Positions 1-64,000 of a stretch of 64,000 nt of DNA are shown piece by piece; position 1 is the stretch's first letter, and every line of letters starts with the position of its first letter. The stretch covers positions 2,630,219-2,694,218 of the forward strand of contig NZ_CP016757.1 in the NCBI RefSeq assembly GCF_001701045.1. Reading direction: 5' to 3'. The DNA is from Cloacibacillus porcorum. GTDB lineage: Bacteria > Synergistota > Synergistia > Synergistales > Synergistaceae. The position numbers were made by a program, and so were the translations under genes. The notes under the pieces were generated by a model. That model was not told the DNA's origin and searched no databases. It saw only the letters and a program-made list of their open reading frames with translations.

Positions 1-673
1 CGGAACGCACGACCTTCGCGCCGCTGTTTATATTCACCAGCGTCTTGTCTACGCTGACGCCGGTAGTGCCAGTGAGGATCACTGAGCCGCCGTATACGCT
101 GTGGCCTACGATGGAGTCCTCAACGGCGACTGTCGCCGACGACAGATCTACTGCGGTGGTATTCCATACCAATACGCCGCCCACTATTTTAAACTGTTTG
201 TCTCTCCAGTCTTTTCCTGTGGGATCATCCATTTTAACATTCTTTACGGTGAGGTCTGTGGAGGCACTCGCAACAGCCTCTTTTTTGGCGCCGATCGCCC
301 ACAGATAAGTAGGATCGGCTATCTTAAAGTTCTCAATAAGTTTGGCACCATAAATCTTAGCATTCGCCTTGTCACCTATATTAGCGTCGCCGCTCGTGCT
401 GGTTACCGTGACGCCATCTCCACTTATCACTTCAGAACCAGAACCGAAAGTAAGCTTATATCCCTTAAGGTCTATCTTCACAGGCGATTTTGCCGCGTCA
501 CTTGTATCCCACGTATGATCGCCGGAAAGCACCGCCTCTGTGCCATTATCATTCCATACGATGCTCTCGTTTACTACTGTCCCCGTAGTGGCAAACGCCG
601 TGCCTGCCAACGCGCATAAAGCAAAAAACAGCGCAAATATTCCATATTTCCCTGAGAATTTCAAACTTCTCAC
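1..673 (-). CDS. Secreted beta-rich protein (autotransporter/adhesin-like), 3' part cut off
   Basis: Only the first 224 codons lie in the window; the gene continues beyond base 1. It starts with GTG at 673-671, preceded by AAAGGG at good spacing. The N-terminus is a clear signal peptide: a few basic residues, then IFALFFALCALAGTAFA with cleavage after AFA. The mature part is rich in Gly, Thr, Ser, Val and Asp with short alternating segments such as VTVTSTSGDANIGDKANAK and VVLVWN-like strands, as in right-handed beta-helix passenger domains of autotransporters. No catalytic motif is seen. The C-terminus, which would show a beta-barrel or sorting signal, is missing, so the class is inference. 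Surface or periplasmic location is likely. Confidence 0.72.
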   Translation of the reverse strand, partial: MRSLKFSGKYGIFALFFALCALAGTAFATTGTVVNESIVWNDNGTEAVLSGDHTWDTSDAAKSPVKIDLKGYKLTFGSGSEVISGDGVTVTSTSGDANIGDKANAKIYGAKLIENFKIADPTYLWAIGAKKEAVASASTDLTVKNVKMDDPTGKDWRDKQFKIVGGVLVWNTTAVDLSSATVAVEDSIVGHSVYGGSVILTGTTGVSVDKTLVNINSGAKVVRS

Positions 674-1347
674 GCACCCTTTCTTCAAACACGATTACAC
701 CCCTGCCGTAATAACGGCCTTGACAACGACACATTTCACAAGCACCAGTGATATTTTTTTATCAACTCACCTCCACCGTGAACATAATCTTTCTCTAAAA
801 TAAAACCGATAAGACGAAAAGTCATATCAGCTCTATCTCCGCGGCAACAGACGGCGGCGCGGAGCACCAGCCGCTGGCAAAGCGTTATTTAATTCGATCC
901 GACCCGCAAATATTGATTTCCTCCTGCGCCGGAGTGGAAACCATAAACCGCACGATATAGGTGTTTTCCTCTGTTCAGGCTATTCAGCACCCTTTTAAAC
1001 GATAACGGTGCGGCTTTATTTGCTAAAAAATAACATTTAATCCGAACCTAGTATATATTATCACCCCCCCGTCAACATTAGTTAATTTTTTCTTTTTTAA
1101 AACAATTATTCTGACGTTAAAAATAATTTAGAGAAAATAATCATTAACTAAAGAAAAAAGTGGCCGCAGGATATCTCTCAGCCCAGGACAAACGCGTGAG
1201 AGCTAACCGCCAATACCGCCGTCCGGCAGCGCGGGGCGCTCTATGTTTCTGTTAACAGGCTTGATGCGTTAGCCCTGTATCTCCGCCCTTTTCAGAGGAC
1301 AGCGGACCGCGCGAAATGTATAATTAAGCGGAAGGTAAGAAGGAGAG
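674..1347. other. Intergenic region, AT-rich, divergent promoters
   Basis: About 670 bases between the leftward secreted-protein gene and the rightward alkyltransferase-like gene. The part from about 1020 to 1160 is very AT-rich and probably holds promoters. On the minus strand at about 780-735 a Shine-Dalgarno GGAGGTGA precedes a nine-codon reading frame (MIKKYHWCL, TTG start), a possible leader peptide for the secreted protein. I recognise no RNA gene or riboswitch here. Confidence 0.4.
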
Positions 1348-1653
1348 ATGTTTTTGGATTCTTTTTTTGACCGGGTCTATAGGCTGGTAAAAAAGATACC
1401 CCGCGGCAAGGTCGCCTCTTACGGGCAGATCGCCTGGATGCTCGACAGCCCGCGCGCCGCGCGGCAGGTCGGCTGGGCGATGCGCCGCTCTCCGAAGGGG
1501 CTGCCGTGGCAGCGCGTAGTCAGGGCGGACGGTTCCATCGCCGTCGGTGTGGACGGCGGCGTCTGCCGTGCGCTGCTTGAGGCGGAGGGCGTCTTGTTCC
1601 TGCCCGACGGGCGCGTCGATATGCGCGCCTGCCGCTGGAACGGCAAAGGCTGA
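1348..1653 (+). CDS. Alkyltransferase-like protein (ATL), MGMT family
   Basis: A 101-residue protein matching the C-terminal DNA-binding half of O6-alkylguanine-DNA alkyltransferases. It has the helix-turn-helix segment PRGKVASYGQIA (residues 18-29) and the active-site loop, but the loop reads LPWQRVV (52-58): tryptophan 54 stands where the methyl-accepting cysteine of PCHRV would be. That is the hallmark of ATL proteins, which bind O6-alkylguanine and flag it for nucleotide excision repair without transferring the alkyl group. The length fits ATLs. AGGAG lies only two bases before ATG 1348, so TTG 1354 is an alternative start. It appears to be transcribed alone. Confidence 0.88.
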   Translation: MFLDSFFDRVYRLVKKIPRGKVASYGQIAWMLDSPRAARQVGWAMRRSPKGLPWQRVVRADGSIAVGVDGGVCRALLEAEGVLFLPDGRVDMRACRWNGKG

Positions 1654-1700
1654 CTCACGGACGCCGCGCAGGCCCCGCACCACCGCCGCGCCGCGTCATG

Positions 1701-1729
1701 TTGAATACATCCGCCTATTTATCTATAAT
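1701..1729 (+). promoter_or_regulatory. Sigma70-type promoter for alr
   Basis: TTGAAT (1701-1706) and TATAAT (1724-1729) are separated by 17 bases. Transcription would start near 1736, leaving a leader of about 120-150 bases before alr. The leader contains GC-rich inverted segments but matches no riboswitch I know. Confidence 0.6.
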
Positions 1730-1886
1730 CAACAGAGGAGATTCCGACCGCGCGGAGGCTGTTTTCGCGCGGCAGATGGCGGACCGCTGAGGGACAGGAG
1801 AGTCTCACCACCTTCGCCTGAAATTATTTATAAGAGATCTGCGGAAAGGAATAGTGCGCTGCCGGAGTCAGCGCCGCGAAACGACA

Positions 1887-3041
1887 ATGAAAAGACATGA
1901 GAGGGTCTGCGCGTCCATCGATCTGGACGCCATTATGGAGAACCTTAACAGTATCGGCGGCAATCTCACGGAGGGCGTAAAGATTATCGCCATCGTGAAG
2001 GCCGACGCCTACGGGCACGGGGCCGTGCCGATATCACAGGCCATCGAGCGTGAGAGCCGCATCTGGGGATTCGCCGTCTCCACCACGGAGGAGGCGGTGG
2101 AGCTGCGGGAGGGCGGAATCACGAAACCGGTGCTGATACTGGGACATACTTTTCCCGAAGATTACGAAACGCTGGTGGAGAGGGATATCCGGCCGACGGT
2201 CTTCGGCCTCGCGGCGGCGCGCGAGCTGTCGGGCGCGGCGGCGAGGGCGGGGCGTATCCTGCCGGCGCATCTGGCGGTAGACACGGGGATGTCGCGGATC
2301 GGCCTCCGCGGGCCGCACGAAAGCCTCGCGGAGATCATCGCGATCAGCGAGCTGCCAAACCTGCGGCTTGAGGGTATTTTCACGCATTTCGCGCGCGCCG
2401 ACGAGAGCGAGCCCTCTTTCACCGCCCGCCAGCTGGATATTTTTCATACTTTCCTGCGCCTCGTGGACGGCGCGGGGATCAGTATACCGATGCGCCACTG
2501 CAACAACAGCGCCGGGTCGCTGTGGCACCGCGACGGCGATATGGAGGCCGTGCGGCCTGGCATCGCCCTTTACGGCGTCTATCCCTCGGATGAAACGCTG
2601 AATACCGGCGTGCGGCTGAGACCGGCGATGGAGATAAAGAGCCACATCTCCCACGTAAAGGATGTGGAGGCCGGAGTGCCGGTGAGTTACGGCGGAACTT
2701 ACGTCACCACGCGGGACAGCACCCGCATCGCGACGATACCGGTCGGCTACGCCGACGGCTACCCGCGCAGCCTCTCAAACAGGGGCAGCGTGCTGATAGG
2801 CGGACGGCGGGCCAGGATTATCGGACGCATCTGCATGGACCAGTTCATGGCCGACGTCACGGATATCCCCGGCGTCTGTCAGGGCGACGAGGTGACGCTG
2901 CTGGGAAGGGACGGCGGCGAATGTATCCCCGTCGAGGAGCTCTCGGAGCTTTCGGGGCGCTTCCCCTACGAATTTTTATGCTGCGTCGGCAAACGCGTCC
3001 CCCGGGTCTACCGGCGTTCAAATCAAGGAGAGGAGCTATAG
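1887..3041 (+). CDS. alr: Alanine racemase
   Basis: Interconverts L- and D-alanine with pyridoxal phosphate, supplying D-Ala for peptidoglycan; cytoplasmic. The N-terminal TIM-barrel carries the cofactor lysine in KADAYGHG (residues 38-45), followed by HFARAD and RPGIALYG. The C-terminal domain has the catalytic tyrosine region VSYGGTY and then GYADGYPRS and GRICMDQ, all typical of Alr. Length from ATG 1887 is 384 residues, normal for the family. An in-frame GTG at 1854 is preceded by AAAGGA three bases upstream, so a start 11 codons earlier is possible; the alignment favours 1887 (RVCASIDLDAIMENL). A terminator follows. Confidence 0.95.
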   Translation: MKRHERVCASIDLDAIMENLNSIGGNLTEGVKIIAIVKADAYGHGAVPISQAIERESRIWGFAVSTTEEAVELREGGITKPVLILGHTFPEDYETLVERDIRPTVFGLAAARELSGAAARAGRILPAHLAVDTGMSRIGLRGPHESLAEIIAISELPNLRLEGIFTHFARADESEPSFTARQLDIFHTFLRLVDGAGISIPMRHCNNSAGSLWHRDGDMEAVRPGIALYGVYPSDETLNTGVRLRPAMEIKSHISHVKDVEAGVPVSYGGTYVTTRDSTRIATIPVGYADGYPRSLSNRGSVLIGGRRARIIGRICMDQFMADVTDIPGVCQGDEVTLLGRDGGECIPVEELSELSGRFPYEFLCCVGKRVPRVYRRSNQGEEL

Positions 3042-3069
3042 CGGCCCGCGCTCACTATACATATATATC

Positions 3070-3104
3070 TGACAGGCGCTCTGTCGCGGACGCCTGTCAT
3101 TTTT
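3070..3104 (+). terminator. Rho-independent terminator after alr
   Basis: Perfect 9-bp stem TGACAGGCG/CGCCTGTCA with a 12-base loop, followed by TTTTT. Confidence 0.85.
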
Positions 3105-3269
3105 ATGGCAGCGGCGGTTTTTGTCCTGTAATAATTTTGCCGCGCAAGTCAGTGTTTTATTACGCCCAAGTTCGTTTATGCTTAATTATCAAAGCATAAA
3201 AGGGGTTTATCTTTTTAATAATGTCTATATATCTCGTGTTCAGCCCCATAAGTTATTTATTTTAAAGGT

Positions 3270-3298
3270 TTGACATAAAGATAAATGAGTGTTATCAT
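3270..3298 (+). promoter_or_regulatory. Strong promoter for leader peptide and oxidoreductase operon
   Basis: TTGACA (3270-3275), a 17-base spacer and TATCAT (3293-3298) sit in AT-rich DNA about 30 bases ahead of the leader peptide start. Confidence 0.75.
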
Positions 3299-3328
3299 TC
3301 CCGCATTCTGTAAGAAGGAGGAAACGTT

Positions 3329-3406
3329 ATGTTAAGAAGTACAGGCACTCAGAACATAATAATTATAATTATTAACGCGGCTCCTCCTCGCAGGATCGGC
3401 GTCTAG
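3329..3406 (+). CDS. Isoleucine-rich attenuator leader peptide (25 aa)
   Basis: A 25-codon reading frame starts at ATG 3329 behind AAGGAGGA and reads MLRSTGTQNIIIIIINAAPP and then RRIGV, ending with TAG at 3404. Six isoleucine codons in a row (ATA ATA ATT ATA ATT ATT, 3356-3373) are followed within 55 bases by a strong terminator. This is the architecture of amino-acid attenuators such as those of ilv or his operons: a ribosome stalled on uncharged tRNA-Ile would favour an antiterminator. TCCTCC (3382-3387) can pair with the GGAGGA of the ribosome-binding site, and CTCGC (3387-3391) with GCGAG (3420-3424), giving the alternative folds required. The downstream operon encodes a 2-oxoacid:ferredoxin oxidoreductase, linking it to isoleucine supply. 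Confidence 0.85.
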   Translation: MLRSTGTQNIIIIIINAAPPRRIGV

Positions 3407-3425
3407 CGCCGTTTGTCAAGCGAGT

Positions 3426-3463
3426 AAAGGGGCCCTTTCGACTTAGAAAGGGTCCCTTTTTTA
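3426..3463 (+). terminator. Attenuator terminator
   Basis: A 14-bp stem (AAAGGGGCCCTTTC with GAAAGGGTCCCTTT, one G-U pair) around a 6-base loop, ending in a T run. It lies between the isoleucine leader peptide and the first structural gene, with no other gene before it, so it acts as an attenuator rather than an end-of-operon terminator. Its left arm overlaps the segment that can pair with 3383-3391. Confidence 0.88.
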
Positions 3464-3511
3464 TATCAAAAATTAAAAACAAAGGGTTCACATATCAAGG
3501 AGGAAAACAAA

Positions 3512-4084
3512 ATGCAGAAGACAGTAGAGGTAAGATGGCACGGACGCGGCGGACAGGGAGCGAAGAGCGCTTCGGCGATACTCGCGGAGGTACTTTTTGA
3601 AGAGGGCAAGCACGTTCAGGCCTTCCCTGAATACGGCGCAGAGCGTCAGGGCGCGCCAATCCGCGCCTATAACAGGGTTTCCGACTCTCCGATACGCCGC
3701 CGTTGCGGCGTGCAGAATCCCAATATAGTGGTCGTCGTCGATCCGACGATGGTCGAGAGCGCCAATCCCACCGAGGGCTCGACAGAGGACGCCGTCTATC
3801 TCGTGAACAGCGCCGAGGACGCGAAGGTCCTCCGCGGCCGTCTCGGCGTGACCTCCAAGGCCCGCGTGCTCGTCGTCGACGCGACGAAGATCACGCTTGA
3901 GGAGCTCGGGCAGAACCGCCCCAACGCGCCGCTGCTCGGCGCTCTCTCGCACGTCTTCACCGACGTCCCCGTGGAGTCTTTCGTAAATCATTTCACCAGT
4001 AAGATGACGAAGCTGCCGAAGCCGGTGCTGGAGGCCAACCGCCGCGCGATACTCCGCGGCCGCACGGAGGCGGTGTTCGCATGA
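3512..4084 (+). CDS. 2-oxoacid:ferredoxin oxidoreductase, gamma subunit
   Basis: A 190-residue protein of the POR/KOR gamma family, starting at ATG behind AAGGAGG. The N-terminus EVRWHGRGGQGAKSAS holds the family's glycine-rich HGRGGQG motif, followed by FPEYGAERQGAPIRAYNR. It is the gamma subunit of a four-subunit enzyme interconverting a 2-oxoacid plus CoA with an acyl-CoA, CO2 and reduced ferredoxin. It is the first gene of a gamma-delta-alpha-beta operon. Whether the substrate is pyruvate, 2-oxobutyrate or a branched-chain oxoacid cannot be read from the sequence; the isoleucine leader favours an isoleucine-related oxoacid. Confidence 0.92.
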   Translation: MQKTVEVRWHGRGGQGAKSASAILAEVLFEEGKHVQAFPEYGAERQGAPIRAYNRVSDSPIRRRCGVQNPNIVVVVDPTMVESANPTEGSTEDAVYLVNSAEDAKVLRGRLGVTSKARVLVVDATKITLEELGQNRPNAPLLGALSHVFTDVPVESFVNHFTSKMTKLPKPVLEANRRAILRGRTEAVFA

Positions 4085-4425
4085 GCAAGCCGCAATGCTG
4101 GCAGGAGGTCCCGCTTGGCACGGTAGCCTTCGGAGCCTCCGCCCTTAAGGTGCAGACGGGGCTATGGCGTTCCATGCGCCCCATCATCGACGCCGATAAG
4201 TGCGTATCCTGCCTCAAATGCTGGATACAGTGCCCGGACGATTCGGTGGAGCTTAACGCTGACAACCGCGTATGCGGGATAAATTTATTTTTCTGCAAGG
4301 GCTGCGGCCTCTGCGAGAAGCTCTGCCCCACCAAGGCGATCACGATGCGTTCCGAGGCCTCGTTTGCCGGAGAGGCGATCCCCTCGGGAGAGAACCCGGG
4401 AGAGGTGGGCGCCCATGTCAAGTAA
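4081..4425 (+). CDS. 2-oxoacid:ferredoxin oxidoreductase, delta (ferredoxin-type) subunit
   Basis: A 114-residue protein overlapping the gamma gene by ATGA, so probably translationally coupled. It has two 4Fe-4S binding motifs, CVSCLKCWIQCP (about residues 41-52) and CKGCGLCEKLCP (about 71-82), preceded by a short N-terminal arm (GLWRSMRPIIDADKC) typical of the PorD/VorD subunit. It passes electrons from the thiamine-diphosphate site to soluble ferredoxin. The last 10 bases overlap the alpha gene. Confidence 0.93.
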   Translation: MSKPQCWQEVPLGTVAFGASALKVQTGLWRSMRPIIDADKCVSCLKCWIQCPDDSVELNADNRVCGINLFFCKGCGLCEKLCPTKAITMRSEASFAGEAIPSGENPGEVGAHVK

Positions 4426-5611
4426 GATGAAGGTCATGACTTCGGGCAACCTCGCCTTTGCGGAGGCGATGCGCCAGATAAATCCCGACGTGGTCGCCGC
4501 CTATCCGATAACGCCCTCCACGGAGATCCCGATGCGCTTCGCCGATTTTGTCGCCAACGGCAAGGTCGATTCGGAGTATGTCGCCGTCGAGAGCGAACAT
4601 TCCGCCATCTCGGCCTGCGTCGGCGCCTCGATCTCCGGCGGGCGCGTGATGACCGCCTCCTCCGCTAACGGCGTGGCGCTGATGCACGAGATATTCCCCA
4701 TCGCCGCCGCCTTCCGCGCGCCGATCGTCTTCGGCCTCGTGAACCGCTCGCTCGGCGCGCCCGTCAATATCCACTGCGACCATTCGGACAGTATGCCGGA
4801 GCGCGACTCCGGCTGGATACAGATATACTGCGAGGACGCGCAGGAGGTCTATGACAGCGTGCTGCTCGCGACGCGCCTCGCGGAGGACCCGCGCGTGCTG
4901 ACTCCCGTATTCGTCTGCCAGGACGGCTTTATCACCAGCCACTGCTATGAACCGGTGGAGCTGCTGGCGGATGAGACGGTGAAGAATTTCGTGGGGGAAA
5001 GAACGGCGGCCTATCCGCTGCTCGATACCGATAATCCCGTCTCATACGGCTCTTTCACCATGTCGGAATATTATTTTGAGATAAAGCGCAATCAGATGGA
5101 GGGGATGAACAACGTCCTCCCCGTCTACCGCGAACTCGCCGCGGAGCTGGAAAAGGAGACAGGACGCAATTACGCGCCGCTCGAAAGCTACCGCGCGGAG
5201 GACGCCGATTATCTGATCGTCATCATGTCCTCGGCGGCGGGCGTCGTCAAGGACGTCGTCGACGAACTGCGCGAGGAGGGCGTTAAGGCCGGCGCGCTGC
5301 GCGTGCGCTTCTTCCGCCCCTTCCCGGCGGAGGAGCTTACCGCGCTCGCACGCGGCAAAAAGGGGATCGCGATACTCGACCGCAGCGCGAGCATCGGCGG
5401 CACCGCCCCGCTCGCGGCGGAGGTAAAGTCCGTGCTCTATAACCTCGAGGAGCGCGTGCCGGCGCAGGAGTATATCTTCGGCCTCGGCGGACGCGACTTT
5501 TACGCGCAGGACGCGCGGGCGGTCTTTGAGAGGATGGCGGCGGGAGATTACAGCGCGCGGGCGCGCTTTATCGGGCTTCTTGAGCGAGGTGACGAAGATG
5601 TGCGCGCTTAA
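4415..5611 (+). CDS. 2-oxoacid:ferredoxin oxidoreductase, alpha subunit
   Basis: A 398-residue subunit starting MSSKMKVMTSGNLAFAEA; GGAGAGG/GGTGG lies 5-12 bases upstream of ATG 4415, and ATG 4427 is a second in-frame possibility. The N-terminal domain has the signature YPITPSTEIP and later ESEHSAISACVGAS, GGRVMTASSANG and NIHCDHSDSM, as in PorA/VorA. The C-terminal half carries the transketolase C-terminal-like domain (RVRFFRPFPAEEL, then ILDRSASIGG). Together with the beta subunit it forms the catalytic part of the enzyme. The reading frame overlaps both neighbouring genes. Confidence 0.93.
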   Translation: MSSKMKVMTSGNLAFAEAMRQINPDVVAAYPITPSTEIPMRFADFVANGKVDSEYVAVESEHSAISACVGASISGGRVMTASSANGVALMHEIFPIAAAFRAPIVFGLVNRSLGAPVNIHCDHSDSMPERDSGWIQIYCEDAQEVYDSVLLATRLAEDPRVLTPVFVCQDGFITSHCYEPVELLADETVKNFVGERTAAYPLLDTDNPVSYGSFTMSEYYFEIKRNQMEGMNNVLPVYRELAAELEKETGRNYAPLESYRAEDADYLIVIMSSAAGVVKDVVDELREEGVKAGALRVRFFRPFPAEELTALARGKKGIAILDRSASIGGTAPLAAEVKSVLYNLEERVPAQEYIFGLGGRDFYAQDARAVFERMAAGDYSARARFIGLLERGDEDVRA

Positions 5612-6530
5612 TATAAAGGAACTTACTAAAAAGGCCAGCCCGCTGACTCAGGGACACCGCATGTGCCCCGGCTGCGGCGCGCCTACGGCGATACGTCAGG
5701 CGCTGATGGGCGTCGACGACCCGGTGGTCGTGGTCAGCGCGACGGGCTGCATGGAGGTCTCGACGACCGTGTATCCCTACAGCTCCTGGCGCATGCCCTT
5801 CATGCACATCGCCTTTGAGAACGCCGGAGCGGGCATTTCCGGCATCGAGGCGGCCTATAAGGTGCTCCGCAAAAGGGGCAGGATAGACAAGAATATCAAA
5901 TTTGTCGCCTTCGGCGGCGACGGCGGCACCTATGACATCGGCCTCCAGTCTCTCTCAGGGGCGCTCGAACGCGGCCATGACTTCACCTATATCTGCTATA
6001 ACAACCAGGGTTATATGAACACCGGCGCGCAGCGCTCGAGCGCGACGCCGCAGAGCGCGAACGCGACCACTTCGCCCGCCGGCAGCGCCGTTCCCGGCAA
6101 GCTGCAGCGCGCGAAGGATCTCACGGAGATCGTCGCGGCCCACGACATCCCTTATGTCGCGCAGACCTCTCTGCATAATCCCTTCGATCTCATAGCGAAG
6201 GTGAAGCGCGCCGTCGAAACGCCTGGCCCCGCCTTCGTCAATGTGCTGGTGCCCTGTCCGCTTTTCTGGAAGATAAACCCCGCCAACCAGATGGAGATAT
6301 GTCAGCTGGCGGTGGACAGCAAATTCTGGCCCGTCTACGAGGTGGCGAATGGAGAGTATTCGCTCTCCTACGAGCCAAAGAACCCGCGCAGGCTGGAGGA
6401 TTTCCTCCGCGCGCAGGGACGTTACGCGCACCTCTTCAAGAAGGGGGCCGAGCGGCTCGACCTTGTCGAGGCGGCTCAGCGCGACGCCGACGAGAGTTGG
6501 GCGAAGCTGCTGAAAAAGTGCGGCAGATAA
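5598..6530 (+). CDS. 2-oxoacid:ferredoxin oxidoreductase, beta (TPP-binding) subunit
   Basis: A 310-residue subunit; ATG 5598 is chosen because GAGGTG lies 6 bases upstream and the protein then begins CALNIKELTKK like the family. The cluster and cofactor motifs are visible: GHRMCPGCGAP, SATGCMEVSTT and the thiamine-diphosphate loop FGGDGGTYDIGLQSLSGALERG followed by YNNQGYMNTGAQRS. This is the PorB/VorB type with cysteines for a 4Fe-4S cluster. It overlaps the alpha gene by 14 bases and ends the operon at a terminator. Confidence 0.93.
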   Translation: MCALNIKELTKKASPLTQGHRMCPGCGAPTAIRQALMGVDDPVVVVSATGCMEVSTTVYPYSSWRMPFMHIAFENAGAGISGIEAAYKVLRKRGRIDKNIKFVAFGGDGGTYDIGLQSLSGALERGHDFTYICYNNQGYMNTGAQRSSATPQSANATTSPAGSAVPGKLQRAKDLTEIVAAHDIPYVAQTSLHNPFDLIAKVKRAVETPGPAFVNVLVPCPLFWKINPANQMEICQLAVDSKFWPVYEVANGEYSLSYEPKNPRRLEDFLRAQGRYAHLFKKGAERLDLVEAAQRDADESWAKLLKKCGR

Positions 6531-6549
6531 AAATTTAAGGATAACGTCG

Positions 6550-6588
6550 GGGCCGGAGGCGGGAGTTACCCTCCGGCCCTTTTCTTTT
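6550..6588 (+). terminator. Terminator of the oxidoreductase operon
   Basis: Perfect 10-bp stem GGGCCGGAGG/CCTCCGGCCC with a 10-base loop, then TTTTCTTTT. Confidence 0.9.
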
Positions 6589-6720
6589 GTAAAAATCATT
6601 TCGCCGCCGTTGACGCCTAATTTTCTCCGAAGTATATTACCTCTTGAGCCACAGCGGGCGGCGATAATCCCCCGCTGAAAGAGCATGAAATTTTGGCACT
6701 AAATTCGGAGGCGCGGCGTC

Positions 6721-7350
6721 ATGAACAACATTGAACGAAGAGACAGAGAGCTGCCATATATCGCGGACCGCGAGGTTCTTGAAGAATATCGGGCCTGCCG
6801 GAAACTGTTACATAGGCTGAATCACACGGATCTGGCGGACTTCGCGGCGCTCAAAGCGATAGTGAAAGAGCTGCTCGGGAAATCGGAGAACGCCGTCATC
6901 AATCCGCCCTTTTTCTGCGATTACGGCTTTCATATAGAGGTGGGGAAGAATTTTTACGCAAACTACAACTGCACGATAATCGACGTGGCGAAGGTTGTTA
7001 TCGGCGACAACTGCCTGATGGGGCCCAATGCCGCGATCTATACGGCGGGGCATCCTCTGCATCCCGAGGCGAGAAAATCACTCTATGAATATGGGATCGG
7101 CGTCACGATCGGCGACAATGTGTGGATCGGCGGCGGCGCGATCGTCCTCCCGGGCGTGCATATCGGCAGCGGCTCGGTGATCGGGGCCGGCAGCGTCGTG
7201 ACGAAGGATATCCCCGCCATGTCGCTGGCCGCAGGCAATCCCTGCAGGGTGATCAGGGAGATAACCGCGGAGGATATGAGGTACTATTTCCGGGACCGCG
7301 AATTTGACGAAGAATCGGCGGCGGAGATAAAAAGGTTTATGGAAAAATAG
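6721..7350 (+). CDS. Maltose/galactoside-type O-acetyltransferase (LbH family)
   Basis: A 209-residue left-handed beta-helix acetyltransferase that would acetylate a sugar or related hydroxyl group with acetyl-CoA in the cytoplasm. The N-terminal maltose-acetyltransferase helix region is followed by hexapeptide turns (NFYANYNCTIID, IGDNCLMGPNAAIYTAGHPLHPEAR, IGDNVWIGGGAIVLPGVHIG, SVIGAGSVVTKDIP) and AAGNPCRVIREI. The catalytic histidine is in TAGHPLH. GGAGG precedes ATG 6721. The gene stands alone. The true acceptor is unknown. Confidence 0.9.
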   Translation: MNNIERRDRELPYIADREVLEEYRACRKLLHRLNHTDLADFAALKAIVKELLGKSENAVINPPFFCDYGFHIEVGKNFYANYNCTIIDVAKVVIGDNCLMGPNAAIYTAGHPLHPEARKSLYEYGIGVTIGDNVWIGGGAIVLPGVHIGSGSVIGAGSVVTKDIPAMSLAAGNPCRVIREITAEDMRYYFRDREFDEESAAEIKRFMEK

Positions 7351-7483
7351 GAACGCGGCAATACCGCCGGTATGCGTACCATAGAAAAAATTTTACATTT
7401 CTCCATTTTTTCTTTCCACAGGACTCTATTTTTGTTGTATATTAATTGTGAATGATAACAACACAAAATGAGGGGGGCTCTTT

Positions 7484-7873
7484 ATGCAGGAAAAAATATG
7501 GGTCGTTGTTCAGCAGGACTGCAACGGTATCGCCTCGGTTCTCGCCTTCGACTACGAGGCTGACGCGCAGAACTTCGCGCAGGAGATGACGGCGATGGGC
7601 AAAGGTACCAACACCGTGATCGAGACGACGATAAACAGGCGCCGAGAGGCGGAAGAGGCTATCGCGCGCGTCGATCTGCCGGAGTTCAACACGGAATGTA
7701 TCGAATGTATCATCGACATGTCCGGCGTTCCCGAAGATAAGCAGGACGCCGCGGCGAGATATCTTGAGGAACATCGCTGCGATCTGCAGAAGGACGCCCA
7801 GAAGATGGTCGATACATACATCAAGAAGGCGATCACCGACTTCTTCGCCGACGAGCGCACTATCCTAGGATAG
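7484..7873 (+). CDS. Uncharacterised 129-residue cytoplasmic protein
   Basis: I do not recognise this protein. It begins MQEKIWVVVQQDCNGIASVLAFDYEADAQNFAQEM and is acidic and mostly alpha-helical in the C-terminal half, with charged helices (RRREAEEAIARVDLPEF; DAAARYLEEHRCDLQKDAQKMVDTYIKKAITDFF). A CIECIIDM cysteine pair lies near residue 70. There is no signal peptide or membrane segment. A GAGGGGGG ribosome-binding site, AT-rich upstream DNA and a terminator behind it support a genuine single-gene unit. Confidence 0.75.
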   Translation: MQEKIWVVVQQDCNGIASVLAFDYEADAQNFAQEMTAMGKGTNTVIETTINRRREAEEAIARVDLPEFNTECIECIIDMSGVPEDKQDAAARYLEEHRCDLQKDAQKMVDTYIKKAITDFFADERTILG

Positions 7874-7892
7874 ACCGAATAGGGAAACGCCT

Positions 7893-7936
7893 AAAGGGTT
7901 CCGCGCCTGCAAAAGGGCGCCGGGCCCTTTTTTGAT
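7893..7936 (+). terminator. Terminator after the 129-residue protein gene
   Basis: Imperfect stem AAAGGG..CCGCGCC with GGGCGC..GGGCCCTTT, then TTTTTT; it separates this gene from the M20 hydrolase. Confidence 0.6.
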
Positions 7937-7979
7937 ATACTTTTAGGAGATGATTTCACTGCCAAGCGGAGGGATGTTC

Positions 7980-9140
7980 ATGTCACTGTCTGAGAGGTTA
8001 GAAAAAGAGCTTATCGAATTTGCGCGTCAGCTTGTCCGTCTGCAGAGCTATTCCGACAATGAGGGCGCGGTCGCGGAGGCGGTCGTCGCCAAGATGCGCG
8101 AGCTGGGCTACGACGAGGCCTTTATCGACTCGACGGGCAACGCCGTCGGCTTTATCGGCGGCGGGGAGAGGCTGATACATTTCGACTCCCACATGGACAC
8201 CGTCGAGGTCAACGACGCGGAGGCGTGGCTGCTGCCGCCCTTCGCCGCGGAGATAAAGGAAGGGCGGCTCTACGGGCGCGGATCGGTGGACATGAAGTCC
8301 GCCCTCGCCGCCTCGGTATACGGCGCGGCCCTCGCGCGCGAACTGGGCTATGCCAAAGATAAAAGAATATGTGTGAGCGGCTCCGTCTGCGAAGAATACT
8401 GCGACGGCGAGAATATCAAAATGATGTACAAAGAGCTTTCGCTGCGCCCCGACTTCGTCGTGATCTGCGAACCCTCCGACAATGTGATAACGCTCGGCCA
8501 CAAGGGCAAGGCGCAGATGCGCATAAGGACCCACGGGCTCTCCGCGCACGGCTCGGCGCCGGAAAAGGGCATAAACGCCGTCTACGAGATGGCGGAGATC
8601 ATCGGGCGCGTGGAGGCCCTCAATAAGAGGCTCACGGATGAGGGCAGTCCCCACGGCACGATCGTGCTCTCCGATATCAGCTGCGTCACCGCCTCGCTGA
8701 ACGCGGTGCCCAGCGAAGCGGAGATATACCTTGACCGCCGCCTCGTGCTCGGTGAAACGGAGGAGAAGGTGCGCGCGGAGATGGAGGAGCTTGTCCGCGG
8801 CAAGCGCGCCTCCTGGGAGACAGGCACGCTGCGCCGCACCAGCTGGAAGGGCGCGCCGCTGGTCTACGAGCCTCTGCACATGGCCTGGAAGCTGGACGAA
8901 GAGTCGCCGCTCTTTTCCGCGGCAAACGCGGCCTATGCGGAGACCTTCGGCAAAGCCCCCGAGAGATACGACTTCTGGGACTTCGGCACCAACGCCGTCA
9001 CCCCCGTGAGCATGGGGATCGCCACGATCGGCTTCGGCCCCGGTGAATATAAGCTGGCCCACATGCGCGATGAAAACTGCGAAGTGGAAAAGATAACTGA
9101 CGCCGCGAAATTTTACGCGGCGCTGATCGGCAGACTTTAA
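7980..9140 (+). CDS. M20-family metallohydrolase, YgeY-like
   Basis: A 386-residue zinc hydrolase of the M20 peptidase/deacylase family. The metal ligands are in HFDSHMDTVEV (residues 67-77), GRGSVDMKSALAAS, and CEEYCDGEN; the dimerisation domain contains the YgeY-like stretch GLSAHGSAPEKGINAVYEM, and the last ligand histidine is in KLAHMRDENCEVE. It looks most like YgeY (annotated as selenium-metabolism hydrolase) rather than DapE or ArgE. The start ATG 7980 is chosen because GGAGGG lies 6 bases upstream; ATG 7950 and 7974 are badly spaced. It is followed after 11 bases by the Fe-S selenoprotein gene, with which it likely forms an operon. Confidence 0.87.
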   Translation: MSLSERLEKELIEFARQLVRLQSYSDNEGAVAEAVVAKMRELGYDEAFIDSTGNAVGFIGGGERLIHFDSHMDTVEVNDAEAWLLPPFAAEIKEGRLYGRGSVDMKSALAASVYGAALARELGYAKDKRICVSGSVCEEYCDGENIKMMYKELSLRPDFVVICEPSDNVITLGHKGKAQMRIRTHGLSAHGSAPEKGINAVYEMAEIIGRVEALNKRLTDEGSPHGTIVLSDISCVTASLNAVPSEAEIYLDRRLVLGETEEKVRAEMEELVRGKRASWETGTLRRTSWKGAPLVYEPLHMAWKLDEESPLFSAANAAYAETFGKAPERYDFWDFGTNAVTPVSMGIATIGFGPGEYKLAHMRDENCEVEKITDAAKFYAALIGRL

Positions 9141-9151
9141 GGAGAAATAGC

Positions 9152-9388
9152 TTGACTGCTGATAGGGCCGTGAGCCGCGGCGCGGAGGAGATAATCTGTC
9201 ACTGTTTTTCGTTTACTAGAGGCGATATCGAGAACGACTATATAAAAAACGGCCGCTCGACAGTCATGGAAAAGATCACGGCGGAGCTTGAGCGGGGCGG
9301 CTGCCGCTGCCACGAGAAAAATCCCCGCGGGACCTGATGTCTCGGCGACGTCCGCCGGGTCGTGGACGGTATCGCCGCACAAAGATAA
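9152..9388 (+). CDS. Small [2Fe-2S]-type selenoprotein (TGA read as Sec)
   Basis: TTG 9152 lies 6 bases behind AAGGAG and begins a short protein with cysteines C16-x-C18 and C51-x-C53, the spacing of BFD/CopZ-type 2Fe-2S domains (IICHCFSFTRGDIENDY... ERGGCRCHEKNPRGT). At 9335-9337 the frame meets TGA and then continues CLGDVRRVVDGIAAQR to TAA at 9386. From memory, the Csac_0668-type 2Fe-2S (seleno)protein family has NPxGxCCLGDV at this place with Cys or Sec, so TGA is read here as selenocysteine 62, giving 78 residues. A hairpin at 9344-9376 fits a bacterial SECIS. The upstream YgeY-like hydrolase and downstream DUF3842 fit a selenium-linked locus. If TGA were a stop, a truncated 61-residue protein would lack the conserved tail. 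Confidence 0.82.
9344..9376 (+). promoter_or_regulatory. Candidate bacterial SECIS hairpin
   Basis: Starting 7 bases after the TGA: GGCGA (9344-9348) pairs with TCGCC (9372-9376) and GTCC (9350-9353) with GGAC (9364-9367), leaving a 10-base apical loop containing GGGTCG at 17-26 bases from the TGA. Position and loop content match bacterial SECIS elements, which lie inside the coding sequence directly after the Sec codon. Confidence 0.62.
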
Positions 9389-9396
9389 AAGATAGA

Positions 9397-9444
9397 GACC
9401 GGTCCGCGGGACGCTATGGGCGTTTCGCGGACGGTCTTTTATTT
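9397..9444. terminator. Bidirectional terminator between selenoprotein gene and DUF3842
   Basis: GACC-G-GTCCGCG pairs with CGCGGAC-GGTC around a 17-base loop, followed by TTTTATTT on the plus strand; on the minus strand the stem is also followed by a T-rich run. It serves both converging genes. Confidence 0.75.
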
Positions 9445-9855
9445 ACCCTGCGGGAAAAGCCTCTGCAGCTCCTCCATCACACAATCCACAAGCCTGCCCA
9501 CGGAGAGGTCCGGCACGCCCGCAATGATGTTGTTGCAGCAGTTGACGGGGACGAGTATCCGCTTCGCGCCGCTGCGCGCGACGGCGGCCGCCATCACCGG
9601 CGTGATCTCGCCGAGCAGCGAGTCCGCGATCACGATCGCGACGGGGCCGATAATGACGTCAGCGTCGCGGCAGCAAACGACGACGGAATTTTCCCCCGTC
9701 GCGGCCCGGTTCGCCCCCGCCTTGAGCATCGCAGCCGCCGCGATGCTGTTGGTCCCCACCGCCGTCACCGAGGCCTCCGGCATCTTCGCCCTCACCGACT
9801 GCACGATCTGCCGCCCGATGCCGCCGCCCTGTCCGTCTATCACAAGTATGTTCAT
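9439..9855 (-). CDS. DUF3842 family protein
   Basis: A 138-residue protein beginning MNILVIDGQGGGIGRQIV, a Rossmann-like start with a glycine loop, then VGTNSIAAAAMLKAGA, ATGENSVVV and DADVIIGPVAIVIADSLLGEITPVM. These are the conserved blocks of DUF3842, a family of unknown function. ATG 9855 was chosen over upstream alternatives because the family starts at this residue and GAGAGG lies upstream. It converges on the selenoprotein gene; I recall this family near selenium-related or 2Fe-2S genes in anaerobes, but the functional link is inference. Confidence 0.85.
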   Translation of the reverse strand: MNILVIDGQGGGIGRQIVQSVRAKMPEASVTAVGTNSIAAAAMLKAGANRAATGENSVVVCCRDADVIIGPVAIVIADSLLGEITPVMAAAVARSGAKRILVPVNCCNNIIAGVPDLSVGRLVDCVMEELQRLFPQGK

Positions 9856-9932
9856 AGCTCGTCTACCTCTCAGCTCTATATTTTTCTGAGACAAGTATAC
9901 AACATAGGGAATTGCTGATTGACCGCTTCCAA

Positions 9933-9968
9933 TAAAAAAAAGGACCCCGGGTGTGCCGGCCGGGGCCC
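9933..9968 (-). terminator. Terminator of the TonB receptor gene
   Basis: On the minus strand GGGCCCCGG pairs with CCGGGGTCC and is followed by a run of T. Confidence 0.85.
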
Positions 9969-10006
9969 TCAGGCGGAAGGAAACTCTTGTCCTCTAAGGA
10001 CAGCTG

Positions 10007-11896
10007 TTAGAACTCGTAGGTCGCGGAGAGTATGAATCTGCGCTCCGGGTTGATGTAGCCGTTATTGTTAAGATAGAACTCTTTGTCAAAGAGGTTGACG
10101 CAGGCGAGCTTAATAGTCGTGCGGTCCACCTTCCATGACACCGCGGCGTTGACGATGAAGATATCTTCGTCGTCGTATACAGCGTTTGTAAGCTGGCGGT
10201 CTCCGTAGTAATGGGCGGACAGCTCGGCGTTCCAGGGGTCTTTCTTGAAGTTCAGTATTCCAGAGATATCCCAGCGCGGCATATTCGAACGCGTCCAGTC
10301 AGAACTGCCTGTCTTTTCTTCCGCGTGCAGATACGATAGTCCCTGCCTGTAAGACCAGTTCTCATGGAAATTCCACTTGTACTGTCCCTCAAATCCCCAG
10401 GCGCGGTATTCGTCGACGTTGATGTATTGTGTATAGCTGTCGTTCATATTGATTTTATCTTCCATATCCATATAGAACACATTAAAACTCCATGGATTTA
10501 TGGCTGTATTGTCTTTGACTCCGATATCATACGTCCAGCCTTTTTCCGGCTTTAGGTTGTGGTTCCCAATAACCCAGTTACTCTCGTCTCCAAATATCTG
10601 ATAAAAGCTCGGCATTGAGAAATAGCGCCCAGCAGTAACATAATACAATAACCCGTTTTTGTTCGCCCAATTCAAAGAAAACCGTGGTATGAATTCATGC
10701 GCATCATCTCCACTATCGATATCCCAATATTCATATCGGAGGCCAATATCAAACGCCGCATCACCTATGGGAATTGAAGTTTCCATATAAGGCGCATATT
10801 CGCTTCTAGTTTTGTCATATATATCATCGATGAAATTGGAAACTGAGACGTTTCCATTTTCATGTCTGAAATCCATGCCAAAAACAAACGGAAGCGTACC
10901 AATTTCCTGTTTTCTATTGTAAGTCGCTCCGAAGACTTTATCTCTGTAATGTGTCATAGATGACATAGGATCTGTGTAATTATAGGTATAATCACGTTTA
11001 TTGTCATAATAATAGAGGCGGCCAGTATTTACGCCATCAGCATAATTCAAAAGAAAACGCTTATACTCGTTTTTCTGCTTGTCATTCGCTGTACTCGCAC
11101 CATAGGTGTTATCCCATTCAGATTTATAATCTCCAAGCTCAGCCTTGAACGCCCAAGGACCTTTAGTGAAACCGAAGGAATAATCATTTCCTCTAAATTC
11201 CCTCCCATAGTCATAAAGTCCTTTTGCTGGGTCAGCAAGCTTTATCTTTGTCTCACCCTCTTGAGTTCTCGTATATCCGGCAAAAACTCTAAGGTCATTG
11301 CTTAGCAACACTGTTCCGCGAACATTGCCACGGAACCATTCCTTGTTACCGCCTTCCAAGGTCATACTGCCAGCAGACTTATCTGTTGGCTTACGCGTGA
11401 TTATATTAATGACACCACCAGCAGCGTTTGAGCCATAAATTGCGGAGCCCGCACCTTTTACTATCTCGATACGTTCTACATCTGTCAAAGATACGCTACG
11501 TAAATCAAAAGGGTTCCCCATCGCCCCTGTTCCATAATTAGTCCCCATGTAAGGGACACCATCAACAAGTAGCAAGACTTCCGACGTTAGCCCACGAACA
11601 CTGACATACTTATCCTGCGCCATCGAAGCGCTGTTCAAAAGTCCGTTGACGCCCGGCACCTTCGACAGCACATCCTGTACGTCGCGCGCGGCGCTGTTGT
11701 CGATATCCTCGCGCGTGATGACGTAGGTCTGCGCCGGTACGTCCGCCGTCGATTCCGCAAGGCGCGAACCGGTGACCTCCACCGCGGCGACCTCCGCCAC
11801 GTCGGCGCTGACTGCCTTCTCCGCCGCGAACGCCGGCAGGGCAAGCAATGACGAGAACAAGAAAACAGCCGCTGTTTTCCTCCACAGATGATACAT
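10007..11896 (-). CDS. btuB: TonB-dependent outer membrane receptor, BtuB-like
   Basis: A 629-residue outer-membrane receptor. Residues 1-24 are a signal peptide ending PAFA. The plug domain follows, with DVPAQTYVITREDI, DVLSKVPGVN, VSVRGL, LLLVDGVPYMG and VERIEIVKGAGSAIYGSNAAGGVINIITRK. The rest alternates strands of a 22-stranded barrel and ends with the outer-membrane signature aromatic residue (LSATYEF). A cobalamin riboswitch and terminator in its leader argue for corrinoid uptake. The middle of the gene (about 10400-11600) is clearly AT-richer than both its ends and its neighbours, suggesting recombination or foreign origin of the barrel. No TonB box was identified with confidence. Confidence 0.9.
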   Translation of the reverse strand: MYHLWRKTAAVFLFSSLLALPAFAAEKAVSADVAEVAAVEVTGSRLAESTADVPAQTYVITREDIDNSAARDVQDVLSKVPGVNGLLNSASMAQDKYVSVRGLTSEVLLLVDGVPYMGTNYGTGAMGNPFDLRSVSLTDVERIEIVKGAGSAIYGSNAAGGVINIITRKPTDKSAGSMTLEGGNKEWFRGNVRGTVLLSNDLRVFAGYTRTQEGETKIKLADPAKGLYDYGREFRGNDYSFGFTKGPWAFKAELGDYKSEWDNTYGASTANDKQKNEYKRFLLNYADGVNTGRLYYYDNKRDYTYNYTDPMSSMTHYRDKVFGATYNRKQEIGTLPFVFGMDFRHENGNVSVSNFIDDIYDKTRSEYAPYMETSIPIGDAAFDIGLRYEYWDIDSGDDAHEFIPRFSLNWANKNGLLYYVTAGRYFSMPSFYQIFGDESNWVIGNHNLKPEKGWTYDIGVKDNTAINPWSFNVFYMDMEDKINMNDSYTQYINVDEYRAWGFEGQYKWNFHENWSYRQGLSYLHAEEKTGSSDWTRSNMPRWDISGILNFKKDPWNAELSAHYYGDRQLTNAVYDDEDIFIVNAAVSWKVDRTTIKLACVNLFDKEFYLNNNGYINPERRFILSATYEF

Positions 11897-11929
11897 AAAA
11901 ACACTCCCTCTGTTAAATTTTTACAAACA

Positions 11930-11969
11930 AAAACAAAAAGGCAGAGGCCCCAAAGACGGAGCCTCTGCC
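11930..11969 (-). terminator. Expression-platform terminator of the cobalamin riboswitch
   Basis: On the minus strand GGCAGAGGC pairs with GCCTCTGCC (11961-11969 with 11940-11948) and is followed by TTTTTGTTTTTG, 35-75 bases before the receptor start. It sits directly behind the aptamer, so effector binding would presumably stop transcription. Confidence 0.82.
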
Positions 11970-12019
11970 ATATACACCAAGCAGACGCTGCTACTCGCCC
12001 TCGCAAGCTGCAACTCATA

Positions 12020-12185
12020 CGGATACGGCAGATATTCTGACTCCTGATCATCCTACCGGCGCGCCTTCCCGCCTTCGGCAGTGGCACGGTGCGCTTTCGT
12101 CCCAGTTACAGCAACGGGGTTGTTCCGGATTCTCACCGGATTCCCTGACTGTATTCCGTTACAATATTCTTTTGTCCTGTTATTC
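12020..12185 (-). promoter_or_regulatory. Cobalamin riboswitch (AdoCbl class)
   Basis: Read on the minus strand, the conserved cobalamin-aptamer blocks occur in order: GGGAATCCGGTGAGAATCC (12126-12144), GAC.AAAGCGC, GCCACTGCC, GAAGGCGGGAAGGC, TAGGATGATC and GGAGTCAGAATATCTGCCG (about 12025-12043). This is a canonical B12 box arrangement upstream of a TonB receptor gene. The exact ends of the outer stem are approximate. Confidence 0.92.
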
Positions 12186-12349
12186 TACACTATGGCCGGT
12201 TGTTTTGTCAGCAATATATCCATATCCTGCGGATTATTTTGCTCCTTTCGCGGCGGCGGACGCTTACTATTCCATATCCCTGTCATGATACAATGATAGT
12301 GTATAAAAATTCACCGGCGGGAGTCCCCGCGGAGAGAAGGCGGCGGCCA

Positions 12350-12778
12350 ATGTTTGAAAAAATACCCTCTGATGAAGAGCTGCGCGCCCTCGTCGGCGAA
12401 GGGCTCTTTGCAGTATGGAAAGGGCTCCGTTCCATGATAGAGGCCAGTTACGACATGACCGGAAGCTGGAACGGCGGCGGCCGGCTGTGGCTCTATGAAT
12501 ATAAATACCGCCGCGGCGGAAAGACTCTCTGCTCACTATACGCGAAAGAAAAGGCCGTCGGCTTCATGGTGATATTCGGCCGGACGGAGAGAGCGAAGTT
12601 CGAGTCTGAGAGGGAGACTTTCTCCCAAAAGACGCGGGAGATGTATGACGGCGCGAAAACCTATCACGACGGGAAATGGATGATGTTCGAACCGGCGGAT
12701 GAGTCCCTCTTTCCCGATCTCATCAGGCTGCTGCAAATCAAAAGAAGACCCAACCGGCCGGACAAACAGGAGCCGTAA
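12350..12778 (+). CDS. DUF3788 family protein
   Basis: A 142-residue cytoplasmic protein with the family blocks PSDEELRALVGEG, YDMTGSWNGGGRLWLYEYKYRRGGKTLCSLYAKEKAVGFMVIFGR and the late YHDGKWMMFE. DUF3788 has no assigned biochemical function. ATG 12350 is used, with GGAGAGAAGG about 9 bases upstream; the longer frame would run through the AT-rich leader of the divergent receptor gene. Six bases separate its end from the next gene, suggesting a two-gene operon. Confidence 0.82.
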   Translation: MFEKIPSDEELRALVGEGLFAVWKGLRSMIEASYDMTGSWNGGGRLWLYEYKYRRGGKTLCSLYAKEKAVGFMVIFGRTERAKFESERETFSQKTREMYDGAKTYHDGKWMMFEPADESLFPDLIRLLQIKRRPNRPDKQEP

Positions 12779-12783
12779 AAACA

Positions 12784-13056
12784 ATGAAAAGCGATCTAAG
12801 AAAAATTCCCGGCATCGGGGAGAATATGGAGCGTCATCTTATGAACATCGGCATCAGCTCCGTCGAAGAGCTGATAGGCAAGGAGCCGGAGGCGCTCTTT
12901 GAGCGGGACTGCCTCTTTAAGGGTTTCCGCGACGATCCCTGCGTACTCTATGTCTTCCGGCTCGCCGTCTATTACGCGGAAAACAAAGAGCGTGACCCGG
13001 AAAAGCTAAAATGGTGGTACTGGAAGGATAAGGAGTATCATCCGCGGGGCGGCTAA
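12784..13056 (+). CDS. Helix-hairpin-helix protein, Cdd1 (pathogenicity locus) family
   Basis: A 90-residue protein opening with LRKIPGIGENMERHLMNIGI, a helix-hairpin-helix of the DNA-binding type, followed by VEELIGKEPEALFERDCLFKGFRDDPCVLYVFRLAVYYAENKERDPEKLKWWYWKD, the conserved body of the Cdd1-like family. Function is unproven; a nucleic-acid contact is likely from the fold. It lies six bases behind the DUF3788 gene, a pairing that suggests co-expression. Confidence 0.87.
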   Translation: MKSDLRKIPGIGENMERHLMNIGISSVEELIGKEPEALFERDCLFKGFRDDPCVLYVFRLAVYYAENKERDPEKLKWWYWKDKEYHPRGG

Positions 13057-13078
13057 GTTACGGCCATTCGCGCGTATG

Positions 13079-13477
13079 TCAGTATTCCACGTGTGCCGCG
13101 TACGGGAGCAGTTCTTTTGCGCCTATTTTGAAGGGGGCATCCTCTCCCATCAGGATGACCTGACACTCGGGCATGTAGTCCGAAAGTATCTGACGGCAGT
13201 TGCCGCATGGCGGGATTATCTCTTCACCGCGCTCACCGCGCACCGCGACTATCGTCTCAAACAGGCGCTCCCCCGCGGTTATCGCCGTACCGATAGCCAC
13301 CTGTTCCGCGCAGGCGCCGTGCAGAGAATAGACGTTGACACCGACATATATCTTACCGTCAGGGCAGCGTACCGCCGCGCCGACGGTGTGGCGGTATCCG
13401 CCGTGGTCATAGTTTGCCGTTATCGCCTCGCGCGCCATTTTCAGGAGCTCAATATCCGCCTCGTTAAGTTTTATCAT
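13079..13477 (-). CDS. Cytidine/blasticidin-S deaminase-type zinc deaminase
   Basis: A 132-residue deaminase of the CDA fold. Zinc-binding motifs are GACAEQVAIG (residues 54-63, Cys and catalytic Glu) and PPCGNCRQIL (89-98). The segment around YRHTVGAAV and GVNVYSLHG resembles both small tetrameric cytidine deaminases and blasticidin-S deaminases, so the nucleoside substrate is uncertain; pyrimidine salvage is the default reading. ATG 13477 has GCGGAG at 6 bases, whereas the in-frame ATG 13492 has no ribosome-binding site. Its start lies about 50 bases behind the end of the phosphoesterase gene on the same strand. Confidence 0.87.
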   Translation of the reverse strand: MIKLNEADIELLKMAREAITANYDHGGYRHTVGAAVRCPDGKIYVGVNVYSLHGACAEQVAIGTAITAGERLFETIVAVRGERGEEIIPPCGNCRQILSDYMPECQVILMGEDAPFKIGAKELLPYAAHVEY

Positions 13478-13524
13478 GCCATTCTCCGCCATCTTATGAT
13501 TATGGATTTCTCTCAAAATGTATC

Positions 13525-14664
13525 TTAGTCGGAGGCGGAGAGATTCATCACCGTTATCTCCGCCGGCACTCCGAGACGCGTCAGGAAGCCGTTCCAGATA
13601 CCCGTGCCAGGAGAGACGTAGAGCTTCATGCCGTCCACCTCGTACCAGCCGTTGACATAGCCGCCGTTGAATTTTTTCACGAGCTGCGAGAGGCCCGGAA
13701 CCATGCCGCCGTGGGTATGGCCGGAGAGCTGAAGGTCGGCTCCCGCCGCCGCGTTTCTCTTCGCCGCGCCCGGCTGGTGGTCGAGAATTATTTTGGGCAC
13801 CCCGGCAGCCACACCGGCAAGAGCCTTTTTCACATCGGGCGCCTCGGCGTTCGCAAAACGCAGCGCCGCGAGGTCGGCGACTCCCGCGACGGCGATATTT
13901 TTGCCGCCGCGCTCTATCAGGCGGTGCTCGTTGAGAAGTATCTTTATCCCCAGTGAGCCTTCGAGAAAATCCTTCCATTCTTTAGCGTTGAAGTAATATT
14001 CATGGTTCCCCAGTACGCCGCAGACGCCGTATGGCGCGGACAGCCCCGCGAGCGGCGCGATATCGGCGCTCCTTTCGCTGACCAGACCGTCGATAAAGTC
14101 TCCCGTTATGAGGATCAGGTCCGGCGAGAGAGCGTTAACTCTTTTCACAAGCGCCTCTGCATAATCGGCGCGGCGGGAGGCGCTTATGTGTATGTCGCTG
14201 AGCAGCACTGCCTTGAAGCCGCTGAACTCCGGCGGCAGCTTAGGCAGCGATACCTCCATCTCATGTATCCGCGGCAGCCTCTGCGCCTCGTATGTGCCGT
14301 AGACCGAGACCGAAACAGCGGCGGCGGCGAATATCAGGGCCATCCCCACCGTGAGGGAGATATGCGGCGCCGAGGGAGAAAATAGTCTCGCTGCGGCGAG
14401 AACTATCAGCAGAAGATCTTTCAGCAGCGTAAAGATAAAGAGCAGAAAGAGCGCGCCGAAGGCGACGCCGTAAAGCTCGATGAGCCACCGGGGCAGCTCA
14501 GGAGAAAAGAAATTGCCGCCGACAGCGGCAAAGAACTGCTGCTTGAGCGACGCCGCGCACAGCAGGGCCGCTAACGCCGCCTTGGTATAAACGCTGAGCG
14601 GAAGCGGCAAAACGAGGCGGAGCCAGACATATATAAACAGGATCAACGGTATCATTCTAAACAT
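13525..14664 (-). CDS. Membrane-anchored metallophosphoesterase (YkuE/YaeI-like)
   Basis: A 379-residue protein with three to four hydrophobic helices in the first 130 residues and a calcineurin-like phosphoesterase domain after it. Metal-binding motifs appear in order: LLSDIHIS, ITGDFIDG, LGNHEYY, ILDHQP and SGHTHGG. Similar proteins are phospholipid-head-group or UDP-sugar-lipid phosphoesterases, but the substrate here is unknown. The last residues are followed closely by the deaminase gene, suggesting one transcript. No strong ribosome-binding site precedes ATG 14664. Confidence 0.88.
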   Translation of the reverse strand: MFRMIPLILFIYVWLRLVLPLPLSVYTKAALAALLCAASLKQQFFAAVGGNFFSPELPRWLIELYGVAFGALFLLFIFTLLKDLLLIVLAAARLFSPSAPHISLTVGMALIFAAAAVSVSVYGTYEAQRLPRIHEMEVSLPKLPPEFSGFKAVLLSDIHISASRRADYAEALVKRVNALSPDLILITGDFIDGLVSERSADIAPLAGLSAPYGVCGVLGNHEYYFNAKEWKDFLEGSLGIKILLNEHRLIERGGKNIAVAGVADLAALRFANAEAPDVKKALAGVAAGVPKIILDHQPGAAKRNAAAGADLQLSGHTHGGMVPGLSQLVKKFNGGYVNGWYEVDGMKLYVSPGTGIWNGFLTRLGVPAEITVMNLSASD

Positions 14665-14773
14665 GTTGGCTAGTATATCGGTTAGAGTTTACTCTAGTCA
14701 ACCGTATCTATTGTAAGTGCAGGGCAAACGCATAAGTAAAGCCGAAAAGGATATAAATAGCGATTTAACCTTT

Positions 14774-15000
14774 CTTTTGACTTTACCCTTACAGCCTCCC
14801 TCTCCGAGGGAGGTGTCGGCCGCCTGCTTTTTGCGGCTGACGGAAGGAGTGTTGCTCTGTTTGGCGCGGAAACCGCGTCAAACAGAGTCCGCGGCAAAGG
14901 CCGCGGGAGAACCGAAGGTCAACTCTCCCTCAGTCTCGGCGGAAAAACACCGCCGAGCCAGCTCCCTCACAGAGGGCGCCTTTAAGGGCAAAGTCAAAAG
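14774..15000 (+). repeat. Dispersed hairpin-rich element, copy 1 (227 bp)
   Basis: Bounded by an 18-bp terminal inverted repeat, CTTTTGACTTTACCCTTA (14774-14791) and TAAGGGCAAAGTCAAAAG (14983-15000), one mismatch. Inside are several perfect hairpins, for example CTCTGTTTGGCGCGG.. with its complement, CCTCCCTC/GAGGGAGG and CGGCGG..CCGCCG. Two further copies occur in this window. It has no convincing coding capacity and resembles a miniature inverted-repeat element. Confidence 0.85.
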
Positions 15001-15291
15001 CTAAACCGCAATTTACCTCTTTTCCTATCCGAAGCTAAATCGGCGTTTAGAAGTGCGAGTTGCTAAATAAAATGGGGACCCAGATACCGGAGCCGTATCT
15101 TCATACGGTGAGGATTCGGGGGGCCCGTTTTATGACGCATACGGTGCTTATTCGCGCCGATTTGTTGTTTTAGCCTCCGACCTCTATTAACGCGTCCGCC
15201 TGCTTGTAAGCGGCGGCGTATTTACCTAAAATATAGTGGCGGCGCGCAGCGGAACCACTCGCCGCGGTAAAGAAATTTTGGAGGAGATACG
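15001..15291. other. Intergenic flank shared with repeat copy 3
   Basis: The bases from about 15020 to 15110 (GCTAAATCGGCGTTTAGAAG, then GCTAAATAA and ACCGGAGCCGTATCTTCATACGG) closely match the right flank of copy 3 at 39533-39606, although the cores are in opposite orientations. The rest should contain the promoter of the 5'-nucleotidase gene; I see no clear consensus. Confidence 0.6.
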
Positions 15292-16941
15292 ATGGATTAT
15301 AAACGATTGAAAAGCTCTCTGTTCGCCCTGTTGTTCCTGCTTGCCGTCGCTTTACCGGCGCCGGCGGCGGAAAAGAGCTTTCACATCCTGATGATAAACG
15401 ATCCCCACAGTTACATCCTGCCCTACTATGAGGCGGCGGAGGCGGGGCTGCCCGCGGGAGCCGTCAAGGCTGAGGCCGTCGGCGGCCTCTCCCGCGCGCT
15501 GCGGCTCGTGGCCGATGAAAGAGCGGCTCTCAAAGAGACCTCCCAGTCCCCCATATTTCTCTTTGAGGGCGGCGATATCATGCTCGGCAAGAAGGGCAGC
15601 CTGCAAAACGGCCACGCCGAGTATGGCTCGCTGGCGGCGCTGGGATTCGACGCGGGGGTGCTCGGCAACCACGACTTCGACGGCGGCGTCCGGACGCTCG
15701 CGAAATTGGGACCGGAGCTTAAATTTCCCGTCCTCGCCTCGAATATCCTCTTTAGCGAGCCAGAGATTGACAGTTATTATCCAAAGCTAATGGTAATCAA
15801 AAAGGGTGATGTAAGCGTCGGGGTATTCGGCCTCGTAACACCGGACCTCAAGGCGATCATCTCCGACCCCGGCGGCTTCGATATTGAGAAGGATATTTTC
15901 AAAAAAGCGGCGGAGTGCGTGCGGGAACTCCGCGCACAGGGCGTCGACGCGGTGGTGGCGCTGAATCACATCGGCCTTGACTTGGACAAAAAGCTCGCGG
16001 CATCGGTGCCTGGCATCGACGTGATCGTCGGCGGCCACTCGCACGACGCCATAAAGGAGAGGCTTTTAGTAAAGAACCCTCAGGGCTCGCAGACGCTTAT
16101 CGGACAGGCCGGGCTCGACGGACGCTATGCGGGCAGGTTTGACGTTACTGTGTACGACGGGACGCTCGTCGCCGAAAAGTCGTCATGGCGGCTGATGCCG
16201 GTGCTGCCCGGCACGGCGGCGGAGGAAACGAGCGAGGCGCTCGGCCTTGAGGCACAGAAAAAACTCGCCGCGACGCTTAATATCGCCGACCCAACGATGA
16301 TCCTGGCCAAAAGCGTCGACGGACGCAAGGAGTCGATGCGCGGAGGAGAAAACGCGCTTGGCGATCTCGCAGCCGAGGCTCTGCGCTGGAACGGACAGGC
16401 GCGCATCGGCCTGATAAACGGCGGCGCGCTGCGCATCGGCCGCATAGTACCTCCGGGACCGTTCACGGCGGGCGACATGCTTGACCTGATGCCATTTGAC
16501 AGCATTCCGGTGCGGCTGCTCGTGAGCGGCGCGGAGATCAGAAGGCAGCTGGAGGCGGCGGCCTCCGCGCTCAGGGGACGGAACGACGGTTACGACCCGG
16601 CGCGCCGCATGTCGACGGGAGAGTTCTTACAGGTGGCAGGGCTGCGCTTCGACATCGACCTCGGCGAACCGGCCGCCGTCGTGGAGAGCCGCCGTATGAC
16701 CGCTGACGGCCGCCGCGTAAAAAACATCATGGTAGATTCGTCGCGGGGCTGGCTTCCGCTTGAGGACGGCAAAATATATTCCGTCGCGACTCTCGACTAT
16801 ACCGCGAAATACTGGAACGCGCTCTCGTCCGCCCCCATCGGTAAAGCGGCTCTCGCCTGCTTCGACGATTATCTGGAGAAAGTGCTGCGGCGGCAGGCCG
16901 ATATAACGACGGACGGCAGGATAAACATTATAGGGCAGTGA
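15292..16941 (+). CDS. Secreted 5'-nucleotidase / UshA-family phosphoesterase
   Basis: A 549-residue exported enzyme. Residues 1-26 form a signal peptide ending PAPAA. The calcineurin-type N-terminal domain shows LMINDPHSYI (where NDxH replaces the common NDxHG), FEGGDIMLG, LGNHDFDGG, ALNHIG and VGGHSHD. The C-terminal substrate-binding domain contains NALGDLAAEA, LINGGALRIG and MPFDSIP. It would hydrolyse nucleoside phosphates or related phosphoesters in the periplasm. GGAGG precedes ATG 15292. It converges with the ABC operon, leaving five bases between stop codons. Confidence 0.9.
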   Translation: MDYKRLKSSLFALLFLLAVALPAPAAEKSFHILMINDPHSYILPYYEAAEAGLPAGAVKAEAVGGLSRALRLVADERAALKETSQSPIFLFEGGDIMLGKKGSLQNGHAEYGSLAALGFDAGVLGNHDFDGGVRTLAKLGPELKFPVLASNILFSEPEIDSYYPKLMVIKKGDVSVGVFGLVTPDLKAIISDPGGFDIEKDIFKKAAECVRELRAQGVDAVVALNHIGLDLDKKLAASVPGIDVIVGGHSHDAIKERLLVKNPQGSQTLIGQAGLDGRYAGRFDVTVYDGTLVAEKSSWRLMPVLPGTAAEETSEALGLEAQKKLAATLNIADPTMILAKSVDGRKESMRGGENALGDLAAEALRWNGQARIGLINGGALRIGRIVPPGPFTAGDMLDLMPFDSIPVRLLVSGAEIRRQLEAAASALRGRNDGYDPARRMSTGEFLQVAGLRFDIDLGEPAAVVESRRMTADGRRVKNIMVDSSRGWLPLEDGKIYSVATLDYTAKYWNALSSAPIGKAALACFDDYLEKVLRRQADITTDGRINIIGQ

Positions 16942-16946
16942 TTTTC

Positions 16947-18074
16947 CTAGATTTTTGAATATACTGTCTTCGCGCTCACTCCGGGGAACATGCCGAGTTT
17001 TCCCGAGAGGGCGCTTATTTTTTCGTTCGGCGCGTCGATTATCACGCTGATGATCGATATGTTGCGCTCCCTGTACGGCATCCCCATACGGCCGATGATA
17101 CAGTCGCTGTATTCGTGCAGCAGCCGGTTGATGTTTTCCGCCGCCGCGGGGTCCTCCACGATTATTCCGATCTGCGCTATTCTCGTCTCCATCTCTATCA
17201 GCCTCTCCGTCTGTTTTATCTCGCTCTCGCCCAGGGGCAGGATGCTCGCGTAATCACGCTTCCCCACTTTGAAGCGGTGTATGTGTACCGGTATCTCAAA
17301 GGCGCGCCTGAGGTTTTCCTCAGTGAGCACGTTTACCGTGCCGCCGAAGACCGCGCTTTTGTCCGGCATCAGCAGCAGCGCGCGCTGCGATATGTCCATC
17401 GCGTGTTCCGGGTAGTGGGTGTTGATCACCGCCGCGATGCCGCGCTCTTTGCAGAGCGTCGAGATCGTCGAAAGCACCCGCCGCTGGTTCTTAAAGTCCA
17501 GATTCGACTCCGGCTCGTCGAGCACCAGAAGCGAGGGTTCCGCGGCGAGAGCGCGCGCGATGAGCGCCAACTGGTATTCGCCGCCGCTTATTTTACTGCA
17601 CAGCTTGTCCCGCAGATGTGCGATACCAACCAGCGCAAGCGCCTCGTCCGCGGCGCGCTCGTCGCGCTCTTTCGGCATCGAAAGCTCGTTCATGTGCGCG
17701 CTGCGGCCCAGCAGCACCATTTCGCGCACGGTGTAGACAAAGGAGGAGAGTTTCGCCTGCGGCACATAGCCGACACGGCGCCAGAACTCCTTCGGCCGCA
17801 GCCTTTTTATATCGACGCCGTCGAGGTACGAGGCGCCCGCGCTCCACGGACGCAGTCCCAGCATGCATTTCATGAGCGTCGTCTTTCCCGCGCCGTTGGC
17901 CCCGAGGATACAGAGGATGTCCGGCTCACTGACGCTGAAATTTATGTCGCAGAGGTTTTCCTCTCCCGCGGAGTAGCTGAAGCAGCCGCCGCGCACCTCG
18001 AACTGCGCGGCGCTGTTGACCGCCTGCGCGGAATTTCCTCCGCGCGGGCATTCGGAGGCGCTGTACATCTTCAT
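16947..18074 (-). CDS. ABC transporter ATPase fused to a TM1266-type regulatory domain
   Basis: A 375-residue protein. Residues 25-265 are a FecE/BtuD-type ATPase: Walker A GANGAGKTT (58-66), a degenerate signature SKISGGEYQ (160-168), Walker B LLVLDEPES (182-190) and switch histidine 220. Residues 297-375 match almost block for block the TM1266 family (annotated as iron-only hydrogenase system regulator): RIAQIGIIVEDPAAAENINR, LLHEYSDCIIGRMGMPYRE, ISIISVIIDAP, ALSGKLGMFPGVSAKTVYSK. That domain normally occurs as a stand-alone ACT-like ferredoxin-fold protein of about 80 residues. ATG 18074 overlaps the permease stop by ATGA. The fusion implies ligand-controlled ATPase activity or assembly, which is inference. 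Confidence 0.9.
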   Translation of the reverse strand: MKMYSASECPRGGNSAQAVNSAAQFEVRGGCFSYSAGEENLCDINFSVSEPDILCILGANGAGKTTLMKCMLGLRPWSAGASYLDGVDIKRLRPKEFWRRVGYVPQAKLSSFVYTVREMVLLGRSAHMNELSMPKERDERAADEALALVGIAHLRDKLCSKISGGEYQLALIARALAAEPSLLVLDEPESNLDFKNQRRVLSTISTLCKERGIAAVINTHYPEHAMDISQRALLLMPDKSAVFGGTVNVLTEENLRRAFEIPVHIHRFKVGKRDYASILPLGESEIKQTERLIEMETRIAQIGIIVEDPAAAENINRLLHEYSDCIIGRMGMPYRERNISIISVIIDAPNEKISALSGKLGMFPGVSAKTVYSKI

Positions 18075-19072
18075 GCCCTTATTCCCCCCGTCTTTCGCAG
18101 CAGGACGATAAAGAACGGCGCGCCGATGACGGCAGTCAATATCGAAGCCGGTATCTCGGAGGCGGTAATGCTGCGCGCCGCGGTGTCTATCGCAAGCATA
18201 AAGAGCGCCCCCAGCGCCATGCTCGCGGGGACTACGCTGCGGTTGTCGTTTCCGAAGATCATACGCGCCGCGTGCGGGATGAGCAGCCCCACCCAGCCGA
18301 TGAGGCCGCACATCGAGACGACGGAGGCCGTGATCATCGCCGCGCCAGTTATCACAAGCAGCCTGACGCGCTTTACGTTTATTCCCAGTGATGTCGCCTC
18401 ATCCTCGCTGAGCGTCATCGCGTTGAGCTTCCAGCGGAAGAGCCAGATCAGCGCCATTCCGGCGGCGATCAGCGGCGCGCCCATCGCGAGGCTCGCGCGC
18501 GTCGTTCCCGACAGGCTGCCCATCAGCCAGAAGGTTATCGACGGCAGCACATCCTGCGGATCGGCGGCGTATTTCACAAGCGATACAAGCGCGGAAAAGA
18601 GCGCGCTGACGACCATGCCCGCCAGTATCATCATGATCACCGAGGAGGAGCCGCGCACGCGGCTCACAAAGACGACGAGCGCCACAGCGGCGATTCCCGC
18701 GGCAAGCGCAAAAAGCTGCACGAGGAACGAGGGCAGCCCCATCAATATGCCCAAAACCGCGCCGAAAGAGGCGCCAGTCGCGACACCCAGCGTATCGGGC
18801 GTCGCCAGCGGGTTGGAAAATAGCGCCTGAAAGGCGCCGCCCGCGACGCCGAGCCCCGCGCCGGCGAGCATGGCGAGCAGTATACGCGGCAGGCGGATAT
18901 TGATTATCACGTCGCGCACCATCTGCGGCGGCTCTCCGGCGCCCAGCCAGGGGCAGAGCACGGAAAGGGTCTCTCCGATAGAGAGGGGAAATCTCCCGAC
19001 GGTGACCGCTGCCAGCGGGGCGGCAACAAGAAGCGCCGCCGTAAATGCGATAAGCGCCGTTCTTCCCTTCAT
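18071..19072 (-). CDS. FecCD/BtuC-type ABC permease
   Basis: A 333-residue inner-membrane permease with about 9-10 helices. Typical FecCD-family blocks are present: RLPRILLAMLAGAGLGVAGG, FQALFSNPLATPDTLGVATGASFGAVLGI, LGINVKRVRLL and VSMCGLIGWVGLLIPHAARMIFG. The family imports iron siderophores, haem, cobalamin and other metal chelates. It lies three bases behind the binding-protein gene and overlaps the ATPase gene, inside the nitrogenase-like operon. Confidence 0.93.
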   Translation of the reverse strand: MKGRTALIAFTAALLVAAPLAAVTVGRFPLSIGETLSVLCPWLGAGEPPQMVRDVIINIRLPRILLAMLAGAGLGVAGGAFQALFSNPLATPDTLGVATGASFGAVLGILMGLPSFLVQLFALAAGIAAVALVVFVSRVRGSSSVIMMILAGMVVSALFSALVSLVKYAADPQDVLPSITFWLMGSLSGTTRASLAMGAPLIAAGMALIWLFRWKLNAMTLSEDEATSLGINVKRVRLLVITGAAMITASVVSMCGLIGWVGLLIPHAARMIFGNDNRSVVPASMALGALFMLAIDTAARSITASEIPASILTAVIGAPFFIVLLRKTGGIRA

Positions 19073-19075
19073 CGG

Positions 19076-20167
19076 CTACTTGGTGAAACCGGCGGCGGAG
19101 GCGCGTCCCTGGTTGTACATCTGTTTTATCTGCGTTTCGCTGAGCGTAATGCCGTAGAGCCTCTTATAGTAGTCACGGACCTCTTTTTTCATGTCGATAT
19201 TCTTGAAGAGGGCCGGATAGACCTTCTGCGCCATCCACATCAGCGTCACGGGAGTGTCGGCGCCGGGAGTGTAGCTCCTGTACGTCCCCAGCGGCATCTT
19301 GTAGACGGCGCGCTCCTTCACCGCCTTCACGTTGTCCCAGTTGTGGCCGCCGATCCTGTTCTTATAGAGGTCGTCCGGCAGCGCGGGGGTAAAGTTGGTG
19401 ATGAAGATGACGTCCGGGTTCCATTTGTAGACCTGCTCCATTGTGATCATGGCGTTGGAGTTGTCGGCCGGCACCTCCTCCGCGGCGTTCTTCGCCCCCA
19501 CCGCATCGCACCAGTACTGGCCGAAGAAGCTCCGGCCCGAGGTCACCATACGCTTGTCGTCGTACTGGAAGAGGAAGAGCACCTTTTTACGCTCCTCCGG
19601 CTTTATTTTTTCAACTTTCTTCTGAATGTCGGCGTAGACCTTTTTACTGTAGGCAGAGACCTCTTTGCTCTTCGCGCTCTCGGGGAATATCTGGCTCAGC
19701 GTCTTTATCCATTCGTCATAGGTCCGCAGCACGTCGTAATTCCACTTCGTCGGCGAGATCGCCACCGCCGGTATTCCGGCGTTCTTTATCATCTTTCCCA
19801 TCTCTTTGCTGCCAGCGAGGTAAAATACGAGGTCGGGGCGCAGCTTCATCAGCTCCTCGATGTTGAGGTCGAGCCCCGCGGTGTATTCCGTGCGCGCCTT
19901 CAATATTTCGGGAAAGAGCTCGCCGAGCAAGCCGGCCTTCGCAGCGCCCATCGACGCGGGGGGAATGCCCACCAGTTTCTCAGCCGAACCGAGAAAGACC
20001 GTCACCACCGATGGGAACGGCAGTATGCCGACCACCGCGATACGCTCGATCTTCTCCGGCAGCGCGACCCTGTCGCCGTTTTCATCCGTTATCACGCGCG
20101 CGGCCTCCGCACCGGCGCAGTTCGCCAGTATCATCGCGCCCATCAGCAGCGCGGCAAAGATTTTCAT
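19076..20167 (-). CDS. Periplasmic binding protein for metal chelate/tetrapyrrole-type ABC importer
   Basis: A 363-residue class III (helical-backbone) binding protein with an N-terminal signal peptide (KIFAALLMGAMILANCAGAEA). The mature start RVITDENGDRVALPEKIERIAVVG is the standard opening of FecB/BtuF-like proteins, followed by EELMKLRPDLVFYL and VYKWNPDVIFITNF. ATG 20167 is chosen because GAGGGAG lies 8 bases upstream and it overlaps the upstream stop by ATGA. It contains a tryptophan/tyrosine-rich middle (FGQYWCDAVGAKN). Substrate unknown; linkage to nitrogenase-like genes points to a metal complex or tetrapyrrole. Confidence 0.9.
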   Translation of the reverse strand: MKIFAALLMGAMILANCAGAEAARVITDENGDRVALPEKIERIAVVGILPFPSVVTVFLGSAEKLVGIPPASMGAAKAGLLGELFPEILKARTEYTAGLDLNIEELMKLRPDLVFYLAGSKEMGKMIKNAGIPAVAISPTKWNYDVLRTYDEWIKTLSQIFPESAKSKEVSAYSKKVYADIQKKVEKIKPEERKKVLFLFQYDDKRMVTSGRSFFGQYWCDAVGAKNAAEEVPADNSNAMITMEQVYKWNPDVIFITNFTPALPDDLYKNRIGGHNWDNVKAVKERAVYKMPLGTYRSYTPGADTPVTLMWMAQKVYPALFKNIDMKKEVRDYYKRLYGITLSETQIKQMYNQGRASAAGFTK

Positions 20168-21399
20168 AACGCAAGCTCCCTCTCTATCCACCTGTTAAAC
20201 TCTCCGCCCATTATGAGCGGGATATTATCTCTGAATATGCGCCCCGAATAGCCCTCGTGCGGCAGCGCGATGAAGCGGCAGTAGTGCTTCGGCAGCGCCG
20301 GTTTATAGAGCGGATCGGCGATCACGAGCCGCGCCTCGCGCAGCGCGCGAAAGACCTCGTCCTCGTCAGGGGAATCGAGCGGCGCGAGCATACGGACGTT
20401 GCGCATCGCGTAGTCGCGTTCCAGCGCGCGGGCAATAGAGGCGCTCTGCACCGGCTCCCCGATCACGAAGACCTTGCCGCCCGGCTCCGTTATCGGCAGC
20501 GGCAGCGATAACCCGCCGCCCCTTTGCGCCGCCTCATCTATGAGCGAAAAGAGCTCGCGCGCCACCGAATCGCCTACCGGCAGGCCGGTGACCGAGGGGG
20601 TGCCGTATATCTCGCGCAGCGCCTCGGCCAAAGGCGCGCCGCAGGATGAGACGACGACGTTGACGTGGGCGCGGCCCGCGTTCATAAGTTCCTCCCACGG
20701 ACTGCCCATCGCCCAGCAACTGTTGACATGAAAACCGGCATCCTCAAATACCATTTTCATAGCCTCGACATTGCCGCACACGGCAGACGCACCCGCAGGC
20801 TTGCCCCCTTGGGAAATCTTTAATGTCCCGGCTTCGCCGGAACGGGGGGCAGCGCGCACGGAAAAGTCGAGCGGCGTCACGCCGAGCAGATTGACCGAGG
20901 GGCGTTCGCCCTCCGCCAGCGGCGGCGGCGTCAGCCCGGGATCGCAAAAGCGGCGCGCGACGGCGGCGAGGGCCATCCCCGCGCCGACATTATATGAGTT
21001 CATTCCATTGGTGGCGAAGCCAAAGGTCGGAATGCCGGTGCGTTCCTCGATGACGCGGGCGATTCCCTTGAAATCGGTGCCCATCATCATCGGTATCGGC
21101 GTTCCTGCAAGCGCGATGAAGCGCGGCCGCAGCTCTTCCGCGGCGCGGCAGACGTCGCCGATCAACTTTTCCTCGTCGCCCATCAGCGCCTCAACCTCGG
21201 CGAGCGCCGAGATGAATACCAACGAAGGTATGTCATACCAGCGCGGCTCGTCGTGCGTGTTATAGGTCGAATTGCAGCCGGAGGCGTCGTGCATCACCGT
21301 CATGCCGCCCATCTCATAGAGCGCCGAACAGACGCCCGAAACGTCGGCGGTATAGGTGGAGAGAATCGCGCATGTCTGCCTCAACAGCAGCACCCCCAT
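20164..21399 (-). CDS. Nitrogenase component-1-like subunit (NifK/NifE-type), short
   Basis: A protein of up to 411 residues of the nitrogenase component-1 superfamily. It opens RQTCAILSTYTADVSGVCSALYEMGGMTVMHDASGCNSTYNTHDEPRWY: cysteines 24 and 42 occupy the first two P-cluster-ligand positions of NifK-like proteins, while the third position seems to be GTPIPMMMGTD, without Cys. Later blocks include IEERTGIPTFGFATNGMNSYNVGAG and VNLLGVTPLDFS. It overlaps the upstream subunit gene; ATG 21399 has AAAGGG immediately before it, so GTG 21393 or TTG 21384 may be used. It would pair with the 449-residue subunit. Confidence 0.85.
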   Translation of the reverse strand: MGVLLLRQTCAILSTYTADVSGVCSALYEMGGMTVMHDASGCNSTYNTHDEPRWYDIPSLVFISALAEVEALMGDEEKLIGDVCRAAEELRPRFIALAGTPIPMMMGTDFKGIARVIEERTGIPTFGFATNGMNSYNVGAGMALAAVARRFCDPGLTPPPLAEGERPSVNLLGVTPLDFSVRAAPRSGEAGTLKISQGGKPAGASAVCGNVEAMKMVFEDAGFHVNSCWAMGSPWEELMNAGRAHVNVVVSSCGAPLAEALREIYGTPSVTGLPVGDSVARELFSLIDEAAQRGGGLSLPLPITEPGGKVFVIGEPVQSASIARALERDYAMRNVRMLAPLDSPDEDEVFRALREARLVIADPLYKPALPKHYCRFIALPHEGYSGRIFRDNIPLIMGGEFNRWIERELAL

Positions 21400-22730
21400 C
21401 CCTTTATCTGGATTATCTTTTTAGTGTCCTTTTCATTGATCACCGCGTCGCAGACAGCCTCCGCGAGATGGACGATCCCGTCGAACCCCCAAAAGCCGCC
21501 GCCCTCAAGCATATTGACAAAATAGGGGGTATCGCAGAAATAGGCCGCCTTCTGACCGATGGCGACGACCTTTTCCGGCTCACCGCCGGCCTCCGCCGCG
21601 GCAGCGCGCGCGCCGCCGGCGCGCAGCACCATCTTCGGATGCACCGTCGCGCAGAGCTCAAGCTCGGGATACCTCTCCCGCAGCCGCTCAAAGACCGGAC
21701 GCTCTTCCGGTATGAAGACGTCGGCGTAGACGGTGCGCACTCTGACGCCGTGCTCAAGCAGCAGCTCCGCAAGTCCCAGGGGGCGCGGCGTCGCCGTATA
21801 GTCTATCGTCACCGGTGTCTCGCCGAGAAGCCTCGCGGCGGTCGATACCGCGCGTTCCGCCTCCGCCTCGAGCAGCGCCGTATCTATCATCGGGATGTCA
21901 AGGCAGTCGGCAAGCCTTTCGAGGTTCTCCCTGATCTCTTTATAATCGTAACTCAGCGGCAGATAGAGGTAATCAATCGCCGCCCTTTCTTTCAGGTCGC
22001 GCACCGCGGGGATCGCGGGCGGCATGTAGGCAATATTAAGCCTGCTGTGCGCCATCCTCTGATATTCACGGAAGGAGCGGCAGCGTGTAATATCGCGCAG
22101 CTCAAAGCCCGCGCCGCGCAGCATGCGCACGAAATCCGCGGAATCCTCCGTCGGGTAGTTGTTGCCGATTATGTTGACGCACTTCTCGTCGCAGATGTTC
22201 TGCCGCGTGAGAAAACTGTAAAGACGCATGCGCACCATCGGGTCCGGCGGCGTCTTCGTCTTACGCATTATCGGGTACATATAGCAATCGGTGAAAAAGA
22301 GCTGCGGGAAACGCTCGCGCAGCTTCGCGTAGACATAATCGAGGTCACAGCCCATAAAGTGGTGCACACAGCTCGTAAAGACAAGCACCGCCTTCGGCAG
22401 CTTCGGCAGTTTGCGGAGCACGTCGGTCACCCCGTCGATGATCAGGGCCTCCATATCGCCGTCAAGGACGTTGTTCTCGCAGACGGCGATCGTCGAAAAG
22501 CGGTCCTGCGCCCCCATTTCCGCCGCCGTCAGCACTACGCCGCGCAGGCAGCCCTGAGCGCAGACGAATATCTGGTGGCTCTCCGGCAACAGCATTCCCG
22601 TGTGAACGATGTTCCACAGGCCGCGCGCCGGCGAGCCGTATTCGACGCCATACTCATAGGGAGTAAGGGAGGCCGCGTCTTTTATCTTTACAGAGGCCCC
22701 GCTCCAGTCGGTATTGTGAAGGTCTATCAT
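21381..22730 (-). CDS. Nitrogenase component-1-like subunit (NifD-type)
   Basis: A 449-residue nitrogenase component-1 superfamily protein. Three cysteines match P-cluster positions in order: C61 in CAQGCLRGV, C84 in AVCENN and C121 in FTSCVHHFMGCD, with extra C57 and C128. No FeMo-cofactor-ligand Cys/His pair of NifD was recognised, so dinitrogen reduction is unlikely. The C-terminus ends with three consecutive cysteines. It starts 2 bases behind the NifH-like gene. By family analogy (NifDK, BchNB, CfbD) it should hold an Fe-S cluster accepting electrons from the NifH-like protein and reduce a bound substrate. Confidence 0.88.
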   Translation of the reverse strand: MIDLHNTDWSGASVKIKDAASLTPYEYGVEYGSPARGLWNIVHTGMLLPESHQIFVCAQGCLRGVVLTAAEMGAQDRFSTIAVCENNVLDGDMEALIIDGVTDVLRKLPKLPKAVLVFTSCVHHFMGCDLDYVYAKLRERFPQLFFTDCYMYPIMRKTKTPPDPMVRMRLYSFLTRQNICDEKCVNIIGNNYPTEDSADFVRMLRGAGFELRDITRCRSFREYQRMAHSRLNIAYMPPAIPAVRDLKERAAIDYLYLPLSYDYKEIRENLERLADCLDIPMIDTALLEAEAERAVSTAARLLGETPVTIDYTATPRPLGLAELLLEHGVRVRTVYADVFIPEERPVFERLRERYPELELCATVHPKMVLRAGGARAAAAEAGGEPEKVVAIGQKAAYFCDTPYFVNMLEGGGFWGFDGIVHLAEAVCDAVINEKDTKKIIQIKGWGCCC

Positions 22731-22732
22731 CT

Positions 22733-23488
22733 TTACTCGCCGCAGGCGGCGAAAACACGCCGCGCAAGCTCTCGGTACTCTTCCGCCATCGGACTGTCCG
22801 GAAAGGCCTCCAGCACCGTCTGACAGCGTTCCTCCGCCTGCTGGACGACGGGGCTGAAGCTGAGCGCGCCAACCACCCGCGACTCGACGTCGGCGGCAAG
22901 CTCCGCCACCTTCTCCTCCTCGCGCGGCACATTGCGGCGGTTGAGGATCACGCCGCCGAGAGTCGCGTAACCGCGTGAACGGAAGTTCGCCACCGCCGCG
23001 GCTATGTTGGCCGCCGCGTGGATCGCCATATTCTCGCCGGAGGTGACGACGAATACCTTTTCCGCGTAGCCCTCGCGGATCGGTATCGCGAAACCGCCGC
23101 AGACCACGTCGCCAAGTACATCATAGATCACCGCGTCGGGCTGATAGATCTCAAAGGCGCGCCTCTCCTTCAGCTTTTCCATCGCGGCGATGATACCGCG
23201 CCCGGCACAGCCCAGCCCCGGCGCGGGGCCGCCAGCTTCGGCGCAGAGCACGCCCGCGAAACCCGGAGTCACCATCTCCTCCAGCGTGAGGGCCTCCCCT
23301 TTTTTCTTGATCAGCTCAAGCACCGTCGGCACCGCCCCGCCGCCGCGCAGATTCACCGTCGAATCGGCCTTCGGATCACAGCCGATCTGCATCACGCGCA
23401 TGCCGGACTGCGCAAAGGCCGCCGCTATATTCGAAGCCGTCGTAGACTTCCCGATGCCGCCCTTGCCGTAAATCGCGATCTTTATCAT
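22733..23488 (-). CDS. NifH-like ATPase (nitrogenase reductase family)
   Basis: A 251-residue homodimeric iron protein of the NifH/BchL/CfbC family. It has the P-loop [15 protein letters not shown] at the N-terminus, [11 protein letters not shown], and both bridging cluster cysteines, in GLGCAGRGI and in [14 protein letters not shown]. The arginine after the first cysteine corresponds to the ADP-ribosylation site of nitrogenase Fe protein. ATG 23488 has GAGGGG about 8 bases upstream; the in-frame GTG 23497 would sit on that site. It heads an operon with two component-1-like subunits and an ABC importer, and would deliver ATP-driven low-potential electrons to them. Confidence 0.9.
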
Positions 23489-23507
23489 CTTCCACACCCC
23501 TCAGAAT

Positions 23508-23540
23508 AAAAAAACCCTCCGCCCGCCGGACGAAAGGAGA
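23508..23540 (-). terminator. Leader terminator ahead of the nitrogenase-like operon
   Basis: On the minus strand CTCC-TTT-CGTCC pairs with GGGCG-GAG around a 3-base loop, followed by seven T. It ends only about 20 bases before the NifH-like start codon, so the operon seems to be controlled by premature termination. The upstream gene (Wzz-like) ends elsewhere on the same strand downstream, so it is not that gene's terminator. Confidence 0.55.
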
Positions 23541-23794
23541 CAATGGCGACCTCTGGGGACCCCATCTCTTTTTATGCTACGCCTTCCGACTCCGAACGAA
23601 TCATCGTCAATTCAGAACGATTTTTATTTAAAATTCAGCCACAGGTGAATCTTAGCACAATAGAGAGACAGCGGCAAGAGGCCAGGGATAGTGTTTACAA
23701 CACCATTGACTCCCGCCGCCGATTTAGGCGATTTTGCCTATAACTTTAGGCACGGCAGAAAAGAGATAAAATGGCGGCGAGGCAGCGGTAAAAG
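23541..23794 (-). other. Leader and promoter region of the nitrogenase-like operon
   Basis: About 250 bases. A 13-base palindrome GTGTT-TAC-AACAC lies at 23691-23703. Closer to the genes (23543-23570) the minus strand reads GATGGGGTCCCCAGAGGTCGCC, able to form its own hairpin before the terminator. I match no known riboswitch, but the arrangement suggests an RNA or protein-controlled attenuator. A short stem TAGGC/GCCTA near 23725-23741 may be part of the end of transcription of the Wzz-like gene read from the right. Confidence 0.45.
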
Positions 23795-25117
23795 CTACGC
23801 CTCCTGTTCCCGTTTCCTGGAGATCATCTCCATAAGCAGGGATGCTGTAATGCCCATAAAGAGCCCCAACAGTCCGGCCAGGCAAAGTATCTTCAATCCG
23901 CCGCGCGATACGGGCTTGCGGGACAGGATCGGCTTTTCCACGATTTTGATCGGGTCGGTCGCCTCCACGGTGGTAATGCGCGAGAGCTGGTATTTCTTAG
24001 AGAGGTCTACATACGATTCCTGCAGCGTCGTTTTTTCGCGCTGCAGGCGCGCGACCTCTGTCTCCATCCCAAGTAACTTCGCATACATCGCAGCGTGTTC
24101 TTTTTTCAGACTGGAAGTCTTCGCTTTCAAGTCTTTTATTGAGGCGTTAAGCGATGATATCTCCAGCTGGGTATTCGCTAAAACTGTCTTGAGATATGAA
24201 TACTGATTATTCAGAAGCTCTTCCTCTATATTTAGCTCCCGCAGACTCTTAAGTTCGGAATCGCTGAGGCTCTTAGAGAGAAAATTCCAAAGCGCCTCCT
24301 TGCTCATCCCTTTGGATAAAGATTTGGTTTCACTCTCCAAAGAGAGCAGCTTCTCCGCGGCCTTTGCCTTCGCCACAAGCGGCGGAAGCGCGACTACGTC
24401 TTTGTTGTATTGGGAGAGAAATTCGGAATAGAGCTTTTCCGTCGTCTGCAGCTGAGCTTTGAGCATGGGGATGGAGTCGGCCCTCTGGGCGGCGAGCAGC
24501 CTGTCTTCGGTCTTTTCCAGATCAGTTTTTACAGTCTTTACCGATTCGCCGATGAATTCAAAAGAAGAACCGGCACGGTCGACAAAGTGCTGGGCGTTGC
24601 GTTTGATAAAGAGCGAACTCCAGATGTTCAGCGCATTCATCGCCTTTTTAGGGTCTTTATCTTTTAAGGATACTGTCATGGTCATCTGATTGGGTATTTC
24701 CTTGGCGGATTCCGCAGATTTCGCCAGCTGGACCTTCATTTTACGGCGCATGTCGTCCGTCGTAGGCCGGTATTCCGTCTTTTCGTCGGCGTAGGCCAAG
24801 TTTATCACGTCGTCCAGCAGATCCTCCGCCGTCGCAAGCGTAATATAGGTATCGGGGGTGAGCATGACGCCGCCGCGGCCCTCCGTATCTATCTCGGAGG
24901 GTATAGGAGGCAGAAAGAGCAGGGTCGTGCGGCTTTCATAGGATCGCGGCGTCACCGTCAGGTAGGCGGAAGCACAGATGAGACAGACCGCCACAAAGGC
25001 CGCGATCAGCTTTTTATGCTTCCACAAAGAATCGATGATATCGACCAAATCTATCTCCGAGTCATCGCGCCAGCCGTCAAAATCATTGCGCATGACTGGA
25101 TATGTTTCCTTGTCCAT
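23795..25117 (-). CDS. Wzz/GNVR-type polysaccharide chain-length determinant
   Basis: A 440-residue inner-membrane protein. Residues about 34-55 form the first membrane helix (LIAAFVAVCLICASAYL), after an N-terminal EIDLVDIIDSLWKHKK that is the standard Wzz opening. A long periplasmic coiled coil (about 170-380) follows, then the second helix (KILCLAGLLGLFMGITASLLMEM). There is a proline-rich stretch before it (DPIKIVEKPILSRKPVSRGG). Such proteins set the length of O-antigen or exopolysaccharide, so surface glycan synthesis genes may be elsewhere. No kinase domain is attached. ATG 25117 is used, AAGGGG about 10 bases upstream. Confidence 0.88.
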   Translation of the reverse strand: MDKETYPVMRNDFDGWRDDSEIDLVDIIDSLWKHKKLIAAFVAVCLICASAYLTVTPRSYESRTTLLFLPPIPSEIDTEGRGGVMLTPDTYITLATAEDLLDDVINLAYADEKTEYRPTTDDMRRKMKVQLAKSAESAKEIPNQMTMTVSLKDKDPKKAMNALNIWSSLFIKRNAQHFVDRAGSSFEFIGESVKTVKTDLEKTEDRLLAAQRADSIPMLKAQLQTTEKLYSEFLSQYNKDVVALPPLVAKAKAAEKLLSLESETKSLSKGMSKEALWNFLSKSLSDSELKSLRELNIEEELLNNQYSYLKTVLANTQLEISSLNASIKDLKAKTSSLKKEHAAMYAKLLGMETEVARLQREKTTLQESYVDLSKKYQLSRITTVEATDPIKIVEKPILSRKPVSRGGLKILCLAGLLGLFMGITASLLMEMISRKREQEA

Positions 25118-25232
25118 GAAAATACGCCCCTTTTTAAAGAACAACTTATTATTCAAGCAATATTACCGATGTGCCTACCATCATATATTAATCTGCATTA
25201 TCAGATAAATCCTGCCTTTTGTCAATAATTTA

Positions 25233-25248
25233 CTACATTATTTTGTAG
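25233..25248. promoter_or_regulatory. Candidate operator dyad CTACA-N6-TGTAG
   Basis: Inverted repeat CTACA/TGTAG with a 6-base spacer lies in the AT-rich divergent region about 70 bases upstream of the XRE regulator and 115 bases upstream of the Wzz-like gene. It could be the XRE protein's own operator; this is inference. Confidence 0.35.
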
Positions 25249-25314
25249 GTATTATATTACAGACAGCGAAGACTCCTCTCTGTAAGGTATTTCTTACATA
25301 GAGGTGAGAAGCTT

Positions 25315-25662
25315 TTGACAATAGGAGACAGGATAAGGGAAGTACGTAAACTCAATAGGATCACTCAGGAAAAACTCGCTGAATTGCTTGGCGTTTCGCG
25401 AGTCACAATTTCTTCGTGGGAAAATGACGAAAATGCACCTACCGTCGACAATATCATTTACCTATCCGAAACGTTCCATGTGTCGACGGATTATCTCTTA
25501 ATTGGATTGACTGACCCCGACGATAAAACACAAGTAAAGACGGCGCAGGCTAAAATGGATGATATTTTTCTCAATCTCTTCAACTCGCTCGATCCAGCCA
25601 AACGCGATGAAGTGATAAAGTTCATGCGTTACCAGGAATTTCTGTCTAAGGAGAAACCGTGA
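25315..25662 (+). CDS. XRE-family (Cro/CI-type) transcriptional regulator
   Basis: A 115-residue regulator. The first 62 residues form the helix-turn-helix domain (GDRIREVRKLNRITQEKLAELLGVSRVTISSWENDENAPTVDNIIYLSETF), followed by DYLLIGL and a short helical C-terminal part. The start is TTG 25315 with GAGGTGA upstream. It is divergent from the chain-length determinant gene, which it may control. Base composition is lower in GC than most genes nearby. Confidence 0.9.
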   Translation: MTIGDRIREVRKLNRITQEKLAELLGVSRVTISSWENDENAPTVDNIIYLSETFHVSTDYLLIGLTDPDDKTQVKTAQAKMDDIFLNLFNSLDPAKRDEVIKFMRYQEFLSKEKP

Positions 25663-25769
25663 CAAAGCAGAAGCCTAGGCAAACATCCAATGGGGCCGGC
25701 CTTGATACGCCATATTATATAAGGAATAAAGAAGGGAAAGAAATTAGCCCGCTGCCACATAATGTCTAG
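25659..25769 (+). CDS. Possible small protein coupled to the XRE gene (36 aa)
   Basis: GTG 25659 overlaps the XRE stop codon (GTGA) and has AAGGAG five bases upstream, so it could be translationally coupled. The product would be a basic, soluble 36-residue peptide (VTKQKPRQTSNGAGLDTPYY, then IRNKEGKEISPLPHNV). No known family. The good ribosome-binding site belongs to it alone, which is the main support. Confidence 0.35.
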   Translation: MTKQKPRQTSNGAGLDTPYYIRNKEGKEISPLPHNV

Positions 25770-25975
25770 TTAAACGATATTAGGGGCTTTGCGATAACCA
25801 TACAAAAACCCTGACGAAATATACAACCGGCAGAGGCAGAATGAGATTACCTGCAACATTAGCGAAGAACCGACAACAGGCAGTTAGTGTTGATAGAATT
25901 GCAGACACAGTTGTGAAAAACTACTGGCCGGCGATAATTTTATCGTATAACCGCCTGTAAGGCATCACGGTCGGA
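25770..25975. other. Low-GC intergenic stretch, possible gene remnant
   Basis: About 200 bases, AT-richer than surrounding DNA. A 39-codon frame (ATG 25841 to TAA 25960, RLPATLAKNRQQAVSVDRI...) follows AGAGG but resembles nothing I know. Together with the XRE gene this may be the rest of a small acquired segment. Confidence 0.3.
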
Positions 25976-26014
25976 CAAAAACAGCGGGGCCAGGATACTC
26001 TCCGGCCCCGCTGT
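25976..26014 (-). terminator. Terminator of the msrAB gene
   Basis: Perfect 11-bp stem ACAGCGGGGCC/GGCCCCGCTGT with a 12-base loop; on the minus strand it is followed by TTTTTGTCC. Confidence 0.88.
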
Positions 26015-26017
26015 CAT

Positions 26018-27139
26018 CTATTCCACATACTTCTTAAATTCGCCGTATCCCTCTTTGTCCATATCTTCGTAGGGAATGAAACGCAGGGCGGCGCTGTTTA
26101 TGCAGTAGCGCGTGCCGTTCGGCGACTCGCGGTCACCGGTAAAGACGTGGCCAAGGTGTGAATCTCCCGCGCGGCTGCGCACCTCGGTACGGCGCATGCC
26201 GAATGAGCCGTCCTCTTTATAGATCATCGCGCCGTCGTCGATGCCCTTCGTAAAGGCCGGCCAGCCGCAGGAGCTGCCGTACTTGTCCTTTGAGGAGAAG
26301 AGCGGCTCTCCCGTCACGACGTCAACATAGATGCCGCGCTCTTCGTTATTATAATACTCGTTGTCGAAGGGCGGTTCGGTGGCGCTTTTCTGGGTGACCG
26401 CGTACTGCCTCTCCGTCAGCCTGTTTTTCAGCTCGTCGTCCGACGGCTTACGGTACGGGGCAGCGTCGACTTTGATATCCTTCGCCTCATCCATCTCCTC
26501 ACGCGTGATGTGGCAGTACCCGCCGGGATTTTTCGTAAGATAGTCCTGATGATACTCCTCCGCCCGGTGAAAGATCCGCAGCGGCTCGATAAGCACATAG
26601 AAACCCTCCTCCGCGCGTCCTTTCTCGATATCGGCGACACGCCGGACGACGGCCTCCGAGGCGTCGTCCGCATAGAAGACACCCGTCTGGTACTGCGTGC
26701 CGACGTCGTTTCCCTGGCTGTCCCGAACGCTGGGGTCGATTATCTTAAAGAAGGCGAAGAGCAGCGTCTCAAGCGATACCCTCTTCGGGTCGTAAACGAC
26801 GCGCACCGTCTCCTTATAGCCGGTCGTGCCGGTGCAGACCTGCCTGTAATTCACCTCGTCGTCCGTCCTGCCGTTCGCGTATCCGGATACGGCGTCGATC
26901 ACTCCTGGTATGCCCTCCATGTATTTCTCAAGCCCCCAGAAGCATCCTCCCGCGAGGTAGATAACCTCTTCTCCCGCCTTTTTCGTATATGTTGGATCTT
27001 TTACCACTGTCATCCGCGCCTCCTTTGAATGAGTCTTTCCATTATCTTCCCTGGATTCAGCCGCGCGCAGCGTAAAAACCGCCGCGCCGACGACCAATAT
27101 CAACGAAAATACCAAAAGCTGAAATATACTCTTTCTCAT
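26018..27139 (-). CDS. msrAB: Exported bifunctional peptide methionine sulfoxide reductase MsrA/MsrB
   Basis: A 373-residue fusion. A hydrophobic N-terminal segment ([20 protein letters not shown]) exports or anchors it, so it acts in the periplasm. The MsrA domain follows with catalytic Cys66 in GGCFWGLE and FGRAEEYHQ-like [11 protein letters not shown]. The MsrB domain occupies roughly residues 235-373 with [19 protein letters not shown] and the catalytic cysteine in [11 protein letters not shown]; the two CxxC zinc pairs of many MsrB proteins are absent. It repairs both S- and R-methionine sulfoxide. It stands alone, with a terminator behind it. Confidence 0.95.
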
Positions 27140-27251
27140 TGGCCCTCCCTAAATCGTAATAATTATTGTTTCATAACTATTGTAACACTAATTATTACAT
27201 TTAAAAAGAGCCGAAGGCGAATGATATGGCGGAATTTTTACAGTATGGATA

Positions 27252-27674
27252 TTACCTAAGCAAAGGCAGGTCGCCGGTCAGTCTGTTGACGAGTTTTTTC
27301 GCGCCGCATATCCCGATCCCGAAATAATGGAGTTCGTCCTCCTCCACGGCGGCGGATTTCTCGATGTATTCTTCGTAATTTTTGCAGCTCTGAGCGACGT
27401 CGGAAAAATCCACCGTCAGCAGCGCGGAAAATTCCGGTTCGTATAGTCTGGCTCTTATGGCGCGCAGTTTTTCCTTACCGGCGCGCAGTATCGGCACGGG
27501 AAACTCAATCACGCCAAGGTGCGCCCGACCGCTCTTATCGAGCACATCTGGGCCGACGGTCTCAGGCCGGTGTCTTCCCAGCGTGATGCCGATGATCCCC
27601 GCGGTGTTTGCGATGAGCCCCAGAGGCAGCTCCTCGTCTATCACCATCACGCATTTTTCATTCTGAACTTCCAT
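27252..27674 (-). CDS. DUF2000 family protein
   Basis: A 140-residue protein with CVMVIDEELPLGLIANTAGIIGITLG, the conserved opening of DUF2000, and later VIEFPVPIL and DFSDVAQSCKNYEEY. The family has a peptidyl-tRNA-hydrolase-like fold and no proven function. The gene overlaps or abuts the preceding AraC regulator. ATG 27674 is preferred by homology; ATG 27689 would place GGGAG directly against the start codon. Tight coupling to the regulator suggests a shared role. Confidence 0.82.
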   Translation of the reverse strand: MEVQNEKCVMVIDEELPLGLIANTAGIIGITLGRHRPETVGPDVLDKSGRAHLGVIEFPVPILRAGKEKLRAIRARLYEPEFSALLTVDFSDVAQSCKNYEEYIEKSAAVEEDELHYFGIGICGAKKLVNRLTGDLPLLR

Positions 27675-27681
27675 AGTTGAG

Positions 27682-28521
27682 TCACGCATCTCCCTTTGAC
27701 GGGGCGACGCCGGAACAAAATATCCGCTGATATTGTTTTGGCGTCACGCCGGTAAATTCTTTAAAAAAATTGGTAAAATGGCTCTGATCGGCAAAGCCCG
27801 CCAGGTCGGCGGCCTCGACGGGCGGCACGCCGCTTTCGAGAAAACGCTTAGCCCTGCCGAGCCGTACGGTCTGGAGGTAGCGGTATGGAGAGAGTCCCGT
27901 CTCCTTAGTAAACGAACGTATGAGGTAAGACTTGCCGTATCCGGTCAGCGCCGTGAGGTCGCCGAGGGCGACATTTTCAGCGAAATGCTCTTCCAGATAG
28001 CCACAGGCCAGCCTTATCCGCTCATCGCCGCCGCTTTCGCTTCGCGGCGCGGCGCACTCATCGATAAGCTGTTCAAGCAGAAAAAAGAGCGCCTCCTCGC
28101 GCTCCATTTTCGGAGCGCGCTCCGCCACGGCGTCGTAGAGAGCCGCCAGCGGCTGGGCAATATCGCTCTGAAAGAGCACGTTTTTCGCAAAACAGAGCTC
28201 CTCAGCGCCAAGCCCCGTTTCTCGCAGCAGCCGTGAAAGCACCTGCGGCCCGATATTCACGGCACGGTAATCGAGAGCCTCCCCGCCAATCGGCGAGCAG
28301 CAATGGTTGTCGCGCGGGTTAAAGAGGACGATATCCCCCGCCGACAGGTCGTACTCGGCGCCGCGGCACCAGAGATGGCGTCTGCCGCCAATCATCAGCC
28401 CGATCACATAACAGTCGTGAAAGTGATTCGGAAACTTCTGCACTATCCCGCTGAGCCTGTACGCCTCGATCTCTAAATCGCCGTCGTAATAGACGCGGCG
28501 CTCTTCTCCCTCGGCCGCCAT
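27682..28521 (-). CDS. AraC-family regulator with N-terminal cupin domain
   Basis: A 279-residue regulator. The N-terminal cupin (about 1-150) contains HFHDCYVIGLMIGGRRHLWCRG and AGDIVLFNPRDNHCCSP, a typical small-molecule-sensing barrel. The C-terminal double helix-turn-helix shows ALGDLTALTGYGKSYLIRSFTKETGLSPYRYLQTVRLGRAKRFL and DQSHFTNFFKEFTGVTPKQYQRI. It is cotranscribed with the DUF2000 gene. ATG 28521 is used with GGGAGGG nine bases upstream; ATG 28530 would lie directly on that site. Confidence 0.92.
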   Translation of the reverse strand: MAAEGEERRVYYDGDLEIEAYRLSGIVQKFPNHFHDCYVIGLMIGGRRHLWCRGAEYDLSAGDIVLFNPRDNHCCSPIGGEALDYRAVNIGPQVLSRLLRETGLGAEELCFAKNVLFQSDIAQPLAALYDAVAERAPKMEREEALFFLLEQLIDECAAPRSESGGDERIRLACGYLEEHFAENVALGDLTALTGYGKSYLIRSFTKETGLSPYRYLQTVRLGRAKRFLESGVPPVEAADLAGFADQSHFTNFFKEFTGVTPKQYQRIFCSGVAPSKGDA

Positions 28522-28606
28522 GATACGCATCCCTCCCTGCCGCTGTCATACTACCACACGCGCCGCCGCCTTTCTTGAACGATATTGCACCCGCCGCGCG
28601 CGGACA

Positions 28607-28638
28607 AAAAAAAGAGAGGAAAAATCCCCCTCTTAAAC
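28607..28638 (-). terminator. Terminator of the nitroreductase gene
   Basis: On the minus strand AAGAGG pairs with CCTCTC around a T-rich loop and is followed by eight T. Confidence 0.7.
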
Positions 28639-28663
28639 TTTTACCTACCAACCACGCGGTCCG

Positions 28664-29203
28664 TCAGTCGATGATCTTCGCGATCTCGCTGACATCCTTG
28701 CGTTTCTTCTGACGCACGGACTCGTCCGCCGCATATCCGAGCGCCACGACCGCGCGCACGGTGTCGCCCTCCGGCAGCCCCAGCAGAGCTTTAACATCGG
28801 CGTCGTTGAAGGTGCCGATGATGCAGCAGCCAAGCCCCTGTTCCGCCGCCTCAAGAATGAGATAGGCCGTCGCCATGCCAACGTCTCCCTCGGAGTAGCG
28901 CTTCGAGTCGTAATGTTCGACGACGATCGGCATCAGTACCGGCGCCGCCTCTTCGGCGACGACGATAAATGCCGGAGCCGCCTCCGCCCATTTATTGAGT
29001 CCGATCTCCTGCACCAGCTTCGCGAGCGCGCCCTTTTTCTCATCGTTCGTAACGATGACGAACTTCCAGGGCTGGCTGTTGCAGGCCGAGGGAGCAAGCG
29101 AGGCCGCTTTCACGCAGCGCACCAATAGTTCGCCGTCTACCGCCTTATCCTTAAAGTTGCGGCAGCTCTGACGGCGCTGTGCCAGTTCGTAAAAATCCTT
29201 CAT
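28664..29203 (-). CDS. Nitroreductase-family flavoprotein
   Basis: A 179-residue FMN enzyme with FYELAQRRQSCRNFKDKAV, SLAPSACNSQPWKFVIVTN and the late GLGCCIIGTFNDADVKALLGLPEGDTVRAVVALGYAADE. These correspond to the family's FMN phosphate-binding Arg-rich start, SxxNxQPW region and C-terminal GxP loop. NAD(P)H-dependent reduction of a nitro- or quinone-like compound is expected; the physiological substrate is unknown. AAGGAGG precedes ATG 29203. Transcribed alone. Confidence 0.9.
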   Translation of the reverse strand: MKDFYELAQRRQSCRNFKDKAVDGELLVRCVKAASLAPSACNSQPWKFVIVTNDEKKGALAKLVQEIGLNKWAEAAPAFIVVAEEAAPVLMPIVVEHYDSKRYSEGDVGMATAYLILEAAEQGLGCCIIGTFNDADVKALLGLPEGDTVRAVVALGYAADESVRQKKRKDVSEIAKIID

Positions 29204-29285
29204 TGGTATGCCTCCTTATAATCAAACGATCCGCCGCGGCAAAACCTGACGCGTTTATTTCGCCGATCAGATCCGCCGGCGGCGG

Positions 29286-29981
29286 CTAAAACTCGAGCGT
29301 CTGGCCGGGAGCCAGAATCACAATCTCCGTCCCCAGCAGGTCGGCCTCGGCGACGGCCATTGAAAAGTCCTCGGGATTGGCCTTTATCTTCGGGAAGGTA
29401 TCATAGTGCATCGGGATCGCCTTGATCGGATGAATAAAGTCGACGGCGCGCGCCGCGTCCGTGATATCCATCGTAAAATAGCCGCCGATCGGCAGGCAGG
29501 CGACGTCTATTTTCTCCGCCTCAAGTAGCTTCATCTCCATCGTCAGCCCCGTGTCGCCCGCGTGATAGACCCTTTTGCCGTCCACCTCAATGACGAAGCC
29601 GCAGGCGATGCCGCCGTAACGCGTCTCGCCGTCCTCAATAATAGGATCGCCGTGCCAGGCGGGGGTGAGCTTCACCCTGCCGAAGGGAAACCGCGCGCGT
29701 CCGCCGATATGCATCCCCTCGGTCTTGACGCCTTTGGAGGTGAGCCAGGCCGCAGTCTCGTTGCAGGTATAGACGGTCGCGCCCGTGCGCAGGGCTATCT
29801 CGACGGTGTCGCCCAGGTGGTCGCCGTGCGTGTGGGTGAGGAAGATCGCGTTGATATCGGTGAAATCGGCCGCTTTAGCCGCCGCTTTGGGATTGCCTGT
29901 AAGAAATGGGTCGATGAGCCCCTTGAGCCCCGTACCCTCAATGTAAAATGCGCTGTGTCCAAGATAACGAAGTTTCGGCAT
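29286..29981 (-). CDS. Metallo-beta-lactamase-fold hydrolase (UPF0173/UlaG-like)
   Basis: A 231-residue cytoplasmic metallohydrolase. It starts with RYLGHSAFYIEG and has the metal-binding HTHGDHLGD, an AWHGD segment, VYHAGDTGLTMEM, LPIGGYFTMD and IPMHYDTFP, all characteristic of the UPF0173 group. These enzymes act on phosphoester or lactone bonds; the natural substrate is unknown. GGAGG precedes the start. No operon partner is visible; the next gene on this strand lies beyond a 300-base gap. Confidence 0.92.
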   Translation of the reverse strand: MPKLRYLGHSAFYIEGTGLKGLIDPFLTGNPKAAAKAADFTDINAIFLTHTHGDHLGDTVEIALRTGATVYTCNETAAWLTSKGVKTEGMHIGGRARFPFGRVKLTPAWHGDPIIEDGETRYGGIACGFVIEVDGKRVYHAGDTGLTMEMKLLEAEKIDVACLPIGGYFTMDITDAARAVDFIHPIKAIPMHYDTFPKIKANPEDFSMAVAEADLLGTEIVILAPGQTLEF

Positions 29982-30270
29982 AAATTATACCTCCATGCAC
30001 TAAATTTATTTTTATCCGTTACTACTTAATTATTATAATGTATCCCAATAAAAAATAAATATGGTATATTTACCGAAGAAGAATTTTTACAAACCTGTGG
30101 CCTTTACGTAACTTTGGCCAGGACTCCGGAGAAAAACCATCGCGGGGAAACGCCAGGGGAAATGCAATTTGACACCAACCGCGCCGGACAGGGTTCCGGC
30201 TTAATTCCATTTTATAATCTGTCACCTCGGCAGCGATGCACAGCGGCGACAGTAAGAAGCCGTACAAACA
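29982..30270. other. Intergenic region before the aspS terminator
   Basis: About 290 bases with an AT-rich part at 30000-30080 that probably carries the promoter of the metallohydrolase gene. Nothing else is recognised. Confidence 0.35.
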
Positions 30271-30306
30271 CAATCAAGCCGCCGCATCTCTGCGGCGGCT
30301 TGATTG
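30271..30306. terminator. Strong terminator after aspS
   Basis: Perfect 15-bp stem CAATCAAGCCGCCGC/GCGGCGGCTTGATTG around a 6-base loop, with T-rich sequence on both sides; effective mainly for the minus-strand aspS. Confidence 0.82.
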
Positions 30307-30326
30307 TTTCTTATCTTCTATCGCTC

Positions 30327-32114
30327 TTAAACCAGCGGTTCGATCGTCTTGATCGAGAGCTCATCAAGCTGCTTAGCCTCGACCTCGGAGGGGGCCTCCG
30401 TCATCGGGCACTGGGCCTTCTGATTCTTCGGGAAGGCCATTACGTCACGGATCGACTTGCTGCCCGTCATCAGCATTACGAGGCGGTCAAGGCCGATGGC
30501 CAGTCCGCCGTGCGGCGGCGTGCCGTAGCTGAGGCCGTCGAGCAGGAAGCCGAAACGCTCCCTGGCCGCCTCCGGCGTGAAGTTCAGCGCCTGGAAGGCC
30601 TTCTGCTGCATCTCGGGGTTATGTATCCTTATCGAACCGCCGCCCAGCTCCGTTCCGTTGAGAACCACGTCATAGGCGCGGGAGCGCACACGGCCCGGTT
30701 CGCTGAGCAGATACTCCATATCCTCGTTCATCGGCGCGGTAAAGGGGTGGTGGACGGCGGTATAGCGGCCCGTCTCATCGTCCCATTCAAAGAGCGGGAA
30801 CTCCGTCACCCAAAGGAAGCGGAAGCCCTCCTCCACCAGCCCGCGCTCGCGTCCGAGCTCAAGGCGGATCTGCCCCAAAATCTCGCAGGCCCTGCGCCAG
30901 CTCTCGTCGGCCATGATAAAGAGCGCGTCGCCGTTTTCGATCCCCGAAAGCTCCTTGAGCTTCGCGATACGGCCCTCGTCAAGGAACTTCACGAGCGGCC
31001 CCTTGAGCTCGCCCTCCTTGACCTGGAAATTCGCCATACCCTTCGCGCCCAGCGCCTTCGCGCGTCCCTCGAGATCCGAGAGCTCCTTGCGCGAGAGCGC
31101 CGCGCCGCCGGGCAGGCGCAGCCCCTTGATCGTGCCGCCGCCGGCAACCAGCGCCGCGAAGGGATTCTCGCCGCCGGCGAAAACCTCCTCAAGCGGCACC
31201 ATCTCCAGCGGGATACGCATATCGGGCTTGTCGATGCCGTACTTGTTCATCGCTTCGTCCCAGGTCATGCGCAGGAAGGGCGTCTTTACCTCCACGCCCT
31301 TGATCTCCTTGAAAAGCCCCGCGAGATAATTCTCGACGAGCGTCATAATGTCCTCTTCGGTGATAAAGCTCATCTCAAGGTCTATCTGCGTGAACTCCGG
31401 CTGCCGGTCGGCGCGCAGATCCTCATCGCGGAAACACTTGACGATCTGCATATAGCGGTCACAGCCGCTGACCATCAGCAGCTGCTTGAAAAGCTGCGGC
31501 GACTGCGGCAGCGCGTAGAACTTGCCGGGGTTGACGCGGCTCGGCACAAGATAATCGCGCGCGCCCTCCGGCGTAGACTTCGTAAGCATCGGCGTCTCAA
31601 CCTCGATAAAACCGTTATCGCCGAAATAATTGCGCGTGTAGCGCGTCACCTCGTGGCGCGTCCTGAGATTCGCCTGCATCGACTCGCGGCGCAGATCAAG
31701 ATAGCGGTACTTCATGCGCAGATCTTCGTTGACGCTGTCTGCGTTATCCAGCTCGAAGGGTATCAGCTTCGCCGGCGCGAGCACGATAAAGTCGTCGACC
31801 AACAGCTCGACGGCTCCCGTAGCAAGCTCGGGATTCTCCGTACCCTCGGGACGGCGGCGCAGCCTGCCCTTCACGGCAAGCACATACTCGCTGCGCAGCG
31901 CGCCCGCGCGTTCGTGCGCCTCGGCGTTCAGCTCGGGGTTAAAAACAACCTGCGTCACACCCGTCTTGTCCCACAGCTCGATAAAAATTATCCCACCAAG
32001 GTCGCGGCGGCACCTGAGCCAGCCGTTAAGTACAGTCTCTTTTCCTGCGTCCTCAAGGCGCGGAGCCCCGCAATACATGGTTCTTTGCCAGGAGGCGTCA
32101 TAATGTCGGTCCAT
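30327..32114 (-). CDS. aspS: Aspartyl-tRNA synthetase
   Basis: A 595-residue bacterial-type class II synthetase charging tRNA-Asp. The N-terminal OB domain (VLNGWLRCRRDLGGIIFIELWDKTGVTQVVF) binds the anticodon; motif 2 is seen in FYALPQSPQLFKQLLMVSGCDRYMQIVKCFRDEDLRADRQPEFTQID, and the GAD insertion domain lies in the middle. Motif 3 is GGLAIGLDRLVMLMTG. A bacterial-length protein with a GAD insert can be either discriminating (Asp only) or non-discriminating (Asp and Asn); I cannot decide which. It lies 36 bases behind hisS, an arrangement common in bacteria. Confidence 0.96.
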   Translation of the reverse strand: MDRHYDASWQRTMYCGAPRLEDAGKETVLNGWLRCRRDLGGIIFIELWDKTGVTQVVFNPELNAEAHERAGALRSEYVLAVKGRLRRRPEGTENPELATGAVELLVDDFIVLAPAKLIPFELDNADSVNEDLRMKYRYLDLRRESMQANLRTRHEVTRYTRNYFGDNGFIEVETPMLTKSTPEGARDYLVPSRVNPGKFYALPQSPQLFKQLLMVSGCDRYMQIVKCFRDEDLRADRQPEFTQIDLEMSFITEEDIMTLVENYLAGLFKEIKGVEVKTPFLRMTWDEAMNKYGIDKPDMRIPLEMVPLEEVFAGGENPFAALVAGGGTIKGLRLPGGAALSRKELSDLEGRAKALGAKGMANFQVKEGELKGPLVKFLDEGRIAKLKELSGIENGDALFIMADESWRRACEILGQIRLELGRERGLVEEGFRFLWVTEFPLFEWDDETGRYTAVHHPFTAPMNEDMEYLLSEPGRVRSRAYDVVLNGTELGGGSIRIHNPEMQQKAFQALNFTPEAARERFGFLLDGLSYGTPPHGGLAIGLDRLVMLMTGSKSIRDVMAFPKNQKAQCPMTEAPSEVEAKQLDELSIKTIEPLV

Positions 32115-32150
32115 CGGTCATCCCTCTTTATCTGAAAATATTCTCTATGA

Positions 32151-33401
32151 TTATTTAAGCTTATTGACGATCTGCTCCACCGTCAGCTCTTCCTGCACGC
32201 CCTCTTTAAGATCCTTCAGAGTGACGACGCCCCTCTCCACCTCGCTCATGCCGAGGATACAGGCATACTCCGCGGAGGCGCCAGCCGTCTTCATCTGACC
32301 CTTCATCGCCCTGCCCATATAATCCATATCGGCGGAGATGCGGTTCATGCGCAGCGTACGCATCAGGCTCATCGCATCAAGACGCGCGTCGGGCTCGGCG
32401 GCCACCACATAGACCTTATTCTCCGGCTTCCTGCCGAAAGAGCAGCCCTGCGCCTCCATCGTGAGAATGACGCGCTCGATGCCGGAGGCGAAGCCGACGC
32501 CCGGCACATGCGGACCGCCGATCGCCTCGGCGAGATTGTCATAACGCCCGCCGCCGCAGACCGCGTTCTGCGAGCCGAGATCGCCGGAAAGAATCTCATA
32601 GGCCGTCTTCGTATAATAATCCAGGCCGCGCACAAGTCGCTTGTCATGCTTGACCACCGCGCCGATCTTATCCAGGCCGCGCTGCAGCTGCTCAAAGTGC
32701 TCTTTGCACTCGTCGCAGAGGTGATCCATAACCGAGGGCGCACCCTCCGTGATCTCCTTGCATATCGGGCTCTTACAGTCCAGAATGCGCAGCGGATTAC
32801 GGTCAAAGCGGCTCTTGCAGGAATCGCAGAGCTCGTCAAAGCGCGGCCGCAGATACTCCTGCAACGCCTTGCGGTAAACGGGACGGCACTTGGGACAGCC
32901 GACCGAATTAAGCACCACCTGCAAATTCGAGAGACCGAGACGGCGGTAAAGCTCCATCGAAAAATCGATCACCTCGAGATCCACAAAGGCGTCCTGCGCG
33001 CCGAGCGCCTCGATGTCGAGCTGCACAAACTGGCGGTAACGCCCCTTCTGCGGACGCTCATAACGGAACATCGGGCCAATGCTCCAGAGCTTCGCGGGCT
33101 GCGTGCCCTTATTCATTTCATTTTCCAGATAAGAGCGCACCATCGAAGCGGTCAGCTCCGGGCGCAGGGTAATGCTGCGGCCGCCCTTGTCCGTGAAGGT
33201 GTACATCTCCTTCTCGACGACGTCAGTCGTCTCGCCGACTCCGCGGCAGAAAAGCTCCGTATGCTCGAAGATGGGAAGATGTACCTCTCTATATCCATAA
33301 TCATCCGCAACATTGCGGCACATCTGCGTTACATAGGCCCACTTCCAAGACTCGTCGCCAAGTATGTCCCTTGTTCCACGCGGCGCCTTGACTGCTTCCA
33401 T
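32151..33401 (-). CDS. hisS: Histidyl-tRNA synthetase
   Basis: A 416-residue class II synthetase charging tRNA-His. It starts VKAPRGTRDILGDESW, with class II motif 1 in the next segment, LRPELTASMVRSYLEN, motif 2 FRYERPQKGRYRQFVQLDIEALG, the histidine-binding LVRGLDYYTKTAYEIL and motif 3 GVGFASGIERVIL. The C-terminal anticodon domain follows. ATG 33401 is used because GGGAGG lies 8 bases upstream and the homologous N-terminus begins there, not at the longer frame. First gene of a hisS-aspS unit. Confidence 0.96.
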   Translation of the reverse strand: MEAVKAPRGTRDILGDESWKWAYVTQMCRNVADDYGYREVHLPIFEHTELFCRGVGETTDVVEKEMYTFTDKGGRSITLRPELTASMVRSYLENEMNKGTQPAKLWSIGPMFRYERPQKGRYRQFVQLDIEALGAQDAFVDLEVIDFSMELYRRLGLSNLQVVLNSVGCPKCRPVYRKALQEYLRPRFDELCDSCKSRFDRNPLRILDCKSPICKEITEGAPSVMDHLCDECKEHFEQLQRGLDKIGAVVKHDKRLVRGLDYYTKTAYEILSGDLGSQNAVCGGGRYDNLAEAIGGPHVPGVGFASGIERVILTMEAQGCSFGRKPENKVYVVAAEPDARLDAMSLMRTLRMNRISADMDYMGRAMKGQMKTAGASAEYACILGMSEVERGVVTLKDLKEGVQEELTVEQIVNKLK

Positions 33402-33762
33402 CCCAACCGCCTCCCGGTAAGTTTTTGATTGACCAGCGGGGCTCATCCTCGCGGCCATAAAAGCCGCCGGGCCGCCCCTCGGAAAAAATAATTCCCGTTA
33501 TTCAAATGAATATAATACTTCATAAGTACATAGCAAGACAAGACAAAAGAGAAAAAATTTTTACCCTTTATCGGCTCTCTTATGCAGGCAGTGCTTCACC
33601 CTCTCCGAAGCGGAGTTGATCGTAGCAAAGTGCGCCGCGCACGCTATGCACAACGCCGAGATACCCCCGCCCTATAAACGTCGATTTCCTATGGACGGGG
33701 AAAAGAGATAAATAACGATTTAGCTTTTGATAGGGTAAAAAATAAATAGCGGTTTAACCTTT
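33402..33762. other. Intergenic region left of repeat copy 2
   Basis: About 360 bases. It contains several degenerate 14-base units of the type TAAA(C/T)(C/G)GC.(A/T)TT (for example near 33672, 33710 and 33744) that also occur around copies 1 and 3. A promoter for hisS is expected in the AT-rich part near 33490-33560. Confidence 0.5.
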
Positions 33763-34024
33763 CTTTTGACTTTGCCCTTACAGCCTCCCTCTCCGAGGCG
33801 GCCAGAGAGCCGAAATCTTTGATTTCGTGCGATTCGGCTGGTAGTTACATCAGAGGTGTCGGCCGCCTGCTTTTGGCGGCTGACGGAAGAAGTGTTGCTC
33901 TGTTTGGCGCGGTTCCCGTGCCAAACAGAGCCCACGGCAAAAGCCGCGGGAGAACCTAAGGTCAACTCTCCCTCAGTCTCGGCGAAAAACATCGCCGAGC
34001 CAGCTCCCTCACAGAGGGCGCCAA
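33763..34024 (+). repeat. Dispersed hairpin-rich element, copy 2, with insertion
   Basis: Left terminal repeat CTTTTGACTTTGCCCTTA (33763-33780) is intact, and the internal sequence matches copy 1, but about 56 extra bases are inserted at roughly 33797-33852 and the right terminal repeat is missing or replaced by CCAAAATCTTTGG. Same orientation as copy 1. Confidence 0.82.
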
Positions 34025-34261
34025 AATCTTTGGTAAACCGCTATTTATCTTTTACTCCCCCGAAGCTAAACCGCTATTGATCGTTTCCCCCATCGGGGCT
34101 AAACCGCTTTTTTCCATCCCAAGGAAATCTCCCGGATACGGGAGACGCCGTAAACTCTGCGTATTTTACTGATATCACAGATGGAATATCTTTATTTTAA
34201 ACAGGAATATGCTTTTTTTATTAAAATATGATAATCTATTAGTGGTAAAGGAGGCGGTCTC
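34025..34261. other. Intergenic region right of repeat copy 2
   Basis: More copies of the short TAAACCGCTATT-like unit lie at about 34032-34110. The AT-rich stretch at 34180-34245 (TTTATTAAAATATGATAATCT) is a likely promoter for the next gene. Confidence 0.4.
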
Positions 34262-34636
34262 ATGGAATATATTTGCGGTTTACACAAAAGATATAGCTGC
34301 GCCATGATGGTGACGGCCTTTTATATCATTGTGCAGGCCTTTTTATTACTCGCCTGCGAAGGTCCGTCGGCCTCCTGTCTCCAGGACCGTGGCAGCATCT
34401 ACGTCATGGAGGCGATGAAAAGCATCTCTTCCACAACGCTCTCGCAGCGCACGACGGAGACGCGCCTCTCATCTTTATCGGTAATGACCGCCCCGGCGCC
34501 CAGGGCCATCTCCGAAGCCTTTTCGGACGGGTTGAATCTTGCCGCGGAACGTACAAGAAGCTGGGCTCTCTGGGATATTTTTATCGGCAGCGAACAGGAA
34601 TCACACCCTTCCTCCGACATGGTCGCGAGGAAATAA
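34262..34636 (+). CDS. Hypothetical 124-residue protein with N-terminal hydrophobic segment
   Basis: Strong ribosome-binding site AAAGGAGG 8 bases before ATG 34262 and an AT-rich promoter-like upstream region support expression. The N-terminal part holds a hydrophobic segment AMMVTAFYIIVQAFLLLACEG, perhaps a signal anchor or lipoprotein-like sequence (LLAC). The rest has no recognised domain. A minus-strand frame at 34399-34620 (73 residues, starting MSEEGCDSCSLPIKISQ) overlaps it and reads more like a folded soluble protein, but it lacks a ribosome-binding site. Only one is likely real; the plus-strand start signals favour this one. Confidence 0.4.
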   Translation: MEYICGLHKRYSCAMMVTAFYIIVQAFLLLACEGPSASCLQDRGSIYVMEAMKSISSTTLSQRTTETRLSSLSVMTAPAPRAISEAFSDGLNLAAERTRSWALWDIFIGSEQESHPSSDMVARK

Positions 34637-34781
34637 TCCCCCTTTTTCTCTGAATACCGCAGACTTTTTTAAACCGCGCCCTTAAGAGGCGCGGCGGACA
34701 GTGTCGTCAAAACGTAGCGGCCGCCGGAGGGTGGTCCGCTGACGCGGCGTCTTTATCCATAATGATCAGGGGGGAGCAGCG

Positions 34782-37700
34782 ATGGAACTTCTTCACGCGG
34801 GGCTCGACATAGGTTCGACTACGGCGAAGGCAGTCGTCCTCGATGAATATGACAAAATTATATTTTACCGGTACAGCCGGCATTTTGCCGATATCCGCAC
34901 AGCTGTGGAGCGGCTTGTCGGCGACATAAAGGATAGTTTTTCCGGCGCGAAGCTCACGCTCGCGATGGCGGGCTCCGGCGCGCTGGAGATCGCGCGGGGC
35001 ATGAACGTGCCCTTCACACAGGAACAGATTGCCTGCACGGCAAGCATCACGCGCTTTCTGTCGGGTGTCGACGTGTGTATAGAGCTGGGCGGCGAGGACT
35101 CGAAGATAACTTTTTTCGACGAGTCAGGAGCCGAACAGCGCATGAACGAGACCTGCGCCGGCGGCACGGGGGCCTTTCTCGACCAGATGGCCTCCCTCTT
35201 CGGCACGGACGCCGCGGGGCTCAATGAGCTCGCCAAGGGGCATAAGACGATCTACCCCGTCGCCTCGCGCTGCGGCGTATTCGCCAAGACGGACGTGCAG
35301 GCGCTGCTGAACGACGGCGCTTCGCGCGAGGATGTCGCGGCCTCGATCTTCCAGGCTATCGTCAATCAGACGATCAGCGGCCTCGCCTGCGGCAGGAAGA
35401 TCGCGGGACGGGTCGCCTTCCTCGGAGGCCCGCTTTATTTCCTCTCGGAGCTGCGGAGACGCTTCACGGAGACGCTGCGCCTGCCGCCTGAACAGTCTAT
35501 CTTCCCGCAGAATCCGCACCTCTTCGTCGCGATGGGCGCGGCGATCAGCGCGAAGATGCAGGGCGCTGTGGATGCCGACATCCTGCAGCGGCGCGCGGAG
35601 AATTTCTTCGTCTCCCACCGCGAGGAGCGCGGCTCAAAGCTGCGCCCGCTCTTCCGGGACAGGGGCGAGCTCGCGGCCTTCCGTGAGAGGCATTCCGCCT
35701 GCCACGCAGAGCGCGTCGATATACGGGACTATCAGGGCGAGGCGTACCTCGGAATAGACGTGGGCTCCACGACGACAAAGATGGTCCTCATCGGCGGCGG
35801 CGGCGAGCTGCTGTTTTCAAGATATCGCCTGACGGGCGTCGGCGACCCCCTTGAGACGGTGCGCGAGACGCTCTCGGAGCTCTATTCGCTGATGCCGGAG
35901 GGTATAACGATCAGAGGCAGCGGCGTCACGGGATACGGCGAAAAGCTGATAAAGGCCGCCTTCGGCGTGGACGTCGGCGAGGTGGAGACGGTTGCGCACG
36001 CGAAGGCCGCCGACTTCGTCCTTCCGGGGACGGATTTCGTGATCGATATCGGCGGGCAGGATATGAAGTGCCTGCGCATCAAGGACGGCGTGATCAGCGG
36101 CGTGTTTCTCAACGAGGCCTGTTCCTCAGGCTGCGGCTCTTTCCTCCAGAGTTTCGCGAAGTCGCTTAATATGGAGATGGACGAGTTCGCCCGCGCCGCC
36201 GAGGAGTCGGATTCGCCCGTGGATCTCGGTTCGCGCTGCACGGTATTTATGAATTCGCGCGTGCGCCAGGCACAGAAGGAGGGGGCCCCGGTGCGCGACA
36301 TCTCCGCAGGGCTCGTCTATTCCGTCGTTAAGAATGCGCTCTATAAGGTGCTGAAGATCAAGGACCCCGCGGAGCTGGGCAGCCGCATCGTCGTGCAGGG
36401 CGGAACCTTCAGGAACGACGCGCTGCTGCGTGCCTTCGAGCTGGTGACGGGGCGCGAGGTGGTACGCCCCGATATTTCGGAGCTGATGGGAGCCTTCGGC
36501 GCGGCGCTGATCGCTAAGGAGCGCCGCGGGGCGAAGAGTTCGCTGCTCGGTGCGGCGGCGCTGGACAAATTCAAGACGACGGTGACGACGCGGAACTGCG
36601 GCGGCTGCGGCAACCGCTGCCTGCTGACGCTTACGCGCTTTCCCGACGGGCACGGCTATATATCCGGCAACCGCTGCGAACGCGGCGGCGCCGAGGAGGA
36701 CAGGGGGCCGCTGCCGCCGAACCTCTTTGAAAAGAAGTACCGGCGGCTTTTCGACTACTATAGGCCGCTGGCCGCCGCCGAAGCGCCGCGCGGCACGCTG
36801 GGCATTCCGCGCGTGCTCAATATTTATGAAAATTATCCCTTCTGGTTCACCCTCTTTACGGAGCTTGGCTTCCGCGTGGAGTTATCTTCAAAGTCGCCGG
36901 ACGAGAACCTCGGCATCGAGACGATCCCCTCGCAGACGGTATGCTATCCCGCAAAGCTGGTGCACCGCCATATCACGGAGCTGCTGGAGCGCGGCGTGAA
37001 GAATATCTTCTATCCCATGATCCTCCACGAGAGGCGGGAGTTCGCCGGGGCGCAGAACGATTACAACTGCCCCATCATCACCGGTTATCCCGACGTGGCG
37101 CGGCTCAATATCGACCGCCTGCGCGGCGAAGGGGTGAATTTCATCCAGCCGGCGCTCGCCATTGAGGACGAGGCGGCGCTGGTAAAGACGCTCTCCGGCG
37201 CGCTCGCAGCCTTCGGCGTCACGAAAGACGAGCTGCGACGCGCCGCCAAACTCGCAGAAGAGGCGCGCGCCGCTTACAGGGCGGACGTGGAAAAACTCGG
37301 GCAAGAGGCGCTCGCCTATCTGAACGAGCACGGCGGCATCGGCATCGTCCTCGCTGGACACCCCTATCACCTGTCGCCGGAGGTCAATCACGGCATCCCG
37401 GAGCTTATCGGCAGCTACGGCGTGACGCTCTTCACGGAGGATTCGATCTGCGGCCTCGCAGACGGCCTTGAGGAGGCGGGTGAGGTCGGGGCAGTGGATC
37501 AGTGGGTATATCATTCGCGCCTCTACCGCGCCGCGATGGTGACGGCGAAGCACCCTGGGTTCAGGAATGTGGAGCTCGTGCAGTTCAACTCTTTCGGCTG
37601 CGGGCTGGACGCCATCAGCGCGGAACAGACGGCGGATATCCTCACGCGCCACGGCAAGCTCCATACGCTGATAAAGATCGACGAGGGGAAGAACAACGGC

Positions 37701-38996
37701 GCCGTCAAGATCAGGATACGTTCGCTGCTCGCGGCGATGAAGACGGAGAGGAACGGCGCTGGAGCCTATACGGAGCCGCCGCTCAAAATGGGACGTCCCG
37801 CCGTCCGCCCCGAGGGACGGACGCTGCTATGTCCGCCCCTCTCGCCCTTCCATTTCCAGTTCCTGGAGACCGCCTTTGAGGGCAGCGGCACGAATTTCAA
37901 GGTGCTGCCGGAGGGGACGCGCGAGACGGTGGAGCTGGGGCTGCGCTATGTCAACAACGACGTCTGTTATCCGGCGATGATGGTCGTCGGCCAGTTTATC
38001 GAGGCGCTGAAGAGCGGCCTCTACGACCCGGGACGCACGGACTGCCTCTACGCCCAGACGGGCGGGGCCTGCCGCGCGAGCAACTATATACATCTCCTGC
38101 GCGGCGCTCTCGACGCCGCGGGGTTCCCGCAGGTGCGCGTGATGGCGCTCAACCGCCAGAAGGAGGGCGAGGCGGAGAGGTTCGAACTGCCGCCGCGCGT
38201 CGGCTGGCGCGCGCTGCTCGGCCTCTTTTACGGCGACCTGCTGATGCGCCTGCTGCTGCGCACGCGCCCTTACGAGCGCGAGAGGGGCGCGGCGATGAGG
38301 CTTCACGACCTGTGGGCGGAGCACATTAAGGACAATATACGCGCGGGAAGCTGGTTCCGTTTCCGCCGGGACGTCATGGAGATGACGCGGGACTTCGCCG
38401 CCGTGCCGATCGATAATATCAAGCGCCCGCGCGTCGGCATCACGGGAGAGATACTCGTCAAGTATCACGCGAACGCCAACGAACGCCTCATCGAACTTAT
38501 TGAGGAGGAGGGCGGTGAGGCGGTGGTGCCGGACATGGGCAACTTCCTCTCCTATTGTCTTTTCGATCCGGTATATGCCAACAAGCACCTCGCGGGAGGC
38601 TTCTGGCCCCGCGCCGCCGGCGAAGCCGGCATGTGGGTGCTCGACAGGATAAAGGCCCCGATCGTCAGGGCTCTGAAGGGGACGCGCTTCGGCGAGCTGC
38701 ATAATATTAAGGAGCTCGCGAAGCTCAGCGGCGATGTCGTCTCGCAGGCAAACCAGGCCGGAGAGGGCTGGCTGCTCACCGCGGAGATGATAGCGCTCAT
38801 CGAGGGCGGGGTGGGGAATGTGCTCTGCGTCCAGCCCTTCGCCTGCCTGCCGAACCATATCACGGGCAAGGGGGTCATCAAGGAGCTCAAGCGCCGTTTC
38901 AAGGGCGCGAATATCCTGCCGCTGGACTATGACGCAAGCGTGAGCACAACGAACCAGCTGAACAGGATTAAACTTTTGATGGCTACCGCCCGGTAA
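34782..38996 (+). CDS. Large acyl-CoA dehydratase activase-type protein (BadF/BadG/HgdC + DUF2229)
   Basis: A 1404-residue protein made of two ASKHA-fold ATPase units: HAGLDIGSTTAKAVV at the N-terminus with NETCAGGTGAFLDQM, and LGIDVGSTTTKMVLIGG from about residue 322 with NEACSSGCGSFLQSF. The cysteine after each Glu-Ala/Thr is the 4Fe-4S ligand of HgdC-type activators. A cysteine cluster NCGGCGNRCLLT follows near residue 607, then the DUF2229 region and a C-terminal HgdB/C-like part (NNDVCYPAMMVVGQF, RASNYIHLL). Stand-alone HgdC is about 260 residues; giant versions like this are common in anaerobes but unassigned. Probably ATP-driven activation of a 2-hydroxyacyl-CoA dehydratase-type or other low-potential enzyme. 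Confidence 0.92.
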   Translation: MELLHAGLDIGSTTAKAVVLDEYDKIIFYRYSRHFADIRTAVERLVGDIKDSFSGAKLTLAMAGSGALEIARGMNVPFTQEQIACTASITRFLSGVDVCIELGGEDSKITFFDESGAEQRMNETCAGGTGAFLDQMASLFGTDAAGLNELAKGHKTIYPVASRCGVFAKTDVQALLNDGASREDVAASIFQAIVNQTISGLACGRKIAGRVAFLGGPLYFLSELRRRFTETLRLPPEQSIFPQNPHLFVAMGAAISAKMQGAVDADILQRRAENFFVSHREERGSKLRPLFRDRGELAAFRERHSACHAERVDIRDYQGEAYLGIDVGSTTTKMVLIGGGGELLFSRYRLTGVGDPLETVRETLSELYSLMPEGITIRGSGVTGYGEKLIKAAFGVDVGEVETVAHAKAADFVLPGTDFVIDIGGQDMKCLRIKDGVISGVFLNEACSSGCGSFLQSFAKSLNMEMDEFARAAEESDSPVDLGSRCTVFMNSRVRQAQKEGAPVRDISAGLVYSVVKNALYKVLKIKDPAELGSRIVVQGGTFRNDALLRAFELVTGREVVRPDISELMGAFGAALIAKERRGAKSSLLGAAALDKFKTTVTTRNCGGCGNRCLLTLTRFPDGHGYISGNRCERGGAEEDRGPLPPNLFEKKYRRLFDYYRPLAAAEAPRGTLGIPRVLNIYENYPFWFTLFTELGFRVELSSKSPDENLGIETIPSQTVCYPAKLVHRHITELLERGVKNIFYPMILHERREFAGAQNDYNCPIITGYPDVARLNIDRLRGEGVNFIQPALAIEDEAALVKTLSGALAAFGVTKDELRRAAKLAEEARAAYRADVEKLGQEALAYLNEHGGIGIVLAGHPYHLSPEVNHGIPELIGSYGVTLFTEDSICGLADGLEEAGEVGAVDQWVYHSRLYRAAMVTAKHPGFRNVELVQFNSFGCGLDAISAEQTADILTRHGKLHTLIKIDEGKNNGAVKIRIRSLLAAMKTERNGAGAYTEPPLKMGRPAVRPEGRTLLCPPLSPFHFQFLETAFEGSGTNFKVLPEGTRETVELGLRYVNNDVCYPAMMVVGQFIEALKSGLYDPGRTDCLYAQTGGACRASNYIHLLRGALDAAGFPQVRVMALNRQKEGEAERFELPPRVGWRALLGLFYGDLLMRLLLRTRPYERERGAAMRLHDLWAEHIKDNIRAGSWFRFRRDVMEMTRDFAAVPIDNIKRPRVGITGEILVKYHANANERLIELIEEEGGEAVVPDMGNFLSYCLFDPVYANKHLAGGFWPRAAGEAGMWVLDRIKAPIVRALKGTRFGELHNIKELAKLSGDVVSQANQAGEGWLLTAEMIALIEGGVGNVLCVQPFACLPNHITGKGVIKELKRRFKGANILPLDYDASVSTTNQLNRIKLLMATAR

Positions 38997-39053
38997 ATCG
39001 GCGTAAATCGGCGTTTATAAGCACGACTAACTTCATAACTGAGGGTTTGTCAA

Positions 39054-39136
39054 TGCTGCGGCAGACGCATCCGCATGTAGCGGCAATATGGATAATTTGA
39101 AAATGTCCCCGCCCAGCGGCGGGAACGTTGCCTTGC
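39054..39136. repeat. Outer inverted repeat, left arm (about 83 bp)
   Basis: The sequence running TGCTGCGGCAGACGCATCCG through ATATGGATAATTTGAAAATG to GTTGCCTTGC is repeated in inverted form at 39612-39694 with a few mismatches. The two arms enclose repeat copy 3. Confidence 0.85.
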
Positions 39137-39307
39137 GGTCACCGCACTTTAGTGCGCCTCCGCTTGCCAAGCCCCCAGTCATTTCGTTATTCGCACTTCT
39201 GATGAAGAAACTAAGCGAATCACACAAAACGCAAAATCAGCGTTTTGGTTCTCTGCTTATAAACGCCGATTTCCTTTGGGTGGGAAAAGAGGTAAATAGC
39301 GATTTAT

Positions 39308-39533
39308 CTTTTGACTTTGCCCTTAAAGGCGCCCTCTGTGAGGGAGCTGGCTCGGCGGTGTTTTTCCGCCGAGACTGAGGGAGAGTTGACCTTCGGTTCT
39401 CCCGCGGCCTTTGCCGCGGGCTCTGTTTGCGCGGTTTCCGCGCCAAACAGAGCAACACTCCTTCCGTCAGCCGCCAAAAGCAGGCGGCCGACACCTCCCT
39501 CGGAGAGGGAGGCTGTAAGGGCAAAGTCAGAAG
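39308..39533 (-). repeat. Dispersed hairpin-rich element, copy 3 (226 bp)
   Basis: Bounded by CTTTTGACTTTGCCCTTA (39308-39325) and TAAGGGCAAAGTCAGAAG (39516-39533). The internal sequence is the reverse complement of copy 1 with few changes and almost identical length. It carries the same hairpins (CTCGGCGG/CCGCCGAG, CCCGCGG/CCGCGGG, CTCTGTTTG../..CAAACAGAG). Confidence 0.87.
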
Positions 39534-39611
39534 CTAAATCGGCGTTTAGACGTGCTGGATGCTAAATAACTTGCTCTCTGAGTACCGGAGCCGTATCTTC
39601 ATACGGCGATT

Positions 39612-39694
39612 GCAAGGCAATGTCCCCGCCATAGAGCGGGGGCATTTTCAAATTATCCATATTGCCGCGGCATGCGGATGCGCCTGCCGCAGGA
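39612..39694. repeat. Outer inverted repeat, right arm (about 83 bp)
   Basis: Inverted copy of 39054-39136; both arms contain TTTTCAAATTATCCATATTG in this orientation or its complement. Each arm carries its own GC hairpin (CCCCGC/GCGGGG). Confidence 0.85.
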
Positions 39695-39753
39695 CGCTCA
39701 GGGGGTAAGTTATGACGCAGACGGCGCGTATAAACGCCGATTTAGCTCCTGCC

Positions 39754-41289
39754 TCAGTAGACGCTGCCAGCTGCGACTGTCAGTTCTTCCAGCAGAGCCT
39801 CGATCCTGCCCGTCACGGGATAGTCTTCGAGGCCGTAGGCCGAGGCCAGGAGCTCCATACGCGGGAAGGCGAGCCAGATGCAGCCCTTTTCATCCTCCCA
39901 TATTGAGATACGCAGGGGAAGGTCGAGCGAGATGCTTTGATCGGCGAGCATGAGGTTCGTCCCGACCTTCGGCGAGCCAAAGACGAGTACCGTGGTGGGA
40001 CGCAGCTCCATACCGACCTCTTCCGCGTTCTTCCGGTGGTCGAACTTCGCAAAAAGCGGGATGCCGCGTTTTTTGAGCTCTCTCTCGAGCCGCGCGGCGC
40101 TCTCTTCCACAGAGAACTGCCCCTCGTAAAGGAAGAGCCTGCCGTCGTCATAGTTTGTGGCGATGGTTCCGCCGAAGGCCGCCGCGATCCTGCGCCCCAG
40201 ATTTGTGAAATCAACTCCTTCACGGTTGGCCATCAGGGTGACGCAGACAAGCTCCGAGGCGTCCGTGAAACGGCTCAGGAATGAGCTGTAGCCCGGCACC
40301 GATCCCTTGATATCCATAAGGCCGCGGTGTCCGTAGAAGTGCCAGCCAGCCACCGCCGGTACAATCTCCCCACCCGGCAGTTTCCACGGCGAGTAGACCA
40401 GCGCCTTATTCTCCGCGCGGCCAATCAGCGCCGTACCGGCAAGCCCGATATCCCAGAAGGAGATATCCTGCGCGCTGGCCCATACGTCGGAAAAACCTCT
40501 CAAAGAAGACACGACCTCCGGCGCGATCTTTTCTCCATCTGCGCCATAACTGGCGGCGGTCTCCGCCGGGTCTATGCGGAGAGGGTCTTTTTTGAATCTC
40601 TCGTGCACGTTTCCCGTGAGGCTCACATCCTCCTGCGGGAATTTATCAAGCTCTTCGGCAAAGGCCGTGCGGCGCAGGCCGAGGAAATCTATCTGGTTCT
40701 TCTTGACGAAGGCGTGGTAACCCATACCGCTCACACGCTCTATGACCTCCGTCAAGATCGCGAAATTTGTCGCGCTCAGCTCCACGCCGGAGCCGGGCGC
40801 GAAGGCAAGCGGAATATCTTTGACAAGCGTAACGGCCTTAGTGAAATCAAAACCCTCCGCGGCGTTCCACCCCTGCCGCTTATGGTAGTCCGCGATGCCC
40901 GAGGCGTGGCGCAGCAGCTCAAGCAGGGTGATGCCGTTCCATGCCGCAGGAAGTTCCGGCATATACTTCGCCGCCCTCTCCTCTACATTCAGAGCTCCCC
41001 GTTCGTGCAGCTGCATCAGGGCCACCGCCGCGAATGCCTGCGAGATCGGCCCGGCGGGCCACATCGTGTTTACCGAGGCGAGGCGGCGCTCCTTCGCCGA
41101 TGAGAAGCCATACCCCGCCACGCGCGGGATATATGGCGCCTGCACAATGGCAAGGGTAAGTCCGGGAATATCCCTCTTTTCCATAAATTCCCAGATCATT
41201 TCGTCCACATATCGTCCGAGGTATGATATATCCGCGCTTCCCCTGGTCTTTAGCCCTTTGCGTCCTTCCGTATTCATTGCCTGCCTCAT
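39754..41289 (-). CDS. Serine beta-lactamase-fold protein lacking catalytic residues, fused to DUF302
   Basis: A 511-residue protein. The first 370 residues follow the class C beta-lactamase/esterase fold (LTLAIVQAPYIPRVAGYGFSS, AFAAVALMQLHERGAL, LLELLRHASGIADY, GHRGLMDIKGSVPGYSS). The SxxK position reads PISQ in AGPISQAFAAVAL, so both nucleophile and lysine are lost, and the YxN position reads LSATN. The remaining 120 residues form a DUF302 domain (VEESAARLERELKKRGIPLFAKFDH, VFGSPKVGTNLMLADQSISLDLPLRISIWED). There is no signal peptide. It is probably a binding or sensing protein, not a hydrolase. GGAG lies 8 bases before ATG 41289. Confidence 0.82.
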   Translation of the reverse strand: MRQAMNTEGRKGLKTRGSADISYLGRYVDEMIWEFMEKRDIPGLTLAIVQAPYIPRVAGYGFSSAKERRLASVNTMWPAGPISQAFAAVALMQLHERGALNVEERAAKYMPELPAAWNGITLLELLRHASGIADYHKRQGWNAAEGFDFTKAVTLVKDIPLAFAPGSGVELSATNFAILTEVIERVSGMGYHAFVKKNQIDFLGLRRTAFAEELDKFPQEDVSLTGNVHERFKKDPLRIDPAETAASYGADGEKIAPEVVSSLRGFSDVWASAQDISFWDIGLAGTALIGRAENKALVYSPWKLPGGEIVPAVAGWHFYGHRGLMDIKGSVPGYSSFLSRFTDASELVCVTLMANREGVDFTNLGRRIAAAFGGTIATNYDDGRLFLYEGQFSVEESAARLERELKKRGIPLFAKFDHRKNAEEVGMELRPTTVLVFGSPKVGTNLMLADQSISLDLPLRISIWEDEKGCIWLAFPRMELLASAYGLEDYPVTGRIEALLEELTVAAGSVY

Positions 41290-41417
41290 TTTCTTTCTCC
41301 GTCCCGTCTGTCGCGCGGCACGGCATACGATACAGCGTGCTGTACCGCCAATAGAACAACCGTGATTTTTGTCTTATAAACTGTGTACCGCCAGCCTGAC
41401 GGCAACTATCTCGGACG

Positions 41418-41546
41418 TCATGAGCTTGGCGCGCCGACGGCGTACTGCGGCTCATCATAGCTGCAGCTTGGCGCGTATCTTGATATAAAGGAAATATAGA
41501 ACGCCCATCCGGCAAGTATCAGTACGCCAGCGATTATTTTTTTCAT
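41418..41546 (-). CDS. Small single-span membrane protein (42 aa)
   Basis: ATG 41546 starts a 42-residue peptide, MKKIIAGVLILAGWAFYISF then a polar tail ISRYAPSCSYDEPQYAVGAP, with one membrane helix. AGGGAG lies 10 bases upstream and GGGGAG directly before the start. It lies between the DUF302 fusion and the ornithine cyclodeaminase-family gene. No known family; small membrane proteins of this kind are often missed. Confidence 0.4.
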   Translation of the reverse strand: MKKIIAGVLILAGWAFYISFISRYAPSCSYDEPQYAVGAPSS

Positions 41547-41771
41547 CTCCCCGCAACTCCCTTCAGCGAAAATTTCTTTTTTCTTTCTTATGCTAATTGT
41601 AATTATAAAAGTTTCAGTTAATATGTCAAGCAAAATGATTATCAAATTCAGCGCAAGTAACATCCTGCAAAAAAAGTAAATTTATATCTCATCGCGTCCC
41701 GCGTCTCCGGCAAACGGAGGGCGTCTTTGAAAAAAACTCTGAGCGCGGCATATACCGGCGCAAAATAGTAC

Positions 41772-41802
41772 GGCCCGGCCTCCCTGTTTCGGGAGCCGGG
41801 CC
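41772..41802. terminator. Terminator hairpin after the ornithine cyclodeaminase-family gene
   Basis: GGCCCGGC-C-TCCC pairs with GGGA-GCCGGGCC around a 6-base loop. On the minus strand it is followed by TACTATTTTG; on the plus strand by a later T run. Confidence 0.6.
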
Positions 41803-41899
41803 ATACAAAACTATCTTAATTTTTTTTGTAACGCGGAGGTGCGCCGCGCGTTATCTTATCTCAAACAGGCGGGACATCGGCCCCGCCGTCCGGCGGCGG

Positions 41900-42868
41900 T
41901 TAGAATTCCACGTTCTGCCCAAGCCCCTTGCGCGCCGCCTTTTCGCAGAGATAGTCCGCCGCAGCGATGTCAAAGAGCGCCATGCCGACGGATTTGAAAA
42001 AGGTGGTCTCACTCTCTTTTTTACGTTTGCCGCCGATCAGCTCCGCGAGCGTGTGGATATCGCCGCGCCGCAGCGCGCCGTTTTCCAGCGGCGTTATCAG
42101 GTCGCCCGTCTCGTCCAGCGCGTGAGGGGTGTCCACGTAGACGTCGCCGCCCGTGAGTTTAAAGAGTCCGTCCGGGAATTCCCGCATGTCGGGCATGTAG
42201 GAGCCGATGCCGGAGAAGGCGTGTCCCGCGAGCAGCTTTTCGTCGTCGGGAAAGAGCGGGCTCTTGGAGGGGGTGGCCGTCATCACCGCCTCCGTCTTTT
42301 CGAGCAGCTCCACGGCGCTAGCGGCGATCTTTACCTCCACGCCCGGCAGCACTGCCTGCAGTTGTTTCGCGAACGCGGGAAGTTTTTCCGTTATCGCGTC
42401 GTATATCCAGACCTCTTTGACGCCTTTGCGCGCCGCGCAGCCGAACTGCGCCTGCCAGTAGCCCTGCGCCCCCGTACCGACAAGCCCTAAGGAACGGATA
42501 TCGGCGCGCGCCGTGTTTTTGATGCCCGCGCCGCCGACGGCCCCGGTACGGAGCGCCGTCACCATTTTACCCTCGAGCAGCGCCTTCGGCTCTCCCGTCT
42601 TCGCGTCAAAGAGCATCACCGCGCCGTTGATGAAGGGCAGCCCCTTTTGCGGATTACCGGGGCGCAGCGTGAGGAGCTTGCAGCCCCAGGCCTCGGGCGT
42701 GACGCAGGGCATGAGCATCAGGGAGTCGCTTCCGTTAAGCGAAATGTTCGAGCGCAGCGGCATCGCGAAGTTTCCCTCGTCCGCGAAGAGCATCGTCTGC
42801 TCTATCTTTTCAATCAATTCGTCGAAGTCCACCGTCTCAACGAGGGTCTTTTCATTAAGTATCAGCAC
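41900..42868 (-). CDS. Ornithine cyclodeaminase/mu-crystallin family dehydrogenase
   Basis: A 322-residue NAD(P)-binding protein of the OCD/mu-crystallin family. Family blocks are MLILNEKTL, FAMPLRSNISL, GCKLLTLRPGNPQKGLPFINGAVMLFDAKTGEPKALLEG, TALRTGAVGGAGIKNTARADIRSLGLVGTGAQGYWQ (Rossmann loop) and AVMTATPSKSPLF, GSYMPDMREF. Members include ornithine cyclodeaminase, alanine dehydrogenase and pyrroline-2-carboxylate reductase. The neighbouring proline racemase-family gene and regulator make an imino-acid reductase role attractive, but this is inference. It is transcribed away from the regulator gene on the same strand. Confidence 0.88.
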   Translation of the reverse strand: MLILNEKTLVETVDFDELIEKIEQTMLFADEGNFAMPLRSNISLNGSDSLMLMPCVTPEAWGCKLLTLRPGNPQKGLPFINGAVMLFDAKTGEPKALLEGKMVTALRTGAVGGAGIKNTARADIRSLGLVGTGAQGYWQAQFGCAARKGVKEVWIYDAITEKLPAFAKQLQAVLPGVEVKIAASAVELLEKTEAVMTATPSKSPLFPDDEKLLAGHAFSGIGSYMPDMREFPDGLFKLTGGDVYVDTPHALDETGDLITPLENGALRRGDIHTLAELIGGKRKKESETTFFKSVGMALFDIAAADYLCEKAARKGLGQNVEF

Positions 42869-43085
42869 TTGTATCCGCTCCTTTTCTAAGAAAGTATTAT
42901 TTTGCCGCTGAAAAAATTTGTCTGTTCCGCAGCTTGCCTGTAAGAGGCGGCTTTCTCAAACTTCGGCAAGAGAGAGGCAAGAGCAGGGTAAATCTCACAA
43001 ATCCGCCGCGTCAAGGCCTCTTCCCGGCGCTTGGCGCTGCGGCCCGGTGCGTACATAGGAGCGCCGTTTCAAAGTCCATCTCCCG

Positions 43086-43748
43086 TTATTCCGGGGAGTG
43101 AACGGAGCGCAGATAGGCGTAGAGCGTAAACTTGCTCTTTTTCATCTCTTCGGAGAGGCGTTCCATCGCCCCCTTGACGAGGAAAAACCCCATCTCGTCG
43201 AGGCGGGCCACCACCTTGACCTTGTCTGAGCGCGGCAGCGCGGATAGGTCACCGCCCCACTCCTTTTTAACCGACGTAATCGAGTTGGAGACGACGTCGC
43301 CGACCTCCTTCGAGAAGTGTTCGCAGTAGTCCTCCGCACCCTCCCCAGTGGCGTCCGCACGAAAAAACTCGTCAAGCGCCTCCCGCGCGGCGGCAATCTT
43401 TGTGACATCCATGTTGATGCAGAGGAAGCCAACGATGCGCCCGGCGGCATCCCTGATAAAACAGACGCCGCATTTGAGGAGCCGCCCGTCTCCGGTCCTG
43501 GCCTGGTAGTTGTAGACCCCCGTCATCTTCTGATACTTGGGGTCCTTCAGCATCCGCAGGCCGAAATCCGTCATCGGCGAGCCGACGCCGCGGCCACTCA
43601 CCTGGGCGTTGGCGCAGGCGATGATCGAATGTTCGGGGTTTGAGACGTCATGCAGCAATATTTCACAGTCACTGCCGAGTATCTCCCCAAGCCCCTTCAC
43701 CAGGTCTATGTAGGACAGCAGCTCCGTTGGTATCTTGCGTTTATTCAT
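43086..43748 (-). CDS. YheO/DauR-like transcriptional regulator (PAS-like + HTH)
   Basis: A 220-residue regulator. The N-terminal YheO-like PAS domain includes GEILGSDCEILLHDVSNPEHSIIACAN and GVCFIRDAAGRIVGFLCINMD; the C-terminal helix-turn-helix comprises SDKVKVVARLDEMGFFLVKGAMERLSEEMKKSKFTLYAYLRSV. DauR-type proteins control D-amino-acid catabolism in other bacteria. ATG 43748 has GGAGGG nine bases upstream. It is divergent from the proline racemase-family gene, whose promoter region it probably binds. Confidence 0.9.
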   Translation of the reverse strand: MNKRKIPTELLSYIDLVKGLGEILGSDCEILLHDVSNPEHSIIACANAQVSGRGVGSPMTDFGLRMLKDPKYQKMTGVYNYQARTGDGRLLKCGVCFIRDAAGRIVGFLCINMDVTKIAAAREALDEFFRADATGEGAEDYCEHFSKEVGDVVSNSITSVKKEWGGDLSALPRSDKVKVVARLDEMGFFLVKGAMERLSEEMKKSKFTLYAYLRSVHSPE

Positions 43749-43991
43749 CCTCCGCAGCCCTCCTGATTTCGCTGGCCTTATTTTATCATAAATAAATTGT
43801 CGATAACAATATTTTTTAATTTTTCGCAAAAATAATGTCGATAGCTGACGGTATCTTGCTTTTTCTATATTTATTAGTTTTGTTCCCTGAATGAAAATCT
43901 TCTTTTTTCTGCTTTCATACGATATAATTAACAAAATATTGTTGATACATATATAATTATCAAGAGGCTTGTGAAGGGAGAAATTACCGTC

Positions 43992-45005
43992 ATGATGAAT
44001 TTTACAAGGACGATCGACGCCATCGACGCCCACACCGCGGGGGAGCCGATTCGCGTCGTCACCGCGGGCATCCCGAAGGTGGAGGGGCGGACGATGCTCG
44101 AGAAGATGGAATATTTTGGCGGGCGTTACGACAATATCCGCTGTATGCTGCTCAAGGAGCCGCGCGGCCACAAGGATATGTTCGGCGCGGTGCTGGTACC
44201 GCCGGTAACCGACGACGCCGACCTTGGCATCCTCTTTATGCATAACGAGGGGATGAGCACGATGTGCGGCCACGGGACGATCGGCGCGGTGAAGGCCGCC
44301 GCGGAGACGGGGCTTCTTGAGCTGCGCGAGGGAGAGAACACGATAAAGATCGACGCTCCCGCCGGGCGTATCACGGCGGAGGCGGCGGTAAAGGAGGGGC
44401 GCGTGGAGCGCGTCGCCTTCACCAACGTTCCGGCCTTCGTCTATAAAGAGAATGTAAAGATACCTGTCGCGGGGATCGGCGAGGTGGAGGCAGCGATCGT
44501 CTACGGCGGCGCCTTTTATATATTCGTCGAGGAGGAGAAGCTGGGGCTGCGCGTGCTGCCGGAGCAGACGGCGGCGCTCGTCGCGCGCGCGATGGAGATG
44601 AAACGCTGGGTGAACGCCAATCTCGACATCCGCCACCCGGAGAAGCCGCAGATCAGCGGCATTTACGGCGTGCTTATCACCTCCCCCGTCGAACGGACGG
44701 AGTACGGCTGCCGCAGCCGCCACATCTGCGTATTCGCAGAGGGTGCGGTGGACCGCTCGCCATGCGGTACGGGAACCTCCGCGCGGATGGCGCTGCTGGT
44801 ATCGCGCGGCGAGCTGAAGGTGGGCGAAAAATTCCAGGCGGCTAGCATCATCGACACAAAGTTCGAGGGAACGCCGCTTGCCGCCGTCACCGAGAGCGGA
44901 TACGAGGCAATCATCCCCAAGGTCGCGGGCCCCGCCTGGATCACGGGCTTCAACAAGTTCGTCCTCGACCCAAGCGACCCGCTGCCAGAGGGTTTCCTGC
45001 TCTGA
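43992..45005 (+). CDS. Proline racemase-family enzyme (racemase/4-hydroxyproline epimerase type)
   Basis: A 337-residue cytoplasmic enzyme. It begins NFTRTIDAIDAHTAGEPIRVV and has both catalytic cysteines of true epimerases: STMCGHGTIGA (first) and DRSPCGTGTSARMA (second). In trans-3-hydroxyproline dehydratases one of these cysteines is replaced by Ser or Thr, so a racemase or epimerase is more likely. GFNKFVLD near the end is also typical. ATG 43992 is used, with AAGGGAG 11 bases upstream; GTG 43971 is an alternative. Divergent from the YheO/DauR-like regulator. D/L-proline or 4-hydroxyproline is the probable substrate. Confidence 0.9.
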   Translation: MMNFTRTIDAIDAHTAGEPIRVVTAGIPKVEGRTMLEKMEYFGGRYDNIRCMLLKEPRGHKDMFGAVLVPPVTDDADLGILFMHNEGMSTMCGHGTIGAVKAAAETGLLELREGENTIKIDAPAGRITAEAAVKEGRVERVAFTNVPAFVYKENVKIPVAGIGEVEAAIVYGGAFYIFVEEEKLGLRVLPEQTAALVARAMEMKRWVNANLDIRHPEKPQISGIYGVLITSPVERTEYGCRSRHICVFAEGAVDRSPCGTGTSARMALLVSRGELKVGEKFQAASIIDTKFEGTPLAAVTESGYEAIIPKVAGPAWITGFNKFVLDPSDPLPEGFLL

Positions 45006-45147
45006 GCCGCCGATTATTCGCCCCACGGCTGCCGCGGACGAAAAATGGCAGCTCACAGGGGAACAATGATTTCGCCTCATCGCCACAAGCGGCGGAATAT
45101 ACGAGCGACCGATAAAACTTACGAAATATAGAAGGGACTGAGCGCAA

Positions 45148-46851
45148 ATGACATACCGCTCCAAAGAACTCGGACTTTTTTCCGGCAAGGGATCGTCCTC
45201 GCGCCGCGCGATCTATAAGGGCTGCGGCTACGACGACGGCGACCTCTCCAAGCCGCTGATCGGCATTGTAAACACCGCGAACGACGCGGGGCTCGGCCAT
45301 GTGCACCTTGACCGCCTCGCGGCGCGGGTGCGCGCGGGCATTTTACAGGCGGGCGGCACGCCGTTTGAATTCGGAACCATCGCCACCTGCGGTGCGGTGC
45401 CCATCGGGATGCCGCACTTCCGCTATGAGCTGGTCATCCGCGACGTCATCGCCTCCTCCGTCGAGATAATGACCGGCGTGCAGCTGCTGGACGGCCTTGT
45501 GCTGCTCGCCTCTTGCGACAGCATCATCCCCGGCGTCCTTATGGGCGGCATCCGCGCCGACGTCCCATGCATCGTGCTGACGGGCGGCCCGCAGGAGGTC
45601 TGCAAGAGCGGCGGACGCAGCGTCGTGATGAGCGAGCTGGACCAGCTCGTATTCGGCGCGGATTACGCAAGCGACGAGGCGCGCGAGAAGATACGTTACC
45701 TCGAGGATCACGTCTGCCCCGGCCCTGGCGCCTGTTCGCTGATGGGCACGGCGAATACGATGCAGATTTTGATGGAGGGGCTGGGAATGGCGCTGCCTGG
45801 CTCGTCCACGGTCCCCGCCGTCTACGCGGAGAAGGAACGCTTCGCGACACAGACGGGACGCCGCATCGTGGAGCTCGTCAAGGAGGGAGTGAAGCCTAAG
45901 GATATCCTCACGCGCGAGACGCTCTTGAACGGTGTCATTCTCACGATGGCCCTCGCGGGCTCGACCAACGCAGTGCTGCATCTGCTCTCCTTCGCGCGCG
46001 AGGTGGGCGTGGGGCTGACGCTCGACGATTTTGACAAATTATCGGAGACGATACCCGTCATCAGCCGCGTCATCCCGACGGGAAAGGCGACGGTCATCGA
46101 CCTCTACAACGCGGGCGGCGTCCCCGCCGTCCTCGGCGAGATGAGGGACTTCCTACACCAGGAATGCCTCACCGTCTCCGGACACACAATCGGCGAGATA
46201 GCGGCGCTGCGCCGCTCCTCCGACCACGATACGCTGACGACCGTCGACGCCCCTGTCTTTAAAAACGGCGGCATCGCTGTGATGAAGGGCAACATCACGC
46301 CCAACGGCGCGATCTGCCGCACGACGACCATCTCCGAGAAGATACGCAGGTTCGCGGGACCGGCGCGCGTCTTCAACTCCGACGAGGAGGCGCACCACGC
46401 GGTGGTGACGGGCGATATCAAAAGGGGCGACGTCGTCGTCATCCGTTATGAGGGGCCGCGCGGCGCGCCCGGCATGCGCGAGATGATGATGACGACCGAC
46501 GCGCTGGTCGGCATCGGCATGGGGCAGGAGGTATTCGTACTCACCGACGGACGCTTCTCAGGCTTTACCGAAGGGGCGGCGATCGGCCATATCTCCCCCG
46601 AGGCAGCGGTCGGCGGCGTGATCGCGGTCGTTGAGGACGGGGACATCATCGAGATAGACATCCCCGGGCGCACGGTGAACCTCGACCTGCCCGAAGAGGT
46701 GATCGCGGCCCGCCTCGCGAAGTGGAAGCTGCCCCTCAAAAGGGAGCGCGGCATCCTCGGCATCTACGCGAAGAGCGCCCTCCAGGCCCACCTGGGCGCG
46801 ATGATCGACGACCGCGTAACCGAAGAAGAACAGGTGCGCCGGGAGTTTTAG
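45148..46851 (+). CDS. IlvD/Edd-family dehydratase
   Basis: A 567-residue Fe-S dehydratase of the dihydroxyacid/phosphogluconate dehydratase family. Visible family blocks: [42 protein letters not shown] and, near the C-terminus, [40 protein letters not shown]. Two cluster cysteines are in SCDSIIPG and GPGACSLMG; the N-terminal Cys seen in 4Fe-4S versions (PCN) is replaced in [12 protein letters not shown], hinting at a variant cluster. Acting on a hydroxy- or sugar-acid is expected, but its location behind the proline racemase-family gene and away from ilv genes makes branched-chain biosynthesis uncertain. SD GAAGGGAC precedes ATG. Confidence 0.88.
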
Positions 46852-46885
46852 GCGGCCTCAATCATCTGAGACTCATTAAGAATAT

Positions 46886-46924
46886 ACGGGCGGATTCGTC
46901 TACGCGAACCGCCCGTTGTTTATT
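46886..46924 (+). terminator. Terminator after the IlvD/Edd-family gene
   Basis: ACGGGCGG pairs with CCGCCCGT and an inner TTCG with CGAA, then TTGTTTATT. Confidence 0.75.
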
Positions 46925-47300
46925 CCGGTTTTTCCGTTGACTGGGCGGCAGGCTTTCGGATGTTATTTTTGGACAAGCGATTGCCAGTTCCGCTTTATTT
47001 CGCTTTTCCACATTTACTTTTTATATAAATGACATATTCAACCTCTAATAGCGCTTATTCCCCGCTTAATCAATTTCAAAAACATAGTTTAATTTAATAA
47101 TTAATTATTGACAAAAATTAATATTAAATTTATGATTTAATAGATTTTAATTTTATATTTTAATATGTATTTTTGTTCACACCCAACACTGCGCGAAAAA
47201 TATATGCAGCCAATGAGACGACTGTCCGGCTTCCGGCACTGGGCAAATATAGATATTCGCTTCAGCGGATACAAGACCAAGCAGAGTGAGGTGAGGCAGG
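46925..47300. other. AT-rich intergenic region
   Basis: About 375 bases; the stretch at 47030-47175 is extremely AT-rich and likely holds the promoter of the transporter gene. Nothing else was recognised. Confidence 0.35.
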
Positions 47301-48458
47301 ATGAAAGATAAAACTCTTTGGGGGCTGAACCTCTCCGCCTTTTTAATGATGATCGGGGTGGGGATGATCGTCGCCCTGCTGCCGCAAAAGATCATAGAGT
47401 TAGACGGCAATGGCAATAATGTCGGTTATTTGGCCTCGACGTTTGCCGCCGCATATATCGTATTGCAGCTTCCCGTCGGGGCTATGGCGGACAAATTCGG
47501 CTTCAAGCGTTTTTTAGCTTTGGGATATTTTCTATGTTTTCTGACCGGGCTATGCTACTATTTTTCCTCCGGCTCGGCCATGATATTTCTCTCACGCCTG
47601 CTGCAGGGCACGGGCGAGGCTCCCGTATGGGCGCTCGCGCCCGCGCTGCTGTCGTTAAAGTACGCCTCCTCCAAAGGAACCGCGGTAGGCTCATATAATG
47701 CGGTAATACATATAGGACTCACCATCGGGCCAATACTCGGCGTGCTCCTTATCAGGGTGCTGGCGCCGGAAAATCTTTTTCTCCTCTACGCCTTTGCCTG
47801 CCTCGCCGGAGCGGTTCTGACCATCTGGCTGGTTGACGATGTCCGCGCTGAAGAAAACATGGGAGATACCTTCAATATATCCAATATCGCGGCAATGATC
47901 AAAGAATCGTCTGTGTTTATCGCCCTTGCCGGTATTACCCTGTACGGTTCCGGATACGGGATATTCCTCACGACCATGCCGGCCTACCTTATTGAAGAAA
48001 GAGGGTTCAGCCCCGCCTATATCGGTATCTTTTTCTCTCTGTTTTATATCGCGATCAGTATCTCACAGCTGATAACGGGGAGGCTCTGCGACCGCTTCGG
48101 GGCAAAGGTATTTATGATCTTCGGACTCTTTCTCGCGTCACTGGGGCTTGGAGCCTCGCAGCTCTCCCCCACGGCAGCAGGGATGTTATCCGCACTCACT
48201 ATTTCAACTATCGGCCTCGGCATATTTTATCTCGCCTCAATGATATTCTTGAACGACACCGTTGACGAGAGATATAAAGGGACGATTTCAGGAGCCTATT
48301 ATCTGTTTTGGGGAGTCGGGATGTTTTTTGGTCCGCCGCTGCTTTCATTATCATCGGCAAGAGGCGGCGCCGATTTTTCTTTAAGATGTTACGCGGCGTT
48401 ATATTTGGCGCTTTCGGCTGTAATGGCCATAAGGTTTTATCGAAAACAGGGGAGATAA
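47301..48458 (+). CDS. MFS transporter (12 membrane helices)
   Basis: A 385-residue major facilitator protein of the drug:H+ antiporter/sugar-like type with 12 predicted helices. The A-loop motif between helices 2 and 3 is GAMADKFGFKR and its counterpart between helices 8 and 9 is GRLCDRFGAK, and motif C-like GLTIGPILG lies in helix 5. GAGGTGAGG precedes ATG 47301. Its position next to the imino-acid genes suggests uptake or export of a related compound, but nothing in the sequence proves the substrate. Confidence 0.87.
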   Translation: MKDKTLWGLNLSAFLMMIGVGMIVALLPQKIIELDGNGNNVGYLASTFAAAYIVLQLPVGAMADKFGFKRFLALGYFLCFLTGLCYYFSSGSAMIFLSRLLQGTGEAPVWALAPALLSLKYASSKGTAVGSYNAVIHIGLTIGPILGVLLIRVLAPENLFLLYAFACLAGAVLTIWLVDDVRAEENMGDTFNISNIAAMIKESSVFIALAGITLYGSGYGIFLTTMPAYLIEERGFSPAYIGIFFSLFYIAISISQLITGRLCDRFGAKVFMIFGLFLASLGLGASQLSPTAAGMLSALTISTIGLGIFYLASMIFLNDTVDERYKGTISGAYYLFWGVGMFFGPPLLSLSSARGGADFSLRCYAALYLALSAVMAIRFYRKQGR

Positions 48459-48512
48459 TATTTTGTCATAGTAAACCGGGGAGAAAAACTTGTATCTGCC
48501 AAGCCAGCTATA

Positions 48513-48559
48513 AAAGGGCGCTCCGCCGTTTTCATACTGACGGAACGCCCTTATTTTTC
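48513..48559. terminator. Bidirectional terminator between MFS and peptidase genes
   Basis: AAGGGCG-C-TCCG pairs with CGGA-A-CGCCCTT around a 15-base loop, then TATTTTT on the plus strand. Confidence 0.75.
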
Positions 48560-48590
48560 GCCGCCTAGCGAGGGCGCAGTGATTTTTTAC

Positions 48591-49667
48591 TTACAGCTTC
48601 ATCAATTCAAGCGCGAGCGCCGCGGTATCCTCGAGGTTTTTCACCGTGATGCGCTCCGCGGTGGTGTGGACCTTGTCCATGCCGGTGCCGAGGACCACGG
48701 CCTTTATGCCGTTGGCGTTCATGGTGTTCGCGTCGCTGCCGCCGCCGGTGGAGCCGATGACGGGCGTCAGGCCGATTTTCCTGCAGGCCTCCGCGACGGA
48801 GACGACAAGCGGATCGTCGTCGGACTGCGTGTATCCCGTGTAGCTGGTCGTCGCTTTGCAGTCGAGCTCCGCGCCAAAATCGCGGCAGGCCTTTTCAAGG
48901 CATTCCACTATGTGTTTAGTCTGCGCCTCAAGTTTCGCGTTGTCGCGGCTTCTCACCTCGGCCTCGATGTAGGCGCTGGGGCTGACGATGTTTGTCGCGC
49001 CGACGGCTTTGAAGGTGCCGATGTTCGCCGTCGTCTCCTCGTCGATGCGCAGCAGTTTCATCGCGGCGACTGCGGCGGCTCCGACCTGTATGGCGCTGAC
49101 GCCCTTTTCGGGGGCGAGGCCGGCGTGCGCCGCGACGCCCTTTATTTCGGCGCGTATCTTCGTCTGTCCCGGCGCGGCGGTGATTATCTTGCCCGCGTCG
49201 CCGCTGGAGTCAAAGACGACGGCCTCTTTCGCGGAGAGTTTGGAGTAGTCGAGGGCCTTGGAGCCGATCATGCCGACCTCTTCCCCAACGGTGAGGACCA
49301 CCTCAACCGCGCGGTGGGCAAGCTTCTGTTCGCGCGCCGAGGCGACCGCCTCGATGATCGCCGCGACGCCGGATTTGTCGTCGCCGCCGAGTATCGTGCT
49401 GCCGTCGGTATGTATCACGCCGTCCGTGATGATGGGGCGGATGCCTTTGCCGGGGGTCACGGTATCGATATGGGCGCTCATGAGAAGCGCCGGAGCCTCT
49501 CCCGCGAAGAGCGCTATGACGCTGCCGGCCTCGTCTATACGGACATCACAGCCAAGCGCCTTGAGGTCAGCTGAGACGCGGGCGGCCATCGCCGCCTCGT
49601 TTCCGCTTTCGCTGTCAATCGCGATGTATTCAAGAAAATTTTTCAGGAGACGTTCTTTGTTTATCAT
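48591..49667 (-). CDS. M20-family peptidase, PepT-like
   Basis: A 358-residue zinc peptidase. Motifs: MSAHIDTVTPGKGI, TILGGDDKSGVAAI, TVGEEVGMIGSKALD, FDSSGDAGKIITAAPGQ and, near the end, GSTGGGSDANTMNANGI and HTTAERITVKNLED. It matches the PepT-like subgroup (tripeptidase-related) of the M20 family, not the YgeY-like protein at 8-9 kb. ATG 49667 has GAGG eight bases upstream. It lies 200 bases downstream of the AbgT transporter gene on the same strand and probably hydrolyses the imported dipeptide-like compound. Confidence 0.9.
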   Translation of the reverse strand: MINKERLLKNFLEYIAIDSESGNEAAMAARVSADLKALGCDVRIDEAGSVIALFAGEAPALLMSAHIDTVTPGKGIRPIITDGVIHTDGSTILGGDDKSGVAAIIEAVASAREQKLAHRAVEVVLTVGEEVGMIGSKALDYSKLSAKEAVVFDSSGDAGKIITAAPGQTKIRAEIKGVAAHAGLAPEKGVSAIQVGAAAVAAMKLLRIDEETTANIGTFKAVGATNIVSPSAYIEAEVRSRDNAKLEAQTKHIVECLEKACRDFGAELDCKATTSYTGYTQSDDDPLVVSVAEACRKIGLTPVIGSTGGGSDANTMNANGIKAVVLGTGMDKVHTTAERITVKNLEDTAALALELMKL

Positions 49668-49878
49668 CTTTTCATCCTCTTTCATCTTTCGTTGGACTTT
49701 ACCCTATAAATTATACTCTACAGAAAGACAATACCTAAAAATTCAGTGCAGAGACACAGGTACGCTGATTGGAAGTGCCGGAGGCTGAATTACTTGGCAC
49801 CGGCCAGCCTAAAACGCACTTTTAGCGCTGAGGGCCAGCCGATGCCAGGCAAAAACGCGTATAGTCGATGGATATTAT

Positions 49879-51438
49879 TTACATGAACAGTCCGGCTCCG
49901 GGACCCAGCGGCAGGCCGAAGAACATCCAGACGACGAGCAGCAGCGACCAGCCGATGAGGAAGAAGATCGAGTAGGGCAGCATCGTCGAGATGAGCGTGC
50001 CGATACCGGAGTTTTCGTCGTATTCTTTCGCAAAGACGATTATCATCGCGAAGTAGGACATAAGCGGCGTGATGATGTTCGTCGTGGAGTCTCCGATCCT
50101 GTAGGCGACCTGGGTCAGCTCCGGCGAGTAGCCGAGGAGCATGAACATCGGGATGAAGACCGGCGCGAGGATGGTCCACTTCGCGGAGGCCGAGCCCATG
50201 AAGAGGTTGATGAAGGCGCTGAAGAGGATGAAGAGGATCATCAGCGGGATGCCGCCGATGCCCGTCGATTCGATGAACTGCGCGCCTTTCAGGGCGATAA
50301 TAGTGCCGAGTTTGGTGTAGCTGAAGTAGCTGATGAACTGCGCCGCCACGAACGCAAGGGCGATGTAGGCGCCCATCGAGGACATCGCCTTGCCCATCGC
50401 GCCGCAGACGTCTTTATTATCTTTGAATTTGCCGGATACGTAGCCAAATACCACCGACGGGATAAGGAAGAAGAACATGATGAGCACGATGATGCTCTGC
50501 ATGAGCGGCGCGCCGGCGATGAGGCTTCCCGTCTTGGGGTTGCGCATGAAGGAATCGGCGGGCAGGCAGACCAGCACCACAAGCAGGGTCATCACGAGCA
50601 AGGTGATATTCGCCATCCGCAGGGCCTTCTGTTCCTTCGCCGTGATCTGGTTGGACTCGAAGGCGCCCTCAAGGAATTTGCCGTTGTATTTGCCGAGACG
50701 CGGCTCTACGATGTAGTCGGTGACGATCGTGCCGATGATCGTGATGAGGAAGGTGGAGGCGATCATGAAGTACCAGTTGGAGGTGGGCTCGACGGAGCGC
50801 GCCGCGTCGAGGATGTGTACGGCCTCCGTCGAGATGCCGGAGAGGAGCGGGTCGGTGGTACCGATGACGAGGTTAGCCGAGAAACCGCCGGAGACGCCCG
50901 CGAAGGCGGCGGCCAGTCCGGCCATCGGGTGGCGTCCGTAGGCCATAAACATCAGCGCGCCGATCGGGATGAGCACGACATAGCCCGCGTCGGAGGCGAT
51001 GTTGGACATGATGCCGAGAAAGACGACGACCGGCGTGATGAGGCTGCGCGGGGTGACCGCCACGGTGCGCTTGAGGATCGTCGGAATGTAACCGCTGGTT
51101 TCCGCGACGCCGACGCCAAGCATCGCAACGAGCACAACGCCGAGGGGCGCGAAGCCGGTGAAGTTCTTTACGGCCGAGGTGAGCATATAGATGACGCCCT
51201 TCTGGTTGAGCAGGCTGACGGCGGTGATCGTCTGCATTTCAACCGTGTTTGTGGCACGGTTGATAAGTTCGCCGGAGGCGGAGACGCCCATAGCCGCGAA
51301 TATCGCGGAGAGAAGCGCCGTCACGGCGGCGAAGATCGCAAAGAGCGCGATCGGGTGCGGCAGTTTGTTGCCGACGCGCTCAACTCCATTGAGAAAACGG
51401 TCGAACAGAGAAACCTTCTTCTTTGTTTCGGCTGTCAT
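49879..51438 (-). CDS. AbgT-family transporter
   Basis: A 519-residue, 12-13-helix inner-membrane transporter of the AbgT family (p-aminobenzoyl-glutamate and related substrates). The N-terminus KVSLFDRFLNGVERVGNKLPHPIALFAIFAAVTALLS and blocks such as NFTGFAPLGVVLVAMLGVGVAE, AAAFAGVSGGFSANLVIGTTDPLLSGIS and GDSTTNIITPLMSYFAMI are family-typical. Some members export sulfonamides. The neighbouring PepT-like peptidase mirrors E. coli abgT with abgAB, which split p-aminobenzoyl-glutamate, so folate-catabolite salvage is plausible. Confidence 0.92.
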   Translation of the reverse strand: MTAETKKKVSLFDRFLNGVERVGNKLPHPIALFAIFAAVTALLSAIFAAMGVSASGELINRATNTVEMQTITAVSLLNQKGVIYMLTSAVKNFTGFAPLGVVLVAMLGVGVAETSGYIPTILKRTVAVTPRSLITPVVVFLGIMSNIASDAGYVVLIPIGALMFMAYGRHPMAGLAAAFAGVSGGFSANLVIGTTDPLLSGISTEAVHILDAARSVEPTSNWYFMIASTFLITIIGTIVTDYIVEPRLGKYNGKFLEGAFESNQITAKEQKALRMANITLLVMTLLVVLVCLPADSFMRNPKTGSLIAGAPLMQSIIVLIMFFFLIPSVVFGYVSGKFKDNKDVCGAMGKAMSSMGAYIALAFVAAQFISYFSYTKLGTIIALKGAQFIESTGIGGIPLMILFILFSAFINLFMGSASAKWTILAPVFIPMFMLLGYSPELTQVAYRIGDSTTNIITPLMSYFAMIIVFAKEYDENSGIGTLISTMLPYSIFFLIGWSLLLVVWMFFGLPLGPGAGLFM

Positions 51439-51469
51439 TACAAAAATTCCCCCTGAATATATTTTATGA

Positions 51470-51737
51470 ATAAACTGTATAGAGCCACAGTTGATCCCAC
51501 GTACGATTACGTTACCTGCGTATATAAATTTACAATAGAGTCTATTGCTTGTTAAATAAAATAATTAATTATAAAATACTTGAATATTTAAAAATTGTCA
51601 ATATTTTTTTATAATATGCTCACATCATAAAGGATAACAGTTTTTATACAATGATTAATAAACATTACTGAATGAACTTTACAACTTGCACGATACTGTT
51701 TAGAATACTTGCAAAGAGCGGAAGACTTTTCCGCCGC
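51470..51737. other. Intergenic region between abgT-like gene and TPP riboswitch
   Basis: About 270 AT-rich bases that should contain promoters for both directions. A TTTACAACTTGCACGATACTGTTTAGAATACTT-type region at 51680-51710 is a plausible promoter for the riboswitch transcript. Confidence 0.35.
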
Positions 51738-51830
51738 AGTTACGGGGAGCCTGAACTTTCAGGCTGAGAGGAGGCTGGCCCTCGACCCGATGAACCTGAT
51801 GTGGGTAATGCCACCGTAGGGAGAATAGCT
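51738..51830 (+). promoter_or_regulatory. TPP riboswitch (THI element)
   Basis: Conserved thiamine pyrophosphate aptamer blocks in order: ACGGGGAGCCTGA, GGCTGAGAGGAGGC, CGACCC, GATGAACCTGATGTGGGTAA and TGCCACCGTAGGGAG. It precedes a terminator and the CytX gene. Confidence 0.96.
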
Positions 51831-51838
51831 TGGATCAG

Positions 51839-51877
51839 ATGACGGCTGTCCTTCTTGGAGGGGCCGTCATTATTTTT
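51839..51877 (+). terminator. Expression-platform terminator of the TPP riboswitch
   Basis: ATGACGGC pairs with GCCGTCAT around a 16-base loop, then TATTTTT; it lies between aptamer and start codon, so thiamine pyrophosphate binding should switch the gene off. Confidence 0.85.
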
Positions 51878-51891
51878 AAGGGGTGTTTTCG

Positions 51892-53070
51892 GTGAACGAA
51901 GAGAAGAGAACGACAACTGCTAACGCGCTGATCTGGTTCGGCGCGGCGGTCTCCATCGCGGAGATATATACTGGCACGCTGATGGCGCCGCTGGGGATGG
52001 CACGCGGCATGGGGGCGGTAGTCGCGGGGCATCTGATCGGCGGCTTCCTCATGTATCTCGCGGCTTTGATCGGCGGCCTGTCGGGACACGGCGCGATGGA
52101 GAGCGTCAAGCTCTCCTTCGGCGAGCAGGGGGCAAAGTTTTTCGCGGCGCTTAACGTGCTGCAGCTTGTGGGCTGGACGGCGGTGATGATCGCAGGCGGC
52201 GCGATCTCGCTCGGCATCATCCTCAATCCGATGTACGGCACGGAGAATACCCTTTGGTGCGGCGTGATCGGCATCATGATCGCCATCTGGATAATGCTCG
52301 ATATGAAGAACTTCGAGCGCGTCAACAAGCTCGCGATGGCGGCGCTCTTCATCCTCACGCTGGTACTCTCCTTCATCGTCTTCAAGCGCGGCGCGACGGA
52401 GGCGCCCCGCGGCGTGATGAGCTTTGCCGACGCGATGGAGCTATCGGTGGCGATGCCCCTTTCTTGGCTGCCGCTGATCTCCGATTATATGCGCGACGCG
52501 GAGGAGCCAAAAAAGAGCGCCGCCGTGAGCACCGTCATCTATTCGCTGGCCAGCTGCTGGATGTATTTCATCGGCCTTGGCGTCGCGATCTACACGGGAG
52601 GTTCGGATATCGCGAAGATTATGCTTGAGGCCGGACTCGGCATCGCGGGCGTGGTCATCGTCGCCTTCTCCACCGTGACGACGACCTTTCTCGACGCCTA
52701 TTCGGCGGGCATCAGTTTCCACGTAGTATTCAGCGGGATAAAGGAGAAGGCCGCGGGAGTCGCCGTCTGCGCGATCGGCACGATGACCGCCATTTTTGCG
52801 CGCTCCGACAGCTACGAAAACCTGCTCTATCTCATCTCCTCCGTCTTCGCGCCGATGGCGGCGGTGATGGTGACGGACTTTTTCATCCTGAAGAGGAACC
52901 GCGCGGCAAAGCAGATCTCGCTGCGGAACATCATCTTGTGGGCCGTCGGTTTCGCCCTCTACCGCTATCTCATGACCGTCGGCAGCCCAATAGGCGCGAC
53001 GCTGCCGGTGATCGCCGCGACCGTCGGACTTACCTGGCTGGCGGGCGTGGCCTTACCGGAGAAATCGTAA
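51892..53070 (+). CDS. cytX: CytX, putative hydroxymethylpyrimidine transporter (NCS1 family)
   Basis: A 392-residue inner-membrane protein with about 12 helices, family NCS1/cytosine permease, CytX subgroup: FGAAVSIAEIYTGTLMAPLGMARG, GHLIGGFLMYLAALIG, LNVLQLVGWTAVMIAGGA and AMPLSWLPLISDYMRDAEEPKKSA. CytX genes commonly follow TPP riboswitches and import thiamine pyrimidine precursors, which fits the riboswitch here. GTG 51892 is chosen with AAGGGG about 8 bases upstream; GTG 51883 would lie on that site. Confidence 0.92.
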   Translation: MNEEKRTTTANALIWFGAAVSIAEIYTGTLMAPLGMARGMGAVVAGHLIGGFLMYLAALIGGLSGHGAMESVKLSFGEQGAKFFAALNVLQLVGWTAVMIAGGAISLGIILNPMYGTENTLWCGVIGIMIAIWIMLDMKNFERVNKLAMAALFILTLVLSFIVFKRGATEAPRGVMSFADAMELSVAMPLSWLPLISDYMRDAEEPKKSAAVSTVIYSLASCWMYFIGLGVAIYTGGSDIAKIMLEAGLGIAGVVIVAFSTVTTTFLDAYSAGISFHVVFSGIKEKAAGVAVCAIGTMTAIFARSDSYENLLYLISSVFAPMAAVMVTDFFILKRNRAAKQISLRNIILWAVGFALYRYLMTVGSPIGATLPVIAATVGLTWLAGVALPEKS

Positions 53071-53093
53071 CAAAGATAAATAATTCACTTTAT

Positions 53094-53121
53094 GATATTG
53101 CGGCAATTCCTTTGCAATATC
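53094..53121. promoter_or_regulatory. Dyad overlapping the aldolase promoter
   Basis: GATATTGC (53094-53101) and GCAATATC (53114-53121) form a perfect 8-base inverted repeat with a 12-base spacer and no T run. The right arm overlaps the -35 box of the following promoter, so it may be a repressor operator. Confidence 0.4.
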
Positions 53122-53140
53122 ACACTATAAGGGCTACAAT
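53112..53140 (+). promoter_or_regulatory. Promoter of the class II aldolase gene
   Basis: TTGCAA (53112-53117), 17 bases, TACAAT (53135-53140), about 45 bases before the start codon. Confidence 0.5.
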
Positions 53141-53187
53141 TAGGCTATAAGCACCTAATTATAGAAATTTCTCAGGGGGAGATTCCA

Positions 53188-54450
53188 ATGGATGTAAAGA
53201 GCAAAGCATATCAGGAGCTGCTGAAGAAGCGTCCGCTGAACGTGCAGGCACGTTTCGGCGAGACGGAGATGGGGCTTGTCAGCGGGCGTGATATCGCGGC
53301 GGCGGCCAGGGAAGTCGATTCCATCGTGCTTGCGGCAAATGCGCGTCATCCGCTCGTGATAAAGGCCGTACTTCAGGCGGCAAAGAAGAAGAACGCGGCG
53401 GTGCTCATCGAGCTCGCTAAATCAGAGGCGACCTACTGCGGCGCAACCTACGACAACATTCCCGAATACGCCCTGAAGTATTCAGAGGAGATAGGACACG
53501 GGGCGGTATTCGGGCTTCATGTAGACCATTACGCCATCAAGAGCCAGGCCGACGTGCTGAAGGGTGTGGGACATCTCACAAAGATCCTCAACAACGGCTT
53601 CACATCGGTGGCCATCGACGCCTCGCACCTTGACGACTATGACAACTTCGCCGCCACCCGCGCGCTCGCGGACTGGCTGCCTTCGGAGCTCGGCCTTGAG
53701 GTCGAGGTGGGTGAGATCAAGGGTCCCGGAGAACTTTCGACCGTCGAAGAGGCTCTCTATTATATTGGCGGCCTCAACGCTTGGCAGGTCTTCCCCGATT
53801 ATCTCGCGATATCGAACGGCAGCCTCCACGGCACCTATGACCCAACGGCGGGACAGATGGAGGGCATCGACCTCACACGCACGAAGGAGATCGCCGATGC
53901 AATCGCGCCCTACGGCGTGGCGATAGCGCAGCACGGTATCTCCGGCACGCCGCTCGACAAGGTATCGACCTTCCGTAAGTACGGCATCCGCAAGGGCAAT
54001 GTCGCGACGCTCTTCCAGAACGTCTATTACGGAATCAAGATGGATCCGAACACCGGCAACGCGATCACCGAGGGCGGCACATATACGAAAGAGGCCGACC
54101 GCGGCATTTCGATGGAGCTCTGGGAGAAGATCGTCGCCGCCGGGGACGAAAAGGGAATGAGCCGCAAGAGCGGAGATTACAAGAAACTCAACCTGCCCTT
54201 CTGCGATATGATCCTCGCGGAACCCAAACCGATCATCGACAGGATCGTCGATGAGATGGCCTGGTGGGCGGAGCGGTTCATCGTCGCCTTTGGAGCTGAG
54301 GGCAGCGCCGACGCCGTGGCCGAGGTCATGGCGAAGCGCGTCGACCAGAACGCCTCCCCCGACCGCAAGGTCCTCGGTGAGAGGAAGAATTACACCAAGG
54401 ATAACGCACCAGGCAAGGGCGGGAACGACGGCAAGAATTACGACGATTAA
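53188..54450 (+). CDS. Class II fructose-bisphosphate aldolase-family enzyme
   Basis: A 420-residue zinc aldolase. The metal-binding and catalytic blocks are HVDHYAIKSQAD (about residue 110), AIDASHLDDYDNF, EVEVGEIKGPGE, NGSLHGTYDPT, and IAQHGISGTP, matching the class II FBA/KbaY superfamily. At 420 residues it is longer than ordinary FBA (about 300-360) and carries a C-terminal extension ending in a charged, Gly/Asn-rich tail (KGGNDGKNYDD). Fructose-1,6-bisphosphate cleavage in glycolysis/gluconeogenesis is the likeliest role, but a related ketose-bisphosphate cannot be excluded. GGGGGAG precedes ATG 53188. Confidence 0.88.
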   Translation: MDVKSKAYQELLKKRPLNVQARFGETEMGLVSGRDIAAAAREVDSIVLAANARHPLVIKAVLQAAKKKNAAVLIELAKSEATYCGATYDNIPEYALKYSEEIGHGAVFGLHVDHYAIKSQADVLKGVGHLTKILNNGFTSVAIDASHLDDYDNFAATRALADWLPSELGLEVEVGEIKGPGELSTVEEALYYIGGLNAWQVFPDYLAISNGSLHGTYDPTAGQMEGIDLTRTKEIADAIAPYGVAIAQHGISGTPLDKVSTFRKYGIRKGNVATLFQNVYYGIKMDPNTGNAITEGGTYTKEADRGISMELWEKIVAAGDEKGMSRKSGDYKKLNLPFCDMILAEPKPIIDRIVDEMAWWAERFIVAFGAEGSADAVAEVMAKRVDQNASPDRKVLGERKNYTKDNAPGKGGNDGKNYDD

Positions 54451-54530
54451 ATAGCCGCAGAGGCGCGTGCCGTCTGTTCCACAGATGCGCGCACGCGGCA
54501 GATCTGATACAAAAATTTAAGTTATCGCAT

Positions 54531-54578
54531 AAAAAACAGGTCCGCGAGGAAAAATTCCTCGCGGACCTGTTTTTTATT
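54531..54578. terminator. Strong bidirectional terminator
   Basis: Perfect 15-bp stem ACAGGTCCGCGAGGA/TCCTCGCGGACCTGT around a 5-base loop, A run on the left and T run on the right; serves the aldolase and the converging acyl-CoA synthetase gene. Confidence 0.92.
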
Positions 54579-54592
54579 CTTTTTCATTTATC

Positions 54593-56104
54593 CTATTGTT
54601 TTTCGATCTTCATCTTACGCAGCTCGCGGCGCAGTACCTTACCAGCGGGAGAGATCGGATATTCGCTGACGAAGCCGATCTTGCGAGGCACTTTGTAGTG
54701 CGCCAGCCTCTCACGGCAATAGCTCATCAGCTCTTTAGCCGATACTTCGGCGCCTTCGTTGAGGACAATGAAAGCCTTCACAAGCTCTCCCGCGACATTG
54801 TTCTTCTCCCCCACGGCGACGGCGGCATGCACCGCCGGGTGGGCGCAGAGGACCGCCTCCACCTCCTGGGGATAGACGTTGAAGCCGCTGACGATAATGA
54901 TGTCCGTCGCGCGGTCGACAATCTTAATGTAGCCGTCGGCGTCTATCTGGACGACGTCGCCGGTGTTGAACCAGCCGTCGCGAAAGCGTTCTTCTGTATT
55001 CTTTTCGTCACGGAAGTAACCGGGAACGACGGAGGGCCCCTTCACCCACAGCACGCCTTCCTGATGGAGGTCAAGCATATTCCCCTCGCGGTCACGTATT
55101 TCTATCTGGTAATCGGGGTAGGGGCGGCCAACGGTACCGAGCTTCTTATCAGCCTCCGTGGAGTTGACGGCGACTACCGGCGAGCATTCCGTCAGGCCGT
55201 AGCCCTCAAGGATGCCGACGCCAAGGTATTCGCGGCAGCGCGCCTCCATCTGCACATTGAGACGGTCGCCGCCAGTGATGACGTGCGTAACGCCCTTTAT
55301 GTGATGGTCTTTCTTCGCCAGAGCCCCGAGCAGGAAGGCCATGATCGTCGGTACCGCGATCACCCGGTTGACGCCGGCCTCCTCTATCGCCTTTATCGTG
55401 TTTTCCACCGGTACAAAGCTTGGAACCACCGCCTGACGCACCCCGAAGGCCAGCGGCAGCATACCGGCAACGTTGTAGCCAAAGGTGTGAAAGTTGGGCA
55501 GCACGTTGAGGAATACCGCGTCTTCGTCCAGCAGTCCAGGAACATGCTTTTTTATCGGCGCGAGGTTGCCGAGCATGTTCGAGTGCAGGCATACCACCGC
55601 CTTCGGCAGTCCCGAGGTCCCGGAGGTGGAAAATATCACGGAAGTTTCCGCGCACTCCGGCCTGCCCTGTCTGCTCCGCCACAGCGGCAGAGGCCCTTCG
55701 AGCGGCGATGGAACAAGCGGTATATCCGACGGAAAGCCCTCGCCCGCTGCCTTTTTATGGCCCTCGTCCGTGAGGACGACGGCGTTTACGTCAAGCATCT
55801 TTATAGTATCTATCAGGTTTACGGCGCCGGTGCGCGCGTTCAGGGGAGCTATAGCCCCGCCGAGCCGCCAGCAGGCGACGGAGAGCGCCAGAACCATCGG
55901 CGAGTTTGGAAGCAGTACGGCGATACGCTGTCCCATTCCAAAGCCCGAGGCCCGCAGCTTCTCTTCACAGTCGGTGATAAGCGCCTCCAAGCGCTCCCAG
56001 CTCCACCATTCGCCCTGCCACCAGATACAGTCAGATTTTTCCTTTCCCTGCCAGGCCGCTTTCAGTGCATCCTCAAGCCGGTCTGTGTTGAACCTCTTTA
56101 CCAT
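54593..56104 (-). CDS. AMP-dependent acyl-CoA synthetase/ligase
   Basis: A 503-residue adenylate-forming enzyme. The AMP-binding loop is VIFSTSGTSGLPKAVV, followed by FHTFGYNVAG, GYGLTECSPVVAVN, the GWFNTGDVVQID motif and, at the C-terminus, the catalytic lysine region ISPAGKVLRREL. It activates a carboxylic acid as AMP ester and links it to CoA; chain length or aromatic preference cannot be told. It is monocistronic by its surroundings. No good ribosome-binding site is visible before ATG 56104. Confidence 0.92.
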   Translation of the reverse strand: MVKRFNTDRLEDALKAAWQGKEKSDCIWWQGEWWSWERLEALITDCEEKLRASGFGMGQRIAVLLPNSPMVLALSVACWRLGGAIAPLNARTGAVNLIDTIKMLDVNAVVLTDEGHKKAAGEGFPSDIPLVPSPLEGPLPLWRSRQGRPECAETSVIFSTSGTSGLPKAVVCLHSNMLGNLAPIKKHVPGLLDEDAVFLNVLPNFHTFGYNVAGMLPLAFGVRQAVVPSFVPVENTIKAIEEAGVNRVIAVPTIMAFLLGALAKKDHHIKGVTHVITGGDRLNVQMEARCREYLGVGILEGYGLTECSPVVAVNSTEADKKLGTVGRPYPDYQIEIRDREGNMLDLHQEGVLWVKGPSVVPGYFRDEKNTEERFRDGWFNTGDVVQIDADGYIKIVDRATDIIIVSGFNVYPQEVEAVLCAHPAVHAAVAVGEKNNVAGELVKAFIVLNEGAEVSAKELMSYCRERLAHYKVPRKIGFVSEYPISPAGKVLRRELRKMKIEKQ

Positions 56105-56258
56105 CCCTATGCCACCCCACTACGCTTTATATAACATTATTATCACAGATTTTTCTGAGTTTATCCACTAAAAAGCGGCTATTGCGGACAACTTTGACAA
56201 ACGTTCATCTATTTGAATGCACGGCCGCCGTCAGGGCGATTCCTCCTCAGTACGGCGG

Positions 56259-57851
56259 TCAGTCTTTATTTACCCTGATGCGCCGCTGGAATATACCCTT
56301 ATCGTGAGCACAGTATACGACCGCCATAGCCTTGTTGAGCGGCATGTGGCTGCGCGGGTCGATGGTGAGGGTCGCGTGCGTGAGCGGCAGGTTCTTCGTC
56401 GCCAGCAGCGTATGACGTATAGCCTCGCCGCGGAAACCTGGAGTGCTTTGGAGAGCCGCCGCGATCCAGCGTACGCCATCGTAGGCCAGTATAGCCGCCA
56501 TAACATCCTCCGGCGGGCAGTTCTCGTTATAGAGGCTGCGGTACTCCTTCAGGACGGAGCGGATCGGCGGATCGAGCGCCGAGACCTCGTTAACCCACCA
56601 GCTGCCCTTAAGGGCCTCCCCCGCGTCGGCATAGGTCTTATCGGTATAGCCCTCGCCGAGGATGGTATCCTGAAATCCCGCCGCACGCGCCTCAGAAACG
56701 ATCTTCGCTGAGTCCTTTCCCGTCCCCGGGATTATCAGAAGGTCCGCCCCGCTCTCGAATATCGCCCGCATCGCCGCCGTGTGGCCGCTCTCTTTTTTAC
56801 CGTTATATGAGAGCTCCGCGACGGTCTTGGCGCCAAAACCCACGGCCCATTTGCGCGCCGAGAGGTAGGTCTCTTCTGATAACTTGTCGGACGAGTCGTA
56901 ATAGAGGGCGATCTTTTTCTTATGCAGCGCCTGCGTGGCAAAGTAGGATAGCACCTTGCCGCGCGCCTTCGCGTCGTTCACGAGGCTGAAGGTGTAGAGA
57001 TAGGGCAGAGCGGCGTCCATAAGCTCCTCCTCACCAGGCGGCGTCGGTGAGATAACGATGAGCGGCGCCTCGATGCTCTCGGCGAGCCGCGCTATCTCCG
57101 CGACATTTCCGTTGTTGGCGCCAAGCATCATCACCAGGAAGCTCTTGTCCTTCATCGCCTTTTTGACCGAGGCGACCGCCTTCGCGGGGTCTTTCGGCAG
57201 ATCGAAACCTACCACCTTGAGCTTATATTCCTCGCGCAGCGGCCCCTGAAAGTTTATGCGCTCGACCGCCAGCTGTGCCGCCCTCAGCTGCACATGTGAA
57301 AGGCGCGCCTCAGGACCGGACATCGGGGCAAAAAAGGCGATACGCAGCTCGTCGCCGACAGGAGTACGCTGGCTGCCGATCTGGAAGAAGAGTACGCCCA
57401 GCACCAGCATCGCTGCGAGCAGAATGACGCCGTTATAGAGAGATTTTTTACGCATCCGCATCGTGCGGGGCCGGTTTGAGATCCCGCCGGATATCCTCCG
57501 AAGGTTGCCAGGCGTGGCGACGAACCCCTCGCCCGAGGGACGCTCGTCTTCATATTTATCAGCGACGGCGCCGTTTATCAGGGCCGCGACCTCTTTCGAC
57601 TGTCCCGCCGTAAATCCAAGCTGCTGGCACAGACGTTCTTCCTGTTCCTCATCCAGAACCGCTCTTGCGGAATTGACACGCCAGCCGCACTTTAGAAGAT
57701 ACCTGAGGGCAAAGGTGAGATGAAAGGCCTCCTCGGCCTGCAGCGCACAGCGGTCTTCAAGAAACTGCGACAGCCTGTCTGGGTCTTCCAGTATGTTTAT
57801 CCCATAGCTATCTATCAATTCGGACAGTACATCACGAATATTTTCGGACAT
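56259..57851 (-). CDS. Membrane-tethered Leu/Ile/Val-type binding protein with cytosolic N-domain
   Basis: A 530-residue protein starting at ATG 57851 (AAGGAG seven bases upstream). Residues 1-135 are soluble and cytosolic, beginning VLSELIDSYGINILEDPDRLSQFLED and including a helical FALRYLLKCGWR repeat-like part. A membrane helix (about 138-158, LYNGVILLAAMLVLGVLFFQI) then leads to a periplasmic-binding-protein type I domain (LRIAFFAPMSGPEARLSHVQLRAAQLAVERIN, LLIIPGTGKDSAKIVSEARAAGF, LGEGYTDKTYADAGE). Ordinary LivJ proteins have a cleaved signal peptide and an ABC operon; here neither permease nor ATPase is nearby. A sensor role across the membrane is more likely than transport. Confidence 0.8.
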   Translation of the reverse strand: MSENIRDVLSELIDSYGINILEDPDRLSQFLEDRCALQAEEAFHLTFALRYLLKCGWRVNSARAVLDEEQEERLCQQLGFTAGQSKEVAALINGAVADKYEDERPSGEGFVATPGNLRRISGGISNRPRTMRMRKKSLYNGVILLAAMLVLGVLFFQIGSQRTPVGDELRIAFFAPMSGPEARLSHVQLRAAQLAVERINFQGPLREEYKLKVVGFDLPKDPAKAVASVKKAMKDKSFLVMMLGANNGNVAEIARLAESIEAPLIVISPTPPGEEELMDAALPYLYTFSLVNDAKARGKVLSYFATQALHKKKIALYYDSSDKLSEETYLSARKWAVGFGAKTVAELSYNGKKESGHTAAMRAIFESGADLLIIPGTGKDSAKIVSEARAAGFQDTILGEGYTDKTYADAGEALKGSWWVNEVSALDPPIRSVLKEYRSLYNENCPPEDVMAAILAYDGVRWIAAALQSTPGFRGEAIRHTLLATKNLPLTHATLTIDPRSHMPLNKAMAVVYCAHDKGIFQRRIRVNKD

Positions 57852-57972
57852 TATTCCACTCCTTGTCTTAATATAAGTAGTATACAGCATTAGAGTTCAT
57901 AAATGAATTTCATAAATTGTAAAAACGGCCCCTTGGTGATAAGGTATAGCTGAAATGAGGTGGAATAAAGAC

Positions 57973-58533
57973 ATGTGTAAACGTATCCCGGTGGCTGTTC
58001 TGTTTTTTTTGCTGCTTCCAGCTGCTTTTTTCATCACCGCCATGGGCTGGCGCGTAGATTCTCTTGAGCTCCTAGACGACAGCCAGAGGGTGCTTTTTTC
58101 CGTACCCGTGGCGCTGGGACAGCGTTTTACGACGACATATATCCACTCCGTAGAGCTGACGCCGGTGGAAGACGAGTATATCGTGCTCGGAGGGAAGATA
58201 TGGACGTGGCAGGAGCGCGTGAAATCGTCAAACGCGGGAATGCCCTGCTTCAAGCCCGACAACGGATGCTATATCAACACGAAAGACTGGCTGATCTTCC
58301 AGGGCGGCCGCCAATCTTGGGACCATTACTACCTTCGCGTCGGCAACAAAACCTTCGGCCTCAATAAAATGGAGCTGGCGCCGTTCGGCACGACGTGCCT
58401 ATTCAAAATTTTCCCCGGGAAACGTATTACGGTAGCAGTAAAAAGCGGTCCTATGCTCTTTGCAGAACTCTATCAGACAGAAGTTCTATACAAACCACTT
58501 CCGCAGCAACGAATATTCTCAGCTTACAAGTAG
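57973..58533 (+). CDS. DUF1850 protein (TRAP-TAXI associated)
   Basis: A 186-residue exported protein with an N-terminal hydrophobic segment (RIPVAVLFFLLLPAAFFI) and the DUF1850 body: RVDSLELLDDSQRVLFSVPVALGQRFTTTYIHSVELTPVEDEYIV, then a middle with YLRVGNKTFGLNKMELAPFG. DUF1850 proteins accompany TAXI-type TRAP transporters; a TAXI system lies 1.2 kb away. The GAGGTG before ATG 57973 supports this start; ATG 57955 is an alternative. The final bases overlap the end of the next, converging gene. Confidence 0.82.
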   Translation: MCKRIPVAVLFFLLLPAAFFITAMGWRVDSLELLDDSQRVLFSVPVALGQRFTTTYIHSVELTPVEDEYIVLGGKIWTWQERVKSSNAGMPCFKPDNGCYINTKDWLIFQGGRQSWDHYYLRVGNKTFGLNKMELAPFGTTCLFKIFPGKRITVAVKSGPMLFAELYQTEVLYKPLPQQRIFSAYK

Positions 58534-59441
58534 AGGTTAGCAAGAAAAAATGCGACTCCGCTATAGGAAAGAAAAAGATATGGGGAAGATTTCCAGCCAA
58601 GCGGCAAGCGCTCCTTCATCCCCAGGTAGGCCGCCCTTATCGGCGGTATCACCGCTATTTGTACTATAAGGACCTTAAGCCAATAAAAGACGAAATCAGC
58701 AGCGTACATAGGAATTCCGGCAAGTCCGAACAGCAGTCCGATGTTTACAGGGACAAAGATTGCAGTTATTATCGCCGGACATAACGTCGAACGAACAGCG
58801 TCATAAACCTCAAGCAGCGACGTATACTCCGTAAGCTCCGCTCGTCTCACCTTACGACAGGGAGAGACTACAACAAGAGAAAAGAAAAAGAATACCAGCC
58901 CGATACGCCCCCAAAAATTTGTTACACCCGCAAGTGGCATCGCAGCATAGGTGTTAAGGCAGAAGATACTTCCCGGTACACCGATATTTATTACAAACCA
59001 GGCTAGCGTGATGAGAACAAGCAACAGTGCCACCGTGAATTTGAAAAGAATATTTATCAGATTCCTGTCTATGGAAAAATATATCTCTTTTGAATATTGC
59101 TTGAGCCCACGGATATAAAAATTCTGCGCCAGGACAAGCAGCGACACGGCGATAAGGAAACCGCCTCTAACCGAGAAGAACTGCGGCAGCGAACCCATAG
59201 GGATAAAAAAGTAAACAGCTATGAGAAAAAGAGACGACATATATAGTGCACGGGGAGCTTTTTTCCCCTCACGGTGTATCTTTCCCTCGATAAACCGTTT
59301 AAAAGGGGAGAATATCGACTCCGTTGCATTGCCGCTGATATTGAACACAGCATTTTCTATACCTATAAATAAAAGAGTGATGCTGATGATGAGATAGATG
59401 AAGGCGACCGCAGAAAACGGCATAATGATGAAGTTTATCAA
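58524..59441 (-). CDS. Multi-spanning membrane protein, distant NuoH-like similarity possible
   Basis: A 305-residue integral membrane protein with about 7-8 helices. I see weak resemblance to the NuoH/EchB subunit family in the late cytosolic segment (RAELTEYTSLLEVYDAV; VIPPIRAAYLGMKERLPLGWKSS), but no quinone- or hydrogenase-defining motif and no partner genes. It is lower in GC than neighbours. It converges with the DUF1850 gene with a 10-base overlap and is separated from the TAXI genes by about 270 bases. Function unknown. Confidence 0.6.
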   Translation of the reverse strand: MINFIIMPFSAVAFIYLIISITLLFIGIENAVFNISGNATESIFSPFKRFIEGKIHREGKKAPRALYMSSLFLIAVYFFIPMGSLPQFFSVRGGFLIAVSLLVLAQNFYIRGLKQYSKEIYFSIDRNLINILFKFTVALLLVLITLAWFVINIGVPGSIFCLNTYAAMPLAGVTNFWGRIGLVFFFFSLVVVSPCRKVRRAELTEYTSLLEVYDAVRSTLCPAIITAIFVPVNIGLLFGLAGIPMYAADFVFYWLKVLIVQIAVIPPIRAAYLGMKERLPLGWKSSPYLFLSYSGVAFFLANLYL

Positions 59442-59661
59442 GATGTCTATTCGCTCCTTGATTCAATTTATATAGAAATTACGCAAAAATGTTATAATTT
59501 CAATATATTTACGATAAAGCTACTCATAACCTCCGAACATATATCATATTACTTTGCATAGTCACAAAAAATAATCTAAAAAAACAACAACTTATCCTAT
59601 CTATAATTATATTACAAAAATAAAGAACAAAAATCATCAATAAGGCCCAATTAAAAAATGT

Positions 59662-59689
59662 AAAAAAAGAGCCGCCCCAAGGGCGGCTC
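59662..59689 (-). terminator. Terminator of the TAXI TRAP operon
   Basis: GAGCCGCCC/GGGCGGCTC with a 3-base loop, followed on the minus strand by seven T. Confidence 0.92.
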
Positions 59690-59711
59690 CGAGAACCTTA
59701 AAATTTCAATC

Positions 59712-60668
59712 TTACTTAATGAGTCCCTTTTCTTTGTAGAACTTCTCAGCGCCGGGGTGCAGAGGAGCTGTAAGTCCGTCGAGCGCGCCCTTAAGGGTGA
59801 TCTCTTTACCCTTCGCGTGGACCGCTGCGATATCCTTGAGGTTGTCAAACATAGCTGTCAGGAATTCATAGACCTGGTCGGCGGGAACCGCATCGTTGGT
59901 GATGAGGATCGCCATGACGGCCGGGGTCTTGGTTACTTTGTCAATTCCCTTGTATGTGTTCGCGGGGATTGTGCTTGCCACGAAATAGGGATACACCTTG
60001 TGCAGCTTCGCGAGGAAAGCATCGTCAAAACTCAGGAGGTCAACGTCTTTCGTCGTGGTAAGGTCCATGATCGAAGCGGTCGGATAACCGGCGACGACGA
60101 ATCCGGCGTCAATCTGGTTGTCCTTGAAGCGGCTGGTCGTAGCTGCGAAGTCGAGGAAGTCGGCCTTTTTGAGGTCTTTGTAGGTGAGTCCGGCAACCTT
60201 GAATATCGCCTGTACGTCGCCTTCAACGCCTGAACCGGGGGCTCCGACGCCTACGCGCTTGCCCTTGAGGTCGGCGATGCTCTTGATACCGGCATCTTTA
60301 GCGACAACGACCTGGATGTGCTCGGGGTAAAGCGAGGCTACGGCGCGGATATTCTTAAGGGGCTTGCCCTGGAACATCAGCTCTCCGTTGTACGCCCAGT
60401 AGGTGATGTCGTTCTGTACGAACGCGATTTCGATACCCTTTGTGGCGATGAGGTTTACGTTGGCGACGGAAGCATTTCCGGTCTCAGCTGTGCACTGAAT
60501 CTTCCCGCCCTTGGTAACGGCCGCCGCGAGGGCTCCGCCGACTGCGTAGTAGGTACCGGTCGTGCCGCCTGTCGCGATCGACATATAGGTGGGCGCCGCC
60601 ATAGCGACGGTGGTAAGGGAAAGCGCTGCAAGAAGTGCTACAAGTGTTACGATGATGCCTTTCTTCAT
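59712..60668 (-). CDS. TAXI-family TRAP transporter solute-binding protein
   Basis: A 318-residue periplasmic protein with a signal peptide (IIVTLVALLAALSLTTVAMA). The mature start PTYMSIATGGTTGTYYAVGGALAAAV is the TAXI signature, followed by LKGKRVGVGAPGSGVEGD and a region ending PLHPGAEKFYKEKGLI. TAXI proteins bind glutamate-like or other organic acids and feed the fused permease. ATG 60668 has GGGGAGG eight bases upstream. It lies 140 bases behind the permease gene in a two-gene operon. Confidence 0.94.
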   Translation of the reverse strand: MKKGIIVTLVALLAALSLTTVAMAAPTYMSIATGGTTGTYYAVGGALAAAVTKGGKIQCTAETGNASVANVNLIATKGIEIAFVQNDITYWAYNGELMFQGKPLKNIRAVASLYPEHIQVVVAKDAGIKSIADLKGKRVGVGAPGSGVEGDVQAIFKVAGLTYKDLKKADFLDFAATTSRFKDNQIDAGFVVAGYPTASIMDLTTTKDVDLLSFDDAFLAKLHKVYPYFVASTIPANTYKGIDKVTKTPAVMAILITNDAVPADQVYEFLTAMFDNLKDIAAVHAKGKEITLKGALDGLTAPLHPGAEKFYKEKGLIK

Positions 60669-60811
60669 TTTTGTTTCCTCCCCAAAAAATTTTTTTTGCA
60701 ATGCGGACTTCCAAAAGAAGTCTGCTTATCGCTAATTATAATACTCTTTTTTCCCACGAGACTCAACACAAAACCATGATTCCGGCGGGAAAGCGCAGCG
60801 TGAAGAAGAAA

Positions 60812-62779
60812 TTACTCAGCCCTCGCCGCGTTTTTTTTGGCCTTCGCGGTCTGTACGATGTAAATCACGGCCAGCACTGCCAGCCCCGCCAGGTCGGAGG
60901 TCGTTCCAGGGATCAGAAGTCCGATCGCTCCGCCAAAAGCCAGGATACGCATATACCAGGCAAGATGGGCTTTGAAGAAGCCGATCGAGAACATCGCGAG
61001 CAGGAATACGCCAATCAATGCCGTGCAGATCGCCTGTACCATTACCATCGGCACAACGTCGATGAAGAGCAGCATCGGATTATATACGTAAATATACGGT
61101 ACAAGGAAGCCCGCCAGCGCAAGCTTAAAGGCCGTGACGCCAGTCTTCATCGGGTCGGAGCCCGCTATGCCGGATCCGGCATAGGCAGCTAAAGCTACAG
61201 GCGGCGTCAAGTCAGCCGCGATACCGAAGTAAAAGACGAACATATAGGCCGCCATAGCGGGAACACCAAGCTGGAAGAGCGCCGGAGCCGCCATGGTACT
61301 GGTTACGATGAAGTTAGCCGTCGTCGGAAGTCCAGTGCCGAGGATGATGCTCGCGCACATCGTGAAGATGAGCGTCAGTATCTTACTGCCGCCTGCCGCC
61401 GTAACGATCGCGCCGGCGATACGCAGGGCAAGCCCCGTAAGCGTACCCATACCGACGACCATACCAACCGTGGCGCAGGCACAGGCCACGCCGATCGCGC
61501 CGCGCGCTCCGGCCTGGAAAGCTTCATATATTCTCACCGGCGTCAGGCGCGTCTCTTTGTTGAGCCAGGAGAGCACGAAGCTGACCAGAATACCGTTGAA
61601 GGCCGCCTTAAGCGGCGTGTAGCCGGCAAGCAGGAAGTAGATGATCGCGATAAGCGGGATGAGCAGGAAGCCCTTTGACTTAAGAAGCGGCCATATCGGA
61701 GGCAGCTGTGACCAGGGAATACCTTTGAGTCCGAGACGGCAGGCCTCAAAGTGCACCTGGACCATGACCGCAAAGTAGTAAAGCAGGGCGGGGACTATCG
61801 CCGCGACGGCAACCTGTATATACGGCACGCCGAGGAACTGAGCCATGATGAAGGCCCCCGCGCCCATGACAGGGGGCATGATCTGGCCGCCCGTAGAGGC
61901 AACCGCCTCAACGGCGCCGGCGAAGTGAGGTTCGTAGCCAACGCTCTTCATGAGCGGGATCGTAAACATACCGGTGGTGCAGACGTTGGCGACGGAGGAG
62001 CCGGAAACGGTCCCCATCAAACCGGAGCTAACTATGGCGACCTTCGCTGGGCCGCCTGTCGACCAGCCGGCGAGAGCCATCGACAGGTCAATGATGAACT
62101 TCCCAAGGCCTGTTTTTTCAAGCACTGCTCCAAAGAGGATGAACATGAAGACAAACGTCGATGACACCTCAAGAGGCGTACCGAATATCCCCTCTGTGCC
62201 GAGATACATGTGGTTTACAATACGCGCCACGGAGAAGCCTCTGTGCGCGAGCATCTGCGGCATATAGCGTCCAAAATAACAGTAAAGCAGCGCGATAATC
62301 GCGAGACAGGGAAGGACGGGATTGGATATCCGCCGCGTCGCCTCCAACAGCGTCGCAATGAGGATGAATCCCATCACAAGGTCCGTCGTGGTCGGCAGAC
62401 CGGCCCTCGTAACGAGATCGTTAAAAAAGAACACGAGATACAGCGCACTTGCGACACCGAGCGCGGCAAGGATAAAATCATAGAAGGGAATGCCGCTGGT
62501 CTTGGATTGTTTCGACGTGGCCGGATAGAGAAGAAATACCAGCGCCAGCGTAAATGCCAGATGGACGGCGCCCTGCATCTGGGCCAGCAGCAGTCCAAAA
62601 CCCGAGGTATAGAAGTGGAAGCAGGACATCGCGACGGCAAGCAGAGCCACCAGCTGTCCCTGCCAGCCGGTAAGCGCTCGGAACCGCGCCTCCGTGTCGT
62701 ACTTGCGCATAAGATCTTCAAGATCGATCTTCGCGTTTTCCTCCACTTGATCAATGATTTTTACTTCTGTTTCACTCAC
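60812..62779 (-). CDS. TRAP transporter fused permease (DctMQ, TAXI type)
   Basis: A 655-residue inner-membrane permease with many helices, uniting the small DctQ-like and large DctM-like parts. Characteristic pieces: ILIATLLEATRRISNPVLPCLAIIALLYCYFGRYMP, STGGPAKVAIVSSGLMGTVSGSSVANVCTTGMFTIPLM, GGQIMPPVMGAGAFIMAQFLG and GTGLPTTANFIVTSTM. GTG 62779 is used because GGAGGAGG lies about 9 bases upstream; TTG 62782 is close. Sodium- or proton-coupled uptake of a carboxylate or amino acid is expected. Confidence 0.94.
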   Translation of the reverse strand: MSETEVKIIDQVEENAKIDLEDLMRKYDTEARFRALTGWQGQLVALLAVAMSCFHFYTSGFGLLLAQMQGAVHLAFTLALVFLLYPATSKQSKTSGIPFYDFILAALGVASALYLVFFFNDLVTRAGLPTTTDLVMGFILIATLLEATRRISNPVLPCLAIIALLYCYFGRYMPQMLAHRGFSVARIVNHMYLGTEGIFGTPLEVSSTFVFMFILFGAVLEKTGLGKFIIDLSMALAGWSTGGPAKVAIVSSGLMGTVSGSSVANVCTTGMFTIPLMKSVGYEPHFAGAVEAVASTGGQIMPPVMGAGAFIMAQFLGVPYIQVAVAAIVPALLYYFAVMVQVHFEACRLGLKGIPWSQLPPIWPLLKSKGFLLIPLIAIIYFLLAGYTPLKAAFNGILVSFVLSWLNKETRLTPVRIYEAFQAGARGAIGVACACATVGMVVGMGTLTGLALRIAGAIVTAAGGSKILTLIFTMCASIILGTGLPTTANFIVTSTMAAPALFQLGVPAMAAYMFVFYFGIAADLTPPVALAAYAGSGIAGSDPMKTGVTAFKLALAGFLVPYIYVYNPMLLFIDVVPMVMVQAICTALIGVFLLAMFSIGFFKAHLAWYMRILAFGGAIGLLIPGTTSDLAGLAVLAVIYIVQTAKAKKNAARAE

Positions 62780-63212
62780 CAAAAATTCCTCCTCCGTGGA
62801 GAGTCTGAGACATATAAATGGTTACACGGACACGATAAGTATTTACATTCCAGACAATAAAATAAATTCTTGATTAATCAAGATTCTATACTTTTTTATG
62901 CAAATAGCTGTCGTTCCGGTAAATAATAAAAAGTCTCGTTAATTATTATATACTTTTATTAGACAAGTATCAACAATCAGCTTTCTAATTATTCTCAAAA
63001 GAGATGCGGCTGTACCGCCGCTAAAACAACAAACAGAAAAATACAGATATACCGGAATGTCTTTCTTCAGCCCCTTCTTTGCCAGCCGACGCGAAGAGAG
63101 TTATATCCTATATTTTATTCGATAATGTAAATAAAATATAACGATAGCGGCTGATTATATATAAATCGCATTGCCGCATTGGTATCTGAGTTCACAACAA
63201 CTATAATTCGGC
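62780..63212. other. AT-rich intergenic region
   Basis: About 430 AT-rich bases between the permease gene and the C26-type gene's terminator. It must hold the promoter of the TRAP operon; several TATAAT-like and TTGATT-like words occur, none compelling. No RNA gene was recognised. Confidence 0.35.
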
Positions 63213-63255
63213 AAAAAAGCCCCTATCGCCTGCATAAGTTGGCAGACGATAGGGC
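63213..63255 (-). terminator. Terminator of the C26-type hydrolase gene
   Basis: On the minus strand GCCCTATCGTCTGCC pairs with GCAGGCGATAGGGGC around a short loop, then TTTTTT. Confidence 0.88.
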
Positions 63256-63286
63256 AGATATCAACTTTTGTTATACCACGTAATAA

Positions 63287-64000
63287 CTACCGCTTCTTTT
63301 TGACGTAGAAAAACAAGGGCATGGCAAGAAGAGCCATCAGTCCTGCGGCCGCTCCGGCGTTGCATCCAGATGAGGATGACGAGTGGGAGGCGGGGCCGTC
63401 CGCGTGAGTTCCGGCATATTTAACCAGAGCGCCAAGCACGGCGTTGCACAGATCCTGATCGACATCCACGCCGCGGGTATCTTTCAGCGCGTCACGTTCA
63501 GGGTGCCACTGCACCGCAAGGGCGAACAGGCTGTCGCGATGCTCTATTGCCTCTACGATACCGTCGGAAGAATAGGCCGCTATCGTCAGCCCCTTGCCCA
63601 GCTTTTGCGGATCTATGGCCTGGTGGTGCGCCGTAGCAACCAGATCGATCGAGGTGTCTCCGATGATATCGTACAGCCATTTCGAACCGGTGAGTATGCC
63701 AATGTTATCTCCTGATTTAAGGTTATGATATCCTGTGCCGCCGCTGTGGATCAGGCCGTCTATCTGGACACGGTAATGCGGCTCGTCCTCGCAGCTAACT
63801 TTATCATATGTCTGCGTCGCCTCATTCCATTTTCTGTATCCGGTATCTTTAAGCACACCGGTAACACGGCTGGCGTCAATTTCACCGGCAAGGACCTTCT
63901 GTCCCAGATAGTAGGGGACATCCTGGATCAAACCGCCTCCCATCGCCACATTAAATCCCTGTTCGCCGCGGCAGACCGCCAGCAGAGGAACGTCCATGGC
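63287..64000 (-). CDS. Surface-anchored class I glutamine-amidotransferase-type (C26) hydrolase, 5' end cut
   Basis: The 3' 237 codons are in the window. Visible are the nucleophile elbow LAVCRGEQGFNVAMGG, QDVPYYLG, AHHQAIDPQKLGKGL and the catalytic VQWHPERD, matching gamma-glutamyl-gamma-aminobutyrate hydrolase (PuuD-like, peptidase C26). The C-terminus carries a serine linker, SGCNAG, one membrane helix and KKKR: a Synerg-CTERM-type sorting tail, so the enzyme is likely processed and anchored at the cell surface. This is unusual, since C26 enzymes normally work in the cytoplasm. The N-terminus, with any signal peptide, lies beyond the window. Confidence 0.87.
   Translation of the reverse strand, partial: AMDVPLLAVCRGEQGFNVAMGGGLIQDVPYYLGQKVLAGEIDASRVTGVLKDTGYRKWNEATQTYDKVSCEDEPHYRVQIDGLIHSGGTGYHNLKSGDNIGILTGSKWLYDIIGDTSIDLVATAHHQAIDPQKLGKGLTIAAYSSDGIVEAIEHRDSLFALAVQWHPERDALKDTRGVDVDQDLCNAVLGALVKYAGTHADGPASHSSSSSGCNAGAAAGLMALLAMPLFFYVKKKR

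Follow-up and report, generated by a model that had tools for sequence, protein, structure and literature searches.

An isoleucine leader peptide predicted to attenuate a 2-oxoacid:ferredoxin oxidoreductase operon in Synergistaceae

The operon for a 2-oxoacid:ferredoxin oxidoreductase (KOR) of Cloacibacillus porcorum lies behind a leader that we predict, with a confidence close to certainty, to be a working ribosome-mediated transcription attenuator specific for isoleucine. A biosynthetic use of KOR, in the formation of isoleucine, is probable, and propionyl-CoA is the best reading of its substrate, favoured with rather less assurance. We infer direction and substrate from regulation and phyletic pattern. 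Working reductively, as a 2-oxobutyrate synthase, KOR would convert propionyl-CoA, CO2 and reduced ferredoxin to 2-oxobutyrate, which IlvBN, IlvC, IlvD and a transaminase would then carry to isoleucine.

The source DNA was a window (the whole stretch analysed, 64 kb, G+C 56.7%) of the 3.585-Mb single-contig C. porcorum genome (G000). The promoter, ribosome-binding site, 25-codon peptide with six Ile codons and 14-bp terminator named in the original prediction were all located in the sequence, on the forward strand. The promoter is of the sigma-70 type, TTGACA-17-TATCAT (3270-3298), with an extended -10 (TG), 11/12 matches and a predicted start near 3305. The leader Shine-Dalgarno (3315-3322) is at the same time region 1 of the attenuator, its nucleotides 3316-3322 pairing with 3382-3388. 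Behind it, the leader ORF (3329-3406) encodes the peptide MLRSTGTQNIIIIIINAAPPRRIGV, with Ile codons at 3356-3373. Region 2 (GGCUCCUCCUCGC, 3379-3391) makes the 5' side of the antiterminator and has the leader Shine-Dalgarno as alternative partner, and region 3 (GCGAGUAAAGGGGCC, 3420-3434) makes the 3' side and overlaps the 5' arm of the terminator. A small hairpin with the leader stop codon (GGCGUCUAGCGCC, 3398-3410) sits in the antiterminator loop. The intrinsic terminator, 14 bp plus a U tract (3426-3462, pairs 3426-3459), is placed between the leader and the first gene. Within the window this is the sole short ORF with a run of at least five consecutive Ile codons, and no such ORF appeared in 40 dinucleotide shuffles. 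The leader RNA folds at -58.5 kcal/mol, compared with -36.7 +/- 3.8 kcal/mol for shuffles (z -5.7). A scan of the window with Rfam models at gathering score gave no T-box or other match at the leader. Elsewhere in the window, Rfam identified a cobalamin riboswitch (12010-12175, reverse strand), upstream of the ORF at 10007-11896, and a TPP riboswitch (51733-51839, forward strand), upstream of the ORF at 51883-53070.

Terminator and antiterminator are made mutually exclusive by the pairing of GGCUCC (3379-3384) with GGGGCC (3429-3434), the latter within the 5' arm of the terminator. Together with CUCGC/GCGAG (3387-3391/3420-3424), this helix forms an antiterminator of 11 pairs that encloses the stop-codon hairpin; by itself, the 3387-3391/3420-3424 helix is compatible with the terminator. 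The original prediction had both this pairing and that of the Shine-Dalgarno with 3382-3388 correct letter for letter, but the excluding helix was absent from it. Predicted energies are about -26 to -34 kcal/mol for the antiterminator and about -18 to -26 kcal/mol for the terminator, ranges that fit a switch.

We infer the following stalling geometry at the leader. If charged tRNA-Ile is scarce, the ribosome would stall on the Ile run with its leading edge short of region 2, leaving 3379-3391 to pair with 3420-3434; the antiterminator would form and the operon would be read. If isoleucine is ample, the ribosome would reach the stop at 3404 and cover region 2 or, alternatively, the leader's own Shine-Dalgarno would later take up region 2, and in either case the terminator would form. 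The usual footprint of the ribosome fits attenuation at both positions, ending before 3379 when an early Ile codon is in the A site and covering most of 3384-3416 when the ribosome is at the stop codon. Two expectations voiced at the outset, that low charged tRNA-Ile should raise expression and that the oxidoreductase would have a biosynthetic role, are well supported by the comparative evidence.

An orthologous KOR operon was found in 31 genomes of the family, a count that includes the partial G024, G034 and G048. Where the region upstream of it could be read, the leader is present in 27 of 28 Synergistaceae genomes. The covariance model detected it in 27 of the 53 family genomes and in none without the operon, at one site per genome; only two draft genomes have an additional copy, close to a contig end. 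Four operon genomes gave no leader match: three are cut by contig ends, and in the other (G037) no leader was detectable by eye upstream of the operon, where a promoter-like sequence remains. Conservation of the Ile codons, the check on which the idea had been made to depend, was borne out, with 5-6 Ile in every orthologous leader examined (one reads I-M-I-I-I). The run is followed by an AAPPR-like tail, its codons vary synonymously among ATA, ATT and ATC, and the GGAGG of the leader Shine-Dalgarno is invariant across 18 aligned leaders. The share of antiterminator cells that are paired is 97% in 18 sequences and 98% in a more diverse set of 22, the former count being the safer because the 22-sequence alignment was fitted to the structure; sliding the antiterminator by 1-3 columns leaves 35-58% of cells paired. 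Compensatory changes were observed at five antiterminator pairs in the wider set of 22 sequences. No such leader was seen at KOR orthologues in other families of the phylum, and a search for a T-box or other Rfam regulator at KOR of deeper lineages found none.

The elements of a trp/ilv-type attenuator are found together: a leader with an Ile run, an intrinsic terminator and an excluding antiterminator supported by covariation. As in the attenuators of E. coli ilvGMEDA and ilvBN and of Corynebacterium ilvBNC, a short leader peptide carries a run of the regulated amino acid, an antiterminator and an intrinsic terminator exclude each other, and the stop codon comes close behind region 2. Unlike in the ilv/leu attenuators, the run contains no codons but Ile, a ferredoxin-dependent 2-oxoacid oxidoreductase is the target, the host phylum is Synergistota, and the leader's own Shine-Dalgarno serves as region 1 in place of a segment inside the leader coding sequence.

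Downstream of the leader, the KOR genes follow on the forward strand in the order gamma-delta-alpha-beta. The gamma subunit (3512-4084; PorC/KorC subfamily, TIGR02175, 175 bits, cut-off 81) and the ferredoxin-like delta subunit (4081-4425; TIGR02179, 87 bits, cut-off 60) pass their subfamily cut-offs. The alpha subunit (4415-5611) and the TPP-binding beta subunit (5598-6530; motif GGDGGTYDIG) match strongly, with E values of 3e-83 and 1e-81 to the alpha and beta chains of 9bt4, and KOR is on these grounds of the four-subunit POR/VOR type. The starts ATG 4415, for which 4427 is also possible, and ATG 5598 were chosen in the analysis. The best NCBIfam models of alpha and beta are PorA_Arch and PorB, and none of the pyruvate synthase equivalog cut-offs (PorA, PorB, PorC and PorD) was reached (478/550, 340/405, 183/270 and 89/120 bits). 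KOR shares its gamma, delta, alpha and beta subunits and its Fe-S and TPP motifs with four-subunit pyruvate (and ketoisovalerate) ferredoxin oxidoreductases such as the solved 9bt4, but no subunit reaches any listed equivalog cut-off, and PDB alignments of the subunits do not separate substrates. The closest contigs carrying the alpha subunit belong to Synergistaceae, including Candidatus Caccocola and Synergistes, and archaeal relatives of alpha are 43-46% identical (L038, L040, L042). Other, distant KOR-type alpha matches occur in all 53 family genomes, three of them in the source genome, and are nearly always single-chain PFORs of about 1180 aa; pyruvate oxidation need not, therefore, depend on the leader-controlled KOR.

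Further information about the substrate came from a covariance model scan of 188 genomes of the phylum. Homologous Ile leaders were found outside Synergistaceae in two further families of the order, f4 (G069, G070) and f5 (G073-G076), reading AIIIITSAAPPRRTGA or AIII(I)ANAAPPRGNGA (ADAAPPRGNGD in G076), directly upstream of the gene for a 320-aa PLP enzyme; G076 has a second, neighbouring leader copy without that gene directly behind it. The best models for the PLP enzyme are serine/threonine dehydratase and threonine ammonia-lyase, and as it falls below every curated cut-off, threonine deamination there is likely at most. At 1e-90, no KOR orthologue was found in the f4 and f5 genomes carrying the Ile leader. 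2-Oxobutyrate is usually formed by enzymes of the threonine/serine dehydratase type. Read most simply, one Ile switch would govern whichever enzyme supplies 2-oxobutyrate, and the swap of the leader from KOR to a dehydratase-like gene, an indirect argument but the main one, favours carboxylation of propionyl-CoA to 2-oxobutyrate over a 2-methylbutyryl-CoA route. Both substrates had been offered originally; the swap, and genomes without IlvA or CimA whose ilv leaders contain Ile codons, leave propionyl-CoA the favoured one and 2-methylbutyryl-CoA the less favoured.

The isoleucine pathway around KOR was also surveyed, with presence and absence counts that depend on MAG completeness. AHAS, ilvC, ilvD and methylmalonyl-CoA mutase-type genes are present, the last in 43 of the 53 family genomes and a likely source of propionyl-CoA. 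Propionate is a product of Cloacibacillus porcorum, and Ile, Val or Leu do not support its growth (PMC3709534). Its ilvN-ilvC-ilvB-ilvD operon stands behind a separate Val+Ile leader, MRRDNLTSNVANIVVVVRIISSGSPEVAGA (L074:2226-2318, G000:C1, upstream of ilvN), and with two distinct leaders the shared pathway would respond to Val+Ile and KOR to Ile alone. The source genome also encodes a full-length IlvA (THD1, 610 bits), so 2-oxobutyrate need not come from KOR alone, and replacement of a missing IlvA by KOR is ruled out in this organism. CimA was considered as a source of 2-oxobutyrate and rejected: no match exceeds the cut-off among the 53 family genomes, most adjoin ilvC and look like LeuA, and one partial stronger match is in G051. 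In genus g12 (four genomes, 82-96% complete), a threonine-dehydratase relative is absent at 1e-40 and CimA is absent over its cut-off; ilvC and ilvD were found, and the readable ilv leaders contain Ile codons. In genus g6 and in G042, without IlvA, the ilv leader run has one Ile only. The Ile content of ilv leaders supports the 2-oxobutyrate route in g12 and is ambiguous in g6 and G042. As some family genomes lack KOR, IlvA and CimA together, absence patterns alone prove little.

Some observations concern neighbouring parts of branched-chain metabolism. Where relatives have a LeuA-like gene next to ilvC, their ilv leaders are rich in Leu/Val instead of being Val+Ile, and leader codons seem to follow pathway content. 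No LeuA-like match (citramalate synthase model, 1e-60) was found in G000, G014, G005, G043, G044, G046, G047 and G049, which may be without leucine synthesis. Five IlvD/Edd-type dehydratases are encoded in the source genome, one of them in the window (45148-46851, forward strand; 594 bits, below the IlvD cut-off).

Under the same attenuator, KOR could instead carboxylate 2-methylbutyryl-CoA to 3-methyl-2-oxopentanoate, giving isoleucine by direct transamination with AHAS bypassed, an alternative we consider unlikely. Rumen anaerobes are known to make isoleucine from 2-methylbutyrate (Robinson and Allison 1969, as cited in PMC7356843, which reviews this route together with that from phenylacetate to phenylalanine in the rumen), and the single-Ile ilv leaders of g6 and G042 would fit such a bypass. 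However, the IlvA-less g12 genomes retain Ile codons in the ilv leader, and the same KOR leader precedes a threonine-dehydratase-like gene where KOR is missing. The subunits score higher with pyruvate synthase models than with those of ketoisovalerate oxidoreductase (alpha, 478 versus 349 bits). 2-Methylbutyryl-CoA would give anteiso-type fatty acids. In C. porcorum the branched fatty acids are mainly iso (PMC3709534), which also argues against this substrate.

A slightly less likely alternative keeps the attenuator and lets KOR run oxidatively, disposing of 2-oxobutyrate, pyruvate or branched 2-oxoacids, with Ile starvation as a general signal of amino-acid shortage. Such a signal fits poorly with a run of pure Ile, when the ilv operon of the same genome has a mixed Val/Ile leader, and it would be futile to induce an oxidative enzyme when the matching amino acid runs short. 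In favour of oxidation are the amino-acid fermentation of C. porcorum (PMC3709534), the reversibility of an enzyme family whose usual annotation is oxidative, and the absence of such a leader from the deeper orthologues; yet the leader is common to a biosynthetic-type dehydratase, and pyruvate oxidation can be covered by the single-chain PFORs. Least credible, to the point of being negligible, is that the leader is not a working attenuator but a short ORF and a terminator brought together by coincidence, given its conservation, its covarying pairs, the synonymous changes in its codons and its restriction to genomes with the operon.

Related leaders are present elsewhere in Synergistota. The 188-genome scan revealed the Phe leaders SFFFFFTGAGP and GFFFFTNVGP before phenylacetate-CoA-ligase-like genes in f10. 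A second model was trained also on Phe leaders and read at E up to 0.01, so some further leaders may be false; about 30 sites, where most leaders contain Phe or Tyr, are immediately upstream of ORFs that are PaaK-like by N-terminal sequence. Of these ORFs, 16 were scanned, and all matched TIGR02155 best, below its cut-off. Leaders with terminators, most of them containing Phe/Tyr, were noted immediately upstream of phenylacetate-CoA-ligase-like genes in several families (L183, L184, L186, L187, L191, L195, L196, L198, L202, L205, L213, L214, L216, L222, L228 and L236). Met-run leaders (L227 and L234) stand upstream of a gene for homocysteine synthase, whose leader has the run MMM, and of one for a MetQ-type lipoprotein. 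Phe/Tyr-rich leaders were also seen by eye upstream of transporter-like ORFs (L199, L204, L219, L218), two of which were scanned and had no NCBIfam match at 1e-30. We suspect that activation of phenylacetate and 4-hydroxyphenylacetate prepares them for carboxylation to arylpyruvates. An arylpyruvate oxidoreductase was looked for beside the PaaK-like genes, and none was obvious on inspection of the ORFs listed downstream. That attenuators also mark further carboxylation routes is a weaker suggestion, drawn from the Phe/Tyr leaders at PaaK-like genes. It is tempting, though we lean slightly to doubt, to propose that in Synergistota one family of leader-peptide attenuators switches on reductive-carboxylation routes, for Ile through KOR as 2-oxobutyrate synthase and for Phe/Tyr by way of phenylacetate-type CoA ligases that supply an arylpyruvate:ferredoxin oxidoreductase. 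If this is true, leader codons would tell in which direction enzymes with a catabolic annotation run and what they make.

2-Oxoacid:ferredoxin oxidoreductases are reversible, and their direction and substrate cannot be read from sequence. An amino-acid-specific attenuator conserved before such an enzyme is regulatory evidence for its anabolic product. In the open-access literature we found no prior report of this KOR attenuator and no description of leader-peptide attenuation in Synergistota; as far as searched, the type of mechanism is known, and the target, the phylum and the implied enzyme direction are new. The portion of PMC9413887 consulted mentions Synergistetes only for the repressor HisR, and the CodY regulon in Synergistetes includes ilv genes (PMC9318921). 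Ferredoxin-dependent formation of 2-oxobutyrate from propionyl-CoA, reviewed in PMC7476758, has been on record since 1969 as the 2-oxobutyrate (alpha-ketobutyrate) synthase activity of anaerobes (Buchanan 1969, as cited there), the same reaction as proposed here and likewise feeding isoleucine; the review also proposes that in some organisms the route may be from propionyl-CoA and formate (formate-lyase). That synthase is known as an activity, whereas here regulation points to a particular operon, and the KOR operon provides a concrete gene set to test for 2-oxobutyrate formation from propionyl-CoA.

In summary, our results suggest that KOR in gut and anaerobic Synergistaceae would build isoleucine and not, as its annotation implies, serve acid breakdown. 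They also suggest that leader-peptide attenuation is widespread in Synergistota, where leader codons could serve enzyme annotation.
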